NCBI RefSeq assembly: GCF_000146185.1
Contig: NC_012780.1
Span: forward strand, 496,001-560,000
Direction: 5' to 3'
Length of the DNA: 64,000 bases
Source: [Eubacterium] eligens ATCC 27750
GTDB lineage: Bacteria; Bacillota; Clostridia; Lachnospirales; Lachnospiraceae
In this document: in pieces, positions 1-64,000 of the stretch
Numbering within the stretch: position 1 is the first letter of the stretch
Layout of the letters: every line of letters starts with the position of its first letter
Notes under the pieces: generated by a model
Told to the model about the DNA's origin: nothing
What the model saw: the letters and a program-made list of their open reading frames with translations, nothing else
Databases searched by the model: none
Made by a program: the position numbers and the translations under genes

Positions 1-27
1 AATTCTTATTCAAATTCAAAATAATCA

Positions 28-56
28 TTGATTTAATCCAAGCCTTAAAATATACT
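28..56 (+). promoter_or_regulatory. Candidate sigma-A promoter for the GH94-GH1 operon
   Basis: TTGATT at 28-33 and TATACT at 51-56 are separated by 17 bases, close to the vegetative consensus, and lie about 85 bases before the first ribosome site. The window starts only 27 bases upstream, so any further control site is not visible. Other AT-rich pairs nearby could serve, hence the moderate confidence. Confidence 0.45.
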
Positions 57-140
57 TATTACTATAAAATCAATATTAGAACTTGTACCTTAATGCACTT
101 AATCGTTTTCTATAAATTATATGTGTACAGGAGGTATAAT

Positions 141-2594
141 ATGCAATTCGGTTTTTTTGATGACATCAATAAAGAATATGTCATAACTACACCAGAAACT
201 CCATTGCCATGGATTAATTACTTAGGCTGCGAGAATTTTTTCAGTCTTAAGAGCAATACCGGCGGAGGATACTGTTTCTATAAGGATGCCAAGCTGCTCC
301 GACTCACAAGATATCGCTATAATAATTCTCCTTTAGATAACAACGGTCACTACATTTATATTAAAGATGAGGATACCATATGGAATCCTGGATGGCAGCC
401 ATCCCAGACACCAGTTGAGGATTATACATGTCGTCACGGACTTGGATATACAGTGATTTCTTCATCCAAGAATGACATTAAAGCTACACAGACTGCTCTC
501 GTTCCTATTGGAGATAATTGTGAACTTGATAAACTTACTATTAAGAACACAGGAAATTCTGTTAAACATTTATCTGTATATTCTTATATAGAATTCTGTT
601 TATGGAATGCAGTTGATGACTGCAACAACTTCCAGCGTAACTTCAGCACAGGCGAAGTTGAAGTTCAGCCAGAGATTAATATTGGCACCGCTGCCATGTC
701 AGCAATATATCACAAGACAGAATACCGTGAACGGCGTAACCATTATGCTGTTCATGCCGTCAGCACTGCTGCCAACGGTTTTGATACAAGCAGAGAAAGT
801 TTCATCGGTACATACGGAAGTCCTGCAATGCCTAAAGCTGTTAAAGAAGGTACATCTTATAATTCTATTGCAAGCGGATGGTCACCTGTTGGATCTTTCA
901 GAATCGATATTGACCTTGAGCCGGGCGAAGAGAAAGAATATGTATTCATTATAGGATATGCAGAGAACCCTGATGATAAGAAGTGGGAATCATTCGGAAT
1001 CATTAACAAAGAACCTGCATATGCCCTTCTTGAAAAATACAACACTCCGGCAAAATTTGATACAGCTCTTGCTGCTTTAAAAGATTACTGGACTCATCTT
1101 CTCTCATCTTATATTGTTGACACAGAAGACAAGAAGCTCTGCCGTATGGTTAATATATGGAATCAGTATCAGTGCATGGTAACATTTAACATGTCAAGAT
1201 CTGCTTCCTATTATGAGTCTGGAACCGGACGTGGTATGGGATTTAGAGATTCCTGCCAGGATTTACTTGGCTTCGTACATCTTATTCCTGATTCAGCAAG
1301 ACAGAGAATTCTTGATATTGCTGCTACTCAATTTGAAGATGGAAGTGCATATCACCAGTATCAGCCATTAACTAAGAAAGGTAATTCTGATATTGGTTCA
1401 GGCTTTAACGATGATCCTCTCTGGCTTATTGCAGGAACAGCTGCATATCTTAAAGAAACAGGCGATTTCAGCATTCTTGATGAAAAGGTAGCATTTGACT
1501 GCGATACAAGTAAGGCACAGCCGCTTATGGAACATTTAAGAAGATCCTTTAATTATACAACTACTCATCTTGGACCGCATAAGCTGCCACTTATCGGAAG
1601 AGCTGACTGGAATGACTGTCTCAACTTAAACTGCTTCTCTTCTGCTCCGGGTGAATCTTTCCAGACTACCGGACCATCAGAAGGACCTGTTGCTGAATCG
1701 GTATTTATCGCCGGAATGTATGTAAAATATGGCAATGAATATGCAGACATATGCCACATAGCAGGTCTTACAGAGGAAGAAAATGCTGTACGTTCCCATG
1801 TTGATGACATGTATAAAGCTGTTCTTGATGCAGGCTGGGATGGTGAATGGTTCCTTCGTGCATATGATGCCGAAAGCCGTAAGGTTGGTTCACATGAATG
1901 TGAAGATGGACAGATATACATTGAACCACAGGGCTTCTGTGTTATGGCAGGTATAGGTGTCAAAGAAGGACTCGCACAGAAAGCTATGGATTCAGTAGAA
2001 AAAATTCTTGATACAAAGTACGGAATTATGATTTTACAACCAGCTTACAGGTCATATCATCTTGAACTCGGCGAGGTATCTTCTTATCCGCCTGGATACA
2101 AAGAAAATGCTGGAATATTCTGTCATAATAATCCTTGGGTATCTATTGCTGAAACCGTTATTGATGATAAAAACAGAGCATTCGAAACATACAAGAAAAT
2201 ATGTCCGGCATATCTTGAAGAGATAAGTGAGATACACAGGACTGAACCTTATGTATATTCACAGATGATTGCCGGCAAAGATGCCGCAAGCTTTGGTGAA
2301 GCCAAAAACAGCTGGCTTACAGGCACCGCTGCATGGACATTTACAAGTATATCTCAATATATACTTGGTGTAAGAGCTTCATTTGAAGGACTCACCATTG
2401 ACCCTTGTCTGCCTGATTCCATTAAGAATCTGACAATTACAAGAAAATTCAGAGATGCTGTATATAACATTACTATCAGCAATGAGAAGCACGAAAGAGT
2501 TTCTTCTCTTATTGTCAATGGCAGTGAAATCAGTGGCAACACTGTTCCATATAATAAAGACACTAAAGTATATAATGTAACTGTTAACATCTGA
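141..2594 (+). CDS. GH94 cellobiose phosphorylase (or close cellodextrin phosphorylase)
   Basis: This 817-residue protein is the usual length for GH94 phosphorylases, which cleave cellobiose with inorganic phosphate to glucose 1-phosphate and glucose in the cytoplasm, saving ATP. The N terminus (MQFGFFDD, then [10 protein letters not shown]) is typical of cellobiose phosphorylase. The motif RADWNDCLN at about residues 487-495 carries the expected general acid, Asp492. There is no signal peptide. The start at 141 was preferred over an upstream ATG at 93 because AGGAGG sits at 129-134 with good spacing and the family N terminus begins here. A GH1 glucosidase follows 23 bases later, so the pair probably processes imported beta-glucan oligosaccharides. 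Which chain length is preferred cannot be told from sequence alone. Confidence 0.9.
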
Positions 2595-2617
2595 CAACTA
2601 TACAGAAAGGAATTATT

Positions 2618-4003
2618 ATGTTTGATAAGAACTTTTTATGGGGTACCGCCTCTAGTTCCTATCAGATAGAGGGAGCCTTTACCGAAGATGGCAAAGGTCT
2701 TTCTATCTGGGACACATTCTCTAATAAACCGGGTAATATTGCACATGATGAGAATGGCAACAAAGCATGTGACCACTATCACCGCTATCGCGAGGATATT
2801 TCACTTATGAAAAATCTTGGTATTCAGGCATACCGCTTTTCAATTTCATGGTCACGAATATTTCCTGATGGAATTGTTAAGGATTCTGACGGCAATATCC
2901 GCTACAACAAAGCCGGACTTGATTTCTATGATAATATTGTAAACTTCTGCCTTGAAAATAATATCAAACCATTCATAACGATTTATCACTGGGATTTACC
3001 TCAGGCACTCGAAGATAAAGGCGGATGGCTTAACCGCGAGACAGCTTTCGTATTTGCTGATTACGCTGAATTCATATGTAAACATTTTTCAGACCGTGTA
3101 ACTAATATTGCTACCATCAATGAACCACAGATTATATCCGGACTCGGATACATGCTTGGACTTCATGCTCCTGGCAAGAAGCTTGACACAGTATCTGTCC
3201 TGTCTGTAATCCACCATCTTGCACTCGCTCACGGTCTTGCTGTCACTAAGATGCGTGCCGTTGCAAAACAGCCTGTAAAAATTGGTTTTTCCAGCACTGG
3301 CGGCCTATGCTATCCTTCAAAAGAATGTGACGAAGACATTGATGCTGCAAGAGCTGAATGTTTCAATATTGTTAAAGGCAACATGACATTTAACCACACT
3401 ATATTCTGTGACATGACATGCCTTGGCAGATATCCTGACATTGCTGGTACAGAATTACATCTTGAACCTGGTCTTGAAAAAATCGGACATTATGAAGAAC
3501 TGCCATTCGTAAAAAAGGGCGATATTGAACTAATACACCAGCCAATAGACTATCTTGGCATAAATGTATATAACGGACATGAAATAAATGCAGCCGGTTA
3601 TATTAATAAAAAGCCCGGCAGTCCACGAACAGCTCTCGGCTGGCCTGTAACTCCCGGTGTTATGAATTATGGTATAAGATATCTGTATGAAAGATATAAT
3701 CTTCCAATATATATATTTGAGGATGGACTTGCCTGCAACGATATCATAAGTCTTGATGGCAAAGTCCACGACAGCAACCGTATCGACTTTCTGACAAGAT
3801 ATCTCACAGACCTTGAGAAAGCCTACAAAGCCGGTGTCCCAATACTCGGCTACTTCCACTGGTCATTCACAGATAATTTCGAATGGCACAGCGGCTACGA
3901 CCCAAGATTCGGATTAGTGTTCGTAGACTATGAAACACAACAGAGAATTCCAAAGGATTCCGCTTATTGGTATTCTGATTTAATTAAGAAGTCATCCAAC
4001 TAA
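2618..4003 (+). CDS. GH1 family beta-glucosidase / 6-phospho-beta-glucosidase
   Basis: A 461-residue cytoplasmic protein of normal GH1 length with the family N terminus (FLWGTASSSYQIEGA). The acid/base motif is TINEP with Glu169, and the nucleophile motif is IFEDG with Glu368, where most relatives have TENG. The C-terminal GYFHWSFTDNFEW block is also typical of GH1 and forms the aglycone-side pocket. It probably hydrolyses beta-linked gluco-oligosaccharides; no PTS gene is nearby, so free rather than 6-phosphorylated substrates are more likely. An AAGGA ribosome site precedes the ATG, 23 bases after the GH94 stop, so the two genes are likely cotranscribed. The large inverted repeat just downstream may end the transcript. 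Confidence 0.92.
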   Translation: MFDKNFLWGTASSSYQIEGAFTEDGKGLSIWDTFSNKPGNIAHDENGNKACDHYHRYREDISLMKNLGIQAYRFSISWSRIFPDGIVKDSDGNIRYNKAGLDFYDNIVNFCLENNIKPFITIYHWDLPQALEDKGGWLNRETAFVFADYAEFICKHFSDRVTNIATINEPQIISGLGYMLGLHAPGKKLDTVSVLSVIHHLALAHGLAVTKMRAVAKQPVKIGFSSTGGLCYPSKECDEDIDAARAECFNIVKGNMTFNHTIFCDMTCLGRYPDIAGTELHLEPGLEKIGHYEELPFVKKGDIELIHQPIDYLGINVYNGHEINAAGYINKKPGSPRTALGWPVTPGVMNYGIRYLYERYNLPIYIFEDGLACNDIISLDGKVHDSNRIDFLTRYLTDLEKAYKAGVPILGYFHWSFTDNFEWHSGYDPRFGLVFVDYETQQRIPKDSAYWYSDLIKKSSN

Positions 4004-4017
4004 ATATTGGTATTAAT

Positions 4018-4254
4018 AAGTGTGCATGACGCCGTGGCATCTGTATATATGACATGTTCTCATGGATTCCTGCATCTAGTGTGAGTAAATGCCGCCATCT
4101 ATAGAGTTTATTACATTGCTGGAAATCAAACGCGCTTCGCTTGAACGAGATTTCCAGCACTGAACTTTTATAGATAGCGGCATTAACTCACACACGATTC
4201 GGAATAAATCGAACATATCATATATACAGACGCCACGGCTGTTATTCACTTCAT
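4018..4254. repeat. 237-bp near-palindromic fold-back element
   Basis: The sequence folds on itself almost throughout. Bases 4031-4059 pair with 4211-4239 (27 of 29 positions), the stretch from about 4080 to 4110 pairs with about 4160-4195 apart from a few mismatches and one bulge, and the inner stem TGCTGGAAATC at 4117-4127 pairs with 4149-4159 around a loop with GCGCTTCGC. Weaker pairing (AAGTG...CACTT) extends to the ends. It lies between two convergent genes, so it could end transcription from both sides, but it is far longer than a terminator and has no T-run. It may be a fold-back MITE or a structured RNA. Bases 4255-4329 contain a second, weaker hairpin and no gene. Confidence 0.8.
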
Positions 4255-4329
4255 ATACGGCAATTCATAAGGATACGCACTATATAGAAGTACCTCGGCG
4301 GTTGTACGTCCTCATGCCTATAACCCAAT

Positions 4330-6189
4330 TTATTCATTTCTACGGTTATTAAAGTATACAAAATTATCAATAGCCGTAAATATATCATCGAAATTCTCTC
4401 TTGGAGCTGCGTCTATGTACGCTCTTAATATTGCATTTTCTTTCTCACCCTTGTAACGTCCGTAGAATATGTCATACAGGTTGTGTCCTCTGACATATTT
4501 TCTGATATTCTCCATGTTGTCTATGATGTCCTGTCTTGTCTCAATTGTTATGTTCAGTTTTTCTAACATTTTCTTAGTGCTGACAAGGCGATACAGGTAT
4601 TCTTTATATTTGGCATATAATATGTCATAGAACTGGTCTACACTTTTTACAACGCCTATCTTAGTCATTATCTCGGGGTCAAGAAAATAATTCTCAAATG
4701 AATAATATTTTAATATAAGCACATTACGGTCTGTTACTCTTGGCAGATTGCCATAATCCTGCTTTGCACGCTGCCTGTAATAATTGGTAAGCTGGTCTCT
4801 TAAACGTTCAGCATCCTTACCATCTCCATCTCTTATCATAAGGAACTCATCCTTAAGATATAATGTATTTATATATTTCAGATTGGCATAAGTCTTGATG
4901 TTTGTACAACTGTTAGTTGCAATTATCGCTATACGATTGAGATTGCCATTCTCATCTATAACTTCTGAATAATATTTCTCCAGAAGTAGCGGCAAACGGC
5001 TTCTGTCCTGTTTTCCTTCCACTATAAATACAAAGCTCACATTCATAAGGTCATTAGCAGCATATCCAAGATCATCTAATATATCATCAATATCTGCCTC
5101 CGGAGTAACAACTGTATTATTATCTCTGTCGTTAACCACCTGACGAATCTGTCTTGTAGTAAAGTTAAATAACATCTGCGGTGAATGCGTGCAGAATATA
5201 ACCTGATTTTTCCTTGAAAGCTTGTACAGAATTTCACTTGCAATCTTCTGTAACTGAGGATGCAGATATATTTCCGGATCTTCAATCAGAATAATGTATG
5301 GCACAGTACTTCCATATTCTGCATATGTTTCAAGCAGCGACAGAATATAGATACTGTTAAGACCATCAGAAAGGTCATTGACATCCCCATCAGTGTCACG
5401 CATTTCATTGTGAACAATTGTATCAACATGCATGAGTTTTTCTGCATCAAATGTAATCTGATAATGAATTCTTTCTCCAATGCCACCATTGTTCTTAAAT
5501 TTTTCATTAAGTTTATTCTCAAAATTAGCCAGATTAAAATTAAACAGCTTATACTGCATAAGTCTCGCTGTTTCTAATAAAGATAGTTGTTCCGGTTTCT
5601 TGCGGTTAATGATTCCTATGCAATTAAAGCACTGATTACACATCCTATGCTTATCAAATATACACACGTTATCTTTAAGGTCTGCATATTCCGTTCCACC
5701 CTGCAGCATGATAAGATCTTCCTGAATTGATGACTTACGTCTCTCGTGGTCAACATAGAATATTCTGGGAAGGACTGTTTTTATATAAATATTGTTCTTC
5801 TTAACTCCGTCCCTGTACTTAATCTTACCATCACGGCTATATACATATTCAAATTCAAGAATACCATCCTTTAACGATGGAAGTTTATTGCAAAAATCCT
5901 TATACCACAAGTCATAATGCTTAAAAGAACTCACCTGTCCCTTCTGATACAATACAGCCAGATCCTCATCTTCAATACTGATGCGAACTGTAATGCTTAT
6001 ATTACCTTCGTTATCATTGAAATCTCTTAATGAAACTTCATAATCCCCGGTAACCGCTCTTATTGCGTCAAGAACCACACTCTTTCCTGCATTATTTCTG
6101 CCAACAAGAATCAGTACATCTTCAATATCATTAATCTCAAGTTCTCTGATTGATTTAAAATTTCTGATTAAAAGATATTCTATCCTCAT
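4330..6189 (-). CDS. OLD-family ATPase with C-terminal TOPRIM nuclease domain
   Basis: A 619-residue protein beginning MRIEYLLIRNFKSI, the usual start of RecF/OLD-type ATPases. Walker A is GRNNAGKS at residues 30-37; the ABC-like signature DLSDG and Walker B (LIEDPEIYLHP) follow near residues 275-312. The C-terminal half carries TOPRIM marks: the acidic VEGKQDR near residue 390 and RDGDGKD further on. OLD proteins are ATP-dependent or metal-dependent DNA nucleases, and relatives serve in phage defence (P2 Old, Gabija GajA). Several Cys residues in the middle (CNQCFNC) could bind metal. The ATG at 6189 overlaps the upstream membrane-protein gene by 35 bases, implying translational coupling. 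No UvrD-like partner is present, so I do not call it Gabija. Confidence 0.85.
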   Translation of the reverse strand: MRIEYLLIRNFKSIRELEINDIEDVLILVGRNNAGKSVVLDAIRAVTGDYEVSLRDFNDNEGNISITVRISIEDEDLAVLYQKGQVSSFKHYDLWYKDFCNKLPSLKDGILEFEYVYSRDGKIKYRDGVKKNNIYIKTVLPRIFYVDHERRKSSIQEDLIMLQGGTEYADLKDNVCIFDKHRMCNQCFNCIGIINRKKPEQLSLLETARLMQYKLFNFNLANFENKLNEKFKNNGGIGERIHYQITFDAEKLMHVDTIVHNEMRDTDGDVNDLSDGLNSIYILSLLETYAEYGSTVPYIILIEDPEIYLHPQLQKIASEILYKLSRKNQVIFCTHSPQMLFNFTTRQIRQVVNDRDNNTVVTPEADIDDILDDLGYAANDLMNVSFVFIVEGKQDRSRLPLLLEKYYSEVIDENGNLNRIAIIATNSCTNIKTYANLKYINTLYLKDEFLMIRDGDGKDAERLRDQLTNYYRQRAKQDYGNLPRVTDRNVLILKYYSFENYFLDPEIMTKIGVVKSVDQFYDILYAKYKEYLYRLVSTKKMLEKLNITIETRQDIIDNMENIRKYVRGHNLYDIFYGRYKGEKENAILRAYIDAAPRENFDDIFTAIDNFVYFNNRRNE

Positions 6190-8071
6190 ACCTGTCCTCT
6201 GCCCCCTGATACATTTCTGCCAGCATATATTCTGGTGTATTATCATTAAATGTTGATATTCCTTTACCCGTATTAGGATTCTTTTTGGAATATACCATGT
6301 CAACAATGAATGCAACTATCAATGCCGCACACACTGCACCAACAACCCTCAGTTTAATCTTTCTGAAGAAATTATCAAGAAGCGGTGCAATAATATATAC
6401 TATTGCAACTCCTCCAAGTCCAAATACCAAAAGACCTTCAGCACATATTCTTCCATTAAGGTTAAGAAAATATCCGTTATAATTCCACCATCTTCTTCCG
6501 CAGCTGATTTCCAGATACAGTGATGTAAAATATTCAACGAATCCACATAAAACTACTGATGCAAAGAATTCCACAACCGGCTTATTTCTTAATTTTTTAA
6601 GACATATCAGTATGAGTATTCCACCTGAACCATATATAGGAAGCCATGGTCCATGAAGAACTCCTCTGTTTACAAATGTATGTGACGATATCAGATGAAG
6701 CGTAACCTCCCATATCCATCCCACAAAACATAACGAAAAGAATATCAGTATAAGCGATGGTATTGAATAATTACGCATATACACTGTATTTTCAAGGTCA
6801 ACTCTGTGTTCCTTAAGATTGAAAAGGCGGGCAGGATAGGCTTTTCCAACTGCTTCTGCTTTATTCTTACTCATACGAAGCATTTCCTTCTTTTTTTCTT
6901 CAAATTCCAGCTCTGCCTTGCTGTTAATAAGTATTATGCCAAATGTGTTGGCTAAAAATACTCTTAATTTCTTCAATCTTCCTATTCTCGAATTGTGGTA
7001 ATCATCAAAATCAATCTGTGGCTGCGGACTATCTATAAGTTCATATACATCTGCGTATACATTTTTAAGCTGCTCTTCTGATGGTCTTTCATACAGATAT
7101 GAATCATTAAGCCACTTAACCGCCTCCGGTTCTTTTTCAAGATATACTGCTCTTACATTTGCATAGAATTCTGCATAAAATGCAGCTTTATAAGGATTCA
7201 CAAACAGCACTCCTACAACTCCTAACGTTGCCATTCCAATCACTGTCCAGCCAATGAATGATAATCCATACAGAAATGCCCTCCATTTGTAGCCTTTCAT
7301 CATCTTTCTTGATAAGGTTATAGCCTCATTTGCCTTCATATCAGGATTCTCCGCGATAATGTATGGCACAAGCATGTATGAAAAATGCTTCACAAATATA
7401 CCTACAATTGTAAGTGACCATAATATTTCATATACATTATTGACAATAAGCACCCACGATGCCTTCATCCATCTTTTTACCCGGAGAAGAAACATAAACT
7501 TTCCAGGTGGAACAGCATCATATGTGCGCGTTTCAAGCACTATTCTTCTTGATATAACAAGATAAGTTTTCTTGATAAAAAATGTTATAAACACATATAC
7601 CATAAGTGCCACTATCAGAAGTATAAGCACTACTGCCCTTCTTGAACTTATGACTGATGATAGTGAATCCACAAATGTAAATACAATTCCACCTGATGTT
7701 ATACCATTAACTAAAGATGCAAATACTCCTCTTGTTCTTCCCAATACCTTGGTTGCATTGTCTTTGGCCTCTGAAACCTTCGCATCAGACTGCGTCCTTC
7801 CAAAATCATCGTCACCCGTGATTACTGCGCCCATTGCCTGAACCACAGAACTTACAATCGAACTGTTAGCGACAGTATCAACATTTGCTTCAACCGATGC
7901 TGCACCCTGAATTTCATTGTTAACTGTTCCTAAACTTTTAAAGGCTTCCATTGTCTCTGTAAATTCAGAGCCAATGAAAGCCGCAAAAAGGCAGACTGCT
8001 ACTAACAGCCAGTAATGTTTTTTTAAGTTCTTCTTAGCATTTTTAGCAAGTTCTTTTCTCTTAAAATCCAT
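6155..8071 (-). CDS. DUF975 / CmpB-like (putative ABC-transporter type IV) fused membrane protein
   Basis: A 638-residue polytopic membrane protein. The N-terminal part starts like DUF975 proteins (LAKNAKKNLKKHYWLLV) and has about six membrane spans up to residue 300. A charged cytoplasmic linker at about 310-415 follows. The last 200 residues match the CmpB/putative ABC type IV family: WIWEVTLHLI, FVNRGVLHGPWLPIYG, and the GFVEYFTS...WWNY block with about five spans. Both families are common in Lachnospiraceae and have no settled function; a transport or envelope role is only a guess. The gene is third of four in a tight leftward operon and overlaps the start of the OLD-family gene. Confidence 0.75.
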   Translation of the reverse strand: MDFKRKELAKNAKKNLKKHYWLLVAVCLFAAFIGSEFTETMEAFKSLGTVNNEIQGAASVEANVDTVANSSIVSSVVQAMGAVITGDDDFGRTQSDAKVSEAKDNATKVLGRTRGVFASLVNGITSGGIVFTFVDSLSSVISSRRAVVLILLIVALMVYVFITFFIKKTYLVISRRIVLETRTYDAVPPGKFMFLLRVKRWMKASWVLIVNNVYEILWSLTIVGIFVKHFSYMLVPYIIAENPDMKANEAITLSRKMMKGYKWRAFLYGLSFIGWTVIGMATLGVVGVLFVNPYKAAFYAEFYANVRAVYLEKEPEAVKWLNDSYLYERPSEEQLKNVYADVYELIDSPQPQIDFDDYHNSRIGRLKKLRVFLANTFGIILINSKAELEFEEKKKEMLRMSKNKAEAVGKAYPARLFNLKEHRVDLENTVYMRNYSIPSLILIFFSLCFVGWIWEVTLHLISSHTFVNRGVLHGPWLPIYGSGGILILICLKKLRNKPVVEFFASVVLCGFVEYFTSLYLEISCGRRWWNYNGYFLNLNGRICAEGLLVFGLGGVAIVYIIAPLLDNFFRKIKLRVVGAVCAALIVAFIVDMVYSKKNPNTGKGISTFNDNTPEYMLAEMYQGAEDRYEDRISFNQKF

Positions 8072-8087
8072 ATTCCAACAATCTTCT

Positions 8088-8399
8088 TTACTTATTAAGT
8101 ACAGTCTTGCGTACTACTCCAAGCGGATCTTTAACCATAAGTATGACAATCCATATGATAAGTCCGAAAGCTACCACTGATAAGCCCAAAAATGCGTCAT
8201 TAAGCATATCTGATGATGCCGGAGTAAAATACTCTGCCCCCAGTTCAATATATTCCACAACTGCATCTACCATCCACATAAGTGATGCACCCCAGTACAT
8301 AAGTGCAAGTGTTCCAAGCTTTAACTGCGAACGCTTGTCATTAGTATACCATATAATAGTAGTTATAACCGCTGCGAATACAGCTATAAGTAATGTCAT
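8088..8399 (-). CDS. Small membrane protein of unknown function
   Basis: A 103-residue protein with three likely membrane spans (about residues 2-17, 29-48 and 68-90) and a short basic C-terminal tail. I do not recognise the family. The start is set by a GGAGAG ribosome site six bases before the ATG. The gene begins two bases after the stop of the 140-residue protein and ends 16 bases before the DUF975/CmpB gene, so all are one transcript and the proteins may form a membrane complex. Confidence 0.7.
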   Translation of the reverse strand: MTLLIAVFAAVITTIIWYTNDKRSQLKLGTLALMYWGASLMWMVDAVVEYIELGAEYFTPASSDMLNDAFLGLSVVAFGLIIWIVILMVKDPLGVVRKTVLNK

Positions 8400-8401
8400 A
8401 A

Positions 8402-8824
8402 TTATCTCTCCAATCCTTTAACTTCTGCTTCCTTAGCTGCTTTCTTTTCTACTCCGGAAGCTATTGCTACCATGCCAACCCACACAGCTGTAACAACCAC
8501 TGCCATGCCAACACCGGCAGTTGCCATCTCTTTAAGCATCTGCACAGCATCCTGAGCGTTGCCTGCTGCTGTTAAGAATGGAAAGAAAGGAGTAACTTCT
8601 CCATGCCATACATGCTCAAATGCAAGTAAAGCTGTACCACCCCAAAGCATATTGTTAAGCCACTTTAACTTTCTAGAAAATGGAAGTGCCTTTTCTTCCT
8701 TAACTGCTTCTACAGCACCTTCTGTCTCGCACGAACATATTTCCTTCTTCTCTTTCTTTTCAACAATCTTAGTTATCGCTGTTGTAACGATAGCTTCAGT
8801 ACCTGGTACTATAAAACATGCCAT
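8402..8824 (-). CDS. Small two-span membrane protein, first gene of the leftward operon
   Basis: A 140-residue protein with a hydrophobic N-terminal stretch, a charged Lys/Glu linker with CSC at about residues 31-33, and two stronger hydrophobic segments near residues 58-75 and 100-125. It ends in a Lys/Glu-rich tail. The ATG at 8824 was chosen over one seven codons upstream because AGGAGG lies seven bases before it. I do not recognise the family. It heads the operon 8824-4330 and faces the 9017 gene across a 192-base divergent promoter region, in which no convincing promoter pair could be fixed. Confidence 0.7.
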   Translation of the reverse strand: MACFIVPGTEAIVTTAITKIVEKKEKKEICSCETEGAVEAVKEEKALPFSRKLKWLNNMLWGGTALLAFEHVWHGEVTPFFPFLTAAGNAQDAVQMLKEMATAGVGMAVVVTAVWVGMVAIASGVEKKAAKEAEVKGLER

Positions 8825-9016
8825 ATTAAATTCCTCCTGATTCACGATGCATTTTCATGTTCCAAAATGCATATATTTATATGTATTTTACCTATTTCAC
8901 ATTGGATTGTCAAACATTGTAAAATATACATTTTCACATATATTTTCTCTTTATTCCCTCTGCTGAATATGATATAGTAAAGCAGATGGGATTCACTTTG
9001 GAAAGGAGATGTTCTT

Positions 9017-9415
9017 ATGAAAAAGAGCTTTAAAAGACTGTTAAGCTGCATATTTGTAATAACATTTTTCCTTATTGGCATGTGCCTCGACAGGGCTCGT
9101 GTGAATATTCCTGAAGTGAAATCTTTTTCTACATCAGAAGCTAAGGTATTCGCTACACCTGAGCCTTCTGTCAGTGATACCATGCCATGTACAACTGAAA
9201 TGCTCGGACTTGTGAGAACATCAATCACCAATCTTACAGCAGACAGAAGCAGTTCCCGCAATGTATTACGCATATTCCAATTCTTACTTTGCGGTCTGTG
9301 TGCAGCTATCGGTATCAGTATCTATTTCAAATCGACAGGCGTAGTGCATGATTCTATCACATGCAGCACCACTGTCACTCTTAATTATATCCACCAGACT
9401 GACGGCAAAAAATAA
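9017..9415 (+). CDS. Hypothetical signal-anchored small membrane protein
   Basis: A 132-residue protein with a basic start and a hydrophobic segment at about residues 9-22 (a signal anchor or uncleaved signal peptide), a Ser/Thr-rich extracytoplasmic part, and a second hydrophobic segment near residues 87-105 (FQFLLCGLCAAIGISIYF). A good GGAAAGGAG ribosome site precedes the ATG. I cannot assign a family. It is divergent from the OLD/DUF975 operon and followed by two even smaller membrane proteins on the same strand, which suggests an envelope-related cluster. Confidence 0.65.
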   Translation: MKKSFKRLLSCIFVITFFLIGMCLDRARVNIPEVKSFSTSEAKVFATPEPSVSDTMPCTTEMLGLVRTSITNLTADRSSSRNVLRIFQFLLCGLCAAIGISIYFKSTGVVHDSITCSTTVTLNYIHQTDGKK

Positions 9416-9507
9416 CAGATCATCATTAAATCAGAACATTTTCTGGTAATACATTATTTATGTATATTATTAATAATATTAAACAACTATATGAAGAGGC
9501 AATAAAT

Positions 9508-9651
9508 ATGAATATTTTAATGATAATCGGTATTATTCTGGGTGGAGGTGTATCTGTTGCATCCACCGTTGGAATAACTGTGGGTATTTTCGGAACCATT
9601 GTATATAAATTTTACAGAAAGCTTCGTTTCGGAATATCTATGTTTGACTAA
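9508..9651 (+). CDS. 47-residue single-span membrane peptide
   Basis: The frame from 9508 encodes one long hydrophobic, Gly/Ile/Val-rich segment (about residues 3-33) followed by a basic tail (YKFYRKLRFG). GAAGAGG lies nine bases before the ATG. An upstream in-frame ATG at 9460 lacks a ribosome site. Function unknown. Its size and context resemble a small membrane modulator, but the call rests on the ribosome site and the span only. Confidence 0.5.
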   Translation: MNILMIIGIILGGGVSVASTVGITVGIFGTIVYKFYRKLRFGISMFD

Positions 9652-9673
9652 GTTTGAAAGGATGAATAATAAT

Positions 9674-9802
9674 ATGTTAGGTAATATAACAGTAGGTATC
9701 GTCATTGTTCTTGCTGTTGCTGCCTGTGGACTTGGTGTGTGGCTTGACAGAGCCAAAACGGAAAGTCAGGACAACAACACTGACGCACAGTCTAAGAATT
9801 AA
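9674..9802 (+). CDS. 42-residue single-span membrane peptide
   Basis: Encodes MLGNITVGIVIVLAVAACG, a transmembrane helix, followed by a polar tail rich in Asp, Asn and Gln. GAAAGGA at 9656-9662 precedes the ATG at 9674 by 11 bases; the ATG at 9662 overlaps that ribosome site and is unlikely. The N-terminal half resembles FeoB-associated small membrane proteins, but the Cys-rich tail of that family is missing and no feoB is in the window. A strong terminator follows directly, which supports a real transcript end here. Confidence 0.5.
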   Translation: MLGNITVGIVIVLAVAACGLGVWLDRAKTESQDNNTDAQSKN

Positions 9803-9807
9803 ATGAT

Positions 9808-9849
9808 AAAGGCGGTCACATCAGATTCTGTTCTGATATGACCGCTTTT
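9808..9849. terminator. Bidirectional intrinsic terminator
   Basis: A stem of about 15 bp (AAAGCGGTCATATCAGAA pairs with its near-exact complement, with one G-T) has an A-run on one side and a T-run on the other. It separates the rightward small membrane genes from the leftward J-domain gene and can serve both. Confidence 0.85.
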
Positions 9850-9859
9850 CTTACCACTT

Positions 9860-10855
9860 TTAAACGCTTTCACGGTATCTGTTAAGCAAATCTTCAATTC
9901 TCATATTAATATTTTCAGGAAATGTTGCATCATTTCCGATTTTAACCCACAAATCAATGTTCTTATATTTCTTCTCTCCCATTGTATTATGTCTGTCCTG
10001 CTTCGAAGATACTTCTATCTTTACCATTGTACGCTTCTGCTCAAGTATCGGAATAAGCACATAATATAATCTGTCATCTTTAAATGATATGTATCCCGCT
10101 TCTTTTCCCGAACGAGTCATTAAATACAGTCTATGCTTTTTTATTCCTGCCGGAAACAGCTTCATTCCAGCTTTGATAAATCCAGATTCAGGTGACATTT
10201 CAAGCATTGCTCCGACATAAAATACATTTGCAGCATCATCAATTGATGTAAGAATATTTCCCAATGTATCTGATGTTGCAGTAAACTGCTGTGCTAACAG
10301 ATATGCAAGTTCTGCCTGATATATGATTTTGTATTCTGAATCATGCACTCTTCCTGTTTCTTCATCAATTCTGTTAAGAAGTTCCTCACTACATTCATAT
10401 ATACTGCGCAGAAACAACTTAAAATCCTCATCTGGCATCCACATATATCTGCCTCGTGCAACCTTAAATCTTCCAATGTTGTTGCCATTGTAATCTTCAG
10501 CATAATGATACACATTGCGTTGGCAAAAGGCATGTTCATTCTCTGGAGCTGTAAAATCATATTCTTCATTTTCCTGATCAGTGCCATAATATTTCTCATC
10601 ATATTCGGAATATTTATAATCATATTTATAGTTACTCTTCAATGATTCCTGCCCAGTCTGATTGAAAAGAACAGTATATGCTTCATTAATTTCATATGCA
10701 CTGTATCTATATACATTTTCTTTGTTTGATTTATCTCTGTTTAGCACAGCATCCGGATGCACCATATGCATAAGCCGTCTGTACCGCTTCTTCAATTCCA
10801 TCTTAGTAATATCTGATCTGACATCAAATATTTTATATGCCTGCTGAACCGTCAT
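9860..10855 (-). CDS. J-domain (DnaJ-like) protein
   Basis: A 331-residue protein with an N-terminal J domain at about residues 3-65. It has the basic helix KKRYRRLMHMVHPDA, with the HPD triad at residues 33-35 that stimulates Hsp70 ATPase activity. The rest lacks the Gly/Phe region, zinc finger and DnaJ C-terminal domains of true DnaJ; it is acidic and Tyr-rich near residues 70-120 and otherwise unassigned. It is therefore a specialised class III co-chaperone, probably cytosolic, with an unknown client. It stands alone, convergent with the small membrane genes. Confidence 0.8.
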   Translation of the reverse strand: MTVQQAYKIFDVRSDITKMELKKRYRRLMHMVHPDAVLNRDKSNKENVYRYSAYEINEAYTVLFNQTGQESLKSNYKYDYKYSEYDEKYYGTDQENEEYDFTAPENEHAFCQRNVYHYAEDYNGNNIGRFKVARGRYMWMPDEDFKLFLRSIYECSEELLNRIDEETGRVHDSEYKIIYQAELAYLLAQQFTATSDTLGNILTSIDDAANVFYVGAMLEMSPESGFIKAGMKLFPAGIKKHRLYLMTRSGKEAGYISFKDDRLYYVLIPILEQKRTMVKIEVSSKQDRHNTMGEKKYKNIDLWVKIGNDATFPENINMRIEDLLNRYRESV

Positions 10856-10933
10856 AAATACTGTATTCCTTCTACATTTTTTCTAAGTTATCATACACCA
10901 TTTTTAAAAATTTTACTATTTTTATTATTCCTG

Positions 10934-11000
10934 TTGACAGTTATATTGTTATAGTGTACTATTGTGCTAGTACACAGGTACGCGTCATGTGTACATTACC
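10934..11000 (+). promoter_or_regulatory. Promoter with inverted-repeat operator for the GntR-ABC operon
   Basis: TTGACA at 10934-10939 and TACTAT at 10957-10962 are 17 bases apart, a near-consensus promoter. The inverted repeat GTACTA-N6-TAGTAC at 10956-10973 covers the -10 box, and a second GTAC...GTAC pair lies at about 10979-10995. YtrA-type GntR proteins repress their own operons through such sites, so autorepression is the natural reading. Confidence 0.8.
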
Positions 11001-11019
11001 TATTACAGGAGGAGGGATT

Positions 11020-11373
11020 ATGGACTATAAGGCTAATATACCAATTTATCTTCAGGTAATCGATGATATTAAAAAAAGAATTCTTACCGGTGAGATTAAG
11101 CTTGGCGACAAGCTTCCATCAACCAGGGAACTTGCCGTACAGTACACGGTCAATCCTAACACTGCTGCAAGAATATACAATGAACTTGAACAGTGTGGTC
11201 TGTGCTATACCAAAAGAGGTCTTGGCACATTTGTATCAGAGGATGTGCATCTGATTGATACATTAAAGGCAGAACTTTCCAGTGAAATGATTGAGACTTT
11301 CGTTTCCGGAATGACCAGCCTTGGTTTTTCTAAAGATGAGATTATTAATCTCATTAAGAATTATCACGAATAA
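11020..11373 (+). CDS. GntR-family regulator, YtrA subfamily
   Basis: A 117-residue protein: an N-terminal winged helix at about residues 5-75 (PIYLQVIDDIKKRI, then KLPSTRELA and NPNTAARIYNELE) and a short helical C-terminal dimerisation part. This short form without a ligand domain is the YtrA subfamily, which usually represses an adjacent ABC exporter induced by cell-wall antibiotics. The start at 11020 follows AGGAGGAGGG. The ATPase gene begins 19 bases after the stop, and the promoter ahead has a matching inverted-repeat operator. Confidence 0.9.
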   Translation: MDYKANIPIYLQVIDDIKKRILTGEIKLGDKLPSTRELAVQYTVNPNTAARIYNELEQCGLCYTKRGLGTFVSEDVHLIDTLKAELSSEMIETFVSGMTSLGFSKDEIINLIKNYHE

Positions 11374-11392
11374 AATATGGAGGGATTTAATT

Positions 11393-12082
11393 ATGCTGCA
11401 ATGTAAAAATGTTACTAAAAAGTATATGAAGATGACTGCCGTTAATGGTGTTTCCATCGACTTCATGCCTGGCAGAATATACGCTCTGCTCGGCTCTAAC
11501 GGAAGCGGTAAAACAACTTTAATGAAGATGATAGCAGGTCTGGTAAAACCCACTTCCGGGGACATCACTCTTTCAGGTGTTCCAATAGGAGTAGAAACTA
11601 AGAAACACATAGCTTATATGCCTACTGAAAGTTATTTTTATAACTATATGAGCTGTGCTGATATTGGAAAGTATTATGCTGATTTCTTTGAGGATTTCTC
11701 ACTTGACCAGTACTACAACTATCTTAATGAGATGAAGCTTACGCCTGACATGAAAGCCAGCAAGATGTCATCAGGAATGATGGCTAAGCTTAAGCTTGCT
11801 GTTAATCTTTCAAGAAATGCATCTGTTATTATGCTTGATGAACCACTTAACGGTGTTGATATTGTTGCAAGAGAGCAGGTTATCAATGCGGTAATCAGCA
11901 AGGCTTCACCTGATAAGATTATCATCATGTCGAGCCACCTTGTTGATGAGCTTGAAGCTGTTATTGACTACGCAGTATTTATCAAAGACGGTGTGATTGT
12001 TTCACAGGGAGATGCTGAAAATTTACGAACAGCTTCGGGCATGTCAATCGTTGACCAGTACAAACGCATTTATGCATATTAA
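11393..12082 (+). CDS. ABC transporter ATP-binding protein
   Basis: A 229-residue nucleotide-binding subunit. Walker A is GSNGSGKTT at about residues 36-44, Walker B is VIMLDEPLNGVD, and the switch His lies in MSSHLVDELE. The signature is KMSSGM rather than LSGGQ, a variation usual in ABC subunits paired with YtrA-type regulators. It starts after GGAGGG and forms an operon with the GntR gene before it and the permease 15 bases after it. It most likely energises drug or peptide efflux, or sensing of envelope stress. Confidence 0.9.
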   Translation: MLQCKNVTKKYMKMTAVNGVSIDFMPGRIYALLGSNGSGKTTLMKMIAGLVKPTSGDITLSGVPIGVETKKHIAYMPTESYFYNYMSCADIGKYYADFFEDFSLDQYYNYLNEMKLTPDMKASKMSSGMMAKLKLAVNLSRNASVIMLDEPLNGVDIVAREQVINAVISKASPDKIIIMSSHLVDELEAVIDYAVFIKDGVIVSQGDAENLRTASGMSIVDQYKRIYAY

Positions 12083-12097
12083 AAGGGGGAATCTTCA

Positions 12098-12862
12098 ATG
12101 TTAAAATTAACAAAATACGAATTGAGAAAGAATCTTCTCGGTATAGGAATCGTGGCAGGTATTATCTGTGTACTTCAGGCTCTGTTTATGTTTTTCTGCC
12201 TGACTGAAAATATTAACTATACAAGCCTTTTCGGAGGACTTTTAATAATAGCTGCCTCTGTAAGTTATTTTATTGTATTTATATTTGGAGTTGTAACATA
12301 TTATAGAGAACTTTCAAGCAAAAGCAGTTACCTGATATTCATGACACCTAATTCATCTCTTAGCATAATTACATCAAAGCTGCTCTATACACTGATTATT
12401 GGAATAGGAATTTCAGCAATATTCATCGGCTTTGGAGTTCTTGATATATTCATGATGGCTGGTGTCTTTGGTGATCTGGCTGACGCACTCAAGAATTTCT
12501 CAGAAATGTTAAAGATTATGGGTATTGATGTTGTCAATATAATTATTAATATTGTAGCTGGAATAATATCATTCCTTATAGCTTTCTTCTTCCTTATATC
12601 ACTTGCATACTTTGCCATAACACTATCTTCAACTGCCTTGCAGAACAATAAGATTAAAGGATTTATCTCAGTTATATTATTCTGTGTCCTTGCATATGCA
12701 ACAATTAAGATTTCTTCTTTGTTGCCTGAACTTTATAAGAATCCAGACAGCTTATCCCAGGCATTAATGTCAAGCCTTCCAGCTACCATATTCCAGTTAT
12801 TAATGGTGGTTGCATGCACATTCGGAAGTGCCGTGCTTCTTGATAAGAAGGTAAGTCTGTAA
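12098..12862 (+). CDS. ABC transporter permease (ABC-2 type)
   Basis: A 254-residue integral membrane protein with about six spans (near residues 15-35, 42-65, 90-115, 140-175, 185-205 and 225-245), the usual shape of ABC-2-like permeases found with YtrA regulators. AAGGGGG lies before the ATG. Substrate unknown. No simple terminator follows immediately; the first strong hairpin with a T-run is the second unit of the hairpin array at 12964-13014. Confidence 0.85.
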   Translation: MLKLTKYELRKNLLGIGIVAGIICVLQALFMFFCLTENINYTSLFGGLLIIAASVSYFIVFIFGVVTYYRELSSKSSYLIFMTPNSSLSIITSKLLYTLIIGIGISAIFIGFGVLDIFMMAGVFGDLADALKNFSEMLKIMGIDVVNIIINIVAGIISFLIAFFFLISLAYFAITLSSTALQNNKIKGFISVILFCVLAYATIKISSLLPELYKNPDSLSQALMSSLPATIFQLLMVVACTFGSAVLLDKKVSL

Positions 12863-12892
12863 TTCGTATTCTCACGGGATGGGATGCCGGCA

Positions 12893-13165
12893 AAACCTAC
12901 TAAAAGCTTCACAGGATTTAATCTAGTAGGTTTAATTCTTACAATTACATATGAATCTTGTTTAAAAGACCTACTAACTTGATGTTCTCATCGAATATAG
13001 TAGGTCTTTTTATAGTTATTCTGTTGTTCAAAGATAGATTTCATCTCCAAAACACCTACTAAATTTCATATATCATTCTATTTAGTAGGTTTCCAGACCT
13101 TAGTTGCCATGCATGTCTCAGCCAAACGACCTACTAATCTCCTGATTCATCTCTATCCAGTAGGT
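12893..13165. repeat. Array of four 37-nt hairpins with ACCTACTA/TAGTAGGT arms
   Basis: Four inverted repeats start at 12895, 12969, 13054 and 13129 (first base of ACCTAC). In each, the distance from the first base of ACCT to the last base of AGGT is exactly 37 nt, while the loops differ in sequence. Arm lengths are 10, 13, 10 and 7 bp. The pair just outside the ACCT arm is A-T in unit 1, G-C in unit 2 and G-T in unit 4, consistent with conserved pairing. Spacing between units is 74, 85 and 75 bp. The array fills the gap between convergent genes and has no open frame of note. Confidence 0.85.
12964..13014. terminator. Second array hairpin, acting as a bidirectional terminator
   Basis: The 13-bp perfect arms AAAAGACCTACTA at 12964-12976 and 12998-13010 are followed by a T-run on the + strand and by TTTT on the - strand. 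The loop contains a small inner stem GATG/CATC. It is the best terminator for the GntR-ABC operon and may also stop the leftward drug-exporter operon. Confidence 0.6.
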
Positions 13166-13188
13166 TTTCAACCTGCAATTCAAGTCTC

Positions 13189-13905
13189 TTACGCTTCCAC
13201 ATAATCGAAAGCAACAGCTTCCATGCGCTCCTTGAACAGCTTGTTAAACACTGCAATTACACGACCAACGCCAATCATCGAAAGAATTGTTCCAAGTCCA
13301 AGACCAAGAAGTATATGTCCAGTAAAGAGTCCTATTAAAAATGTTGTGCAGACATTGAATATATCAAAACAGTTCTTGCAGAAGCCCACACCCTTGCCGG
13401 TTCTGCCTTTAAGCCTTGTAGTATCACTTATTGCCTGTACAATTCCATCTCCCGGATTAGGTATAATTCTCATATTCAGTGACATTGCTGCTCCTATTCC
13501 TGTCAATAATACAGCAAGCAGCAATACTATAATCTGTAATACAATGTCGTTATGTACAGATGGAATAAGTGCTGAGAACACATTCAGGAAGCGGGTAAAT
13601 ACTATACTTACCGGTATCTGTAAGGCATCTCTTATAATATACATTCCAAGATACTTAGCTTCTTTTCTGTCTGTAAGATACCACACAGTATGCATTATCA
13701 TCTCAATTAAAACAAAGATAAAATATACAATCATCGTCATATTGGCGAAGTTAAATCCTATGATATGAGATATCGAATATGGCACTGAAATTATTGGTGA
13801 AACACCAAGATTAGCTTTCGTATTAAGCATAATTCCAAGTGCAAGTATCAGTAATCCCAGAAGATAAAACACCCATCTGATAATAAGTTTATTTCTGCTC
13901 TTCAT
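13189..13905 (-). CDS. YczE/YitT-like integral membrane protein
   Basis: A 238-residue protein with about five to six spans, matching the YczE/YyaS group (WVFYLLGLLILALGIMLNT near the start, SLNMRIIPNPGDGIVQAIS in the middle, RTGKGVGFCKNCFDI further on). The function of this family is not settled; some members support lipopeptide production. The ATG at 13905 follows GGGAGG and lies inside the 3' end of the marR gene (17-base overlap), so it is the last gene of the exporter operon and probably shares MarR control. Confidence 0.8.
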   Translation of the reverse strand: MKSRNKLIIRWVFYLLGLLILALGIMLNTKANLGVSPIISVPYSISHIIGFNFANMTMIVYFIFVLIEMIMHTVWYLTDRKEAKYLGMYIIRDALQIPVSIVFTRFLNVFSALIPSVHNDIVLQIIVLLLAVLLTGIGAAMSLNMRIIPNPGDGIVQAISDTTRLKGRTGKGVGFCKNCFDIFNVCTTFLIGLFTGHILLGLGLGTILSMIGVGRVIAVFNKLFKERMEAVAFDYVEA

Positions 13906-14335
13906 TCTTAATTGCCTCCCAGAGGTTTTTCTCAACTTTGCCTGCCATAACAGATAGTGTCCGCACCTCTTCTTCACTGAATCCATTATATATAACATTA
14001 TCAATTATGTTAAATATCCTGATAACTTCATCAGCCTTCTGGCTGCCACAATCAGTAAGCGACACATTCCACGACCTTCTGCTTGCCGGATTATTTTCTC
14101 TCTTTAACAGACCATCCTTTTCCATTCTGTCTAATGTTCTTGACATTGTAGTTACATCCATAAGGCAAGCATCCGCAAGCTCTTTCTGATTCATAATCCC
14201 ATGTTCTCTTAATTCCTTAAGAATCCTTGGCTGCCCCTGTCCAACTGTAAGCCCAAGTTCTATAAAATATGGTCTTATCAGTCTTCTTCTTAACATTTCT
14301 ATATCAAAAAATATATTCTTTGTTTTCTTATCCAT
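13889..14335 (-). CDS. MarR-family transcriptional regulator
   Basis: A 148-residue protein with the MarR winged helix: MNQKELADACLMDVTTMSRTLDRME as recognition region and the wing at GLLKRENNPASRRSWNVSLT. MarR proteins bind short palindromes as dimers and release them on binding small aromatic ligands or on oxidation. It lies downstream of the two ABC half-transporters (16-base gap). The only strong palindrome of the operon is at 17941-17960 over the operon promoter, so autoregulation is likely. Confidence 0.9.
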   Translation of the reverse strand: MDKKTKNIFFDIEMLRRRLIRPYFIELGLTVGQGQPRILKELREHGIMNQKELADACLMDVTTMSRTLDRMEKDGLLKRENNPASRRSWNVSLTDCGSQKADEVIRIFNIIDNVIYNGFSEEEVRTLSVMAGKVEKNLWEAIKNEEQK

Positions 14336-14351
14336 ATTTCATTCCTTTCTC

Positions 14352-16199
14352 TTACTCAAGCTCAAATTGTCCTGTATACAACTGGTAATATCTTCCCTTC
14401 TGCTCTAACAATTCATCGTGACTGCCACGTTCAATGACTTCACCCTTTTCAAGAACCATTATGGCATTAGAATTCCTTACTGTCGAAAGCCTGTGTGCAA
14501 TAACAAATACAGTCCTTCCCTCCATTATTGCATCCATTCCCTTCTCTATAAGCCGCTCTGTTCTTGTATCAATTGAGCTTGTAGCCTCATCAAGAATAAG
14601 AACCGGCGGCTTGGCAATCGCTGCTCTCGCGATAGCAAGAAGCTGTCTCTGTCCCTGTGAAAGATTGCTGCCATCAGCAGTAAGCATCGTGTCATACCCT
14701 TGAGGAAGTCTTGTTATAAATGAATCAGCATTGGCAATCTTAGCTGCTTCCCTGATTTCCTCGTCAGTTGCATCAAGCTTTCCATATCTTATATTATCTG
14801 CAATAGTTCCTGTGAACAAATGTGTATCCTGGATTACCATTGCAAGAGAACGCCTTAAGTCATCTTTCTTAATATCCTTTACATCAATTCCATCATATGT
14901 AATTGTACCTGACTGAATATCATAGAATCTGTTTATAAGATTAACAATAGTAGTCTTTCCTGCTCCTGTCGAACCAACAAATGCTATCTTCTGTCCCGGC
15001 TTTGCAAACAGCGAAATCTTGTTAAGCACCTTCTTTTCAGGCACATATCCAAACACAACATCATTAAATCTCACATCACCCTTAAGCTCAATAAGCTCCC
15101 CTGCCGGCAGCTTCCATGCAAAAAATCCTGTCTTATCAGAAGTTTCTGTAAGGGTATTATCCGCATTTTTAATGACATTGCATAAAGTTACCTTTCCTTC
15201 GTCAAGCTCCTCCGCCTCGTCCATCATGTCAAATATTCTCTCAGCTCCCGAAAGTGCAGAAAGTATGAAATTAATCTGCTGTGTGAACTGATTTAACGGC
15301 ATAGCACTCTGTCTTACATACACAAGATATGCCGATATACTTCCAAGGTCCATAATTCCCTTGATTACAAATATGCCTCCAACACAGGCAGATAGTGCAT
15401 AATTAAAATACGACAGACTTACAATTACAGGAATAAGCATTCCCGAATATGCAAGTGCATTAGTTGATTCCTTCCTGAAACTCTCATTCATCTCACAGAA
15501 TTTTTCAAAATTCTTCTGCTCGTGGTTAAAGACCTTCTCAACCTTCTGTCCTGCCATCATTTCCTGAACGAAGCTGTTAATATTACCAATCTCCTTCTGC
15601 TGTCTGTGATAATATTTCTTGCTGCGTTTACCATTGTATTTGATAAAGATGAACATAAGAATAAGAAAAATAACAACAATAATAGTCAGCCTTACGCTTA
15701 ATACCAGCATCATTGTTATGGTTCCAAAAAGTGTAAGAAAGCTCTGGATTACCATCGCAAAGCTGTTGTTCATCGCTTCCTGCACTGTATCAACATCATT
15801 AGTAAAATGACTCATAATCTCGCCATGTGTATTATTATCAAAATATTTCAATGGAAGCTTCTGTGTATGCTTAAACAGATCCATTCGAATCTCACTTACC
15901 ACCTTCTGGGAAGTATGCACCATAAGCCTGTTATAGCCAAGCGTTGACAGCGCACCACACGCATACATTACACCCATTCCGCACACAGCCATGATAAGTC
16001 CTTTCATATTGCCAGGAACAATGAAATTATTAACTACAGGCTTTATTAAAAATGTTCCCATAATTCCTGCACCTGCACTTATAAATACAAGAATTGCTAT
16101 AAGCAGGAACGCCCATTTATAATGACCCAGATATGTAAGGAGATGCTTAACAGTATTTTTCGTATCTTTAGGTCTTTTATATCCAACATACTTAGCCAT
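14352..16199 (-). CDS. ABC exporter half-transporter, canonical ATPase subunit
   Basis: A 615-residue fused membrane and ATPase protein. Six spans lie in residues 25-325. The nucleotide domain has Walker A GSTGAGKTT, signature LSQGQRQ, and Walker B LILDEATSSID with the catalytic Glu. The variant signature LSQGQ pairs with the degenerate site of the partner, as in heterodimeric exporters such as TM287/288 and BmrCD. An insertion of about 40 residues (DEGKVTLCNVIKNADNTLTE) lies before the ATPase domain. The start overlaps the stop of the partner gene by one base (TAATG), implying coupled synthesis. Role: drug or toxic-compound efflux. Confidence 0.9.
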   Translation of the reverse strand: MAKYVGYKRPKDTKNTVKHLLTYLGHYKWAFLLIAILVFISAGAGIMGTFLIKPVVNNFIVPGNMKGLIMAVCGMGVMYACGALSTLGYNRLMVHTSQKVVSEIRMDLFKHTQKLPLKYFDNNTHGEIMSHFTNDVDTVQEAMNNSFAMVIQSFLTLFGTITMMLVLSVRLTIIVVIFLILMFIFIKYNGKRSKKYYHRQQKEIGNINSFVQEMMAGQKVEKVFNHEQKNFEKFCEMNESFRKESTNALAYSGMLIPVIVSLSYFNYALSACVGGIFVIKGIMDLGSISAYLVYVRQSAMPLNQFTQQINFILSALSGAERIFDMMDEAEELDEGKVTLCNVIKNADNTLTETSDKTGFFAWKLPAGELIELKGDVRFNDVVFGYVPEKKVLNKISLFAKPGQKIAFVGSTGAGKTTIVNLINRFYDIQSGTITYDGIDVKDIKKDDLRRSLAMVIQDTHLFTGTIADNIRYGKLDATDEEIREAAKIANADSFITRLPQGYDTMLTADGSNLSQGQRQLLAIARAAIAKPPVLILDEATSSIDTRTERLIEKGMDAIMEGRTVFVIAHRLSTVRNSNAIMVLEKGEVIERGSHDELLEQKGRYYQLYTGQFELE

Positions 16200-17926
16200 T
16201 AAAGATCAGCTCCTTCCTTCTGTGATTCATATATTTCCTGATATATCTTATTAGTCCTTAACAGACTTTCGTGTGTTCCGATTGCGTCCACACGACCTCC
16301 GTCCATAATAATTATCTGGTCTGCATGACACACTGACGATATTCTCTGTGCAATTATAATCTTAGTCATATCTGGCAGCTTCTTTGCAAGTGCATTTCTT
16401 ATCTTTCCTTCTGTTGCAGTATCAACCGCACTCGTTGAATCATCAAGAATAAGAACCTTCGGCTTCTTTAATATTGCTCTTGCAATACATATTCTCTGCT
16501 TCTGTCCTCCTGATACATTGACACCTTCCTGTCCCATCTCTGCATCAAGTCCTCCAGGAAGCCTGTCTATAAATTCATCAACACACGCTATGCTGCATGC
16601 CTCTTTAATCTCATCCAGAGTCGCATTTTCATCGCCCCATCTTAAGTTATCAATAAGCGAGCCTGAAAACAGCGTATTCTTCTGCAATACAACTGAGATT
16701 GCATCTCTTAAATGTCTTACCGGGTATTCCTTAACATTTATTCCATCTATCTTAATCTCGCCCTTAGTTGCATCATAGAGTCTTGGAATAAGCTGGATAA
16801 GCGTCGTCTTTGATGAACCTGTCTGACCGATTATTCCGACTGTCTGTCCAGCATTAATGTGAAATGAAACATCTGACAGCACATATTCTTTGGCGGTATC
16901 CTTATATTTAAACCAGACATGGTTAAATTCAATCTCACCCTTCTTAACTTCAATGTCCTTTGCATTCTCATCAGTTATATCAATTGGCTCGTCAATTACC
17001 TTCATAATTCTTTCTGCAGAAGCAAGTGACCTTGTCATAAGAAGGAACACATTTGACATCATCATAAGAGAATTAAGTATCAGAAGGACATAGCTTAAGA
17101 AAGAAGTAAGCTGTCCAATCATCATCTGTCCTGAATTAATCAGTCTTCCGCCAATAAGTAGAATACCAAGAATTGTAGAATACATAACGAACTGCATAGC
17201 AGGCATGTTAAGTACAGCTATTCCAAATGCTTTATCTGATTCGTTTTTCAGATTATCATTAACATTCCTAAATTTTTCAATCTCATAGTCACCACGCACA
17301 TATGATTTAACAACTCTTACTGCTGTAAGATTCTCCTCTATACACCTGTTTACAAGGTCGACTGCTCCCTGCATTCTTCCATATCGTGGACCAACATTAA
17401 TGATTATTATGATGAGCAGGACTGCCAGAACTGGAAGTGCCACAAGAAAGACCAGTGCCAGTGTTGAATTAATCTGAAATGCCAGAGTCGTTGCAAATAT
17501 CAGCATTACCGGACTTCGTCCAAATGGACGCATTCCTGTTGATACAGCATTCTGGATATTAGTCACATCACTTGTGAGTCGTGTAACCAGTGACGAAACA
17601 CTGAAATGGTCTATATTAGAAAATGAATAAGACTGAAGTTTCTCGTACTCAGCCTTTCTTATATTAGCACCCAGTCCCTGACCTGCAAGCGCAGAAAATC
17701 TTGCACTTCCCACACCTAATATAAGTGCAGCAACTGCACATACAGCCATCTGGATACCTTTGTTTATTATATATGGAACATCTGAATTGGTCACACCTAT
17801 ATCAATCAGGTCAGCCATCAGCTTAGGCACCATAATCTCAAGCACAACTTCAACACCTATACATATAAGCGCCAGCCATGCGTATTTCTTATATTCTTTC
17901 ATATAAGAAAAAATTCTTCTCAACAT
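16199..17926 (-). CDS. ABC exporter half-transporter, degenerate-site subunit
   Basis: A 575-residue fused protein with six spans and an ATPase domain (Walker A GQTGSSKTT, signature VSGGQKQR). Walker B reads LILDDSTSAVD: the catalytic Glu is replaced by Asp, the mark of the non-hydrolysing site in heterodimeric ABC exporters. Walker A also has Ser for the usual Gly before Lys. The ATG at 17926 was chosen over an upstream ATG at 17956 because GGAGGT lies seven bases before it, and because the promoter and operator occupy the region just upstream. First gene of a four-gene operon (exporter pair, MarR, YczE-like). Confidence 0.9.
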   Translation of the reverse strand: MLRRIFSYMKEYKKYAWLALICIGVEVVLEIMVPKLMADLIDIGVTNSDVPYIINKGIQMAVCAVAALILGVGSARFSALAGQGLGANIRKAEYEKLQSYSFSNIDHFSVSSLVTRLTSDVTNIQNAVSTGMRPFGRSPVMLIFATTLAFQINSTLALVFLVALPVLAVLLIIIIINVGPRYGRMQGAVDLVNRCIEENLTAVRVVKSYVRGDYEIEKFRNVNDNLKNESDKAFGIAVLNMPAMQFVMYSTILGILLIGGRLINSGQMMIGQLTSFLSYVLLILNSLMMMSNVFLLMTRSLASAERIMKVIDEPIDITDENAKDIEVKKGEIEFNHVWFKYKDTAKEYVLSDVSFHINAGQTVGIIGQTGSSKTTLIQLIPRLYDATKGEIKIDGINVKEYPVRHLRDAISVVLQKNTLFSGSLIDNLRWGDENATLDEIKEACSIACVDEFIDRLPGGLDAEMGQEGVNVSGGQKQRICIARAILKKPKVLILDDSTSAVDTATEGKIRNALAKKLPDMTKIIIAQRISSVCHADQIIIMDGGRVDAIGTHESLLRTNKIYQEIYESQKEGADL

Positions 17927-17940
17927 TACTTGCACCTCCA

Positions 17941-17987
17941 ATTGTTGTATATGCAACTATTGTATTTCCAAGTTCAAGCAATGTCAA
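17941..17987 (-). promoter_or_regulatory. Promoter and MarR-type operator of the exporter operon
   Basis: On the - strand, TTGACA (17982-17987) and TACAAT (17959-17964) are separated by exactly 17 bases. Immediately downstream, overlapping the -10 box, is the palindrome TAGTTGCATATACAACAA (17941-17960), with GTTG/CAAC half-sites around an AT centre as in many clostridial MarR operators. Binding here would block RNA polymerase. Confidence 0.8.
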
Positions 17988-18003
17988 GAAGACATTTTTA
18001 TAA

Positions 18004-19329
18004 TTACTTTACATTTTTCTTATATACTATATAAGAAATTACTGATGTAATCACTTCGGTAATCCAAAAAGCATGCCATACACCAACTGCACCTGTTATC
18101 CTTGACATAACGAATGCAACCGGAATTATTACCGCAACATATCTGCACACAGATATGATAAGTGATGGAAATCCTTTTCCAAGTCCTTCAAGTGCCCCCG
18201 CCGAAGTAACTGATACAGTTGATACAATAAATCCGGCACTTATGATTCTTAATGCTGTCTCTCCTGCATTTATTGTGTCTGGATTACTTGTAAACAGACC
18301 GATAAGTGAACCCGGTATTGCAAGACAGAGAATTGTACCTGCTGCCATAATAGCAAATATAAGTACCATTGATGTCTTATATATCTTTCTTACTCTCTCA
18401 TGCTCTCCTGCTCCGTAATTATATCCCATAAGTGGTCTCATTCCCTGCACAACTCCGTTGGCTGGAAGATAAAGGAATGTCTGCAGCTTGTAATATACGC
18501 CAAGCACGAATACATACACAGCAGAGTATGCTGCAAGTATTACATTAAGCACTGATATAAGAATAGATGGAAGTGCAAGGCTTAAGCTTGCCGGCATGCC
18601 TATAGAATAAAGTCTCTTTGCCATTGACCCTTCTATCCTCATCTCTGATTTTCTGAATTTAACCGGAATAGGCTTAACAATATATATTATTATATAGAGC
18701 ACAGCCGCCGAAGTCTGACCTATTCCTGTCGCAAGTGCAGCACCCTCAATTCCCATTGCTGGAAATGGGCCGATTCCGAATATCATCATCGGGTCAAGCA
18801 CAATATTAACTATACAGCCTGTCATAAGGCAGACCATAGAAGCATTCATTCTTCCAACTGCCTGAAACACCTTTTCAAACATAAGCTCAATTCCAAGCAT
18901 TATTGAAAATGCAAATGCAATATTGGAATATTTAAGTCCCAGTGAAACTATCTCTGCGTCCTTTGTAAACATTTTTAAAAATACCGGCATGCCTGCTATG
19001 CATATCACTGTAAGCACAACAGCGTGTATACAGCTTAGGAGCATACCCTGACTAGCTGCCTTGTCAGCCTGCTTCTGGTTCTGTGCACCCATAAAAAATG
19101 ATATGACCGCATTAATTCCTATTGCAAATCCTATCATAACCGAGCTTATAAGATTCTGTACAGGAAAGACAAGTGACAAGGCTGTCATCGCATTTTCACT
19201 TATCTTGGCAACAAAGAAGCTGTCAACAATGTTGTACAATGAATTAACCATCATTGATATTACCATTGGAAGCGACATTTTTAATAACAATGGGAGTATC
19301 TTCTGCTCCTTCATATATGTCTGATTCAT
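18004..19329 (-). CDS. MATE-family multidrug/sodium antiporter
   Basis: A 441-residue membrane protein with twelve likely spans, normal MATE length, with family features such as LPMVISMMVNSLYNIVDSFF near residues 19-38 and the repeated half-structure. MATE pumps export cationic drugs or metabolites using Na+ or H+ gradients. The start at 19329 is preceded by AGGACAGGT. An intrinsic terminator lies only 23 bases before the ATG, leaving no room for a promoter between, so expression must rely on readthrough or a promoter on the far side of the hairpin. Confidence 0.9.
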   Translation of the reverse strand: MNQTYMKEQKILPLLLKMSLPMVISMMVNSLYNIVDSFFVAKISENAMTALSLVFPVQNLISSVMIGFAIGINAVISFFMGAQNQKQADKAASQGMLLSCIHAVVLTVICIAGMPVFLKMFTKDAEIVSLGLKYSNIAFAFSIMLGIELMFEKVFQAVGRMNASMVCLMTGCIVNIVLDPMMIFGIGPFPAMGIEGAALATGIGQTSAAVLYIIIYIVKPIPVKFRKSEMRIEGSMAKRLYSIGMPASLSLALPSILISVLNVILAAYSAVYVFVLGVYYKLQTFLYLPANGVVQGMRPLMGYNYGAGEHERVRKIYKTSMVLIFAIMAAGTILCLAIPGSLIGLFTSNPDTINAGETALRIISAGFIVSTVSVTSAGALEGLGKGFPSLIISVCRYVAVIIPVAFVMSRITGAVGVWHAFWITEVITSVISYIVYKKNVK

Positions 19330-19351
19330 ATTAACTACCTGTCCTTTTCGT

Positions 19352-19381
19352 AAAAAAAGAGCCAACAAGTGGCTCTTTTTC
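19352..19381 (-). terminator. Intrinsic terminator after the FtsX permease gene, ahead of the MATE gene
   Basis: The stem AGAGCCA/TGGCTCT with the short loop ACAAG is followed on the - strand by seven T residues. It ends the leftward kinase-regulator-permease operon but also sits directly in front of the MATE ribosome site. Confidence 0.8.
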
Positions 19382-19404
19382 TAATGATACACGATAATAT
19401 TTAA

Positions 19405-22299
19405 TTATTCAACCAGATTCTTTCGCATATACATAAGAAGCTCCAGTATAAGTATAAGTGGCATTGTGAATATACACCATACAGATTCCCGTACTGCCTC
19501 AATCATGCACATTTTCACTATTGTTCCCTGTCTCATTCCAATGCCATGCAGCAGCTTATAGCTTGCTTTTCTTCTTTCTATTCTGTTTCTTACAATTATT
19601 GCCATTATAAGAAGCTGTATTACTATAACTGCGGCAATGGTTATTCCATACTGGAGAATATTGTTAATAAGCTGGGTTCTGTATATATTCTTTGCATCGA
19701 CATTAGAAGAATACGATAATTCATTATTATCAAAATATACAGCCACCTTATTATTCGTTGCTGAAAATGTTGATGACAAATCATAATTAATGTTCAGCTG
19801 GTTATACTTAAGTCCGAATTCCAGATAACCGGTCATTTTATCACCGGTTATCCTCTCCATGAAGCTTCTCTGGTTATCAACTGCCTGCTGTGCCAGTGAC
19901 ATTCCCGCAAGTGCTGTATAATATCCATAATCAGGCATGATTCCGTTAAAATCTTCTTTCACATCGTCTGTTACCTTAATGACAGCCGCAACCTGAGGTG
20001 ATACACACGCACCAAATATTGACTCATACCCATTTATCCAATCCTCAGAATCTCCTTCACTGTGCATGTTAAATGTTGCACTTCCTTTAAGCGTTCCATT
20101 AAATTCTGAATAAAGGTTAATCTTTCCTGAATTATTATATGTATCATAAAATGCCCTGTCAAACGGATATGTATATCTCCCATATGCCACATTATTTGTA
20201 AACCTTATATTAGGCATTACAGACAACGGATAATAATTATAATTCAAGATATCTCCTGCCTGTAATGTGTCATCATAAGTTCCATCTGGTGTATTTCTCA
20301 AAAAGACTACAACCTGTTTTCCATTAACGAAATCATCATAATTCCTGTATTCCTTATCAATGTACTTCTCAAGCTTGTTATATAATTCTCTGGTAGGATT
20401 AACATACTCTGTGGAATATATATAACGGTAACCATAATCCGTAACGGGTGATTCTCTCGTTATATTATAATTATCGGGTGAAATAGTATCCATTCCCATC
20501 TTATGAAAATCCTGATTATCCCAGAACCATGTACGCTCTGATTCATATGCTGAATAATCTACCGACTTTATTCCACCTATCTTTTCAAGCTCTGTAAGAA
20601 ACTCTTCCGAAAAGCCTGTGAGTAAATTAGTATTGCCTCTCTTACAATATTTATTAGAATAATTAACATGCAGCATATTAAAACGTATTAGATCCTGATG
20701 ATTATTTGCATCAAGGCTATCAGATTCTTTTGTCAGCTTACTTTTTAATTCATTAAAGCTTATGTTGTATCTGTTTCTTTTTTCACTGGACAGAAGAGCA
20801 TTCCTCTCTTCACTGTAATATTCTCCATCTGGTATTGGAATATTATAATAACCCTTTATATAACTATAGTAATATATATACATTTCATATTCTGAATCTG
20901 AAGGATCCAGATATCCATATATATCCGGTATCTGCTCATTATCCTTGTACGCAATATATACTTTCTTTATCATTAATGCTGAAAATACAAGTACAGCACA
21001 TATGCATAATGCGAATATTCTAAGCCCGGCAGCCATAAATATTCCATCTTTTCTGATAAATCTTGAGCTTACTGTAATTAATAAATTAGACGGCTTAATT
21101 TTTGATTTTTTACCAGTGGCGTTATATATATTTACATTCTGGCTGTTTTTCTTTTTCCGTTTTTTATTTAAAATGTGATTTTTACGGCTGTTTGCAATAA
21201 TACCTGCTATTTCTTCAACTATTATTGCTATAATTACTGACAAAACACTTTTTATAATTACATTTAATGTGACCTTATAAAATGTGAAGCCATTATGAAT
21301 TTCAAGAGCCTTTCCTATTCCAAAGCCTGTAAGTAAAGCCAGTATAAGTCCCATTATTCCCGCTGGAATAATTATCAGGGCATTTTCAATAATATACATA
21401 CTCCGAAGTGACGCCTTATTCATTCCAAGCTTTCTGAAACGCTCATAAGCCGGGCGTCTTCTTCCTCTGTATTCAATAAGCTGATATGAAAGTGCAAGAA
21501 TTCCTATTATCATTACAACCAGATACATATACATGTATACTTTAGCTGAACTCCACGGCTGATAATCATATACTGCCGAATTATATACAGTCTCTGTTTT
21601 TGCATCTTCCTTTATCTTCTTATAAACAGTTGCATAATCTGATGTTTTCACAGAATCATTTAAAGAATAAAAATACACATTACGATATTTATAGTTAAAT
21701 ATTTCTAAAGCATCCGGCGTTACAACAGCTCCCGGTATATTCTTCCCGTTCTTCCATATATTTGTATAATTAGCCAATATACCAACAAGCATAAATTCTT
21801 TTTCCTGTCTGGCACTTTCATCATATATACTGTTTTCCTCACAATATCTGATAGTTACAGTCTCACCTATTTCACCAGTATATCCAAGTGATAACAATGT
21901 ATTCCAGTCCATAGCTATCTCGTCATCATTTTCTGGCAGTCTTCCTTCATCAAGACTGATTCTGACCTGATTAATGAAATCCTTATCAAAGCTTCCGACA
22001 ATATATCCCGTCCTTTTCCAGTCAGAATTAAACATACTGACACTGGTCATTATTTTGACAGGATCATTAAGATATGCATGTTCACTCAATGACTGGTTAG
22101 GCTCCTTTGATGTGATTTCATATAAAAACCAGTCTCCGAATCTGGATTTGTTCGATGACATCTGCCACTGATACATATTATCCTGAAATATAAGAACGGC
22201 TGTTACAAAAAATACTGCTGCCAGAGTCGTACATGCTGCCTTTATTATCTGCGGCATACGCCTTCTTACACTTAAAAATGTAATTTCAAATACAGACAT
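19405..22299 (-). CDS. Large FtsX-type ABC permease (paralogue B of locus 1)
   Basis: A 964-residue permease. One span lies near the N terminus (TTLAAVFFVTAVLIF), then an extracellular domain to about residue 240, three spans around 245-355 (first FtsX core), a basic cytoplasmic linker, a span near 420, a second large extracellular domain (about 440-870) rich in Tyr and Asn, and two or three C-terminal spans (second FtsX core). It is clearly a paralogue of the 23028-25883 protein (shared MYQWQMSSNKSRFGDW and TWFWDNQD). Start at 22299 after GGGGG. Such permeases pair with a separate ATPase and usually export or sense antimicrobial peptides or lipids. Confidence 0.85.
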   Translation of the reverse strand: MSVFEITFLSVRRRMPQIIKAACTTLAAVFFVTAVLIFQDNMYQWQMSSNKSRFGDWFLYEITSKEPNQSLSEHAYLNDPVKIMTSVSMFNSDWKRTGYIVGSFDKDFINQVRISLDEGRLPENDDEIAMDWNTLLSLGYTGEIGETVTIRYCEENSIYDESARQEKEFMLVGILANYTNIWKNGKNIPGAVVTPDALEIFNYKYRNVYFYSLNDSVKTSDYATVYKKIKEDAKTETVYNSAVYDYQPWSSAKVYMYMYLVVMIIGILALSYQLIEYRGRRRPAYERFRKLGMNKASLRSMYIIENALIIIPAGIMGLILALLTGFGIGKALEIHNGFTFYKVTLNVIIKSVLSVIIAIIVEEIAGIIANSRKNHILNKKRKKKNSQNVNIYNATGKKSKIKPSNLLITVSSRFIRKDGIFMAAGLRIFALCICAVLVFSALMIKKVYIAYKDNEQIPDIYGYLDPSDSEYEMYIYYYSYIKGYYNIPIPDGEYYSEERNALLSSEKRNRYNISFNELKSKLTKESDSLDANNHQDLIRFNMLHVNYSNKYCKRGNTNLLTGFSEEFLTELEKIGGIKSVDYSAYESERTWFWDNQDFHKMGMDTISPDNYNITRESPVTDYGYRYIYSTEYVNPTRELYNKLEKYIDKEYRNYDDFVNGKQVVVFLRNTPDGTYDDTLQAGDILNYNYYPLSVMPNIRFTNNVAYGRYTYPFDRAFYDTYNNSGKINLYSEFNGTLKGSATFNMHSEGDSEDWINGYESIFGACVSPQVAAVIKVTDDVKEDFNGIMPDYGYYTALAGMSLAQQAVDNQRSFMERITGDKMTGYLEFGLKYNQLNINYDLSSTFSATNNKVAVYFDNNELSYSSNVDAKNIYRTQLINNILQYGITIAAVIVIQLLIMAIIVRNRIERRKASYKLLHGIGMRQGTIVKMCMIEAVRESVWCIFTMPLILILELLMYMRKNLVE

Positions 22300-22330
22300 A
22301 CGCATCCCCCTTTCCGTATGTATGGCTATA

Positions 22331-22999
22331 CTACTGGCACACTCCATCAACAATAGTTATTATCTTATCTGCATAATCCGCCATCTGTCTGTCATGCGTA
22401 ACCATAATTATTGTCTGGTTGTGCTTCTGGCTTGCCTTGGATAACATCTGTGCAACTGTTCCTGCACTTCCCGCATCAAGATTACCAGTCGGTTCATCCG
22501 CAAGTATAACAGCAGGATGGGTAATCAATGCCCTTGCTATTGCAACTCTCTGCTGTTCACCGCCTGACATCTGCGATGGAAACTTATTCTTACAATGCGA
22601 TATTCCCAATTCCTCTAACAAATCATCAACCTCATTCTCATCAGGCTTCTTGCCATCTATAAGAATCGGCATAACAACATTTTCATATGCTGTAAATTCT
22701 GGAAAAAGACTGTAATCCTGATATATATATCCGATATTTCTTCTTCTGAACTCTGACAATTCCTTGTCCTTCATTCCTGTTATCTTCTTTCCGGCAATAA
22801 TAACACTTCCGGTATCCGGCTCGTCAACACTTCCAAGAATCCTTAACAGAGTCGATTTTCCCGAACCACTCTTTCCAATAATAGCAGTAAATTCTCCCTG
22901 TTCAAACTCAAGTGTACAGTTCTTGAGTGCCGGAACATCAACGCTTCCGGCATGATAAGTTCTTTCAATATTCTCCGCTCTTAACATAATCTCGTTCAT
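22331..22999 (-). CDS. ABC ATPase partner of the large FtsX permeases (MacB/LolD type)
   Basis: A 222-residue ATPase with Walker A GKSGSGKST, Q-loop YIYQDYSLFPEF, signature MSGGEQQR and Walker B VILADEPTGNLD, the standard set of the MacB/LolD/BceA group. The start at 22999 (MNEIMLRAEN) is preceded by GGGACGGG; longer upstream frames would overlap the permease. It lies between two permease genes, with gaps of 28 and 31 bases, so one ATPase may serve a heterodimer of both. Confidence 0.9.
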   Translation of the reverse strand: MNEIMLRAENIERTYHAGSVDVPALKNCTLEFEQGEFTAIIGKSGSGKSTLLRILGSVDEPDTGSVIIAGKKITGMKDKELSEFRRRNIGYIYQDYSLFPEFTAYENVVMPILIDGKKPDENEVDDLLEELGISHCKNKFPSQMSGGEQQRVAIARALITHPAVILADEPTGNLDAGSAGTVAQMLSKASQKHNQTIIMVTHDRQMADYADKIITIVDGVCQ

Positions 23000-23027
23000 A
23001 ATATACCCGTCCCTTCTATCCATATTT

Positions 23028-25883
23028 CTATAATTTTCTGACAAATCCTGTAAACATCAGCAGTTCCATTAACAATAACAACGGCATTGTAATCACGCAC
23101 CATACTGATTCTCGGAGTGCCTCAAGCATACATACTGAAACAATCTTTCCACGTCTCATTCCCAGACTGTGCAGAAGCTTCATTTTCTCTTTTCTTCTGT
23201 TAATACGGTTTCTGATAACAATTGCCATAATTAACAGCTGCATAACTATCATTGCAATAATAGTGATTCCGTACTGCAGAATACTGTTGATAAGCTGTGT
23301 TCTGTATGTATTCTTGATATCAACATTGCTGCTATAAGAGATATTATTATTGTTGAAATACACACCTATCTTATTATTGGTTGCTGAAAATGTTGATGCT
23401 AAGTCATATTTTATGCTTATCTGGTTGTAGCACAGTTCAAAATCCATATCATCGCTTAACTCTTCTCCAATAAGTCTCTCCATAATATCTTTCTGTCTGT
23501 CAACCGCCTGCTGTGCCATGTTAGTACTTGCAATTGCTGTATAATAACCAAATGTCGGAATTATTCCATTGAAATCCTCCATAACCTCGTCAGTAACTCT
23601 GACAACAGCAGCAACCTGTGGAGCAACGCATGCATCATAATCTGCTTCGAGCTTTTCCATAAGCTTATAATCAGGATTAAAATCATGTGTATTGTTGTAA
23701 TCTAATAAATACCTGTTATATGCTTTATCATAAGGGAATATTAAAAAATATGAAGGATCAATTATATTACTCTTATCATCATACGTATTCTCATCTACTC
23801 TGTAATAATTATAATAAAGTGTATCTCCAGCGTTAATAGTGTCATCATATCCACCCTCTGGCAGATTTCTTAAGAATAATACGACCTGTTTTCCTTCCTT
23901 AAATGCTTCATAATCAACATACTCTTTATCAATATATTTTTCCAGTTTGCTATACAGTTCCTTTGTAGGCTCAGTATATTCTGTTGAGAACATATATCTG
24001 TCTCCATAATCGTCAATATGCTGCTTGTTATAATGATAATTCACTGGGTGAAATGCAAATGTCTGCATTTTCTCATAATCCTGATTATCCCAGAACCAGG
24101 TTCTCTCAGATTCAAATGCTGAATATGAAACTGACTGTATTCCATTAATCTCCATTAACTGGTCAAGAAATTCTTTGGAAAACCCTTCAATAATGTTATT
24201 ATTAGGATTCTTAAGGTATCCACTGCGTGATATCTGTATCTGTGCACTTTCTCTTCCTATACTGTCTGTATTATTAATTTTGACTGCATTATTGGAATCC
24301 CACATTTTTCCTTCTTCAACTAATTCCTTCAGCTTATCAAAATGTATATTATAACGTTTTCTTAATTTTGCTGTATCCTCAAGTTTATCCATTCTGCTCT
24401 CACGGCTTTCAGAATACATCGAGGGCTTCATTGGAAGATTATTATAATTCTCAAGATAGTACCAGTACTTCATATACAACTGGTCTTTGTCCTCTGTTCT
24501 ATCTATATAACCAAATATATCAGTAAGGCTGTCATTATTCTTATATTCTGTAAATGCATTTTGAATCTTCAAAGCCGAAAATATAATTACTCCACATATA
24601 CATAATGCAAAAAATCTTATTCCCACTGCCATCAAAGCTCCGTCTTTTTTTATAAATCTTGAGCTTACAGTCCTTACCAGATTATGTCTGTTCATGCGGC
24701 TCTTATTGTTTTTCACAGTAACAGGCCTGCCCGACCACTTCTTAGAAGCTGGCTTCTTTTTATAAAAATGTATGTTGGATATTATTCCGCTAAGTTCCTC
24801 AACTATAATTGCAATTACAACAGAACCAGCACTTTTAATAATAACTTCCATATTCGCCCTGTAGAATTCATAACCGGACTTGGCTTCAAGTGCCTGTCCT
24901 GTAAAGTGTCCTGCTGCCAGTGCAAGCAGAATACCAATAATTCCTGCCGGAATCAGTATAAATGCGTTCTCTGTTATATACATTTTACGGATACCTGCTT
25001 TAGTCATTCCCATCTGTCTGAACATATTGTATGACTTGCGTCTTGTATTTCTGTACTCAATAAGCTGGTATGACAATGCGAGAATTCCTATAACCATAAC
25101 AACTATATACATATATGCATATACTGTTTTTGATTTCCACGGAGAATAATCATATACTGCAGCATTATATACAGTCTGGCTTTTTACATCCTCCTTAATC
25201 TTTTTATATACATTTGCATAATCCTGTGTCCGCACAGAATCCTTGAATGGATAAATATAGATATTATAAATAGTACATTTGAATTCTTTTAATCTTTCCT
25301 CAGTAACAATTGCTCCTGGTATATTTTTCCCATCCTGCCATATATTTGTGTAATTATTTAATATTCCAACCAGTGTAAATGTTGCACTAAGCCTTCCTTT
25401 ATCTGAATTAATATTGTCATTTTCATAATAATTAATTGTTACCTTCTGTCCTAGCTCCCCCTCATAGCCAAGTTTAAGCAGAGTATTCCAATCCATAGTT
25501 ATTTCATCTGAAGCCTCCGGCATCCTTCCCTCTGCCAGTCTGATTCTGCCCTGCTTCATAAAATCGTCCGTCATGCTTCCAACATAAAGCTTTGTGTTAT
25601 TCCAGTCTGAATCAAATATCCGTACCATACTCTCTGCCTTTAAAGGCTTTTCCAGAAAGTCATTCTCATCAAGAACCTTGTTTGGCTCTTTCGTTGTTTT
25701 CTCACATATATACCAGTCTCCAAACCTCGACTTATTCGATGACATCTGCCACTGGTACATATTCTCCTGAAATATAAGAACTGCTGTCACGAAAAACACC
25801 GCCACCAGTGTCGTAAGCGCCGCCTTCCATATCTGCGGGAACCGTCTCCTTATACTTTTGAAAGTAATCTTTAAAACATTCAC
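23028..25883 (-). CDS. Large FtsX-type ABC permease (paralogue A of locus 1)
   Basis: A 951-residue permease of the same design as its paralogue at 19405: N-terminal span near residues 21-37, an extracellular domain to about 245, three spans to about 356, one near 415-436, a long extracellular domain, and C-terminal spans near 875-897 and 920-945. The start codon is GTG at 25883, with GGGGG seven bases before it. The long extracellular parts differ most between paralogues, suggesting different ligands. A response-regulator box and a -10 region lie just upstream, so this gene starts its own regulated transcript with the ATPase and the second permease. Confidence 0.87.
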   Translation of the reverse strand: MNVLKITFKSIRRRFPQIWKAALTTLVAVFFVTAVLIFQENMYQWQMSSNKSRFGDWYICEKTTKEPNKVLDENDFLEKPLKAESMVRIFDSDWNNTKLYVGSMTDDFMKQGRIRLAEGRMPEASDEITMDWNTLLKLGYEGELGQKVTINYYENDNINSDKGRLSATFTLVGILNNYTNIWQDGKNIPGAIVTEERLKEFKCTIYNIYIYPFKDSVRTQDYANVYKKIKEDVKSQTVYNAAVYDYSPWKSKTVYAYMYIVVMVIGILALSYQLIEYRNTRRKSYNMFRQMGMTKAGIRKMYITENAFILIPAGIIGILLALAAGHFTGQALEAKSGYEFYRANMEVIIKSAGSVVIAIIVEELSGIISNIHFYKKKPASKKWSGRPVTVKNNKSRMNRHNLVRTVSSRFIKKDGALMAVGIRFFALCICGVIIFSALKIQNAFTEYKNNDSLTDIFGYIDRTEDKDQLYMKYWYYLENYNNLPMKPSMYSESRESRMDKLEDTAKLRKRYNIHFDKLKELVEEGKMWDSNNAVKINNTDSIGRESAQIQISRSGYLKNPNNNIIEGFSKEFLDQLMEINGIQSVSYSAFESERTWFWDNQDYEKMQTFAFHPVNYHYNKQHIDDYGDRYMFSTEYTEPTKELYSKLEKYIDKEYVDYEAFKEGKQVVLFLRNLPEGGYDDTINAGDTLYYNYYRVDENTYDDKSNIIDPSYFLIFPYDKAYNRYLLDYNNTHDFNPDYKLMEKLEADYDACVAPQVAAVVRVTDEVMEDFNGIIPTFGYYTAIASTNMAQQAVDRQKDIMERLIGEELSDDMDFELCYNQISIKYDLASTFSATNNKIGVYFNNNNISYSSNVDIKNTYRTQLINSILQYGITIIAMIVMQLLIMAIVIRNRINRRKEKMKLLHSLGMRRGKIVSVCMLEALRESVWCVITMPLLLLMELLMFTGFVRKL

Positions 25884-25913
25884 TCAAGTACCCCCTGTAA
25901 GATTTATGTATAT

Positions 25914-25946
25914 ACCTTATCATGCCAACCTTACAAAAACCTTACA
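25914..25946 (-). promoter_or_regulatory. Response-regulator box and promoter for the permease genes
   Basis: On the - strand two TGTAAG half-sites (25941-25946 and 25930-25935) are separated by 5 bases. Ten bases further lies TAAGGT (25914-25919) in the -10 position. The 11-base direct-repeat period fits OmpR/PhoB-type regulators acting at the -35 position. The same layout occurs at 26658-26690 and 58716-58748. Confidence 0.7.
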
Positions 25947-25948
25947 AC

Positions 25949-26629
25949 TCAATTAATCTTCCACCGGTAGCCGATTCCGCGGATCGTCTCTATATAAGCT
26001 CTGCCGTCCTCACGGTTTCCAAGCTTTGTCTTTAGCCTGCTCACAGTAACTGTCAGCGTATTATCCTCTACAAATGTTCCGTATCTGTCCCACATTTTCT
26101 GGAAAAATGTATCTCTTCTTACAATAAGTCCCTTGTTGTTTATAAGTATCTCTAACACATGAAATTCTGTCGGTGACACGCATATCTGTTTATCTGCATG
26201 TGTGACTGATTTATTCCTGAAATCTACCGTAAGTGTTCCATCTTTATAAATGTCTGTGCCACCTGATATTCTTCTAACATTAGCCATTATTCTTGATACA
26301 AGTTCTGCAACCCTGAACGGCTTCACAACATAATCATCACCGCCGCAGTCAAGTCCTTTAATAATACTGTCTTCATCATCACACGATGTTAAAAATATTA
26401 TTATCTGGCTTCCGTGTTCTCTTATTTTCCTGCAGACATCAAATCCATTGCCATCAGGCAGATATACATCTAACAAGAATACATCTATTGTAGCTTCTTC
26501 CTGTTCATATATTTTATTAAACTGTCCTACGCTTGCCGCTTCCACAACTGAATATCCTTTTTCCTGTAATATTCCTGCAAGCTGCTGCCTTATAAAATCA
26601 TCATCTTCCAATATAAGTATCTTGGTCAT
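25949..26629 (-). CDS. OmpR/PhoB-family response regulator
   Basis: A 226-residue protein with a receiver domain (acidic EDDD at residues 8-11, phosphoacceptor Asp54 in FLLDVYLPDG, Lys in VVKPF) and a C-terminal winged helix (SPTEFHVLEIL, then VEDNTLTVTVSRLKTKLG and IETIRGIGYRW). The ATG at 26629 follows GGGAGGG. It is downstream of its histidine kinase, and boxes of the expected direct-repeat type precede both this gene and the permease gene. By family it should control the adjacent ABC genes in response to peptide or envelope stress. Confidence 0.9.
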   Translation of the reverse strand: MTKILILEDDDFIRQQLAGILQEKGYSVVEAASVGQFNKIYEQEEATIDVFLLDVYLPDGNGFDVCRKIREHGSQIIIFLTSCDDEDSIIKGLDCGGDDYVVKPFRVAELVSRIMANVRRISGGTDIYKDGTLTVDFRNKSVTHADKQICVSPTEFHVLEILINNKGLIVRRDTFFQKMWDRYGTFVEDNTLTVTVSRLKTKLGNREDGRAYIETIRGIGYRWKIN

Positions 26630-26657
26630 ATTCCCTCCCAGCCAGTACATTTTCTAT

Positions 26658-26690
26658 ATTGTAATGCACTAACCTTACACATATCTTACA
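26658..26690 (-). promoter_or_regulatory. Response-regulator box and promoter between kinase and regulator genes
   Basis: On the - strand TGTAAG (26685-26690), 5 bases, TGTAAG (26674-26679), 10 bases, TACAAT (26658-26663). The first half-site contains the TAA stop codon of the kinase gene. This would give the regulator gene its own autoregulated promoter in addition to readthrough from the kinase. Confidence 0.75.
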
Positions 26691-27861
26691 ATTCAGCCTT
26701 TCTCTTAAGAACATATCTTGGTATCTGTACCCTTATGACAGCACCTTTGCCGTCCTCGTTATTACGCACATCTACGGTTCCATGATGTGCTTCAATAATA
26801 AGCCGCGACAGGTTAAGTCCTATACCTGCATGTCCTGCAGCAGCACTTCCTGTTGTCTCGAACCTGTCAAATACATACGGTATCCTGTCCTCCTCAAATC
26901 CGCTTCCATTATCCTTAATATTGACTATACATTTGTCATCTCGGCATACAGCCTTAACTTTAACCGTATCGCACAGCTCGCTGCTGTTCTGTATTATATT
27001 GATAAATGCTTCTCTTATCCATTCTTCATCGGCATTGATACAATAATCTTCATCATCACATTCCACTGTTATATTGCAGTCGTTCTTAGGTAACTGGCTC
27101 ACAACATCACATAGCATGCTGTTCACATTAATGTCCTGCTCTGTCATGATTATCTTACCTGCTTCCATTCTGCTTATTGTCATCAGCTTACTTATAAATG
27201 ACCTGATTCTTTCAATCTGTTCAAAACATCTTTCAAGAAGCCCCCTGTTTTCTCCACTCTCCTCTAACCTATCCAGTGCAAGGCTCAATGCAGTAAGCGG
27301 TGTCTTAATCTGATGTGCAATATTCTCTGTAAAATTCTGCAGTTTCTCATTACGCTCAACAAGAAATCTTTCATCCGCTTTCTGCTTTTTCTTTAACTGC
27401 TGGTTCTCTGCACCAAGATTAATAACATATGAATAGATATCATTATGTCCGATTTTTACAATCATCCTTATACATGCTGTCATTACAACTGCAATTATAA
27501 TTATCCCTGCCACTGCAATTATCCACTGACCGCTTCTAAAATACATATATGATGAACCATTTTCTGTATACCCGCACTGCATAACTACATTCTTATACTT
27601 TGATACATCACTTAACGAATACCTGTTATAAAACATCATATCTATCAGATATTCTCCTGATTTTTCATCTATATTATAAAGTCCTGCTGCCAGTGCCCTG
27701 AATTTTAATTCATAAAATCCAGTCGTAACAGCAACTATAAGTATGGCAATTCCTGCCATAACACAAAAAGCAGCCATCATCTTTTTCCTGATGACGGCTA
27801 CTTTCCTTTCTGCAATATGTTCTATATCTTTTTCTTCCTCTATTATTACTGTATCTGACAT
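26686..27861 (-). CDS. Sensor histidine kinase
   Basis: A 391-residue membrane kinase. Two spans (about 32-48 and 114-132) enclose an extracellular loop of about 65 residues. A short coiled linker leads to the H-box ENIAHQIKTPL with His183, then the N-box (NIIQNS), G1 (DNGSGF), F (VFDRFETT) and G2 (GHAGIGLNLS). The loop is longer than in intramembrane-sensing BceS kinases. It heads the kinase-regulator-permease cluster and starts after AAGGGGG. Its paralogue is at 58744. Probable partner: the regulator at 25949. Confidence 0.9.
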   Translation of the reverse strand: MSDTVIIEEEKDIEHIAERKVAVIRKKMMAAFCVMAGIAILIVAVTTGFYELKFRALAAGLYNIDEKSGEYLIDMMFYNRYSLSDVSKYKNVVMQCGYTENGSSYMYFRSGQWIIAVAGIIIIAVVMTACIRMIVKIGHNDIYSYVINLGAENQQLKKKQKADERFLVERNEKLQNFTENIAHQIKTPLTALSLALDRLEESGENRGLLERCFEQIERIRSFISKLMTISRMEAGKIIMTEQDINVNSMLCDVVSQLPKNDCNITVECDDEDYCINADEEWIREAFINIIQNSSELCDTVKVKAVCRDDKCIVNIKDNGSGFEEDRIPYVFDRFETTGSAAAGHAGIGLNLSRLIIEAHHGTVDVRNNEDGKGAVIRVQIPRYVLKRKAEL

Positions 27862-27905
27862 AAATCCCCCTTAACTCCACCTTGGTAGTTTCTGGGAGTA
27901 TTATA

Positions 27906-29036
27906 TCATTTTTCTTTATGTTTGTCTGTCAGCAGAACTGACATTATCAATGAAGTTATCGGCACTGTAAGTATTATGCCCATTGTTCCTGATATTCCAC
28001 GCATTATCTCGATTGCAACAGAGTACATGTTAAGAATCTGATGCATCTGGTATGAATAAGCGTATATTATCATGACAAGTCCCAGACTTCCTCCTGCATA
28101 AGCAAGAATAAGTGTGTTAGACATTGTTCCTATCATATCACGTCCAATATTAATTCCTGCACGGAATATTTCCTTTGCTGATATGTCAGGTCTGTTTTCT
28201 TTAATCTCATGTAATGATGATGAAACTGACATTGCAACATCCATTACTGCTCCTAACGATGCAATCAGTATTCCTGAAAACAGCATACCGCCTATATCAA
28301 GCTTTGAATTCTGACCTACATATATAAGATTCTCTATATCATCAACATTATATCCTGTTACATGTCCAAAATGTCCAAAAACAAGTGCTATAAGACCTGA
28401 TACAACTACTCCGACTATTGTACCAAGCATAGCACCAATTGATTTCTTCTGAAAATCTGCCAGCAGAATAAATGTTATTAGCGTAATTATGACAACTGAT
28501 AATGTAGCTGCAATAAATGGTGAAACACCTATATACATCATCGGAATATACATCATTACTACAACTGCAAATGTGAATATAAGTGCAAGTACTGAATTGA
28601 AACCTTTCTTTCCTCCAACCAGCCACATAAGTCCGAAAAATGCTGCTAATAACGCAATTATCTCCGGTTCACGGTCATAATTATATACATTGGCTGAGAG
28701 GTTTCCATTATATTCACTTATATTAGCTATTACCCTTGTTCCAACCTTACAGTTAGCTCCGTACAGATATCCGTTAAGACTGTACGCTTTTACTTCTTCT
28801 CCATTGTGGCTTCCTGATTTAATACGTAAAACAACCTCCTGGCTGTCGCCGCTTTCTAAGTCAGCGACAGCCTGAAGGTCTTCTTTATCATTCTGTATAA
28901 CCACTGCTTTAACAAACTTAGTATTGTCTTTGGCAAGCAGTGGTTTTCTTTCTACACTGGTGTAGAATAGAAACATCGCAATCATAATAAGTGCCACAAC
29001 AAGGTATTTACCAAATGTGTCTATTATCTTTCGCAA
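27906..29036 (-). CDS. YibE/F-family membrane protein
   Basis: A 376-residue protein: an N-terminal span, an extracytoplasmic beta-rich part to about residue 115, then about seven spans with the YibE/F hallmark region around GGMLFSGILIASLGAVMDVAMS and GRDMIGTMSNTLILAYAGGSL. The family's function is unknown; it is widespread in Firmicutes. No ATG begins the conserved frame; a TTG at 29036 follows AAGAAGGAAG at suitable distance and overlaps the phosphoesterase gene by 13 bases, so the two are translationally linked. Confidence 0.82.
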   Translation of the reverse strand: MRKIIDTFGKYLVVALIMIAMFLFYTSVERKPLLAKDNTKFVKAVVIQNDKEDLQAVADLESGDSQEVVLRIKSGSHNGEEVKAYSLNGYLYGANCKVGTRVIANISEYNGNLSANVYNYDREPEIIALLAAFFGLMWLVGGKKGFNSVLALIFTFAVVVMMYIPMMYIGVSPFIAATLSVVIITLITFILLADFQKKSIGAMLGTIVGVVVSGLIALVFGHFGHVTGYNVDDIENLIYVGQNSKLDIGGMLFSGILIASLGAVMDVAMSVSSSLHEIKENRPDISAKEIFRAGINIGRDMIGTMSNTLILAYAGGSLGLVMIIYAYSYQMHQILNMYSVAIEIMRGISGTMGIILTVPITSLIMSVLLTDKHKEK

Positions 29037-31129
29037 ATGTCTTCCTTCTTTCTGATTCCAACTATAACAGCGCCGATACCTGCTGCGGCGGCAGCCATAC
29101 AAGCATATACTCTTGCAAGCATGTTATCTCCTGTCTGTGGAGCTTTACCATTATCTGTCGAAGAATTATCGGTTGATGAGTTATCTGCTGATGAGACTTC
29201 TGCCGGTGCAGATGGTTCTGTTACAGTATCGTTATCATCCTGTACAGTAAGTGCATTAATTGCATTAACAACTGCAGTTTTTGCATCCTCTAATGCCTTG
29301 GCATCAATCTTAGGTGCATTCTCTGACTTATAATCTGCAAGCTGTGCCTGTGCACCTTCCTGTGCCTGAATGTATATAGTCTTGTCCAGAAGTGTTGATA
29401 CGCCCTTCTTAAATCTGTTAACACTCTTTCCGCTTTCAGATGTTGACTTGTCTGCTGCATTCTTTACTGAACCGTAGCCTGATACTCTGTCAGTATCTTT
29501 GCCATAATTGGTTGTAATATCTGCAATCATAGGGTCTGAAGCTGTTGTATATGCTGCCTTAATCTGCTTTAATGCTGAAAGCGCATCCTTAAGAGAATTC
29601 ATGCTGTCTTCTGTATAATTAACCTCTGTGCCGTTAATTAAAGCCTCTGCATTATTAATAACCTCATCCACTGACATATCTGTATTAGTCTTATTGATTG
29701 TAAAATCATCAGCATATTTATTACCATTGTAGTCATATGTCTTGATGGTAAGTGAGCCGCTTGAAAAATCAATTGTTGAGAATGATGGGAGGCATGCATT
29801 AGTTCTCTCTGCAATGTAGTATGGTGTGTAGTTAAGCAGATTGTAGTACTTAGAACCTGAGCCTGAACCTGTTGTTATATAAAGAGTTCCATCCGGATTA
29901 GTTACTGAACCGCTGCTTATATCATAGTCAACTACATTTCCATCAAGAATCTGATAACTTCTTGAAAATGTGTGGTCATGTCCTGTAAGACATATATCAA
30001 TGTTAAATTCGTCCATTAATGGTGCAAATACAATTCTGTTAGTAGCAGCATCTGTATCTGCATGTGGCTGTCCTGAACCATAGATATCGCTATGGAATAT
30101 TACAACCTTCCACTTAGCATCAGGATTGCTTGCAACAGCCTTATTCATAAATGTTCTGTGCTCCTCCTGATTACGGTTGTTGCTGTTTAATGAAATGAAT
30201 AATACATCTCCATAGTTGAAATAGAAATCACTTCCTGCTGCTGTGCTTCCTAACTTATCCTCTGAATTAGGATTGTTAAAATGTGCTGAGTAATCTGAAC
30301 CTGCCATATCGTGGTTACCGATTGTTGCAGCGATTGGAAGGCTTCTGAATACTGATGGATAAAGATATCCTGCATACTCGCTCTCTCTTGTCTTTTTATC
30401 ATTATCCTTAGTTGCACCAGACTGGTTAATCTGATCACCTGCTGATAAAAGAAACGATGCATCAGGACATGTCTTTAATGCCTGTTGCATTGTCTTGTTC
30501 CAGTTGTATGCATCTCTTGCAACACTGGCATCATTAGCTGAATAATCTGAACTGCTTCCTGAAGCACCAACCTGTGGGTCACCGGTAAGAATAACTGAAA
30601 ACTTATCCGTTGCCTTAGTTGTATAATCATACTCAGCAGACCATATACTGTCATCTCCTGTGTAATTGTCTGTATACTGGTAATGATACTGTGTGTTCTC
30701 TTCAAAATAATCAGCTATGTTTACCTTATTGGCTGCACTGTATGACTTTCCCTGCCAGTTCTCAGCACTGATAGCCTCTGCATTACCTGTTACAACCTTG
30801 GCTGATGACTTTGAACCATCCTTCCATACCTTTACTGCCGGTGTTCCTTTTCCAGCTGAATACCATGAAAAATTAAGATCTGCCGCATCTGAACCTGGAG
30901 TTAAAGCTACATTTTCAGTCTGTGCATAAGCTTTTTCTCCTCCCTGCCATACATTAGAAAGCCAGTTCTGGAAATCAGCTGAATTATCTGTATCCTGCTT
31001 GAATGTACTCTGACTTACATCCGCCTCACCATATGCAAATGCATTAATAAGTGGTACCTGACTTACAAGAACTGTTGACATTGCAGCAAGTGCTGCACCT
31101 TTTCTTAATAAATTCTTACTTCTCTTCAT
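29024..31129 (-). CDS. Secreted, sortase-anchored purple-acid-phosphatase-like metallophosphoesterase
   Basis: A 701-residue surface protein. It has a signal peptide (basic MKRSKNLLRKG, hydrophobic to about residue 30), a fibronectin-like N-terminal domain of purple acid phosphatases, and a calcineurin-type catalytic domain with the metal motifs ILTGDPQ, SAGDQIN, GNHD, FHSDIYG and TGHDH. A helical region with FIVAR-like repeats and a Thr/Ser-rich stalk follow. The C terminus is APQTG, a hydrophobic span and RKK, a variant LPXTG sorting signal. It probably releases phosphate from nucleotides or phosphoesters at the cell surface. The start at 31129 follows GGAGGA. It is cotranslated with a YibE/F gene. 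Confidence 0.88.
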   Translation of the reverse strand: MKRSKNLLRKGAALAAMSTVLVSQVPLINAFAYGEADVSQSTFKQDTDNSADFQNWLSNVWQGGEKAYAQTENVALTPGSDAADLNFSWYSAGKGTPAVKVWKDGSKSSAKVVTGNAEAISAENWQGKSYSAANKVNIADYFEENTQYHYQYTDNYTGDDSIWSAEYDYTTKATDKFSVILTGDPQVGASGSSSDYSANDASVARDAYNWNKTMQQALKTCPDASFLLSAGDQINQSGATKDNDKKTRESEYAGYLYPSVFRSLPIAATIGNHDMAGSDYSAHFNNPNSEDKLGSTAAGSDFYFNYGDVLFISLNSNNRNQEEHRTFMNKAVASNPDAKWKVVIFHSDIYGSGQPHADTDAATNRIVFAPLMDEFNIDICLTGHDHTFSRSYQILDGNVVDYDISSGSVTNPDGTLYITTGSGSGSKYYNLLNYTPYYIAERTNACLPSFSTIDFSSGSLTIKTYDYNGNKYADDFTINKTNTDMSVDEVINNAEALINGTEVNYTEDSMNSLKDALSALKQIKAAYTTASDPMIADITTNYGKDTDRVSGYGSVKNAADKSTSESGKSVNRFKKGVSTLLDKTIYIQAQEGAQAQLADYKSENAPKIDAKALEDAKTAVVNAINALTVQDDNDTVTEPSAPAEVSSADNSSTDNSSTDNGKAPQTGDNMLARVYACMAAAAAGIGAVIVGIRKKEDICER

Positions 31130-31253
31130 TTTTTCCTCCACATAATGAGATATATTTATTCGTATACTGTTGTGCAACGAATTGCCATTACTATATCCCT
31201 ATGTGGTAAACTTACAATAATTGCCCTGTAAATCTTATGTAAAATTCTTGTTG

Positions 31254-31293
31254 TAAGCAAAAAAATAAGACACAGATGTTTAATGTCTGTGTC
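31254..31293 (-). terminator. Intrinsic terminator after the aminotransferase gene
   Basis: On the - strand ACACAGA...TCTGTGT forms a stem with an AT-rich loop and is followed by TTATTTTTTT. It closes the aminotransferase transcript. Confidence 0.75.
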
Positions 31294-31306
31294 CGATTTT
31301 TTCAAT
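31290..31306. repeat. 17-bp copy of the repeat that flanks the amidase gene
   Basis: On the - strand ATTGAAAAAATCGGACA lies directly after the TAA of the aminotransferase gene. The same 17 bases form the core of the two 22-bp repeats at 46840 and 47833, which are also at gene 3' ends. A chance match is possible for this A-rich word. Confidence 0.5.
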
Positions 31307-32659
31307 TTATTTATTTTCAAGCTTTGTAATACATTTATCCAGAGATGTTGCAAACCAGTCAATATCATTCTCTGAAAATACCATTGGTGGACGAAGCTTT
31401 AAGATATTTCCGTAATGACCTATAACTGATGTAAGAATATGCTCATCTCTTAACATCTCTATTACATTCAACGCCATATCTTTATCAGGTGTCTTGTTGC
31501 CATCATTCTTAACAAATTCAAATCCTAAGAACAAACCTGCACCTCTTACATCACCTACTGATTCAGGATGACGCTTCTGTACCTCTTTTAGTGCCTTAAG
31601 AAGTGCCGCACCTGCTTTCTTACAGTGTTCCTGAAGATTTTCATCCTTAATATATTTAAGAACAGCCTGAGCGGCAGCTATTGATACAGGATTACCACCA
31701 AATGTGTTAAAGTAAGGAAGCTTGTCGCTGAAGGCTGCAAGTACATCCTCCTTTGCAGCTAGTCCTGAGATTGGAATTCCGTTACCCATCGGCTTACCCA
31801 TTGTTATCATATCAGGGACAATTCCGTGTCTTGCAAATCCAAAGAATGCCTGTCCGGTTCTTGCAAATCCCGGCTGAACCTCATCTGCTATAAATACTCC
31901 GCCATTCTTATGTACAACATCTACTGTTGCTTTTAAGAATCCTACAGGGTCAGGATATATACCATCTGATGAGAATATTGAATCAGCAAGGAAACAAGAA
32001 AACTTATATCCTGCCTCATTTAATTCATCTATAGTCTTTTGCATCTCTGACGCATACCATGCTGTGAATTCTTCTGGTGTTCCACCATGACGGTAATAAT
32101 CTGGTGCTGTTATAAGCCTTACATTAGGAAGTAATGGCTGACCGGCTCCAAGTGAAGGTGAACAGCCTGATGTTAATGCACTTGTTCCGTGGTAGGCTTC
32201 CTGTGTGATAATTATACCGGTACCACCCGTATAGGCTTCTGCCACACGAAGTGCAAGGTCATTAGCTTCTGAACCTGTACACATATACATTATCTTATTA
32301 ATCTCATCAGGCATAAGTGCAAGCAGTTCTTCACTGTAATCAAGAATTTTTTCATGAAGATATCTTGTATGTGTATTAAGCGTTTTCATCTGTTCTGTAA
32401 CTGCATTTACAACAGCAGGGTTACAATGTCCTACACCAGCTACATTGTTATACATATCAAGATATTTGTTACCTTCATCATCCCACAGATAATCTCCTTC
32501 TCCACGGACAATGTTAATTGGCTTTCTATAAAAAAGTCTGTAAGCACCTCCAAGGTATTTTTCTCTCTTACTAATCATTTCCCTTGTTTTAGGACTTAAC
32601 ATAGATGCATATTCTTCCTTAAAACTGTTAGAGTCCATAATACTTGATTCTGTTGCCAT
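31307..32659 (-). CDS. Class III PLP-dependent aminotransferase
   Basis: A 450-residue enzyme of the ornithine/GABA aminotransferase fold. Visible motifs are MYNNVAGVGHCNP (substrate loop), CTGSEANDLALRVA (phosphate binding), IADEVQPGFARTG (Asp to the pyridine nitrogen) and TMGKPMGNG with the PLP lysine. The DEVQ...MGKPMGNG pattern recalls the AGXT2-like phospholyase branch as well as amine aminotransferases. It lies just downstream of the polyamine transporter genes, so a role in polyamine or other amine use is a fair inference, not proof. The start at 32659 follows GGAGGA. An attenuator-like leader precedes it. Confidence 0.85.
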   Translation of the reverse strand: MATESSIMDSNSFKEEYASMLSPKTREMISKREKYLGGAYRLFYRKPINIVRGEGDYLWDDEGNKYLDMYNNVAGVGHCNPAVVNAVTEQMKTLNTHTRYLHEKILDYSEELLALMPDEINKIMYMCTGSEANDLALRVAEAYTGGTGIIITQEAYHGTSALTSGCSPSLGAGQPLLPNVRLITAPDYYRHGGTPEEFTAWYASEMQKTIDELNEAGYKFSCFLADSIFSSDGIYPDPVGFLKATVDVVHKNGGVFIADEVQPGFARTGQAFFGFARHGIVPDMITMGKPMGNGIPISGLAAKEDVLAAFSDKLPYFNTFGGNPVSIAAAQAVLKYIKDENLQEHCKKAGAALLKALKEVQKRHPESVGDVRGAGLFLGFEFVKNDGNKTPDKDMALNVIEMLRDEHILTSVIGHYGNILKLRPPMVFSENDIDWFATSLDKCITKLENK

Positions 32660-32676
32660 AATTTCCTCCATTCTGC

Positions 32677-32789
32677 AAAAAGAAAAAGCACAGAACCTCT
32701 GATTTCTCAGAAATTCTGTGCTCCTTTGCACTGTCATACAGATTCATTCTGTCTGACATATATAATAGCAACATTTGGTTATTTGTCAA
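32677..32789 (-). promoter_or_regulatory. Promoter and two-hairpin leader with terminator upstream of the aminotransferase
   Basis: On the - strand TTGACA (32784-32789) is followed after 16 bases by TATTAT (32762-32767). The leader then has an 11-bp hairpin TGTCAGACAGA/TCTGTATGACA (32732-32758, one mismatch) and a long terminator hairpin beginning AGCACAGAA (32687-32722) with a T-rich tail, ending 15-20 bases before the ribosome site. A regulated leader (attenuator or unknown riboswitch) fits. It could instead simply be the end of the pot operon. Confidence 0.55.
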
Positions 32790-32807
32790 TTTATAATCAA
32801 ATGCTTA

Positions 32808-34328
32808 TTAATCATATTTCTTATTTATCTTAAGTTTTACAGATAATGCTATTAAAGTCACAACAATAATACCTGCAAGAACCCATATCCACACAGGAAC
32901 ATTCTTAATGTTATAACATCTTACATTAATCCACATCTGATTAATTCTTGTTGTCTCTTCAGCATCAAAATACTGCATAATGGCACTTCTATCCATAACC
33001 TCCTGCGTAGGATACTGTGCTGATAACTGTCTGTATGTCTGTTCTTCTGGAACTTTAAGTATATATCTTTCATCATCAGAATCACCTGAAAAGAAATATC
33101 CCAGAGGATAATCTACAACATCTGTATCACTTTCATCTGCTCCATAATTCCACTTTACATAATCGAATACAACATCACTGTCACCACCTGATATAACTGA
33201 TGTATATCCAATATAGCTCATGTTTCTTACAGCATTTTCAGGTTTAGACAGAAAGTTAATAAAGCTCTGTGCTGCCTGCTTTTTCTCTGAATTGCCATTA
33301 ATTCCAGACTTTAACATTACCCAGCCGTCAAAATAAAGGTTAGTACATTCTTCAGGTACTGCAAAGTTAAGCTGGAAATCATCCTCGTCAGCCTGGTCCA
33401 TAGTATATACAGCATCTCCAGACCACTGATAACCTGCGACTACCTTTCCTGTTATCATATCAGTCTTGGCACTGTCAGTCTCGAATGAATAGGCATTATT
33501 CTTAACTGACTGAAGATACTCCTGAATCCTGTCCACATTTGCCTCAGAAGTATCATTCATCTCCTCGGCAAGTCTTTCATGATAATCAGGACTGTTAATG
33601 AATGACGCTGACTTTAACTTGTCTGACTTAATTGCACCAACAGCTGCAAACATGGAATCTCTTACATTATCCTTAATTGTTATCTGACGTCTGAATTTGC
33701 TGTTATCAATTATCGTCCATGTAGATGCTTCTTTTTCTGTCACCTTATCAGGATTGTACACGATTCCTGTTATACCCCACATATATCCTGCAGCATAGCG
33801 GCTCCATGACTCACCATTAATCTTATTCTCGTCAAATGTTTTCTTGATAAATGGAGATACACCCTTAGCATAATAATTATTAGCAATCGATGTATCATAG
33901 AAATCATCTGAAAATGGCTCAAGCCAGTCCTCTGCCATAAGCTTCATTATCATATATTCTGAAGGACAGATTACATCGTAATCATCACCCAGAGTAAGCA
34001 TGTTGTACAACTCCTCGTTAGTTCCAAGACAGCTGTACTGTACCTTAACTTTCTTGCCATAATTCTCATAATACCAGTTCTCGAAATCAGTAATTATCGA
34101 ATTCTCACCCTTTATGCTTCCGCTCTCAAGGTCAATTATATCATCATCACTCCAGTCTCCTGTATCAATATATTCTTCCCAGTTGCACACACGGAGTATG
34201 ATTGTATCGTCTGCTGCCACCGCTGTAAGACTGTTTGTATTAAACACTCCTGTTACCGCTGCTGCGCCGCTTACTGCCATTAAAGCTGACAGTATTAACG
34301 CATTTATCTTTCCAATAATCTTATTCAT
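32808..34328 (-). CDS. potD: Spermidine/putrescine-binding protein PotD with C-terminal membrane anchor
   Basis: A 506-residue substrate-binding protein. It has an N-terminal signal peptide with AVAA before a probable cleavage site near residue 40 and no lipobox Cys. The mature part starts LRVCNWEEYID, the usual PotD opening, with further PotD blocks such as YDVICPSEYMI and GYQWSGDAVY. Unlike most PotD proteins (about 350 residues, lipid anchored) it ends in a transmembrane helix (VWIWVLAGIIVVTLIALSV) and a basic tail, so it is anchored by its C terminus. The start at 34328 overlaps the potC end by 8 bases. Imports polyamines with PotABC. Confidence 0.9.
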   Translation of the reverse strand: MNKIIGKINALILSALMAVSGAAAVTGVFNTNSLTAVAADDTIILRVCNWEEYIDTGDWSDDDIIDLESGSIKGENSIITDFENWYYENYGKKVKVQYSCLGTNEELYNMLTLGDDYDVICPSEYMIMKLMAEDWLEPFSDDFYDTSIANNYYAKGVSPFIKKTFDENKINGESWSRYAAGYMWGITGIVYNPDKVTEKEASTWTIIDNSKFRRQITIKDNVRDSMFAAVGAIKSDKLKSASFINSPDYHERLAEEMNDTSEANVDRIQEYLQSVKNNAYSFETDSAKTDMITGKVVAGYQWSGDAVYTMDQADEDDFQLNFAVPEECTNLYFDGWVMLKSGINGNSEKKQAAQSFINFLSKPENAVRNMSYIGYTSVISGGDSDVVFDYVKWNYGADESDTDVVDYPLGYFFSGDSDDERYILKVPEEQTYRQLSAQYPTQEVMDRSAIMQYFDAEETTRINQMWINVRCYNIKNVPVWIWVLAGIIVVTLIALSVKLKINKKYD

Positions 34329-35130
34329 CAGCTCCGGCCTCCTCTCGTACAGCTTTTCTTGCTGGTGCAAGATTAATTGCTATCTCAACTACAATAACAA
34401 TAAGGAATATTATTGTAGATAAAGCCCACAAAGCAGTCTTGATATCAGTCTGTGAACCCTTGGTTGCATTAACAACATAAGTACTTATTGTATCAAATGT
34501 TGCAGGCTTAGTGTATGTTGCAACGAAATAATCATCCAGTGATAATGTAACTGCCATAACAAATCCTGATGCTATGCCGGAAGCAATCTGAGGTATTATT
34601 ATCTTAAAAAGTGCATACACAGGTGTTGCACCAAGGTCAAGTGCAGCTTCATACAGACTTGGATCCATCTGTTTTAATTTAGGAACAACAGCCAGATATA
34701 CGAACGGTGCACTCAGTATAACATGTCCCACAACAAGAGGAATATACGTATCCTTACTGACACCTAATACGACTACAAGAAGGATACAGATAGAAAAACC
34801 TGTAACTACATCTGCATTGACAACAGGAACCTGATTAAGAACTGACATTGCTCCTTTTACTTTTCCCTTTGAATAAAATGCACCTATAGCACCTGTTGTT
34901 CCAAGTATTGTTGCAAGTACAGCACTTCCAACAGCAAGCAGCACAGAACCGATTATCATATTAATAAGCTCCGGAGTCGTAAAAAGTGTTACATAATTAT
35001 GCATTGAAAATGCATGTATTGCTCCTATATTAGCGGCATCCGTAAAACTGTATACTGCAAGCACAAGAATTGGAATATACATGAACAAAAGGACAATGCA
35101 TATAATCATATATTTCAGAAATTTCTTCAT
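34321..35130 (-). CDS. potC: Polyamine ABC transporter permease PotC
   Basis: A 269-residue binding-protein-dependent permease with six spans and the cytoplasmic EAA loop (SLYEAALDLGATPVYALFKIIIPQI), which docks on the ATPase. Length and sequence (MYIPILVLAVYSF near the start) fit PotC. It overlaps potB by one base (TAATG-type) and potD by 8 bases, so the operon is tightly coupled in the order A-B-C-D. Confidence 0.92.
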   Translation of the reverse strand: MKKFLKYMIICIVLLFMYIPILVLAVYSFTDAANIGAIHAFSMHNYVTLFTTPELINMIIGSVLLAVGSAVLATILGTTGAIGAFYSKGKVKGAMSVLNQVPVVNADVVTGFSICILLVVVLGVSKDTYIPLVVGHVILSAPFVYLAVVPKLKQMDPSLYEAALDLGATPVYALFKIIIPQIASGIASGFVMAVTLSLDDYFVATYTKPATFDTISTYVVNATKGSQTDIKTALWALSTIIFLIVIVVEIAINLAPARKAVREEAGADE

Positions 35131-35915
35131 TATACAAGTCCTCCTCTTCCAGCATTTTCTGACTCTTTATCACCCGAAACCAGAGTGACAATACATATAA
35201 TAACAAGAAGTATCAGTGCTATCATTGAGCCATTGTGCCAGTCATATGCACTGAAATAACTTCCAATCAGACTACCCATAATATATGTGCTGTTATAAAG
35301 CATATCAAGAACTACATAGTTAGTCATTGCCGGAAGGAATACCATTGACACACCACTGACAATTCCCGGAACAGACAATGGCAGTATAACCTTGATAAAT
35401 GTCTGGAAATTATCCGCACCAAGATCCGATGCTGCTTCAATAACACTCTTATCAAGCTTTGAAAGCGTTGTATATAACGGAAGTATCATGAATGGAAGAA
35501 AATCGTATGTCATTCCTATTATCGTATTGATAAACGGATAATACGCAAGATTTCCCTCAATCATTGATAATATCTCTTTAAGTGCGGTAATTCTTAATGT
35601 GAAATTAATCCACATAGGCATAACAAAAAGCAGAAGTATTACCGCTTTTCTCTTTAACTTACTCTGTGAAAGTATATACGCTACAGGATAAGCAATTATA
35701 AGACAGACTGCAGTTGCAACAAATGCAAGTACAAGACTGTAACACAGAGTTCCAAGTGTATTAGGGTCTGTAAAAAAATTCTGCAGATTAACCATGCTGA
35801 ATTGTCCCTGCCCGTTAGTAAATGCATAATATACAAGGACAAGCAGTGGTGCTGCAACAAATAATATAAGAAACAGCCCATAAGGGATTCCAAGATATTT
35901 GCGTGAAAAAGACAT
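35130..35915 (-). CDS. potB: Polyamine ABC transporter permease PotB
   Basis: A 261-residue permease with six spans and the EAA loop (SVIEAASDLGADNFQTFIKVILPLS). It opens with LFLILFVAAPLLVLVYYAF as PotB proteins do. It starts 12 bases after the potA stop. Forms the membrane channel with PotC. Confidence 0.92.
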   Translation of the reverse strand: MSFSRKYLGIPYGLFLILFVAAPLLVLVYYAFTNGQGQFSMVNLQNFFTDPNTLGTLCYSLVLAFVATAVCLIIAYPVAYILSQSKLKRKAVILLLFVMPMWINFTLRITALKEILSMIEGNLAYYPFINTIIGMTYDFLPFMILPLYTTLSKLDKSVIEAASDLGADNFQTFIKVILPLSVPGIVSGVSMVFLPAMTNYVVLDMLYNSTYIMGSLIGSYFSAYDWHNGSMIALILLVIICIVTLVSGDKESENAGRGGLV

Positions 35916-35927
35916 ATTTCTATCCCC

Positions 35928-37370
35928 CTACTTCTTCAACTGGAATTTCATCTTCTCTTCAGGCATGATAAGACCAACCTGATCATCCATATTCCAGAGA
36001 TATTCATCATCTACAATAAGGTCATGACCATACTCAGTTCTTATTACATAACTGTAATGGTCACCCTTATAGATAAGGTTAATAATCTTACCTGACACAA
36101 GACCTGCTGTTACATCATCACTCATCTCAATATCATCAGGCTGGATTGAAACAACAACCCTGAACTTTGAAACATCTACATTTTCACCGTTCTCATCAAC
36201 AAGCACTCCATCTGACATCTTAGTCTTAGGAATAACCTGTGTTAAATCACAGCTTATTATCTTGCCATTAAAGTCGAGCGTATAATCTCCATTAATTGTT
36301 GTAACAAAACTTGTGGTATGGTCCTCTGCAAGCATTACATGAATTCCATCAGGCTCAAGCTGCATTCCTACTGTATCACCGACATGATAACACCTGGTAG
36401 TTCTTATTATCATTTCATACTTTCCGGATTCAACAGCAACCTCGTAATGCATTCCCTTGAATATAACTGAAGTAACCTCACCAACAACAGTTCCATCCTC
36501 CGGCTTTGTAATAATTACATCTTCCGGTCTTATAACAACGTCAACTAAAGTTCCCTCTGGAACATCATCCATTCCGACAAACTCTCCGCCACAGAATCTT
36601 ACCTTCATGTGTCCTGTCATAATACCTTTGAAAATGTTGCTCTCACCAATAAAGTCGGCAACAAAAGCATTCTTAGGCTCATTATATATATCCTCTGGTG
36701 TTCCAATCTGCTGAATCTTACCCTCTGATAAGACAACAATCTTATCAGACATTGTAAGTGCCTCTTCCTGGTCATGTGTTACATATATAAACGTAATTCC
36801 AAGCTGGTCATGCATATTCTTAAGCTCAATCTGCATCTCCTTACGCATCTTTAAATCAAGTGCCCCCAGAGGTTCATCAAGCATAAGTATTTCCGGCTCA
36901 TTGACAAGTGCTCTTGCAATTGCAATTCTTTGCTGCTGTCCGCCTGACAGCGTAGATATCTTTCTGTCCTCAAATCCTTCAAGGTCAACCATATCAAGAA
37001 CATTTTTAACCTTTTTTCTTATTTCCTCTTTAGGAAGCTTCTTTAACTTAAGTCCAAATGCAATATTTTCATATATATTCATATGTGGAAACAGCGCATA
37101 ACGCTGAAATACTGTATTAATCGGTCTTTTATTAGCTGGAAGCTGTGATATATCTTCTCCGTTAAGAAGTATCTGTCCGTCTGTCGGAAGTTCGAATCCT
37201 GCTATCATTCTTAGTGTGGTTGTCTTTCCACATCCTGATGGTCCTAAAAATGTTACGAATTCCCCCCGCTTTACTTCAAGATTAAAGTCATCAACCGCCT
37301 TAAATCCATTATCACTATATACCTTACTGATATGTTTAAGCTCTATTATATTTTCTGATTTACCAGACAT
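35928..37370 (-). CDS. potA: Polyamine ABC transporter ATPase PotA with duplicated TOBE region
   Basis: A 480-residue ATPase, about 110 residues longer than typical PotA. It has Walker A GPSGCGKTT, Q-loop FQRYALFPHM, signature LSGGQQQR, Walker B LMLDEPLGALD and the switch-region THDQEEA. The tail contains one TOBE-like unit at about residues 285-350 (RPEDVIITKPEDG...VIFKGMHYEV) and a second at about 400-475 (QPDDIEMSDDV...LIYKGDHYSYV) that repeats its pattern. The extra unit may add regulation by substrate or another signal. The start at 37370 follows GGAGGT. It is the first gene of potABCD. Confidence 0.92.
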   Translation of the reverse strand: MSGKSENIIELKHISKVYSDNGFKAVDDFNLEVKRGEFVTFLGPSGCGKTTTLRMIAGFELPTDGQILLNGEDISQLPANKRPINTVFQRYALFPHMNIYENIAFGLKLKKLPKEEIRKKVKNVLDMVDLEGFEDRKISTLSGGQQQRIAIARALVNEPEILMLDEPLGALDLKMRKEMQIELKNMHDQLGITFIYVTHDQEEALTMSDKIVVLSEGKIQQIGTPEDIYNEPKNAFVADFIGESNIFKGIMTGHMKVRFCGGEFVGMDDVPEGTLVDVVIRPEDVIITKPEDGTVVGEVTSVIFKGMHYEVAVESGKYEMIIRTTRCYHVGDTVGMQLEPDGIHVMLAEDHTTSFVTTINGDYTLDFNGKIISCDLTQVIPKTKMSDGVLVDENGENVDVSKFRVVVSIQPDDIEMSDDVTAGLVSGKIINLIYKGDHYSYVIRTEYGHDLIVDDEYLWNMDDQVGLIMPEEKMKFQLKK

Positions 37371-37441
37371 ATCCAACCTCCGCAATTAACATCCTTTGTT
37401 ACACCGTCTAACAACTATGCAACCACTTCCTATTTAATATC

Positions 37442-37490
37442 AAAAACGGGTACAAATCAAGTGATTTCTTGATTTGTACCCATGGTTTTT
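37442..37490. terminator. Strong bidirectional hairpin terminator
   Basis: A perfect 14-bp stem, GGGTACAAATCAAG at 37448-37461 with its complement at 37468-37481, is flanked by an A-run and a T-run. On the - strand it ends the HEAT-repeat gene and isolates the pot operon from it. Confidence 0.85.
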
Positions 37491-37522
37491 TCATTATGTA
37501 AACAACTGGCAAAATATATGTT

Positions 37523-37867
37523 TTAAGGTCTGTGATGAAGCTCCTGAACAGTCTTTCCTATTTCGTCCCTTATAGCCTGTCTGTCTTCCGGAATCTTCTG
37601 CATTCTTGCAAGCAGATCAGCGGTATCATGCTCAGAGCCAACTTTTCTCAACGACTCACATGCTGCAAATACAACATCATCATCTGCATCATCAACGAAT
37701 CTCAACAATAAATCTACACTGCTCTGGTCATCGCTTGCCCCAAGTGCCTTGGCTGCTGCAATCTTTCCTTCTTTGCTTCCTGTAATCTCTTCCTGTATTG
37801 CATACCAGTCATGATGTTTTACATATTTCTCCATTTTTTCATCCAGTGTCTTTTTCTTAAATAACAT
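37523..37867 (-). CDS. Small HEAT-repeat-like protein
   Basis: A 114-residue protein made of helical repeats: KIAAAKALGASDDQSSVDLLLRFV and DVVFAACESLRKVGSEHDTADLL follow the HEAT pattern (Ala-rich helix, Asp turn, Leu-rich helix). Such folds usually bind proteins; no catalytic motif is visible. The ATG at 37867 follows AGAAGG. A six-codon longer start is less likely. It is divergent from a LysR regulator, which might control it, but both promoters lie in only 108 bases and no clear operator stands out. Confidence 0.7.
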   Translation of the reverse strand: MLFKKKTLDEKMEKYVKHHDWYAIQEEITGSKEGKIAAAKALGASDDQSSVDLLLRFVDDADDDVVFAACESLRKVGSEHDTADLLARMQKIPEDRQAIRDEIGKTVQELHHRP

Positions 37868-37975
37868 ACCGATGCCTTCTTTCATCTTTTTCTATATTAT
37901 AGTATTGCATTTTCGATATGTAAAATGTATATTTAATATGTCACTTATATCATAATTATATATTGGAGAATTACT

Positions 37976-38863
37976 ATGACCTTAGATTATTACAGAATAT
38001 TTTACTATGTTGCAAAATATAAGAGTTTTTCAAAAGCAGCCCGCATGCTCGATAATAACCAGCCTAACATAACCCGCTGCATGAATATATTAGAAAGCGA
38101 ACTTGACTGTAAGCTGCTTAACCGTTCTCACAAAGGCATCACTCTTACACCTGAAGGAAATACATTGTATTCTCATGTATCAATCGCAATGAAACAGCTT
38201 GAAGACGCTGAGAACGCTATTATCAAAAGCAAAAGTCTGTCCGGTGGCACAATATGTATAGGAGTAAGTGAGATTGCTCTTAGAATATTCCTTCTTAAAA
38301 AACTTGAAAAATTCACAGAACTTTTTCCCGATGTCAAGATAAAGCTTACCAACCACTCTACTAATCAGGCTGTTAATGCTCTAAAAGCCAGTCTGGTAGA
38401 CTTTGCTGTCGTAACCACACCTGTTAATTTAACTGGCGATATGAAATCTGAAAGCCTATGCTCATTCCATGATATACTTATTGCAGGTCCAAAATACAGT
38501 CAGCCGGATAACAAAATAATTCATCTGGAAGAATTGCAGGATTATCCTTTCATAAGTCTGGCAGAAGGTACCGGTACACATGACCACTACACCAAATTCT
38601 TCTATGACAACAATCTTCACTTTAACCTTGATATGGAGGCTTCAACTACAGATCAGGTTCTTGCAATGGTTCAGGCAAACTTAGGGCTTGGCTTCTACCC
38701 AGAGGAGCTTGCCTCTGAATATATAATGCGTGGTGAAATATTTCCTGTAAATCTATACGAATCCGCACCTGACAGAGATATTGTTCTTATACGTGAATCA
38801 AGACATACCGAAAGCATTGCAGCCAAAAAACTTATTAATTTCTTAAAGCATACAACTGATTAA
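37976..38863 (+). CDS. LysR-family transcriptional regulator
   Basis: A 295-residue regulator with the N-terminal LysR helix-turn-helix (YYVAKYKSFSKAARMLDNNQPNITRCMNILE, residues about 8-38) and a periplasmic-binding-like effector domain from about residue 90. TTGGAGA precedes the ATG. The effector is unknown. Its target may be the divergent HEAT-repeat gene or itself. It converges on the GGDEF gene with a 4-base overlap of the stop regions. Confidence 0.9.
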   Translation: MTLDYYRIFYYVAKYKSFSKAARMLDNNQPNITRCMNILESELDCKLLNRSHKGITLTPEGNTLYSHVSIAMKQLEDAENAIIKSKSLSGGTICIGVSEIALRIFLLKKLEKFTELFPDVKIKLTNHSTNQAVNALKASLVDFAVVTTPVNLTGDMKSESLCSFHDILIAGPKYSQPDNKIIHLEELQDYPFISLAEGTGTHDHYTKFFYDNNLHFNLDMEASTTDQVLAMVQANLGLGFYPEELASEYIMRGEIFPVNLYESAPDRDIVLIRESRHTESIAAKKLINFLKHTTD

Positions 38864-40290
38864 AATGTCTTAGTTACGCATTCAAGTGTCGCACAGTAGC
38901 CTGTATTATTCTTGCTCTTATACATGGCACTGTCGGCATGTCTGTACAGTTCATCAAAATCAATATCCTTTTCCCCTTTATAAAACGCTTCACCCATGCT
39001 TACATATATCTTCTCATCTCCCATCTCTGGGATTCTTATGTCCTTAAGCTTTGCAAATACTCTCATCGTGAAGCTTTCAGCATCTTTAGTTTCTGTTATT
39101 CCCGGGATGAACATTGCAAATTCATCACCTCCCAGGCGCATGCATATATCATGTTCCCTGCATACACTCTGAAGACTTCTTGCAACCGCTATAATTACTG
39201 CATCCCCGACAACATGTCCATATGTATCGTTAACATTCTTGAACTTATCACAATCAAGAAGGCACATAAGCCCCTTAGTTTCTTCCTTAATAAGGTCTGC
39301 AATTGCTTTCTCTCCGCTTCCTCTATTTCTTATTCCCGTCATAAGGTCTGTTTCTGAAAGATATAAAAGCCTGTTCTCCTTACGTTTCTCTGCATCGATA
39401 ACTTCAACGGCATATACAACATGCCACAGTTCTCCATTGCTATCCTCATCTACCCTTATGAATCTTTCACGACACCATCCAGAGTAATTTCCAAGGAATT
39501 CATGAACAATCGTAGTCTTGTTCTTCATTCTCTCCGGAAGTGTTGATATATCAACAAATTCAAGTACACTTTCTACATACTTCCTGGAAGGAAGAATCTT
39601 CATTACACTATTTATCTGTTCTGCAAAAGTATGCTCGCCTTTTATCATATTATCCCTTATGAAATCTGTTGACTTTATTTCATGAAATTCCCCTGTCTTT
39701 AAATTGATAATATGCATTGACAGATATATTCCGGCAAGTGCTGAATATGCGCTGAACATAGCCTCACGCTTGGATTTTTTAAATACATTTCTCTGTTTTA
39801 ATAGCAGTACTAAAAATGTGCCTATCATATCAAGAAAGCGCGAAATCTCGTCCATCTCACTTTCTGGTGGATTGTCAACACCAAAGAAGCCATATATCTC
39901 GTCCTTATATCTGAATGGACTTACTGCCAGGCTCTTTACATTCTGAACTTTGAGCAGTTCATATGCTGCAGGATATTCATCCTTAATCTCCTCAATATCC
40001 TTAGTACTAATATTTCTTCCATCATTAAATGATGTATACCACCAGTCTATAATTGACATATCTACATTCTGAAGAAACTTTATCTGAGGCTCAATCCCAT
40101 CCGCGCACCACTCATAAGTATTATTAGTAACCTTTTTTCTAATATTGTCTTCAAATATGTATATTCTTTCAGACCCGATATGTTCTCCAAAAAATCTGAT
40201 AAATTCATTAATCTGATCATCTGGATTTTCATAATTCATTGCTGCCTTCATTGCTTTATTCATAATTGATTCGTACTTTTTCGTCTTCAT
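38860..40290 (-). CDS. GAF-like plus GGDEF diguanylate cyclase
   Basis: A 476-residue cytoplasmic protein. The N-terminal third looks like a GAF sensor domain (FIRFFGEHIGSERIYIFED, then VKSLAVSPFRYKDEIYGFFGVDNP). The C-terminal domain is a diguanylate cyclase with intact GGDEF at residues 387-391 and an RxxD inhibitory site (REHD) five residues before it. It should make cyclic di-GMP from GTP with product inhibition. The start at 40290 follows GGAG six bases before; a longer upstream frame runs into the terminator and was rejected. It follows an Hpt gene on the same strand, separated by a terminator. Confidence 0.88.
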   Translation of the reverse strand: MKTKKYESIMNKAMKAAMNYENPDDQINEFIRFFGEHIGSERIYIFEDNIRKKVTNNTYEWCADGIEPQIKFLQNVDMSIIDWWYTSFNDGRNISTKDIEEIKDEYPAAYELLKVQNVKSLAVSPFRYKDEIYGFFGVDNPPESEMDEISRFLDMIGTFLVLLLKQRNVFKKSKREAMFSAYSALAGIYLSMHIINLKTGEFHEIKSTDFIRDNMIKGEHTFAEQINSVMKILPSRKYVESVLEFVDISTLPERMKNKTTIVHEFLGNYSGWCRERFIRVDEDSNGELWHVVYAVEVIDAEKRKENRLLYLSETDLMTGIRNRGSGEKAIADLIKEETKGLMCLLDCDKFKNVNDTYGHVVGDAVIIAVARSLQSVCREHDICMRLGGDEFAMFIPGITETKDAESFTMRVFAKLKDIRIPEMGDEKIYVSMGEAFYKGEKDIDFDELYRHADSAMYKSKNNTGYCATLECVTKTF

Positions 40291-40344
40291 ATGCATCTCC
40301 AATTCAATACATTTATAACTAACAACATAGTAACATATATTGAC

Positions 40345-40392
40345 AAAAAACGCACCCTTTTCACACATTAAAATTGTGAAAAAAGTGCGTTC
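40345..40392 (-). terminator. Intrinsic terminator after the Hpt gene
   Basis: CGCAC and TTTTCACA pair with TGTGAAAA and GTGCG around an AT loop; the - strand continues with a T-run. It separates the Hpt gene from the GGDEF gene. Confidence 0.75.
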
Positions 40393-40429
40393 TGATATTA
40401 AACAAACCGCATTCGCCGCTAACAATTCT

Positions 40430-40774
40430 CTACATAGCCTTAATTGCATTCACTGTTATATTGTACTGTTTCTCAACTTCTTCAAATGCTTCCTCAGCTC
40501 CTGCGAGTTCTCCTGCACGAAAAATCTCTGTAATAGCTGAACTCGCTTTATAAAGATTATCAAATCCAAGATTTAAGCATACACCCTTAAGTGTATGTGC
40601 TGCCCTGAATGCTTCTTCTACATTTCCGGCAGCTATAGCCTCTTTAAGATTGGCGTAGCTGTTGTCATCTAAAAACTTCAATACAAATTTTTTAATAAAA
40701 GCCTCATTGGGAAATCTATTCAAAACATTCTGATAATCTGCTCCCATTGCCTCGTAACATTCCTTAATTGTCAT
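40430..40774 (-). CDS. Histidine phosphotransfer (Hpt) domain protein
   Basis: A 114-residue all-helical protein with the Hpt motif AHTLKGVCLNLGF, whose His is the phosphorylation site. Stand-alone Hpt proteins relay phosphate between hybrid kinases and response regulators; no such partner is nearby, though the GGDEF protein downstream suggests a signalling neighbourhood. The ATG at 40774 was preferred to the ATG two codons earlier because AGGCAGGT lies seven bases before it. A TTGACA promoter is at 40829-40858. Confidence 0.88.
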   Translation of the reverse strand: MTIKECYEAMGADYQNVLNRFPNEAFIKKFVLKFLDDNSYANLKEAIAAGNVEEAFRAAHTLKGVCLNLGFDNLYKASSAITEIFRAGELAGAEEAFEEVEKQYNITVNAIKAM

Positions 40775-40828
40775 GTGCAATACCTGCCTATATATTGTTA
40801 AATTATAACTATGCGTATATTGAGTAAT

Positions 40829-40858
40829 ATGATATCACGATTAATATAGTATTGTCAA
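40829..40858 (-). promoter_or_regulatory. Promoter of the Hpt gene
   Basis: On the - strand TTGACA (40853-40858) and TATCAT (40829-40834) are 18 bases apart, about 55 bases before the Hpt start. Confidence 0.6.
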
Positions 40859-40960
40859 AGAACCGTCTAATCACAGAATAATTATTACTCTATTTTTCTC
40901 ATTAAGAAACATAACGCCCTAAGGTGGATTCTGCTGCTGTATTCTAACATCATCAAAATT

Positions 40961-41304
40961 TTAATTTTAGTACATTTTAAATTACTGCATTGGACTTTTA
41001 AAGCACTTATTTTCTTCCAAACATCCAATACCTCTCGGAATTCACATCAAATTGGACATTTTCCGCAAATTTTTTAACGAAAAGTCCAATTTCATGCACT
41101 TTTCAAGTGATTATGGACTTTTGGAACATTTAACCTGCCATGGAAGTCCAATCTAACACAATTACATTCTCCTTTTGGACTTGTTCCTGCGTGAAATCTC
41201 TTCTAACATCCAATCCGCCACAAATATGCTCACCCTCTGGACTTACCTATACATGAAATCTCTTCTAATGTCCAAATGAATCATATCCTGTAATCTCATT
41301 ATTG
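40961..41304. repeat. 62-bp-period hairpin array, GTCCAA/TTGGAC arms, six units (copy 1)
   Basis: Units begin at 40961, 41023, 41084, 41146, 41208 and 41270, giving periods 62, 61, 62, 62, 62. In units 2-5 the left arm (GTCCAA or ATCCAA) and right arm (TTGGAC, ATGGAC or CTGGAC) span exactly 35 nt. Unit 1 keeps only the right arm (40990-40995) and unit 6 only the left (41270-41275). Pairing extends outward in some units (AAAAGTCCA/TGGACTTTT in unit 3, AAGTCCAA/TTGGACTT in unit 4). Linkers after units 4 and 5 share TGAAATCTCTTCTAA. Loops differ. The array lies in the 639-base gap between the divergent Hpt and NSS genes; 40859-40960 shows nothing else. Confidence 0.88.
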
Positions 41305-41340
41305 TAAATATACTTTAGCAACACATTTTCAGATAATAGT

Positions 41341-41369
41341 TTTACATATCCGCAAATATACTGTATATT
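41341..41369 (+). promoter_or_regulatory. Candidate promoter of the NSS transporter gene
   Basis: TTTACA at 41341-41346 and TATATT at 41364-41369 are 17 bases apart, about 45 bases before the start codon and just beyond the hairpin array. Confidence 0.5.
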
Positions 41370-41413
41370 AAATATATTGCTGTCTGGCAAAATATATGCG
41401 GGGGAATTGTTTT

Positions 41414-42736
41414 ATGAAAAAACGAGATTCTTTTAACAACAAATGGGGATTCATCCTTGCCTGTATCGGCTCTGCCGTTGGTATGGGTAATATCTGGATG
41501 TTCCCAACAAGAGTATCAATGTATGGCGGTGGATCATACCTGATACCATATTTCATATTCGTTGCACTTATTGGTTTCACTGGTGTTATCGGAGAAATGA
41601 GTTTTGGTCGTGCTACTAAGTCAGGACCTGTTGATGCATTTGGATATGCATGCGAAACTAAGAATAAGAGAAAGCTTGGTGAGGCTATCGGCTTTATTCC
41701 AGTACTTGGCGCACTTGCAATGGCAATTGGTTACACTGTTGTAATGGGCTGGATTCTTAAGTACATGATTGGAGCTTTTACAGGAAAGGCACTTGCACCT
41801 TCTGACACAGAAGGCTTTGCTGCTTCATTTGGAAGTATGGCAAGCGCATTTGGTAATAATGTATGGCAGATTGTAGCTCTTGTTATTGGTATTATTATTC
41901 TTATGTTCGGTGTCGGACGCGGAATTGAAAAGGCCAATAAAATCATGATGCCTGTTTTCTTTATTCTTTTTGCTGTACTTGGAATATATGTTGCTTTCCA
42001 ACCTGGTGCGATAGAAGGCTACAAATACATTTTCAGAGTTGACCCTGAGGCATTTGCTGACCCTAAGACATGGATATTCGCTCTTGGCCAGGCATTCTTT
42101 TCTCTTTCTATTGCTGGTAATGGCACTCTTATATATGGTTCTTACCTTTCAGATAATGAAGATATTCCTGCTGCTGCCGGACGCGTTGCGCTGTTCGATA
42201 CTATAGCAGCCATGCTTGCAGCACTTGTTATCATTCCTGCAATGGCAACAACCGGTGCCCAGCTTAATCAGGGTGGTCCCGGACTTATGTTTATCTTCCT
42301 CCCGGCACTTTTTAAATCAATGCCTGGCGGATACATAGTCGCAATTATATTCTTCGTTGCTGTATTTATGGCAGGACTTTCTTCTTTAATCAACCTGTAT
42401 GAAGCACCTATTGCAACTATTCAGGAAAAGCTTCATCTTGGAAGAAAGGCATCTTGTGCCATAATCGCTGCAATAGCACTTGTAGTTTCAATATGTATTC
42501 AGGGAATTGTCTCTGGATGGATGGATATACTTTCTATCTACATCTGCCCACTTGGTGCAGGTCTTGCCGGAATTATGTTCTTCTGGGTATGTGGTAAGAA
42601 ATATGTTGAAACTCAGGTTAATACCGGTCGCGATAAGAAATTCACTGATAAATTCTATCCTATATGCAAATATATTTTCTGCCCTGTATGTTTCCTTGTT
42701 CTTATACTTGGAATTGTTCTTGGCGGAATCGGCTGA
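41414..42736 (+). CDS. Neurotransmitter:sodium symporter (NSS/SNF) family transporter
   Basis: A 440-residue membrane protein of the LeuT fold. The first helix carries the unwound Na+/substrate motif SAVGMGNIWMFP. About eleven spans, fewer than the twelve of LeuT, as in other short bacterial members such as Tyt1 and MhsT. Members import amino acids with Na+. A GCGGGGG ribosome site precedes the ATG at 41414; an in-frame ATG at 41396 lacks one. It is a single-gene unit ended by a strong terminator. The Na+ gradient used could be supported by the membrane pyrophosphatase at 51000. Confidence 0.92.
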   Translation: MKKRDSFNNKWGFILACIGSAVGMGNIWMFPTRVSMYGGGSYLIPYFIFVALIGFTGVIGEMSFGRATKSGPVDAFGYACETKNKRKLGEAIGFIPVLGALAMAIGYTVVMGWILKYMIGAFTGKALAPSDTEGFAASFGSMASAFGNNVWQIVALVIGIIILMFGVGRGIEKANKIMMPVFFILFAVLGIYVAFQPGAIEGYKYIFRVDPEAFADPKTWIFALGQAFFSLSIAGNGTLIYGSYLSDNEDIPAAAGRVALFDTIAAMLAALVIIPAMATTGAQLNQGGPGLMFIFLPALFKSMPGGYIVAIIFFVAVFMAGLSSLINLYEAPIATIQEKLHLGRKASCAIIAAIALVVSICIQGIVSGWMDILSIYICPLGAGLAGIMFFWVCGKKYVETQVNTGRDKKFTDKFYPICKYIFCPVCFLVLILGIVLGGIG

Positions 42737-42750
42737 TTAAGATATTATAA

Positions 42751-42809
42751 TAAAAGGAATCCTGTGAGCAGGGAGATGTTGCCTCTCTGCTTATGGGATT
42801 CCTTTTTTC
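42751..42809 (+). terminator. Intrinsic terminator of the NSS gene
   Basis: AAAAGGAATCC pairs with GGATTCCTTTT around an inner GCAGGGA/TCTCTGC helix, followed by TTTTTT. Confidence 0.85.
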
Positions 42810-42849
42810 ATATATTTAATTATGCTATTCATGCTTTGCATCACATTTT

Positions 42850-44241
42850 TTACAGGAATATTTCCTCAAAAGCAGCAATTACAAGCTTAAGAGTTGCTTC
42901 GTCCATATCCGAATAATGAATTACAAGTATTCCATGGTACTTATCCGCATCAGCGAAACAATACTCTGAAAGGCAGTTAATCAGAATCCCCTTCTGCCTG
43001 ACTGCCCATTTAATCTCAACATCACTTAAGGAAGTCTTCACATGCAGCAGAAAATGTGTTCCCGCATCATCCTGATATATCGTACTTATCTCACTAAGCC
43101 TTGATTCGCGAAACATCCTGCATATCTTTTCACGGCGTCCCCTGTAATCATTGACAAGCCTCTTAATGTGGCGCTCAAAGTATCCCTTCTCAATAAATGC
43201 CGCCATTGCATACTGCTCAAATCCCGACACAGTACACGAGTAAAAATTCATTGTTGAAATATATTTTTCCATAAGCTTTTCTGGCAGTACCATATATCCT
43301 ATTCTAAGTGAAGGAACCATTGTCTTCGAAAATGTGTTCATATATATTACTCTGTGACTTCTGTCTCTCGACTGAATGGACGGAATAGGTTTGCCCTGCA
43401 TACGGAATTCACAGTCAAAATCATCCTCTATTATATATCTGCCTGGCTCCGCCGCCGCCCAGTTAAGCAGTTCCTGTCTTCTTGCAACCGGCATAACAAG
43501 GCCAATTGGAAAATGATGTTCAGGACTTACATGTGCTACATTTATATCTTTCATTCTAAGTTCATCGACTTTCATACCCTTATCATCAATATTAACATAA
43601 TCCCACTCCACACCATTTTCATCATATATCTTGGTAATCTTACGGTATCCGGGATTCTCAACACCAAACTTCACATCTGGACCTAAGAGCTGTAACAGCC
43701 TGTTATACAGATATTCCGTTCCGGCCCCTATAATAATATGGTCTGCTGAAACCTGCATTCCACGGTATCTGTTAAGATGGTCTGCAATCGCTTCACGAAG
43801 CTGCAACACACCGTTAAAAGGTACAGTCTTAAGAAGTGAAGTATTATAATCGGTCAGGGTTTCCCTCATAACCTTTGCCCATGTAGCAAATGGAAATCTA
43901 TCATACCTGATATTATTTGCCGTCAAATCAGCAAGATAAGTCTCCTCCTGGAATCTTTTCACAGGAGCAGCATACCCTGGTGCACCACCTGTAACCACGG
44001 CAATCTTATTAACATAATACCCTCTTTTTTCCTCAGATCGGATATAACCTTCCAGAAGAAGCTGCTCATATGCGTTCTCCACCGTCTTGACACTTATCTG
44101 CAAATGCTGTGAAAGCCCTCGCTTTGATGGCAGCTTCTCATCAGCCTTAAGCTTCCCGTCAGCTATATCTTCCTTAATCAGTTCATACAGATATTCGTAC
44201 ATTGTTTTGTTTCTGCGTTTATCTAAATCATATGTAAGCAA
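42850..44241 (-). CDS. MocR-type regulator (GntR domain fused to aminotransferase fold)
   Basis: A 463-residue protein: N-terminal GntR winged helix (LPSKRGLSQHLQISVKTVENAYEQL) and a C-terminal fold type I aminotransferase domain with the PLP-lysine region NTFSKTMVPSLRIGYM. MocR/PdxR proteins sense PLP or amino compounds and often activate a divergent gene. No ATG begins the frame with a ribosome site; the TTG at 44241 follows AGGAGA by six bases. It is divergent from the SDR/SnoaL pair across 153 bases, the likely target. Confidence 0.9.
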   Translation of the reverse strand: MLTYDLDKRRNKTMYEYLYELIKEDIADGKLKADEKLPSKRGLSQHLQISVKTVENAYEQLLLEGYIRSEEKRGYYVNKIAVVTGGAPGYAAPVKRFQEETYLADLTANNIRYDRFPFATWAKVMRETLTDYNTSLLKTVPFNGVLQLREAIADHLNRYRGMQVSADHIIIGAGTEYLYNRLLQLLGPDVKFGVENPGYRKITKIYDENGVEWDYVNIDDKGMKVDELRMKDINVAHVSPEHHFPIGLVMPVARRQELLNWAAAEPGRYIIEDDFDCEFRMQGKPIPSIQSRDRSHRVIYMNTFSKTMVPSLRIGYMVLPEKLMEKYISTMNFYSCTVSGFEQYAMAAFIEKGYFERHIKRLVNDYRGRREKICRMFRESRLSEISTIYQDDAGTHFLLHVKTSLSDVEIKWAVRQKGILINCLSEYCFADADKYHGILVIHYSDMDEATLKLVIAAFEEIFL

Positions 44242-44314
44242 ATCTGGTCTCCTATTATATATGCATTTTGGATATTTAAAAGATATCAGTTTTAATTATA
44301 ATAAGCTCATAAGC

Positions 44315-44384
44315 AAAAAACAAGGAGGAAAATCCCTCTCCTCACCTGAAGGGTTCGGATTTTTCTTCGAAAAACAAGGAGGAA
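44315..44384 (+). promoter_or_regulatory. Leader with duplicated AAAAACAAGGAGGAA ribosome-site region
   Basis: The 15-base word AAAAACAAGGAGGAA occurs at about 44316-44330 and again at 44370-44384. Only the second copy is close to the SDR start (44395). The stretch between includes GGAGG facing CCTCTCC, which could mask a ribosome site. No open frame of useful length starts after the first copy. Confidence 0.4.
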
Positions 44385-44394
44385 TAGAAATACT

Positions 44395-45183
44395 ATGGGA
44401 ATCTATGCTATTACTGGTGCTTCAAGCGGTATCGGTGCAAAAACTAAAGAATTGTTAATACATCAGGGACATAAGGTAATTAATATTGATCTTAAAGACG
44501 GTGACATCTGCGTAAACCTTGCATCGCAGGAAGGCAGACAGTCTGCTGTTGATCAGTTACATACTATGTGCCCTGACGGACTTGACGGAATGATATGCAA
44601 CGCTGGTGTTTCAGGCGCATGCGGTAATCTCGGACTCATTATCTCTCTTAACTACTTCGGAACAGTAGCCGTTGCAAATGGTGTATATGACCTTTTAAAG
44701 AAGAAGCACGGAAGCTGTGTTGTAACTGTTTCTAACACAATTTCACAGGGTGCAGGCCGTAAGGATATCGTTGATCTTCTTAATAACATCGGTGATGAAA
44801 AGCGTATATTAAGCCTTATTTCTTCTATGGACAGCACTAACCTTTCAGTAGGAAACAGTCTTTATGTTTCTACTAAATACGCACTTGCAAGATGGGTACG
44901 CCGTGTATCTGCAACATGGGCTGCCAATGGTGTCCGTATAAATGCTGTTGCTCCTGGTAATGTACACACAGCCATGACTGCAACAATGAGCACTACAGCA
45001 AAGATGGCTCTTAATGCCCTTCCTATCCCAACCAAGTACGGTCAGGAGTGCCTCATGGCTCCAGAGGAAATTGCTGAGGTTATGGTATTCCTTGCTTCAG
45101 ATTCAGCAAGAGGCGTCAATGGAAATATCATGTTCGTTGATGGTGGAACAGACGCATTATTAAACACAGAGAAAGTATATTAA
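44395..45183 (+). CDS. Short-chain dehydrogenase/reductase
   Basis: A 262-residue classical SDR. The nucleotide motif [11 protein letters not shown] is at residues 7-17, with Asp in [10 protein letters not shown] typical of NAD(H) preference; then CNAGVSG and the catalytic YxxxK (YVSTK) near residue 160, preceded by an active-site Ser region. C-terminal [15 protein letters not shown] closes the fold. It resembles steroid/3-alpha-hydroxy type dehydrogenases; the substrate is not evident. AAGGAGG lies 11 bases before the ATG. It forms an operon with a SnoaL-like gene 18 bases later and is divergent from a MocR regulator. Confidence 0.88.
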
Positions 45184-45201
45184 TTAAGGAGGGCATTAAA
45201 C

Positions 45202-45534
45202 ATGACAGCAATTGAAAAATATGTAGAAGCAATGGAAAACAAAGATTACGCAGGACTTGCCAATCTCTTTTCTCCAGACGGAATAATCAATGATTATTGT
45301 ACTAACTCAGCAGCCCAGAACGAATATCATATATATGGACGTGAAGCTATCAACATGTTCTTCCGTAACAAGTTCGGCTTCCGCAAATACTCTATCTTAG
45401 ATGGTGAAGTTGTGAATTCTACCCAGGCAGAATTCATCGCTAACTTCGGCGGTTACAACATCATGGCCATCGCTACAGTCCGTGAAGTAACAGAAGATGG
45501 GCTTATCAAGAGACTTACTGTAAGACCTAAGTAA
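45202..45534 (+). CDS. SnoaL-like / NTF2-fold small protein
   Basis: A 110-residue protein with the SnoaL/NTF2 pattern: helical start (AIEKYVEAMENKDYAGLANLFSPDGII) followed by a curved beta sheet (GREAINMFFRNKF, FIANFGGYNIMAIATVREV, LIKRLTVRP). Such cones act as isomerases, hydratases or binding proteins. It most likely works with the SDR in the same operon on a common small substrate. GGAGGGC precedes the ATG. Confidence 0.8.
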   Translation: MTAIEKYVEAMENKDYAGLANLFSPDGIINDYCTNSAAQNEYHIYGREAINMFFRNKFGFRKYSILDGEVVNSTQAEFIANFGGYNIMAIATVREVTEDGLIKRLTVRPK

Positions 45535-45564
45535 TTAAATATTAAAAATCGTGTATAACCAATC

Positions 45565-45622
45565 AGGGCATTTGAATTGCAAGTTAATCCCTTGCAATCC
45601 AAATGCCCTCATTTTTCTTTTT
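45565..45622 (+). terminator. Intrinsic terminator of the SDR/SnoaL operon
   Basis: GGGCATTTG and ATTGCAAG pair with CTTGCAAT and CAAATGCCC around a short loop; TTTTTCTTTTT follows. Confidence 0.88.
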
Positions 45623-45669
45623 AACATAAACAATAAACTTTTCAAGAGATGCCTTTTCTCTATCTCGAT

Positions 45670-45985
45670 GTCCAATCTGCCACTTTCTCGCAGTCGATTT
45701 GGACTTTCACTTACCTTCTATTCGCTTCTAGGTCCAATCGGTTATACCTGCGCGGACTTTTTGGACATCCACTTGGCTCTTGGATGCTTCAAAGTCCATT
45801 TTATTGTTCTGTCATGAATACTTTGGACTTTCTCTTGAATTTTCATCGTTTCAAGGTCCAATTCACCACTTTCTTGCAACTGTTTTGGACCTCCAACAGC
45901 CTTTTATCTGCTCCAAGGTCCAATCTGCCACTTTCTCGCAGTCGATTTGGACTTTCAGCAACCTTTTCTCTGCCTCAGCGTCCAA
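45670..45985. repeat. 62-bp-period hairpin array, GTCCAA/TTGGAC arms, six units (copy 2)
   Basis: Left arms start at 45670, 45732, 45794, 45856, 45918 and 45980: the period is exactly 62 bp five times running. Units 1-5 end in TTGGAC at 45704, 45766, 45828, 45890 and 45952, so each hairpin is exactly 35 nt and each linker 27 nt. Unit 6 has only the left arm. Units 1 and 5 are nearly identical through hairpin and loop (with an inner CTGC/GCAG stem), while units 2-4 have different loops. The pair outside the arm is A-T in unit 3, G-C in unit 4 and G-T in unit 5. Linkers are pyrimidine-rich (CCTTTTCTCTG-like). It lies between convergent genes, next to an azlD remnant. Confidence 0.92.
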
Positions 45986-46116
45986 TCCACAAAATCCCCG
46001 CACCAGCTTACTCACCCAACAAGCAAGTTTTACTCTTCCACCTGTATCTGACAGACCTTCATAGCTTCCAATGCATTGATGTGCGACTTAGGTGTAACTC
46101 CGGCACAGTATTCTAA

Positions 46117-46325
46117 TCACCTGAACACCAGTTGCACAAGCAGCATATAACATATCGTTCCGCCTGCGATAGAAACAAGCATCTGCTTTTTCCATTTGTG
46201 AAGAAGAACTGTCACAATAATTGCTATCAGTTCTGACAATCCATAACTGTAGCCTGTCACATTAACATTGCATATATGAGATAGAATTTCTTCCACCCCA
46301 TATTCTTGAACTTGTCAAGCATTGC
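46117..46325 (-). pseudogene. azlD: Remnant of azlD (branched-chain amino acid exporter small subunit)
   Basis: On the - strand the frame ending at 46117 reads ...VTGYSYGLSELIAIIV, then TVLLHKWKKQMLVSIAGG and TICYMLLVQLVFR-stop, which is the C-terminal half of AzlD. Only about 60 codons are in frame; no start codon with a ribosome site precedes it, the N-terminal half is missing or frameshifted near 46300, and no azlC is present. It is a decayed gene, bounded on its left by the 62-bp hairpin array. Confidence 0.7.
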
Positions 46326-46366
46326 TGCTAAATTACTCCATCTGTAAATATATTCAAATCTGTATT

Positions 46367-46828
46367 TTAATACAGATTGACCTGTTTTTCCACAAGTCTG
46401 CTGCCTTCATACTTAAGCTTTATCGAGAAAAATCTCTCCTCCCCCGAAAGAAGAAGGTTAAGAAATACCCTGTCACCCTCCCATGTCGGAAGCTCGGGAA
46501 CTTCTTCTTTATCAACCCAAGCCAGTTCTCCTTCATCACATTCAATAAGCTCACCTGTAAAGCCATCTGCCGTAAATACACACATAAGCTCTGGCTCACA
46601 TTCATTACTTATAAATGTTACAAGCCCGCGGAATCTGTATGAAGTAAGCGTAAGACCTGTTTCTTCCTTTACCTCACGCACAAGACATTCCTCAGGAGTC
46701 TCCTGATTCTCAGCATGTCCGCCTACTCCAATCCATTTACCTTCATTAATATCATTATGCTTTTTCACTCTGTGAAGCATAAGATACTTCCCGTCCTTCT
46801 CTATATAACATAAAGTTGTAGTTATCAT
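46367..46828 (-). CDS. NUDIX hydrolase (MutT-like)
   Basis: A 153-residue protein with a complete NUDIX box: GGHAENQETPEECLVREV followed by KEETGL, giving the Mg2+-binding REVKEE core. The overall form (CYIEKDGKYLMLHRVKK, then KWIGVGGH) resembles MutT/8-oxo-dGTP diphosphatases. The ATG at 46828 follows AAAGGTAG, which overlaps the left copy of the 22-bp repeat; a TTG one codon earlier is less likely. Last gene of the leftward GH95-amidase-NUDIX cluster. Its substrate cannot be fixed from sequence. Confidence 0.88.
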   Translation of the reverse strand: MITTTLCYIEKDGKYLMLHRVKKHNDINEGKWIGVGGHAENQETPEECLVREVKEETGLTLTSYRFRGLVTFISNECEPELMCVFTADGFTGELIECDEGELAWVDKEEVPELPTWEGDRVFLNLLLSGEERFFSIKLKYEGSRLVEKQVNLY

Positions 46829-46839
46829 CAATTCTACCT

Positions 46840-46861
46840 TTCATGTCCGATTTTTTCAATC
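46840..46861. repeat. 22-bp direct repeat, left copy
   Basis: On the - strand it starts GATTGAAAAAATCGG and ends in CATGAA, identical over 22 bases to 47833-47854. It lies between the amidase stop and the NUDIX start, and the two copies are 993 bp apart. Confidence 0.85.
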
Positions 46862-46865
46862 AAAT

Positions 46866-47816
46866 TCACCTTATAGATTCAATTATTGCCTCTGCATCTG
46901 CTTTCGCAAGTGCGTCAAGTTTTTCATTGGTACTGAGAAAATTTCTGTAATCTCCTTTATTACTCAAAAAAGCATGTTCAACAATAATAGAAGGAAGCCC
47001 TGCCTTGGTACCACAATACAACAATGTATAATAATCCGCTAGCGAACCATCAGGATATGTTTCTCCTACTGTTGTTACCCTCTGCAAAATTCCTCCGGTA
47101 TTTTCAGTATTCCAGTCATTGGCTATTGGAAGTCCTAACACATTTAATTTAGATATTATTGATTTAGCCATCCTCATCTCAGAATCATATACGCTTGCCA
47201 CCTTTGCATTTGATGGCTGATATCTGCTACAGCTCATAAGAACCATACAACCATGTGAATCAACCTCATCGGTACTTCTGCTGTTAACATGAACAGAAAC
47301 AAAATAATCTGCATTATTATCAACTGCATACTTAATACGGTTCGAAAGACTTAAATCATAATCACCGTTTCTTGTAAGAATAACCTTAACTCCTTCATTT
47401 TGTTCAAGATACCATTTCAGACTTGTTGCAATACGATAGTTAAGATTCTTCTCCATCACAAGAATTCCATCATATTCCTGCTTTGTTCCTTCACTGTCTC
47501 CACCATGACCCGGATCAATACATATAACAACCTGCTTTGGTTTTACTTCTTCTGTAGCATCAATATTTCCCTCTGCTACAGCTTCCACAGCATTTTCCAA
47601 AGTCGTCTCTTCCTCTGTACATTCTGTCTCTTCTGCAACTTCTTCCAGAGCTGTTTCCTCCTGTGTTGTCTCCTCAACAGTACTAATATCGGTCTGTGAT
47701 TCATACAAATGTGTCTCATCATGACTACTTTCCATATCTGTCGCAGCATTCTTTTTCCCACATGCACACATACATATAGTAACCATCACCATACAAAAAA
47801 ACAATTTCTTTTTCAT
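46866..47816 (-). CDS. Lipoprotein N-acetylmuramoyl-L-alanine amidase (Amidase_3)
   Basis: A 316-residue secreted cell-wall hydrolase. The N terminus is a lipoprotein signal (hydrophobic to MCAC, with Cys19 as the lipidated residue), then a Glu/Thr-rich linker to about residue 95. The catalytic domain has the zinc ligands in CIDPGHGGDSEG, VMEKNLN and SVHVNS, and the late Glu in IIVEHAFLSN. It cleaves the amide bond between MurNAc and L-Ala. The gene is bracketed by exact 22-bp direct repeats at 46840 and 47833, one being the 3' end of the GH95 gene, as if it had been inserted or arisen by a duplication. Start after GAAGGCG. Confidence 0.9.
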   Translation of the reverse strand: MKKKLFFCMVMVTICMCACGKKNAATDMESSHDETHLYESQTDISTVEETTQEETALEEVAEETECTEEETTLENAVEAVAEGNIDATEEVKPKQVVICIDPGHGGDSEGTKQEYDGILVMEKNLNYRIATSLKWYLEQNEGVKVILTRNGDYDLSLSNRIKYAVDNNADYFVSVHVNSRSTDEVDSHGCMVLMSCSRYQPSNAKVASVYDSEMRMAKSIISKLNVLGLPIANDWNTENTGGILQRVTTVGETYPDGSLADYYTLLYCGTKAGLPSIIVEHAFLSNKGDYRNFLSTNEKLDALAKADAEAIIESIR

Positions 47817-47820
47817 TATA

Positions 47821-50304
47821 TTACGCCTTCACTTCATGTCCGATTTTTTCAATCTCGTATTTCCCGCATACTATATTAATTTCATCAGCATTACCCCAGT
47901 CAAGACTTACATACACTTTCTTCTTATCAACATCCCACTTAAGTTCATCAATAGTTATTCCGCATCTTGTACGAAGTCCCTTAACCATGCCGCTTCCCAG
48001 CTTGTCTGACCATGCTGGAAGCAGTTCAATTGTGTGTTCATCCGAATATACAAGCATTTCATTAATAATTCCAACCAGTCCAAATGCGGTATCTGTACAA
48101 AACACGCCTTTGCTCCTGTCAGTATTGTGGTCTGTAAATAAAGTTGTGTAAAATATGTCACTGTGTACAAGCAGATTAAGCGTATCATATACAGCATCTG
48201 CATTTTTAAGACGAGCCTCTACTAACGCCTTATGTATCCAGCCATGTGAAGCAGTATCATCTTTTCCTTTATTCTCATGGTTTCTGTTAATGATTGCCTG
48301 GCGACACGCAGCTGCTAACTTACTGTCATGCTGAGTCTGCAAAGCCGGCCATGCCGGATAAAGATGGCTTATATGCCTGTGAGCATTATTCTCGCCATAC
48401 TCCTTCATAGACCATTCCTTAACTGCGCCTGACTCATCATACATAAAATCAGGTAACATTCTTAAGAGTGCTTCCGCCTCTGATACAGCCTGCTCATATC
48501 CATCAACCTTCGTATAATTAAGCATCTCCGTGTACATATTAATTACATCTTTAGCCGCGGAGATATCCATTGCTGCATTGGCAGTAATCGCACTATGATA
48601 TCCAAAAGGCTTATTCTCCGGTGAAAATGATGGAATAATAAGATAATGCTCACTCTCATTAAGGCTGCATTTACCCTTCTCATACCTTGCATTACCGTCT
48701 GTATCTGTGTAATACTCTGGATTTCCAATCTGTTTCCAGAAATTATAAGTCTTTTTAAGTAGTGGCTCATATACATCTTTTCTTACATCAAATGTATCTT
48801 TGCCGTACATCTTAATCAGCGCCACATCATCAGTTGTTATCACAGCGTCGCCGTAAGTCTGTAAGAATTCATATATAGGAATAAGTAACCAGCCCGCACC
48901 GGCATTCCAGTACTGGAATGGATAATTAATATCGTACTCTACCATCATTGCCCTGTGACCGTCAGTATTAACCGGAATCAGCACTGCATCCTTCATCCCA
49001 TACACCATTGCTGCATTGTTAACCCAGTCAGGTATCTGCCGCAAAATAAACCACATATAACCAACACCTGCTTCATACAACCCTGAGCCGTTCATTCCCG
49101 AAACCTGAATATTAACATTGGCATCCATTGTGTACGCACTTCTCCACAACAGATTCCACTCACCAACCCACAAGCCGCTGAGTCTTGGTGCTGTCGTTCC
49201 TGCGCATGCCTGCATTCCATACAGACCGTTATAATATAATTTCTCCAGCAGATGAGGCATAATGTCATATTCATTTTTCTGCAAGTGAAGCAGTTCTTCA
49301 TTAGCAGACTCGCAAAAATATCCGCCGTCAAGCTTAAGCTCTATATTCTTATGTTCTAAGCTTACCGGTTCTTCCGTTATATCGACACTGTTAACTTTGT
49401 TAATACATTTGTCTACCAGTGCAAATGTATCTTTGCCATTAACTCTGTACCTGAACTCACAATATTCCCCCAAATCATCTGTCCAGTCTGTGTAAGTTAT
49501 AAGTGTTATACTCTCTGCATGTGATATATTAATAACCGGCGCAGTCTCATCAATACAAGTGTACGCCCGGCTGTCTTTAGGCTTTGATGAAACCCTCATA
49601 TCACCATCTGTCAATATCCTTGTAACACCTGCAAATCCACCCTTTGCAAGCTCACTTCCCTCATATTCAGGATAATGCACAACCGTACCTATTATGTTAC
49701 CTCTTACAAATCTTGAATACAGCATATTTCTTTCAGGCGCAGGGATATTGTTCTTCTGGACTCCGAATTTCGGCATAGACTCAAAATCATCTATTGATAT
49801 CGACATATTCACAGACTTTTCAGATATTATTTTAGTTATAATCACATTCTGTTTTCTCGATACATATGTACTTTTTGAAACAGAAGCTCCGTCTGATTTA
49901 AATGTAGTATTTATTGTACCAGTCTTATAATCTGTCCATCTTCTGTAACCAGAAATATCCGGCTCTCCTTCAAGTGTCAGTCTTATCATATGGCCTGGAT
50001 GATAACAGTACATATTCGTTCTTTTTCTATCATGTATATTCCATGTATCATCAAAATTAATAACTGACTGTCTGGCTTCATCTAACTGTGCTGTAACATC
50101 GTAAGGCACATGCCTTGGCTCTTCCGATGGCATGACAAATTCAACATTCTGATATATAAGACTGTCCTCTATAGGCGCACATGATTCAAGCACGCCAAGC
50201 CTTCCATTACCTGCCACCATAGCCTCATGCCATGGTACATCCGTAACATTATAATCATCATAAGGTTTAATCTGACTGAACTTCTTTGAAAATGAACTAT
50301 ACAT
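47821..50304 (-). CDS. GH95-like glycoside hydrolase (alpha-L-fucosidase family)
   Basis: An 827-residue protein without a signal peptide. The N-terminal block WHEAMVAGNGRLGVLE is the family's opening. The middle (SGLWVGEWNLLWRSAYTMDANVNIQ) corresponds to the LQGxWN...YTxNxNxEMNYW region that carries substrate-binding Asn residues, here diverged, and HGWIHKALVEARL matches the later catalytic block. It is therefore a distant GH95 member; fucosidase or alpha-galactosidase activity on intracellular oligosaccharides is possible but the altered motif makes the substrate uncertain. Start at 50304 after AAAGGAAG; a longer frame overlaps the upstream gene. The last codons (IEKIGHE) coincide with the right 22-bp repeat. 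Confidence 0.75.
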   Translation of the reverse strand: MYSSFSKKFSQIKPYDDYNVTDVPWHEAMVAGNGRLGVLESCAPIEDSLIYQNVEFVMPSEEPRHVPYDVTAQLDEARQSVINFDDTWNIHDRKRTNMYCYHPGHMIRLTLEGEPDISGYRRWTDYKTGTINTTFKSDGASVSKSTYVSRKQNVIITKIISEKSVNMSISIDDFESMPKFGVQKNNIPAPERNMLYSRFVRGNIIGTVVHYPEYEGSELAKGGFAGVTRILTDGDMRVSSKPKDSRAYTCIDETAPVINISHAESITLITYTDWTDDLGEYCEFRYRVNGKDTFALVDKCINKVNSVDITEEPVSLEHKNIELKLDGGYFCESANEELLHLQKNEYDIMPHLLEKLYYNGLYGMQACAGTTAPRLSGLWVGEWNLLWRSAYTMDANVNIQVSGMNGSGLYEAGVGYMWFILRQIPDWVNNAAMVYGMKDAVLIPVNTDGHRAMMVEYDINYPFQYWNAGAGWLLIPIYEFLQTYGDAVITTDDVALIKMYGKDTFDVRKDVYEPLLKKTYNFWKQIGNPEYYTDTDGNARYEKGKCSLNESEHYLIIPSFSPENKPFGYHSAITANAAMDISAAKDVINMYTEMLNYTKVDGYEQAVSEAEALLRMLPDFMYDESGAVKEWSMKEYGENNAHRHISHLYPAWPALQTQHDSKLAAACRQAIINRNHENKGKDDTASHGWIHKALVEARLKNADAVYDTLNLLVHSDIFYTTLFTDHNTDRSKGVFCTDTAFGLVGIINEMLVYSDEHTIELLPAWSDKLGSGMVKGLRTRCGITIDELKWDVDKKKVYVSLDWGNADEINIVCGKYEIEKIGHEVKA
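47833..47854. repeat. 22-bp direct repeat, right copy (inside the GH95 3' end)
   Basis: Identical to 46840-46861. In the GH95 frame it encodes IEKIGHE just before the last three codons. If recombination joined the two copies, the GH95 frame would continue to AGG-TAG, giving a protein ending HER instead of HEVKA, and the NUDIX start would follow five bases later. Confidence 0.85.
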
Positions 50305-50320
50305 TTTTAGACTTCCTTTT

Positions 50321-50722
50321 CTACTTATCTTGTTTTTCTTCTTTCTCTTCAGTTCCAAATGATTCAGCGTAAAGAAACTTATGTGTTGCAAATAATCCTG
50401 CAATTGCAGCCACCCCTGCCAGTACCTCAAATCCCGATACATGTCCTACTATCATCTGCCTTGCAATAGCAAAAAGCAGAACTTCAATAACCGTACCCGG
50501 AGTATGAGTGCAAAGCATCTTTACAAACTCAACTCCAATTGCAAATGTCATAACATTCTCAAGGAAGTACTCAAGCGTGGCATTATCACATCCTATTCCC
50601 AGTACACTTTCCACAATAAATTTTCCTGCAAGAAATATTATAGCTATCAGTAAAAATGCAGATAACACAATCTCAATATATGAAGCAGCCTGCTGCATAA
50701 ATTTTCTTAATTTCATTTTCAT
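50321..50722 (-). CDS. PsiE-like small membrane protein
   Basis: A 133-residue protein with four likely spans (about residues 15-38, 56-72, 76-92 and 95-112) and an acidic tail. The segment EFVKMLCTHTPGTVIEVLLFAIARQMIV resembles the phosphate-starvation-inducible PsiE family, whose role is unknown. It starts after AAAGGAT, 16 bases upstream of the GH95 gene, and is the first gene of the leftward cluster. Confidence 0.7.
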   Translation of the reverse strand: MKMKLRKFMQQAASYIEIVLSAFLLIAIIFLAGKFIVESVLGIGCDNATLEYFLENVMTFAIGVEFVKMLCTHTPGTVIEVLLFAIARQMIVGHVSGFEVLAGVAAIAGLFATHKFLYAESFGTEEKEEKQDK

Positions 50723-50870
50723 AGGGTAAACTATCCTTTCAATTAATTTTATATATAGTGCCTTATTTAAGCATTAATTATATCTTATTCTTAATAATTA
50801 AGCAATTGTGCCCCTATCGCTTTCATTAAATAATTCAATATAATTATATAGTGAATGTGCATAATTTTAT

Positions 50871-50952
50871 TTGACTTTCATAATGTTTTTTAGTAAACTT
50901 TAACAAGTTGGTGTTTTGAAATATGATAATAAATGACGCCACATTTATTATC
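50871..50952 (+). promoter_or_regulatory. Promoter and leader hairpin of the pyrophosphatase gene
   Basis: TTGACT at 50871-50876 and TAAACT at 50894-50899 are 17 bases apart. In the leader, GATAATAAAT at 50925-50934 pairs perfectly with 50943-50952 around an 8-base loop. The 100-base leader has no T-run, so the hairpin more likely affects mRNA stability or translation than termination. The rest of the 277-base gap between 50722 and 51000 shows nothing else. Confidence 0.6.
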
Positions 50953-50999
50953 TCTACAGGCACGCGTAACGGACATAATTTTTTAACGAGGAGAAAAAC

Positions 51000-53177
51000 A
51001 TGGAAGCTTTATTAATTCTAGTCATCGTTGCAGCCCTGCTTGCGCTCGGCTATGCAGCATTCAACTTCATCGGTGTTAAGAAACTTGATGAAGGAACAGA
51101 CCGTATGAAAGAAATCGCAGCAGCCATAAGAGTTGGTGCTAACGCATTTATTACATACGAGTATAAGATTATTGCAGTAGTAGTTGTTATTATTGCAATC
51201 GCATTTGCAGCTATATTCACTGTCCAGTATGGAGAATTCAGCTGGGAGCCATCTGTATGTTTCATGATTGGTGTTATCATGAGTGCATCAGCAGGCTGGG
51301 TAGGTATGAAGATTGCTACTTACGCTAATGTAAGAGTTTCTAATACAGCCCGCAACACTAAGAACATTGGTTCAACACTTAAGGTAGCTTTAAAAGGTGG
51401 CTCAGTTATGGGTCTCTGCGTTGGCGGTTTCGCACTTTTAGGACTTTTCCTTGTATACATCATATTTGGATTTGGTCTTAACATGCTTGACATTGAGGCG
51501 CTCCGTGGTGCTCATGTATTCACACAGTGTCTTTCATGCTACGCACTTGGCTGCTCTATTGTTGCTATGTTTAACCGTGTTGGTGGCGGTATATATACTA
51601 AGGCAGCTGATATGGGAGCTGACCTTGTTGGTAAGACAGAAGCACACATCCCTGAAGATGATCCAAGAAATCCTGCCACTATCGCAGATAACGTTGGTGA
51701 TAATGTAGGTGATGTTGCCGGACTTGGTTCTGACCTTCTTGAATCATTTGTTGGAGCTATATCTTCAGCAATTATTCTTGCAGTAAGTCTTTACCTTTCA
51801 AATGTAGCTAATAACCTTGAAGTTTCAGACGAAATGCTATCTAAAATGATGTATTTCCCACTTGTATTCGCTGCAATCGGACTTATCGCATCTATTCTTG
51901 GTATCGCTTATGTTCTCTTAAAGAAGGGTTCTGATAATCCTCACAGAGATCTTAATATCTCAACATGGAGTGCTGCCGGAATTACAATTATCGGCGGATT
52001 CGTTGCTACATATCTGTTATTCAATGGCGAGAATGCAGATATTCTTAAGGTTGCAGGATTTAACATTGGTTTCATATCACCTTGGATTGCTGCTTCACTT
52101 GGCGTAGTGAGTGGTGTTATCATCGGTGGTATCGCAGAATACTATACAAGTTATGATTACAAGCCAACACAGACAATTGCACAGGCTTCTAAGGAAGGTG
52201 CAGCTTTAACTATTACACAGGGTCTTTCAGTTGGTATGAAGTCTTGTATGTACCCACTTATTGTTTTAGGTATTACAACTTATGTTTCATACGCAGTTTC
52301 AGGCATGTTCGGTATTGCTATGGCTGCCGTAGGTATGCTTTCATTCGTATCAGCAACTGTTTCTGTTGATACTTATGGACCAATCTCTGATAATGCCGGT
52401 GGTATTGCAGAAATGTCAGAGCTCGAACCTGAGGTAAGAGAAATTACTGATAAGCTTGATTCCGTTGGTAATACAACTGCTGCCATCGGTAAAGGCTTTG
52501 CTATCGGTTCAGCTTCACTTGCAGCACTTTCACTTATGGTTAGTTTCCTTTATGCATTCCAGCCAGAGGGAAGCAGCCTCGACCTTAACTTCACTAACCC
52601 ACTTATTCTTGCCGGTGCTTTAGTTGGTGGTGCTCTTCCATATCTGTTCTCAGGTATGCTTATTGAAGCCGTTGCCAATGCTGCCCGTAAGATGGTTGAA
52701 GAAGTAAGAAGACAGTTCAGAGACATTCCTGGTATCCTTGAAGGAAAGGCTAAACCAGACTATAAGACATGTATTGAGATATCATCTCAGGGTGCATTAA
52801 AGGAAATGCGTATGCCAGCTATCATCTCAATCATCTTCCCTGTAATTGCCGGATTCCTTTTCGGACCTTACTTCGTAGGCGGTCTTCTTATCGGTGCCAC
52901 TCTTTCAGCTATCATGCTTGCCATCTTTACAGGTAACGCTGGTGGTGCGTGGGATAACGGTAAAAAGTACATCGAATCAGGTGCTATTGAAGGACAGGGC
53001 AAAGGCTCTCCAGCACATGATGCAGCCGTTGTTGGTGATACTGTAGGTGATCCATTAAAGGATACTGTAGGACCATCTCTTGATATCCTTATCAAGATTA
53101 TGTCTACTGTTTCACTCGTTGCCGCAGTAATGTTCTACAACTACAATCTACTTTACCTTATCTTTGGTATAAAATAA
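51000..53177 (+). CDS. hppA: Membrane-bound pyrophosphatase, K+-dependent type (H+ or Na+ pump)
   Basis: A 725-residue protein with about sixteen spans, the usual length. The PPi-binding motifs are present: ADMGADLVGKTE, the DNVGDNVGDVAGLGSDLLESF region and the late DNGKKYIE / DTVGDPLKDT. The sequence GNTTAAIGKGFAIGSA has Ala and Gly at the two positions that are Lys and Thr in K+-independent enzymes, which marks the K+-dependent class. That class includes Na+ pumps, H+ pumps and dual pumps; which applies here is not settled by inspection. GAGGAG precedes the ATG. It would store energy from biosynthetic PPi as an ion gradient. Confidence 0.95.
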   Translation: MEALLILVIVAALLALGYAAFNFIGVKKLDEGTDRMKEIAAAIRVGANAFITYEYKIIAVVVVIIAIAFAAIFTVQYGEFSWEPSVCFMIGVIMSASAGWVGMKIATYANVRVSNTARNTKNIGSTLKVALKGGSVMGLCVGGFALLGLFLVYIIFGFGLNMLDIEALRGAHVFTQCLSCYALGCSIVAMFNRVGGGIYTKAADMGADLVGKTEAHIPEDDPRNPATIADNVGDNVGDVAGLGSDLLESFVGAISSAIILAVSLYLSNVANNLEVSDEMLSKMMYFPLVFAAIGLIASILGIAYVLLKKGSDNPHRDLNISTWSAAGITIIGGFVATYLLFNGENADILKVAGFNIGFISPWIAASLGVVSGVIIGGIAEYYTSYDYKPTQTIAQASKEGAALTITQGLSVGMKSCMYPLIVLGITTYVSYAVSGMFGIAMAAVGMLSFVSATVSVDTYGPISDNAGGIAEMSELEPEVREITDKLDSVGNTTAAIGKGFAIGSASLAALSLMVSFLYAFQPEGSSLDLNFTNPLILAGALVGGALPYLFSGMLIEAVANAARKMVEEVRRQFRDIPGILEGKAKPDYKTCIEISSQGALKEMRMPAIISIIFPVIAGFLFGPYFVGGLLIGATLSAIMLAIFTGNAGGAWDNGKKYIESGAIEGQGKGSPAHDAAVVGDTVGDPLKDTVGPSLDILIKIMSTVSLVAAVMFYNYNLLYLIFGIK

Positions 53178-53196
53178 TATTCCGTATAAAGGAGTT

Positions 53197-53235
53197 GGGG
53201 CGACAGACCATAAAGGTCTGCCGCCCCTGTTTTTA
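53197..53235. terminator. Intrinsic terminator after hppA
   Basis: GGGGCGACAGACC pairs with GGTCTGCCGCCCC (one mismatch) around TAAA-type loop, followed by GTTTTTAT. It lies between convergent genes. Confidence 0.85.
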
Positions 53236-53242
53236 TGTATAT

Positions 53243-54037
53243 TTACTTAACAAGTGCTTCCCAGCGCTCCTTTGGAATTGAACTGCTCGTCACAATACAT
53301 TCAGGGTCTGGTGCAATGACATGCCTTACAACATTAAACACCGCCTGTGCATCACACAAAAGACACTCTGCGTCACCAAATGTTACTTCACGCACAGCCT
53401 TACAGTCAAGAAATGCCTGATTAAGCTTAACAAAATCCTCTGATATGTGAGGCTGGTCTGCGTTGTAATGCTTTCTCATATATGAATCCTTAATACTGCC
53501 ATCAGGCATTACAATCTGTAACTTCATCGGCTTATCTGATAATCTGTGTGGTACATTAAGTACCTCTTCAACACTATGAATAAATGTATTGCGCTCATGT
53601 CCTACTCCAACAAGCAGAACTTTTCCTCCACAGCTTCTTAATCTGTCGTAACATCCGCCTGGTGTACACGGTGTATTGTTATTCTCCTCGCTCGCCAGAT
53701 ATTCTGCCGCTTTCTTTCCAATTCCTGCCATGCTGTGTGTAGGATGTAGTGACCTTATTACTCCGTCTCTTTTAAGAAACATATTAGTAAGCAGTCCGAC
53801 ACATGATGGTGTTTCTTTAGGATTATATACCGGTGAGTCCGCATTTATATTCTTCCATGTATGTGTTGGAAGAAGTAAAAGTCCATGTCCGAAATATTCA
53901 ATCCATGTATCAAGTACTATATCTGCCCCGCCTTCAACTTCACCGATAGATTTCATTGATGAATGAATAAGAATCGTCTCATCACCTGTTAAACCCATAT
54001 TCTCTAACTGCTTCTTTAACTGTTCTTTTGTATACAT
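53243..54037 (-). CDS. AAC(3)-family aminoglycoside N-acetyltransferase-like protein
   Basis: A 264-residue protein of the antibiotic N-acetyltransferase (AAC(3)/YokD) fold. Typical blocks are ILIHSSMKSIGEVEGG at the start, LLLPTHTW, SLHPTHSMAGIG (the conserved His-x-x-x-Ser region) and GKVLLVGVGHERNT. The family acetylates the 3-amino group of aminoglycosides with acetyl-CoA, but many chromosomal members in gut Firmicutes have other or unknown substrates, and nothing here (no mobile element) argues for acquired resistance. GAGGAC precedes the ATG. Single-gene unit. Confidence 0.85.
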   Translation of the reverse strand: MYTKEQLKKQLENMGLTGDETILIHSSMKSIGEVEGGADIVLDTWIEYFGHGLLLLPTHTWKNINADSPVYNPKETPSCVGLLTNMFLKRDGVIRSLHPTHSMAGIGKKAAEYLASEENNNTPCTPGGCYDRLRSCGGKVLLVGVGHERNTFIHSVEEVLNVPHRLSDKPMKLQIVMPDGSIKDSYMRKHYNADQPHISEDFVKLNQAFLDCKAVREVTFGDAECLLCDAQAVFNVVRHVIAPDPECIVTSSSIPKERWEALVK

Positions 54038-54158
54038 ATTAGTCCTCGCTTTTCACATATCAATATAGTAAACATATTAGCACATTTATCCTTGAAATAT
54101 CCAGTAAACAATGCAATAATTACTTTTAAATAATTTAATTGAAAGGAATTAATTCATC

Positions 54159-55112
54159 ATGACTAAAAGACGATTGACACGCAGACAGCGTCAGGTAAGA
54201 AGAAACCGTATTATTCTCGCCTGTGCAGCTGCTGCTTTACTTATCATTATTATTGTAATAATATCTGTTTCCATGAAAGGCTGTTCTAAGTCTAAGAACG
54301 CAGATAAGAATGGAAAATCTACAACTGCTAAGGTTGAAGAATCAACACAGACAAAAGAAAATGAAAGCACCAGTGAAGAAGTTTCATCAACTGATACTAA
54401 TACTGATACTTCATCTGCAATTATGTCAGGAGAAGTATCTTCACATGCTTCTTCTGACAGTTCTGAATTCGCCCCTCCTGTAGTTCCATCTGGTAATACA
54501 GTTTCCAAAGGTACTACTTCTAAAGGCTTCCAGATTCAGGAAATTAATGGAGCAACTTATATTGACGGAGTACTTATTGCCAATAAGACATATGCTCTTC
54601 CTCAGGATTTCATTCCCACTAATCCTGACCAGCCTGTTAATGCAGACAGAAGCTCAACATGTCTTGACAAGACTCTTATGAGTGCATGGAACACTATGTT
54701 AAAGGATGCAACTGCTAAAGGTCTTAATATATATATTGCCAGTGGATACCGTTCATATAATTATCAGGTTAATGTATATAACAGATATGTTAAAAGTGAT
54801 GGTGCTGCTGTAGCAGACACATATTCATCAAGACCTGGCAACTCTGAACATCAGACTGGTTTATGCTTTGACCTTAACACTATTGAGGACAGCTTCCAGT
54901 ACACTAACGAAGGCAAGTGGGTTAATGATAACTGCTACAAATACGGCTTCTGTATCCGCTTCCCTAAAGGCAAAGATTCTGCTACCGGATATCAGTATGA
55001 ATCATGGCATCTTCGTTATGTAGGTGTTGACCTTGCCACTAAGTTATATAACAATGGCGACTGGTTATCTCTTGAAGAGTACTTTGGAATTACTTCACAG
55101 TATCCGAATTAA
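54159..55112 (+). CDS. VanY-type D-Ala-D-Ala carboxypeptidase (peptidase M15B), membrane anchored
   Basis: A 317-residue protein: a basic cytoplasmic start, a span at about residues 18-38, a Ser/Thr-rich linker to about residue 120, and an M15 peptidase domain. Zinc and catalytic motifs are SGYRSYNYQ, SEHQTGLCFDLN (His and Asp ligands) and ESWHLRYVG (Glu and His). It should trim the terminal D-Ala of peptidoglycan stem peptides outside the cell. No vanRSHAX genes are nearby, so it is a housekeeping wall enzyme rather than a resistance gene. AAAGGA precedes the ATG. Confidence 0.9.
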   Translation: MTKRRLTRRQRQVRRNRIILACAAAALLIIIIVIISVSMKGCSKSKNADKNGKSTTAKVEESTQTKENESTSEEVSSTDTNTDTSSAIMSGEVSSHASSDSSEFAPPVVPSGNTVSKGTTSKGFQIQEINGATYIDGVLIANKTYALPQDFIPTNPDQPVNADRSSTCLDKTLMSAWNTMLKDATAKGLNIYIASGYRSYNYQVNVYNRYVKSDGAAVADTYSSRPGNSEHQTGLCFDLNTIEDSFQYTNEGKWVNDNCYKYGFCIRFPKGKDSATGYQYESWHLRYVGVDLATKLYNNGDWLSLEEYFGITSQYPN

Positions 55113-55120
55113 AAACATAA

Positions 55121-55140
55121 GGCGCGGAAAAATCCGCGCC
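55121..55140. terminator. Short GC-rich terminator hairpin between convergent genes
   Basis: GGCGCGGA/TCCGCGCC, an 8-bp stem with a four-base A loop. On the - strand it is followed by TTATGTTTTT, so it mainly serves the leftward permease operon. Confidence 0.65.
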
Positions 55141-55147
55141 TCAATTG

Positions 55148-58000
55148 TTATAATTGTTTTACAAATCTTCTTACCATTACCAGACATATCAGAAGCTCTA
55201 ACGGCATCAGTACTATAAACCACATCGATTGCCAGATACATTCATACATGCATATCATTACAATTTTATCTCTTTCCGCTCCTGTATTGATAAGAAGTTT
55301 TATTCTTTCTGTATACCTTTCCAGCCTTCCTTTCAGAATAATTGTACTTACCATAAGATATATTACAATTGCAGCAATTCCTGTAATTCCATATGTCATC
55401 AATGCTTCTATTGTCTTATGTCTCATCTGGTTCTTTTCATCTGAATATGATGTATACGCAAATCCGGCTGAACCAAGATATGAAGAAACAACATTATCTG
55501 TTGCCATTACAGACGAACCAAGATTATATTTTATATTAATCCGGTTAGGATTCATCTTTAATTTCATATAATCAGGCAGTTCATCAAGAAACAGGTATTT
55601 TTTAATAAGTTCATTCTGGCTGTCCAATGCATTATGCAAAAGCTGCGTTGAACCAATTACTGTATACTGGCCAAATTCAGGTATTATGTACTTGAATTTT
55701 TCTTTTATTTCATCAGTTACCTTTACTACTTTAACCACCTTAGTACTGGCTGCTGGTACAAGATATGTGTAAAATCCATACTGGCTATACCACCACTCCT
55801 GTGAAATAATTGACCTCCAGACACCACTGTAATACTCATCTGAACCTGAAGCATCCAGCAATTGTTCTTTACTTATATCCCCAGCTTTATACTGATTATA
55901 TATATTCATAATATAGGCATTATCATGTGTCTCGGCATATACATCTAAAATTTCTGTTATCTGCTGGTCAGTTATATTTTTACATATATAATCTTTTATT
56001 GATTGTGTATCTGTCTGGCCTTCATATCCATCAATTGTCTCCTCAAGCAATTTATTATAGGCATTGATATATTCATCGCCTGATTCGTAACTGTCATTTC
56101 TTTCTAAAACCATTTCATAATTATGAAGTTTAAGAGTAACACCATCCTTCATGCTGTCATCATATACCCCAGAATTATTTACATCCAGAAATACAACAAC
56201 TTCTGAACCTTCTTTGAATCCATCATAATCCAGATTTCCCCCAGCATAATCATTAAGAGAATTATATATATCCTCCTCCGGTTCCACATATCCGGCAGCA
56301 AAAATATATTTTTTATCTGCACCACCTGACTTTAATGATCTTGCCAATGATATACCATTTCCAACATTATCAGTATTGATACCTGTCCATGTAAATGTTC
56401 TTGCTGTTTCGTAATATCCCATGGTTATATCATCTACGCCATCTATATTTTTAAGATAATTCAAAACATCATCACTTATATTCCTGTACATACAGCTGTC
56501 GCCAAATTTAACATCATTAAAATAATATTCTGATATGGAATGATTCTGAAATGGAGAATACTCCCATGTATCAGGTATTTTTTTCTCTATCTGCTCTGCA
56601 GTATACACATCTCCTTTTTTCACAAGACTGGCTGTGTAATCATAATAAACTGTATATGAACGGGGAGTCTCTTTTACCGCATAGCCTACAATATCAGGTT
56701 TATCCGTTATCCTTAAGTACTCTCTGTATGCAATGATACAATTAATGGCACATACAACAGTAATAACAGCCATTGCCAGAGAAAACACTCTTATTACTAT
56801 ATTCTGGAAACAGCCATCAGACCACTTAAATCTTTTCGCAGTAGTTTTAACAAATGTTTTTTCTGTCATAACATTTTTAAAATTGTATGTCCGTTTTTTT
56901 CGGTTCAGGCTGCTTAATCTGTCCGTAATAATCCCCGCCAGAAAACTGACTGCCACTGCAATTACAAGTGTCAGAATAATCCTTATCAGGGTATATTGTC
57001 CTATTGAGAAAAATGACACATTTTTAAAATATTTTATTAAAGCCTGTATGACATACCCTGTTCCAGATGCTATTCCAAAACCAATGACTGCCGAAATTGA
57101 AAGTATAAATATATTCTCTGTTAATGTCATAAAAATTATCTGCCCTTTATCAGCCCCAAGGCATTTTTGAATAAATCGGACATTTTTTCTTGTCTTATTA
57201 TACATTGTAATCTGATATGATATTATCGTTATTCCAACAAGCATAATAAATACATAAATATAATTATTAACTTTTGCATATCCCCACGGCTTATAATCAT
57301 ACACATTACTATTATATGTAAAATTAAACTTAAGGCCTGATTCTTTTCTTAAATTCTCAGCTATACTGCTATAATCCTGTTCATCTAAGAAACTTTGTAA
57401 TGAATATGCATATATGTATGTTTCATCCGTCGCAATATTGTCTGCCTCATTTTCCGTAACAATAATTCCCGGAAGCTTTTTACCATCATTCCATACATTT
57501 GTATAGCTGTTCATTATTCCGCAAAGCGTATATTCTTTATCATTAAGTGTTATATTATCTCCAATGTCTGTGCCCTGCCCAAGCCTGATAAGAGAGTTCC
57601 TGTCTATTGCTGCCTCATTGTCATTATCCGGCATCTTACCTTTCTCAAGTGCTATACTGCCCATGCTGATAAAGCCATCTGACATTGTACCAATCATAAT
57701 ATCTGATAAATTGGTTCTATCCTTTACGCTTGTTACAGTTTTTGCAGTGTACACATTTCCGGTATAAGGATGGTTTTTAATGCTTTCGTTTTCCTCTGGC
57801 TGTTTAGACCTGTACATTACAAACCAGTCTCCAAAATGCTTTTTATTATCAGCCTTCTGCCAGTTTGACATATTTTCCTGCAATAACAGTACCCCTGTAA
57901 CAAATGTAAATGCGAGCACTACTAATACCATGGACCTTAAAATGTTTTTAAATCTCCTGCGAAGTCCCCTGAATGTCAATGCTATAATTTTGCTGTTCAT
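55148..58000 (-). CDS. Large FtsX-type ABC permease (locus 2)
   Basis: A 950-residue permease related to both locus 1 permeases (same start pattern with LLQENMSNWQKADNKKHFGDW) but more diverged. Layout: N-terminal span near residues 22-40, extracellular domain to about 245, three spans to about 360, a span near 410-430, a long extracellular domain of about 430 residues, and C-terminal spans. The ATG overlaps the ATPase stop by four bases, so the two are translationally coupled. By family and by its adjacent kinase and regulator, it probably exports or detects an antimicrobial peptide or envelope compound. Confidence 0.87.
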   Translation of the reverse strand: MNSKIIALTFRGLRRRFKNILRSMVLVVLAFTFVTGVLLLQENMSNWQKADNKKHFGDWFVMYRSKQPEENESIKNHPYTGNVYTAKTVTSVKDRTNLSDIMIGTMSDGFISMGSIALEKGKMPDNDNEAAIDRNSLIRLGQGTDIGDNITLNDKEYTLCGIMNSYTNVWNDGKKLPGIIVTENEADNIATDETYIYAYSLQSFLDEQDYSSIAENLRKESGLKFNFTYNSNVYDYKPWGYAKVNNYIYVFIMLVGITIISYQITMYNKTRKNVRFIQKCLGADKGQIIFMTLTENIFILSISAVIGFGIASGTGYVIQALIKYFKNVSFFSIGQYTLIRIILTLVIAVAVSFLAGIITDRLSSLNRKKRTYNFKNVMTEKTFVKTTAKRFKWSDGCFQNIVIRVFSLAMAVITVVCAINCIIAYREYLRITDKPDIVGYAVKETPRSYTVYYDYTASLVKKGDVYTAEQIEKKIPDTWEYSPFQNHSISEYYFNDVKFGDSCMYRNISDDVLNYLKNIDGVDDITMGYYETARTFTWTGINTDNVGNGISLARSLKSGGADKKYIFAAGYVEPEEDIYNSLNDYAGGNLDYDGFKEGSEVVVFLDVNNSGVYDDSMKDGVTLKLHNYEMVLERNDSYESGDEYINAYNKLLEETIDGYEGQTDTQSIKDYICKNITDQQITEILDVYAETHDNAYIMNIYNQYKAGDISKEQLLDASGSDEYYSGVWRSIISQEWWYSQYGFYTYLVPAASTKVVKVVKVTDEIKEKFKYIIPEFGQYTVIGSTQLLHNALDSQNELIKKYLFLDELPDYMKLKMNPNRINIKYNLGSSVMATDNVVSSYLGSAGFAYTSYSDEKNQMRHKTIEALMTYGITGIAAIVIYLMVSTIILKGRLERYTERIKLLINTGAERDKIVMICMYECIWQSMWFIVLMPLELLICLVMVRRFVKQL

Positions 58001-58677
58001 ACCCCCACACCCCCTGTCACATTTCCATCTGTGATTGTGAGTATGCGGTCTGCATATTCTGCCATCTGCCTGTCATGTGTAACCATAACAATAGTCTGCT
58101 GATACTTAGACGCTGCCAGAGTAAGCATTTGGGCAACTGTTTCTGCACTCGCCGCGTCAAGATTTCCTGTCGGTTCATCAGCGAATATAACTGACGGATG
58201 TGTAATCAGTGCCCTTGCGATTGCAACTCTCTGCTGTTCACCACCTGACATCTGTGCAGGAAATTTATCCTTACAGTAATCTATGCCAAGTGATTCCATT
58301 AATTCAGTGACTTTCTCCTCATCAGCTTGCTCACTGTCAAGAATTAACGGAAGTATTATATTTTCATATGCTGTATATTCAGGAATCAGCTTATAATCCT
58401 GATATATGAACCCAATATGCGTGCGTCTGAATTTTGCCAGTTCTGAATTCTTAAGATTATCAATCTCTTTTCCTTCTATGTACACCTTTCCCTCATCTGG
58501 CTTGTCTATAGTTCCAAGAATTCTTAACAGTGTTGACTTGCCTGAACCACTCTTTCCGACAATTGCAGTAAATTCGCCCTTTCTTACTTCAATATCACAC
58601 TGGTTCAGCGCATTAATCTTTACCTGTCCTGCTGTGTAAGTTTTAGATATACCTTTTGCGCTTAATATTATGTCCAT
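57997..58677 (-). CDS. ABC ATPase partner of the locus 2 permease
   Basis: A 226-residue ATPase with Walker A GKSGSGKST, Q-loop FIYQDYKLIPEY, signature MSGGEQQR and Walker B VIFADEPTGNLD (MacB/LolD type). It is a close paralogue of the 22331 protein. The ATG at 58677 follows GGGGG by six bases. A response-regulator box with a -10 box lies 40-70 bases upstream, so the ATPase and permease form a separately regulated transcript. Confidence 0.92.
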   Translation of the reverse strand: MDIILSAKGISKTYTAGQVKINALNQCDIEVRKGEFTAIVGKSGSGKSTLLRILGTIDKPDEGKVYIEGKEIDNLKNSELAKFRRTHIGFIYQDYKLIPEYTAYENIILPLILDSEQADEEKVTELMESLGIDYCKDKFPAQMSGGEQQRVAIARALITHPSVIFADEPTGNLDAASAETVAQMLTLAASKYQQTIVMVTHDRQMAEYADRILTITDGNVTGGVGV

Positions 58678-58715
58678 ATGCATCCCCCTCTCATCCCTGA
58701 TTTCTATCTGGGATA

Positions 58716-58748
58716 ATTATATCTTGTAAAACTTACATCCAGCTTACA
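58716..58748 (-). promoter_or_regulatory. Response-regulator box and promoter for the locus 2 ABC genes
   Basis: On the - strand TGTAAG (58743-58748), 5 bases, TGTAAG (58732-58737), 10 bases, TATAAT (58716-58721). The first half-site contains the TAA stop of the kinase gene, exactly as at 26658-26690. The perfect -10 box and lack of a -35 box fit activation by the regulator. Confidence 0.8.
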
Positions 58749-59907
58749 TGGACTGATATTTTGTTTTTAATCTGTACATCGGGAGTGTCACAACGAATTC
58801 AGCTCCACCATATTTTTCACTGTTACCAGCCTTTATGCTTCCATGATGTGCCTGCACAATAAGCTTTGACAGATTAAGTCCTATACCCGCCTTAAAATCC
58901 GCCGCACTGCCATTAGTTTCAAATCTGTTAAATATACTGTTAAACTGCTCCGTACTTAATCCTTTGCCATTATCAGCAATCGTAACTACGCAGTCATCAT
59001 TCTTTCTTGTTACATCAACATATACCTTAGTATTGTCATCTGCTAAATATTCTGCACAGTTGTCGAGAAGATTAATGAAACACTCGACAATCCAGCCTTC
59101 ATCTGCGTACATACATAATTTTTCATTGCCATAATCCATAACAATTCTATTTCTGTCGACTACACTGCTGTTAATGCTTTCCTGAAGTATTGCCGCAACA
59201 TCAACCTCATCACTTGTCATAACAACTTTTCCAGCCTCAAAGCGGCTTATGTCAAGCAGCTTCTTTATAAATGTTTTGATTCTGAACGCATTACCTGTAC
59301 AATCAGCTATCTCCTTACACTGCGGACTGTCATCACATTTTTCCTCAAGCATTTCCAGCTTCATAGTTATAATTGCCAGCGGCGTATTAATCTGATGTGC
59401 AATATTCTCAATAAAATCCTGCATCTTCTGATGCTGCTCTTTATTATAAATGTGTTCATTCTCTAACTGCTTAGAAAGCCTCTCGTTATCTGCATATACA
59501 TCGCACACTTTCTTTACAAAGTCCTTATGTCCAAGTCTGTAACAGTTATATAATCCTGAACCGAGTGCAATTAAAAGGACAGCTATCATTGCTATTAAAG
59601 CGTACATTTCCCCATTAAGTCTGCTCATATACGAAAAACCATGGCTGCCGTATCCGGCACTTTCCATGGCTGTTCTACCTGCTCTGATATTGTTATCCGT
59701 TATCCCTGATGAAAACATTTTTCGTACAAATGTTTCACCATATGCATTATCATGTAAATACAATGCACCTGCCAATGCCTGCTCTTTAAGTCTGTAATAC
59801 ACTATAATTCCGGCTATAACAGCCGCATTAATCAATCCATATATAATAACGAAAACAGTCTGTCTTTTCCTGAATGCAGACAGTTTCTTCTTGACCATAT
59901 TATCCAT
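58744..59907 (-). CDS. Sensor histidine kinase (locus 2)
   Basis: A 387-residue kinase with two spans (about residues 17-36 and 100-120) and an extracellular loop of about 63 residues. The H-box ENIAHQINTPL has His171; the N-box (NLLDNCAEYL), G1 (DNGKGL), F (NSIFNRFETN) and G2 (FKAGIGLNLS) follow. It is paralogous to the 26686 kinase. It follows its response regulator by 18 bases and precedes the ABC genes. Confidence 0.9.
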   Translation of the reverse strand: MDNMVKKKLSAFRKRQTVFVIIYGLINAAVIAGIIVYYRLKEQALAGALYLHDNAYGETFVRKMFSSGITDNNIRAGRTAMESAGYGSHGFSYMSRLNGEMYALIAMIAVLLIALGSGLYNCYRLGHKDFVKKVCDVYADNERLSKQLENEHIYNKEQHQKMQDFIENIAHQINTPLAIITMKLEMLEEKCDDSPQCKEIADCTGNAFRIKTFIKKLLDISRFEAGKVVMTSDEVDVAAILQESINSSVVDRNRIVMDYGNEKLCMYADEGWIVECFINLLDNCAEYLADDNTKVYVDVTRKNDDCVVTIADNGKGLSTEQFNSIFNRFETNGSAADFKAGIGLNLSKLIVQAHHGSIKAGNSEKYGGAEFVVTLPMYRLKTKYQSM

Positions 59908-59925
59908 AAATCCCCCTGAAAGTTA

Positions 59926-60597
59926 TTAGTCAATCCACCTGTAGCCCACATTTCTTATAGTCTCAATGTATTGCTGATGCTTCTCACCATATGTTCCAAG
60001 CTTTGCTTTTATTCTGCTCATCGCAACGGTAAGTGTGTTATATTCAACGAAATTACCGTGAATATCCCATATTTTCTCATATATAGCATCACGCCTTACG
60101 ACTCTGCCTTTATTCTCTATAAGCATTTTTACAATATCGAATTCATTAGTCGATATATTTAGTTCATCACCCTGACGGCTTATCTTATATCTGTCAAAAT
60201 CAACGACAATATCACCTTTCTTATAGATATATCCTGCATTGAACTTGCTTCTTCTTAAGTTGGCACTTATTCTTGAAAGCAGCTCCTTCGTATAAAACGG
60301 CTTTGTTATATAATCATCTGCACCTATATCAAGCCCTGTAACTATCTCTTCCTCATTATCACATGAGGTTAAGAATATAACCGGCACTTCGCTTGATTTT
60401 CTTATCTTCCTGCATATATCAAACCCGCTTCCATCAGGCAGTTTGACATCCAACAGAAACATATCTATCTGCGGATTGCCAATAAATTTATCTGCCTCAC
60501 CGCAGCTTCCGGCAGTAACTATCTCATACCCCTTATCAATCAATAAAAGCTTAAGGCTTTCACATAATTCCTTCTCATCTTCAACAACAGCTATCAT
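59926..60597 (-). CDS. OmpR/PhoB-family response regulator (locus 2)
   Basis: A 223-residue regulator with receiver Asp50 in MFLLDVKLPDGSG, acidic EDE near residue 6 and Lys in ITKPF, and a winged-helix domain (STNEFDIVKML, then VEYNTLTVAMSRIKAKLG and IETIRNVGYRW). The DNA-binding half closely resembles that of the 25949 regulator, and the same TGTAAG box occurs at both loci, so cross-regulation is plausible. It overlaps the preceding small membrane gene by 4 bases. Confidence 0.9.
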   Translation of the reverse strand: MIAVVEDEKELCESLKLLLIDKGYEIVTAGSCGEADKFIGNPQIDMFLLDVKLPDGSGFDICRKIRKSSEVPVIFLTSCDNEEEIVTGLDIGADDYITKPFYTKELLSRISANLRRSKFNAGYIYKKGDIVVDFDRYKISRQGDELNISTNEFDIVKMLIENKGRVVRRDAIYEKIWDIHGNFVEYNTLTVAMSRIKAKLGTYGEKHQQYIETIRNVGYRWID

Positions 60598-60953
60598 AAT
60601 TTCCGTTCCTTTTCACATATCCTGTCATACTGCTTATACATTTTCTGCACCTCGTTTTCAAGCAGATAATAATGCTTTATGTATGGCACAAGCAGAATAA
60701 GTATTGCAATCGTAAGCACAAGCAGTGGCATACTTAATTCAGAGTCAATCGCCCCGACTATCACATATGCACACACTGTCAGCAGTTCCAATATCGCAAA
60801 TGTTATGGTTACAATCAAATGCACAAGCCTTTCATGCTGAAAGAATGCCACCTGTGTAAGATGCTCCTGCTTGATGTATTTCCAGTCGCAGTCCTTATCT
60901 GACTGTAATAATGAATCTATGTATTTTCTGTATGTTAAAATACGGTTTTTCAT
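60594..60953 (-). CDS. Small two-span membrane protein, first gene of the locus 2 signalling operon
   Basis: A 119-residue protein with a charged N-terminal region, two adjacent spans (about residues 47-68 and 75-93) and a charged C-terminal helix (ENEVQKMYKQYDRICEKE). Family not recognised. The ATG at 60953 follows GAAGGTG by seven bases. Its overlap with the response regulator gene (ATGA) suggests a part in signalling, for example as an accessory to the kinase or permease. It begins 5 bases after the GH5 stop. Confidence 0.7.
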   Translation of the reverse strand: MKNRILTYRKYIDSLLQSDKDCDWKYIKQEHLTQVAFFQHERLVHLIVTITFAILELLTVCAYVIVGAIDSELSMPLLVLTIAILILLVPYIKHYYLLENEVQKMYKQYDRICEKERKL

Positions 60954-60958
60954 AACTA

Positions 60959-62569
60959 TCACCTTCCCGATATCGCACTCTTAAACCATCTTCCCGTCTC
61001 AGACAAATCACCATCACTCCAGCCGCTCTTGGCACTGCAGCCAGATGATATAAGTGCTGATGTCTCTGCCTTATTGCTAAGACTCCATGCAATAAAACTC
61101 AGCTGATTGCTGTTCATGAAGTCAAGCCACTCGTTGGCAGATGCATAATCTATTCCACCATTGCCTGATGCGTCACATATACTACATTCACTGATAAACA
61201 CTGGAACTCCTGCATTAAGTGCTGTGCTTATCTTATTTCTTATATTTTCTTTATGTGTTCCTGCATAAAAATGTGCCACATACATAACATTTCCATCATC
61301 AAGCGTATTGCCAACAACGCTGTCAACATCCTGTGACCATGTGTTAGTTCCTACAAGTATAAGTGCATGATCGTCGAATTGTCTTATTGTGCCTATTACA
61401 GTCTCTGCATATGGCTTAATGTCTGAATTCCAGTCAGCACCAACAGGTTCATTACATATTTCATATATTACATTGTCATGGCCTGAATACTTAGATGCCA
61501 TTTCTGCAAAGAAATCACATGCCTCCTGTGTGTGTCTTGATGGTGCATAATTAAGCACATGCCAGTCTATGATTACATACATTCCAAGCTCTGTTGCATA
61601 ATTAACACCGTTATCAATAATCTGCTTTAATGCCGCTTTGTCTCCACCTGAAAGATATCCATTATATTCTTCAGGATACATAGCAATTCTCACTACATTT
61701 GCACCCCAATCGTCCCTTAAGGTTGCAAATGCATCATAATTAACATAGTCTGGAAACCATGATATTCCGTGTGTACTTACCCCTCTTAGCTGGATAATGT
61801 TACCTGATTCGTCAGTTAATTTCGTGCCGGATACCTGAAGTCTTCCTGTTGGAACTGTTGTGACTATGCCTGCATTGCTTCCTGTATCAGAGTTATTTCC
61901 TGAATCATTTCCAGAATCACTTCCACCCGGCTGTGCTGTATCATCTCCTGATGCTGTATTTTCCACCACTGTTGATTCTTCACTTGAATCTGCAATTTCT
62001 TCTCCCGCTTTATATGCCTTTCCATCATCAGCAAGCACTATCTCCATTCCCGATTCCAGCTTGAAATCAAGTGTATATTTCTTAAGCTCCTCCTTAGACG
62101 CGAAACTGATAATAAAGCCCACATTATTCATCTGCGCCTGACTCTCAATTATCTTATTATAATCAACCGGCACGACACTCCATTGTAAATCCGAAGTATC
62201 AACTGTACAATTCCAGCTCTGCTCCAATGTAGTGCCATTGGTAGTATTAATCTTAAATGTCCAGTCTGATATCTTTACATCCTCCTTATTATCAATAATA
62301 AGGTCGTACTGTGCATAGAATCTGCCATTGCCCTCCCATGAATTAGACTGCTTAAACTGCATTGTTACAGATGTCTGTACCTGTTTTCTCTCATCTGCCT
62401 TAGCTGCCTCTGTCACAGAATCTGTCTGTTTCTCGTTATTCACTGTAGTTTCTTCATTAACATTTTCTTTATGTTTACCTGATTTTGATAATACTGCAAA
62501 TGTAACAGCTAATCCTGTTACAATTATAGCTATAACTATTATTATACATAATTTCTTTTTATTCATCAT
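60959..62569 (-). CDS. Membrane-anchored GH5 endoglucanase with CBM2-like domain
   Basis: A 536-residue surface enzyme. It has an N-terminal span (about residues 5-27) without an obvious cleavage site, a CBM2-like cellulose-binding region (about 65-180, ending near YTLDFKLESG), a Ser/Gly/Asn/Asp-rich linker and a GH5 subfamily 2-like catalytic domain. The acid/base Glu is in YEICNEPVG (about residue 373) and the nucleophile Glu in VFISECSICD (about 460). It should cut cellulose or other beta-1,4-glucans at the cell surface, feeding the GH94/GH1 pair. It ends 5 bases before the two-component operon on the same strand, with no terminator between. The start follows GGAGGG. Confidence 0.9.
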   Translation of the reverse strand: MMNKKKLCIIIVIAIIVTGLAVTFAVLSKSGKHKENVNEETTVNNEKQTDSVTEAAKADERKQVQTSVTMQFKQSNSWEGNGRFYAQYDLIIDNKEDVKISDWTFKINTTNGTTLEQSWNCTVDTSDLQWSVVPVDYNKIIESQAQMNNVGFIISFASKEELKKYTLDFKLESGMEIVLADDGKAYKAGEEIADSSEESTVVENTASGDDTAQPGGSDSGNDSGNNSDTGSNAGIVTTVPTGRLQVSGTKLTDESGNIIQLRGVSTHGISWFPDYVNYDAFATLRDDWGANVVRIAMYPEEYNGYLSGGDKAALKQIIDNGVNYATELGMYVIIDWHVLNYAPSRHTQEACDFFAEMASKYSGHDNVIYEICNEPVGADWNSDIKPYAETVIGTIRQFDDHALILVGTNTWSQDVDSVVGNTLDDGNVMYVAHFYAGTHKENIRNKISTALNAGVPVFISECSICDASGNGGIDYASANEWLDFMNSNQLSFIAWSLSNKAETSALISSGCSAKSGWSDGDLSETGRWFKSAISGR

Positions 62570-62606
62570 ATGTTTTCCCTCCCCATTTTTTATTATAGCA
62601 AAATAT

Positions 62607-62650
62607 ACAAAAATACACCATATCCTGCATTATAATCAGAATATGGTGTT
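62607..62650 (-). terminator. Intrinsic terminator of the citrate synthase gene
   Basis: ACACCATAT at 62615-62623 pairs with 62641-62649; the - strand continues with TTTTTG. Confidence 0.75.
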
Positions 62651-62654
62651 AAAA

Positions 62655-63992
62655 TTATCTTTTTTCTCTGTCAATATATTCTTTTTTAGTTACAAGACTC
62701 TTATATGCAGGACGTATTATCTTATCTGTAGTTATTAATTCTTCCAGTCTGTGTGCACTCCAGCCAACTATTCGGGCTATAGCAAATAAAGGTGTATATA
62801 ACTCTCTTGGTATATCAAGCATATCATATACAAATCCACTATAGAAATCTATATTAGGACTTACTCCCTTATATATTTTTCTCTGTTCTGCAATAAGCCT
62901 TGGTGCAATTTTTTCAATATTATTATATAAAAGCATATCTTCATTGCGCCCCTTATCTGTTGCAAGCTGCTCCACGAATCCCTTAAACACTTTCTCTCTT
63001 GGGTCTGAGATAGAATATACTGCATGTCCCATACCATATATAAGACCTTTTTTGTCAAATGCCTGCTTGTTAAGCAATTTATCCAGATATGCAGCTATTT
63101 CTTCTTCATCTGCATAATCTTTAACATGCTCCTTAATATCATCCATCATATTCATAACCATAAGATTAGCGCCACCATGTTTCTTTCCTTTTAATGATGA
63201 CATAGCTGCGGCAATAACAGAATATGTATCAGAACCAGAGGATGTTACAACTCTTGTAGTAAATGTAGAGTTATTACCACCACCATGTTCCATATGCAGC
63301 AGTAATGCAATATCAAGAACCCGTGCTTCCAAATCTGTAAAACATGTATCTGGTCTAAGCATTCTCAGGAAATTCTCTGCTATAGATAATTCCTTTTCTG
63401 GTCTGTGAATATACATGCTCTGATCCTTCTCGTAATGATTATAAGCATGATATGCATATGCTGCAATCATCGGAAATGTTGCAATAAGCTGCATACTCTG
63501 TCTTAACACATTAGGTATATCTAAGTTGTCTTTTTTCTTATCATATGAGCCAAGAGTCAGAATACTCCTGGTCATTGAGCCCATTATATCCGCTGTAGGA
63601 GCCTTCATTATAACATCTCTTGTAAAATTAGTTGGCAGCTTCATACACTCTGATAACTCATCACGGAATTCCTTTAACTGGTCATTGTCAGGAAGTTCTC
63701 CAAACAAAAGCAGATATGCTCCTTCTTCAAAAACATACTTTTTCCCTTTGCTTCCTGCAACAAAATCTCTTATATTGTATCCTCTGTATGACAGTTCTCC
63801 ATCACATGGACACTTTTTACCATCACGGTATTCAAAAGCCTTTATGTCAGATATATTAGTAAGCCCTGTCAATACTCCCTGACCATTTTCATCTCGTAAT
63901 CCACGCTTTACGCCATACTCCGAATACAGGTTCTTGTTGATACTGTCATTGTTTTCACAAAGAACCGCCATCTGCTCCATGTAATTATCCAT
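62655..63992 (-). CDS. Citrate synthase
   Basis: A 445-residue protein with citrate synthase features: LTNISDIKAFEYRDGKKCP (opening strand), LLLHMEHGGGNNSTFTTR (first catalytic His), KGKKHGGANLMVMNM (second His) and GMGHAVYSISDPREKVFKG (third His region with following Asp/Arg). It condenses oxaloacetate and acetyl-CoA to citrate, probably for glutamate synthesis in an anaerobe. The ATG at 63992 is eight bases from the window edge, so an earlier start cannot be excluded. A terminator follows directly. Confidence 0.92.
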   Translation of the reverse strand: MDNYMEQMAVLCENNDSINKNLYSEYGVKRGLRDENGQGVLTGLTNISDIKAFEYRDGKKCPCDGELSYRGYNIRDFVAGSKGKKYVFEEGAYLLLFGELPDNDQLKEFRDELSECMKLPTNFTRDVIMKAPTADIMGSMTRSILTLGSYDKKKDNLDIPNVLRQSMQLIATFPMIAAYAYHAYNHYEKDQSMYIHRPEKELSIAENFLRMLRPDTCFTDLEARVLDIALLLHMEHGGGNNSTFTTRVVTSSGSDTYSVIAAAMSSLKGKKHGGANLMVMNMMDDIKEHVKDYADEEEIAAYLDKLLNKQAFDKKGLIYGMGHAVYSISDPREKVFKGFVEQLATDKGRNEDMLLYNNIEKIAPRLIAEQRKIYKGVSPNIDFYSGFVYDMLDIPRELYTPLFAIARIVGWSAHRLEELITTDKIIRPAYKSLVTKKEYIDREKR

Positions 63993-64000
63993 ATTGTTCA

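Follow-up and report, generated by a model that had tools for sequence, protein, structure and literature searches.

REP and BIME elements are short intergenic repeats with inverted symmetry that occur alone or in regularly spaced clusters, with some families specific to one species and a cluster length that varies between strains, as described in passages of PMC3733652 and PMC2817692; tagged interspersed palindromic repeats are described in such passages mainly from Proteobacteria (PMC3733652). REP/BIME is the nearest described kind to the family of 62-bp arrays that we analysed in Lachnospira eligens, which are likewise intergenic and dispersed, with a cluster length that varies between relatives. 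The common explanation for tagged interspersed palindromic repeats is the action of RAYT transposases on their hairpins, and an associated RAYT gene is flanked by copies of the repeat, whereas here none was found beside a copy (the scan for modules covered 9 kb around the one Y1 match over the cut-off). A REP is an imperfect palindrome of 20-40 bp with a stable stem; the unit here is instead a 39-bp module with 6-bp inverted arms and no strong stem, whose arms show one both-sided change in 75 units. Whole REP elements alternate in orientation within a cluster, whereas all modules of a 62-bp array share one orientation and only their 9-bp half-sites alternate. The arms of the 35-nt stem, which closes between neighbouring modules, are uncompensated here, and the arrays mostly lie beyond a terminator-like hairpin, not directly at a gene 3' end. 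No clear GTAG or CGTC end tag was seen: the columns of 93 units have no conserved GTAG, and CGTC, present where the base before the left half-site is a C (54/93), forms part of the arm there and does not stand unpaired at an end.

Two further systems can be compared by description only. MIRU-VNTR loci, which number dozens, are made of intergenic tandem units of ~50-100 bp with variable copy number and uniform orientation, and the 62-bp arrays resemble them in being intergenic tandem units at many loci, with variable copy number and uniform orientation; they differ in host, in their paired inverted half-sites with a fixed gap and in an orientation that follows GC skew more closely than it follows the neighbouring genes. 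The pneumococcal BOX is intergenic and modular, and the number of tandem units inside it varies; the 62-bp arrays share the modularity and the variable unit number, and differ in that no separate end modules were seen. No description of this family was found among the titles and abstracts listed in literature searches.

Our analysis centred on array 2 (45637..45985, + strand) of the window, by which we mean the whole 64,000-nt stretch that was analysed. Its building blocks are a half-site R (TTTGGACTT) and a near mirror L (AAnGTCCAAT), which alternate when read in the CT-rich orientation. Five 39-bp R-L modules follow one another with a 62-bp period on the + strand, at 45699..45737 (R at 45699-45704, L at 45732-45737), 45761..45799 (where L is GTCCAT), 45823..45861, 45885..45923 and 45947..45985, the last part of which is an unpartnered L half-site at 45980. 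They are preceded by a decayed first module (45637..45675, +) that has ACTTTT at the R position and an intact L half-site at 45670. The sequence-only reading from which we started had listed six left arms, at 45670, 45732, 45794 (GTCCAT), 45856, 45918 and 45980, spaced 62 bp apart five times and closing five hairpins of 35 nt; reading of the sequence confirmed the arms, the spacing and the hairpins, four with a GTCCAA arm and the fifth with the GTCCAT arm, as well as the identity of the 35-nt stretches of units 1 and 5. The pattern is also far more frequent than chance would give: GTCCAA-N23-TTGGAC occurs 5 times in the window versus 0.01 expected from shuffles, with four matches in array 2 and one at 41146 in array 1. 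Its observation that the base pair just outside the arms changes while still pairing is right for units 3, 4 and 5 (A-T, G-C, G-T) and wrong for units 1 (T, T) and 2 (G, A), which are unpaired there; family-wide, this position pairs in 20 of 75 units. Array 1 (40990..41275, +), with modules at 40990, 41052 (26-bp linker), 41113, 41175 and 41237, belongs to the same family and is more degenerate.

Array 2 is flanked by convergent genes, a hypothetical protein upstream (45202..45534, +; WP_012740843.1 in the matching record described below) and a NUDIX family / 8-oxo-dGTP diphosphatase gene downstream (46367..46831, -), and a strong terminator-like hairpin (45565..45609, +) separates the array from the stop codon of the hypothetical-protein gene. 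Between array 2 and the NUDIX gene, the matching record annotates a short AzlD-domain protein at approximately 46117-46296 of the window (-, converted coordinates), and this stretch is missing from the relative G017 (named counterpart Eubacterium sp. AF22-9).

The genome (2.83 Mb, three contigs; G000 in comparisons) contains GTCCAA-N23-TTGGAC at 77 places and its reversed control at none, in the search that the sequence-only reading had proposed. When places of the pattern were grouped, at least 24 arrays emerged; the 2.14-Mb contig has 20 of them and the 627-kb contig 4, so that they are dispersed across the genome. Beyond the array ends, their flanks have only two short and weak mutual matches (E 0.009 and 7e-4). 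A 628,583-bp plasmid record of L. eligens strain FDAARGOS_1570 matches 5 kb of the window at 100%, and the tested stretches around all four arrays of the 627-kb contig are identical in it, so that the record probably comes from the same strain and contributes no variation. At individual loci, we observed that unit identity alternates in the L044 and L048 arrays, as if pairs of 124 bp had been duplicated, that the array at L038 5542-5880 adjoins the tmRNA gene and that the array at L039 directly follows what looks by eye like a tRNA sequence.

A census of half-sites, in which the spacing was not presupposed, showed that 22/24 arrays open with R and 21/24 close with L. The smallest state found is one 39-bp R-L module, TTGGAC-N27-GTCCAA. 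The 35-nt hairpin is present only between modules, and solo modules exist without it; the hairpin is therefore not the smallest unit, and the 62-bp period arises because 39-bp modules stack head to tail with a fixed gap of 23 bp. Adjacent units are 62 bp apart in 65/70 cases (the rest being 59, 61 three times, and 73), and 62 is the usual spacing in 22 of the 23 multi-unit arrays. The L-to-R gap is 23 bp in all 88 measurable intervals of this genome and in all 33 of the relatives, counts that leave out the intervals that could not be split (4 in G000 and 1 in relatives, with half-sites failing the motif rule). The R-to-L linker is 27 bp in 101/107 intervals of this genome and 38/41 of the relatives, with variants of 38 (three, in two arrays), 26 and 24 bp. 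For this genome and the relatives together, the gap is altered in 0/121 intervals versus 9/148 for the linker (Fisher p 0.005). The 38-bp linkers lie in the L047 and L050 arrays, are about one helical turn longer than usual (27+11) and carry extra sequence that looks similar.

Sequence outside the half-sites has diverged, whereas the half-sites themselves and the 23-bp gap are preserved, and changes in the 35-nt stem show no base-pair compensation. Divergence between arrays is 3.6% at the twelve arm bases, a set named beforehand, and 48% at the remaining 50 columns of the unit. The selection of units, which allowed at most 2 mismatches to the twelve arm bases, itself favours the arms; the arrays are continuous, however, so that few internal units can have been missed. 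The nearest duplicate pairs, with 1-4 differences (9 pairs), have none of their 26 differences in the twelve arm bases, where 5 would be expected, and the nearest within-array pairs, with 1-10 differences, have 6 of 225 there versus 43.5 expected. A wider set of 18 arm columns, picked from the same data, gave 5.5% versus 53% between arrays and 12/225 versus about 65 expected in near pairs. Shuffling of old loop variants between units could contribute to loop diversity, but the 0/26 arm differences in the most recent pairs argue against this as the whole story. Intergenic DNA near the arrays, compared with three relatives, accumulated 0.11-0.12 indels per substitution, a rate that would predict more length variation than is seen in units of this divergence. 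In 13 pairs of clearly orthologous units (at most 4 differences), the arms changed at 2/234 positions and the rest at 10/572, too few changes to show selection, and the constraint is for this reason read from paralogues. A larger comparison with best-match units (34 pairs, 29 kept after 5 that were too different had been dropped) gave 5/360 in the arms and 81/880 in the rest for G017, and 6/162 and 111/396 for G011 (named counterpart MAG S34M_St_44); it is given no weight, since best-match units may themselves be paralogues. That something maintains the arms and their spacing, as had been proposed for array 2, is thus supported by the low arm divergence and the constant gap across the family.

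Among 61 genomes, the exact pattern was present in 3, its own included, all of one genus. A sequence model (R1) found the repeat in 4/22 genomes of the genus, again including its own, adding one solo in G019, and under strict filters in its own genome only among 200 genomes of the family. Of the 17 stretches returned by a scan of genome contigs, 13 belong to two close relatives, and the remaining 4 are single matches from other taxa, which we judged to be chance; the one stretch from a viral scan, a single copy in an unrelated context, was judged likewise. As far as these scans indicate, the repeat is restricted to one clade.

At orthologous places in close relatives, the arrays are absent, solo, multi-copy or partly deleted. 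At L038, G017 has a solo between the same two flanks and is 248 bp shorter (4 x 62), and G011 also has a solo, with a different right flank; at L036, G019 has a solo between the same two flanks and is 186 bp shorter (3 x 62); the L034b array has one unit more than that of G011. At L034a, the site is empty in G011 and holds one module in G017 and four in G000. Empty sites correspond to the second L041 array in G017, G011, G019, G008 and G004 and to the L040 array in G011, G017, G019 and G008; at these two places gain would be the simplest reading. No target-site duplication was evident at the insertions compared between relatives, and extra tails accompany those at L034a, the second L041 array and L040. 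At the array 2 site, G011 has a five-module array and G017 keeps two units, after which ~560 bp are missing; a ~450-bp stretch containing array 1 has no counterpart in G017. In this relative, the arrays at L031, L042 and L043, together with array 2, were cut down or lost, and not in 62-bp steps, which shows that the arrays are dispensable. Against the view that simple tandem duplication does not leave such arrays, the changes in length at three loci are explained by units duplicated or lost in register.

A second repeat, of ~100 bp, was seen in the course of these comparisons. It carries GCACTTARTRAGC, or a sequence close to it, towards one end and has a palindrome inside. Its copies are at L032 4908 and 5811 (-), L053 4947 and 5985 (-), L058 4948 (+) and L062 5243 (+), and those at L032, L058 and L062 have no Rfam match. 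The L058 copy interrupts the counterpart of a terminator-like hairpin of G000. Also at L058, a degenerate single module of the 62-bp family (3733; G011:C17:92732) lies within an extra stretch of ~690 bp that G000 does not have there.

We lean towards the view that the family is a clade-restricted interspersed DNA repeat of the REP/BIME/MIRU type, the half-sites of which are DNA recognition sites. Paired inverted half-sites at a fixed spacing would also be expected of operator arrays, in which transcription factors bind to control the neighbouring genes. Some of the gene context fits this: an array lies on the 5' side of 27/48 flanking genes, and among the 30 of 48 neighbours scanned versus Pfam (20/27 with the 5' end and 10/21 with the 3' end towards the array) are two SNF-family transporters and two tRNA synthetase genes. 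The other neighbours with a match are varied, however (24/30 had one, with E up to 1e-6, and 6 had none), and no common pathway was evident among the 30. Since, in addition, orthologous loci of relatives lack the array or have a single module, and array 2 itself sits between convergent genes, we regard control of neighbouring genes as doubtful.

The polarity of the arrays bears on a further possibility. The CT-rich strand has a negative local GC skew at 24/24 arrays, in 21 separate stretches, and the skew polarity was the same at 16/16 loci tested in relatives, most of them not independent; 37/48 flanking genes agree with the polarity of their array, and at one array both neighbouring genes are on the opposite strand. 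If the skew marks the leading strand, which we took from it and not from a mapped origin, array orientation would track replication more closely than it tracks the neighbouring genes. Oriented DNA motifs recognised by a protein of replication, segregation or the nucleoid might look like this, and the fixed spacing and the three 38-bp linkers in two arrays, longer by about one helical turn, are in keeping with such a role in chromosome handling. Only 24 loci were found in 2.8 Mb, however, the repeat does not extend beyond a few close species, and several orthologous loci have lost it or are empty, which makes such a role improbable.

It is very improbable that the 35-nt stem-loops are transcribed and serve as structured RNA, in mRNA end protection, attenuation or as a small RNA. 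The arms do form inverted repeats in nearly every unit, and array 2 as a whole folds well: none of 100 shuffles matches it, whether folded as RNA of either strand (z -6.4 and -4.7) or as DNA (z -4.3). Whole-array folding covers two of the 24 arrays, and the other, the longer L041 array, reaches z -0.89 on the CT strand, with 20/100 shuffles as good, and a weak -2.35 on the other strand. RNA hairpins are not supported by the family. The commonest arm change in 75 units, G to A (8/75), has no compensating partner. In the 35-nt stem with its two outer pairs, 2 cells changed on both sides versus 0.5 in shuffles, counts that 12-36 of 500 shuffles reach; these slightly raised double changes sit in the two outermost columns, outside the arms. 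The 39-nt stem has 3 such cells versus 1.2 in shuffles, one of them within the arms. When the arms were held and the interiors shuffled, the 35-nt interiors showed no excess structure on either strand (mean z -0.08 and -0.06) and those of the 39-nt form folded slightly better than their shuffles (-0.59 and -0.56), probably because the conserved TT and AA beside the arms can pair; the alifold consensus was -1.33 kcal/mol. Rfam had no match in the window, and none over any array at nine further loci, where only RNase P and tmRNA were found. Gene 3' ends face an array in 21 cases, 19 of them within 700 bp without overlap, and a strong hairpin lies between gene and array at 16 of these 19 (counted without a control set), so that most such arrays would lie beyond the upstream transcript. 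Solo modules, moreover, do without the 35-nt hairpin altogether. One of the 16 hairpins, that of L032, looks like part of the second repeat. The suggestion of selection on hairpin shape in the sequence-only reading finds no support in these results, in particular in the uncompensated arm changes, the interiors that fold like shuffles and the weak consensus; of the two findings by which it had proposed to judge the array, copies do exist in related genomes, but there is no covariation in the arms.

Under neutral tandem duplication, a repeat that arose by accident would have spread and would grow by slippage, with nothing recognising its half-sites. Such a history would explain units that are often near-identical or alternating within one array, whole-unit differences between relatives at three loci and orthologous units that by themselves show no slower arms, but is very doubtful because the arms and the 23-bp gap resist change in units that are otherwise about half diverged, and because 62 remains the usual spacing in 22/23 multi-unit arrays although flanking DNA gathers indels. 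A CRISPR-like or guide-RNA array, in which constant repeats alternate with spacers unrelated to one another, does not fit, as the variable segments here share a consensus across arrays. Integron attC sites, with core sites GTTRRRY / RYYYAAC, do not fit either, the base after GTCCAA being T, not C, in 92/93 units.

If the family is indeed an interspersed repeat with recognition sites, the half-sites would be bound as DNA by a trans-acting protein whose binding requires two inverted sites a set distance apart, and the element may spread through this protein or through another that uses these sites. Insertion at replication forks or, alternatively, selection for one direction would account for the replication-linked orientation, and copy number would then shift by in-register recombination or slippage between units. 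For IS200/IS605 elements, insertion into the lagging-strand template could give a replication-linked orientation, according to a passage of PMC6006769, and fork-linked insertion of this sort would yield the polarity of the arrays; the 62-bp arrays differ in that no such transposase is tied to them and no stable subterminal hairpins were seen. A search of the genome for Y1 transposases gave one match over the family cut-off, of the IS200 type on the 627-kb contig, and one weak match, and no module was found in the 9 kb around the IS200-type match. That match is at G000:C2:120969-121328, with one TAG stop counted inside it. No protein that mobilises or binds the repeat was found in our searches. 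A bolder and rather unlikely version of the preferred reading is that of a new class of self-spreading bacterial repeat, in which inverted 9-bp half-sites would form a lattice with a gap inviolably fixed at 23 bp. A putative DNA-reading protein would pack along the array and also copy it to new sites at replication forks, keeping one direction with respect to the fork, without a hairpin or a known transposase.

A gut bacterium of the Lachnospiraceae thus carries an array family for which neither a RAYT nor a hairpin was found. Differences in array copy number could serve as a strain marker, and if a protein does read the half-sites, the family would offer a tractable system for studying how so short a stretch of non-coding DNA keeps its recognition sites and their spacing while the rest drifts.
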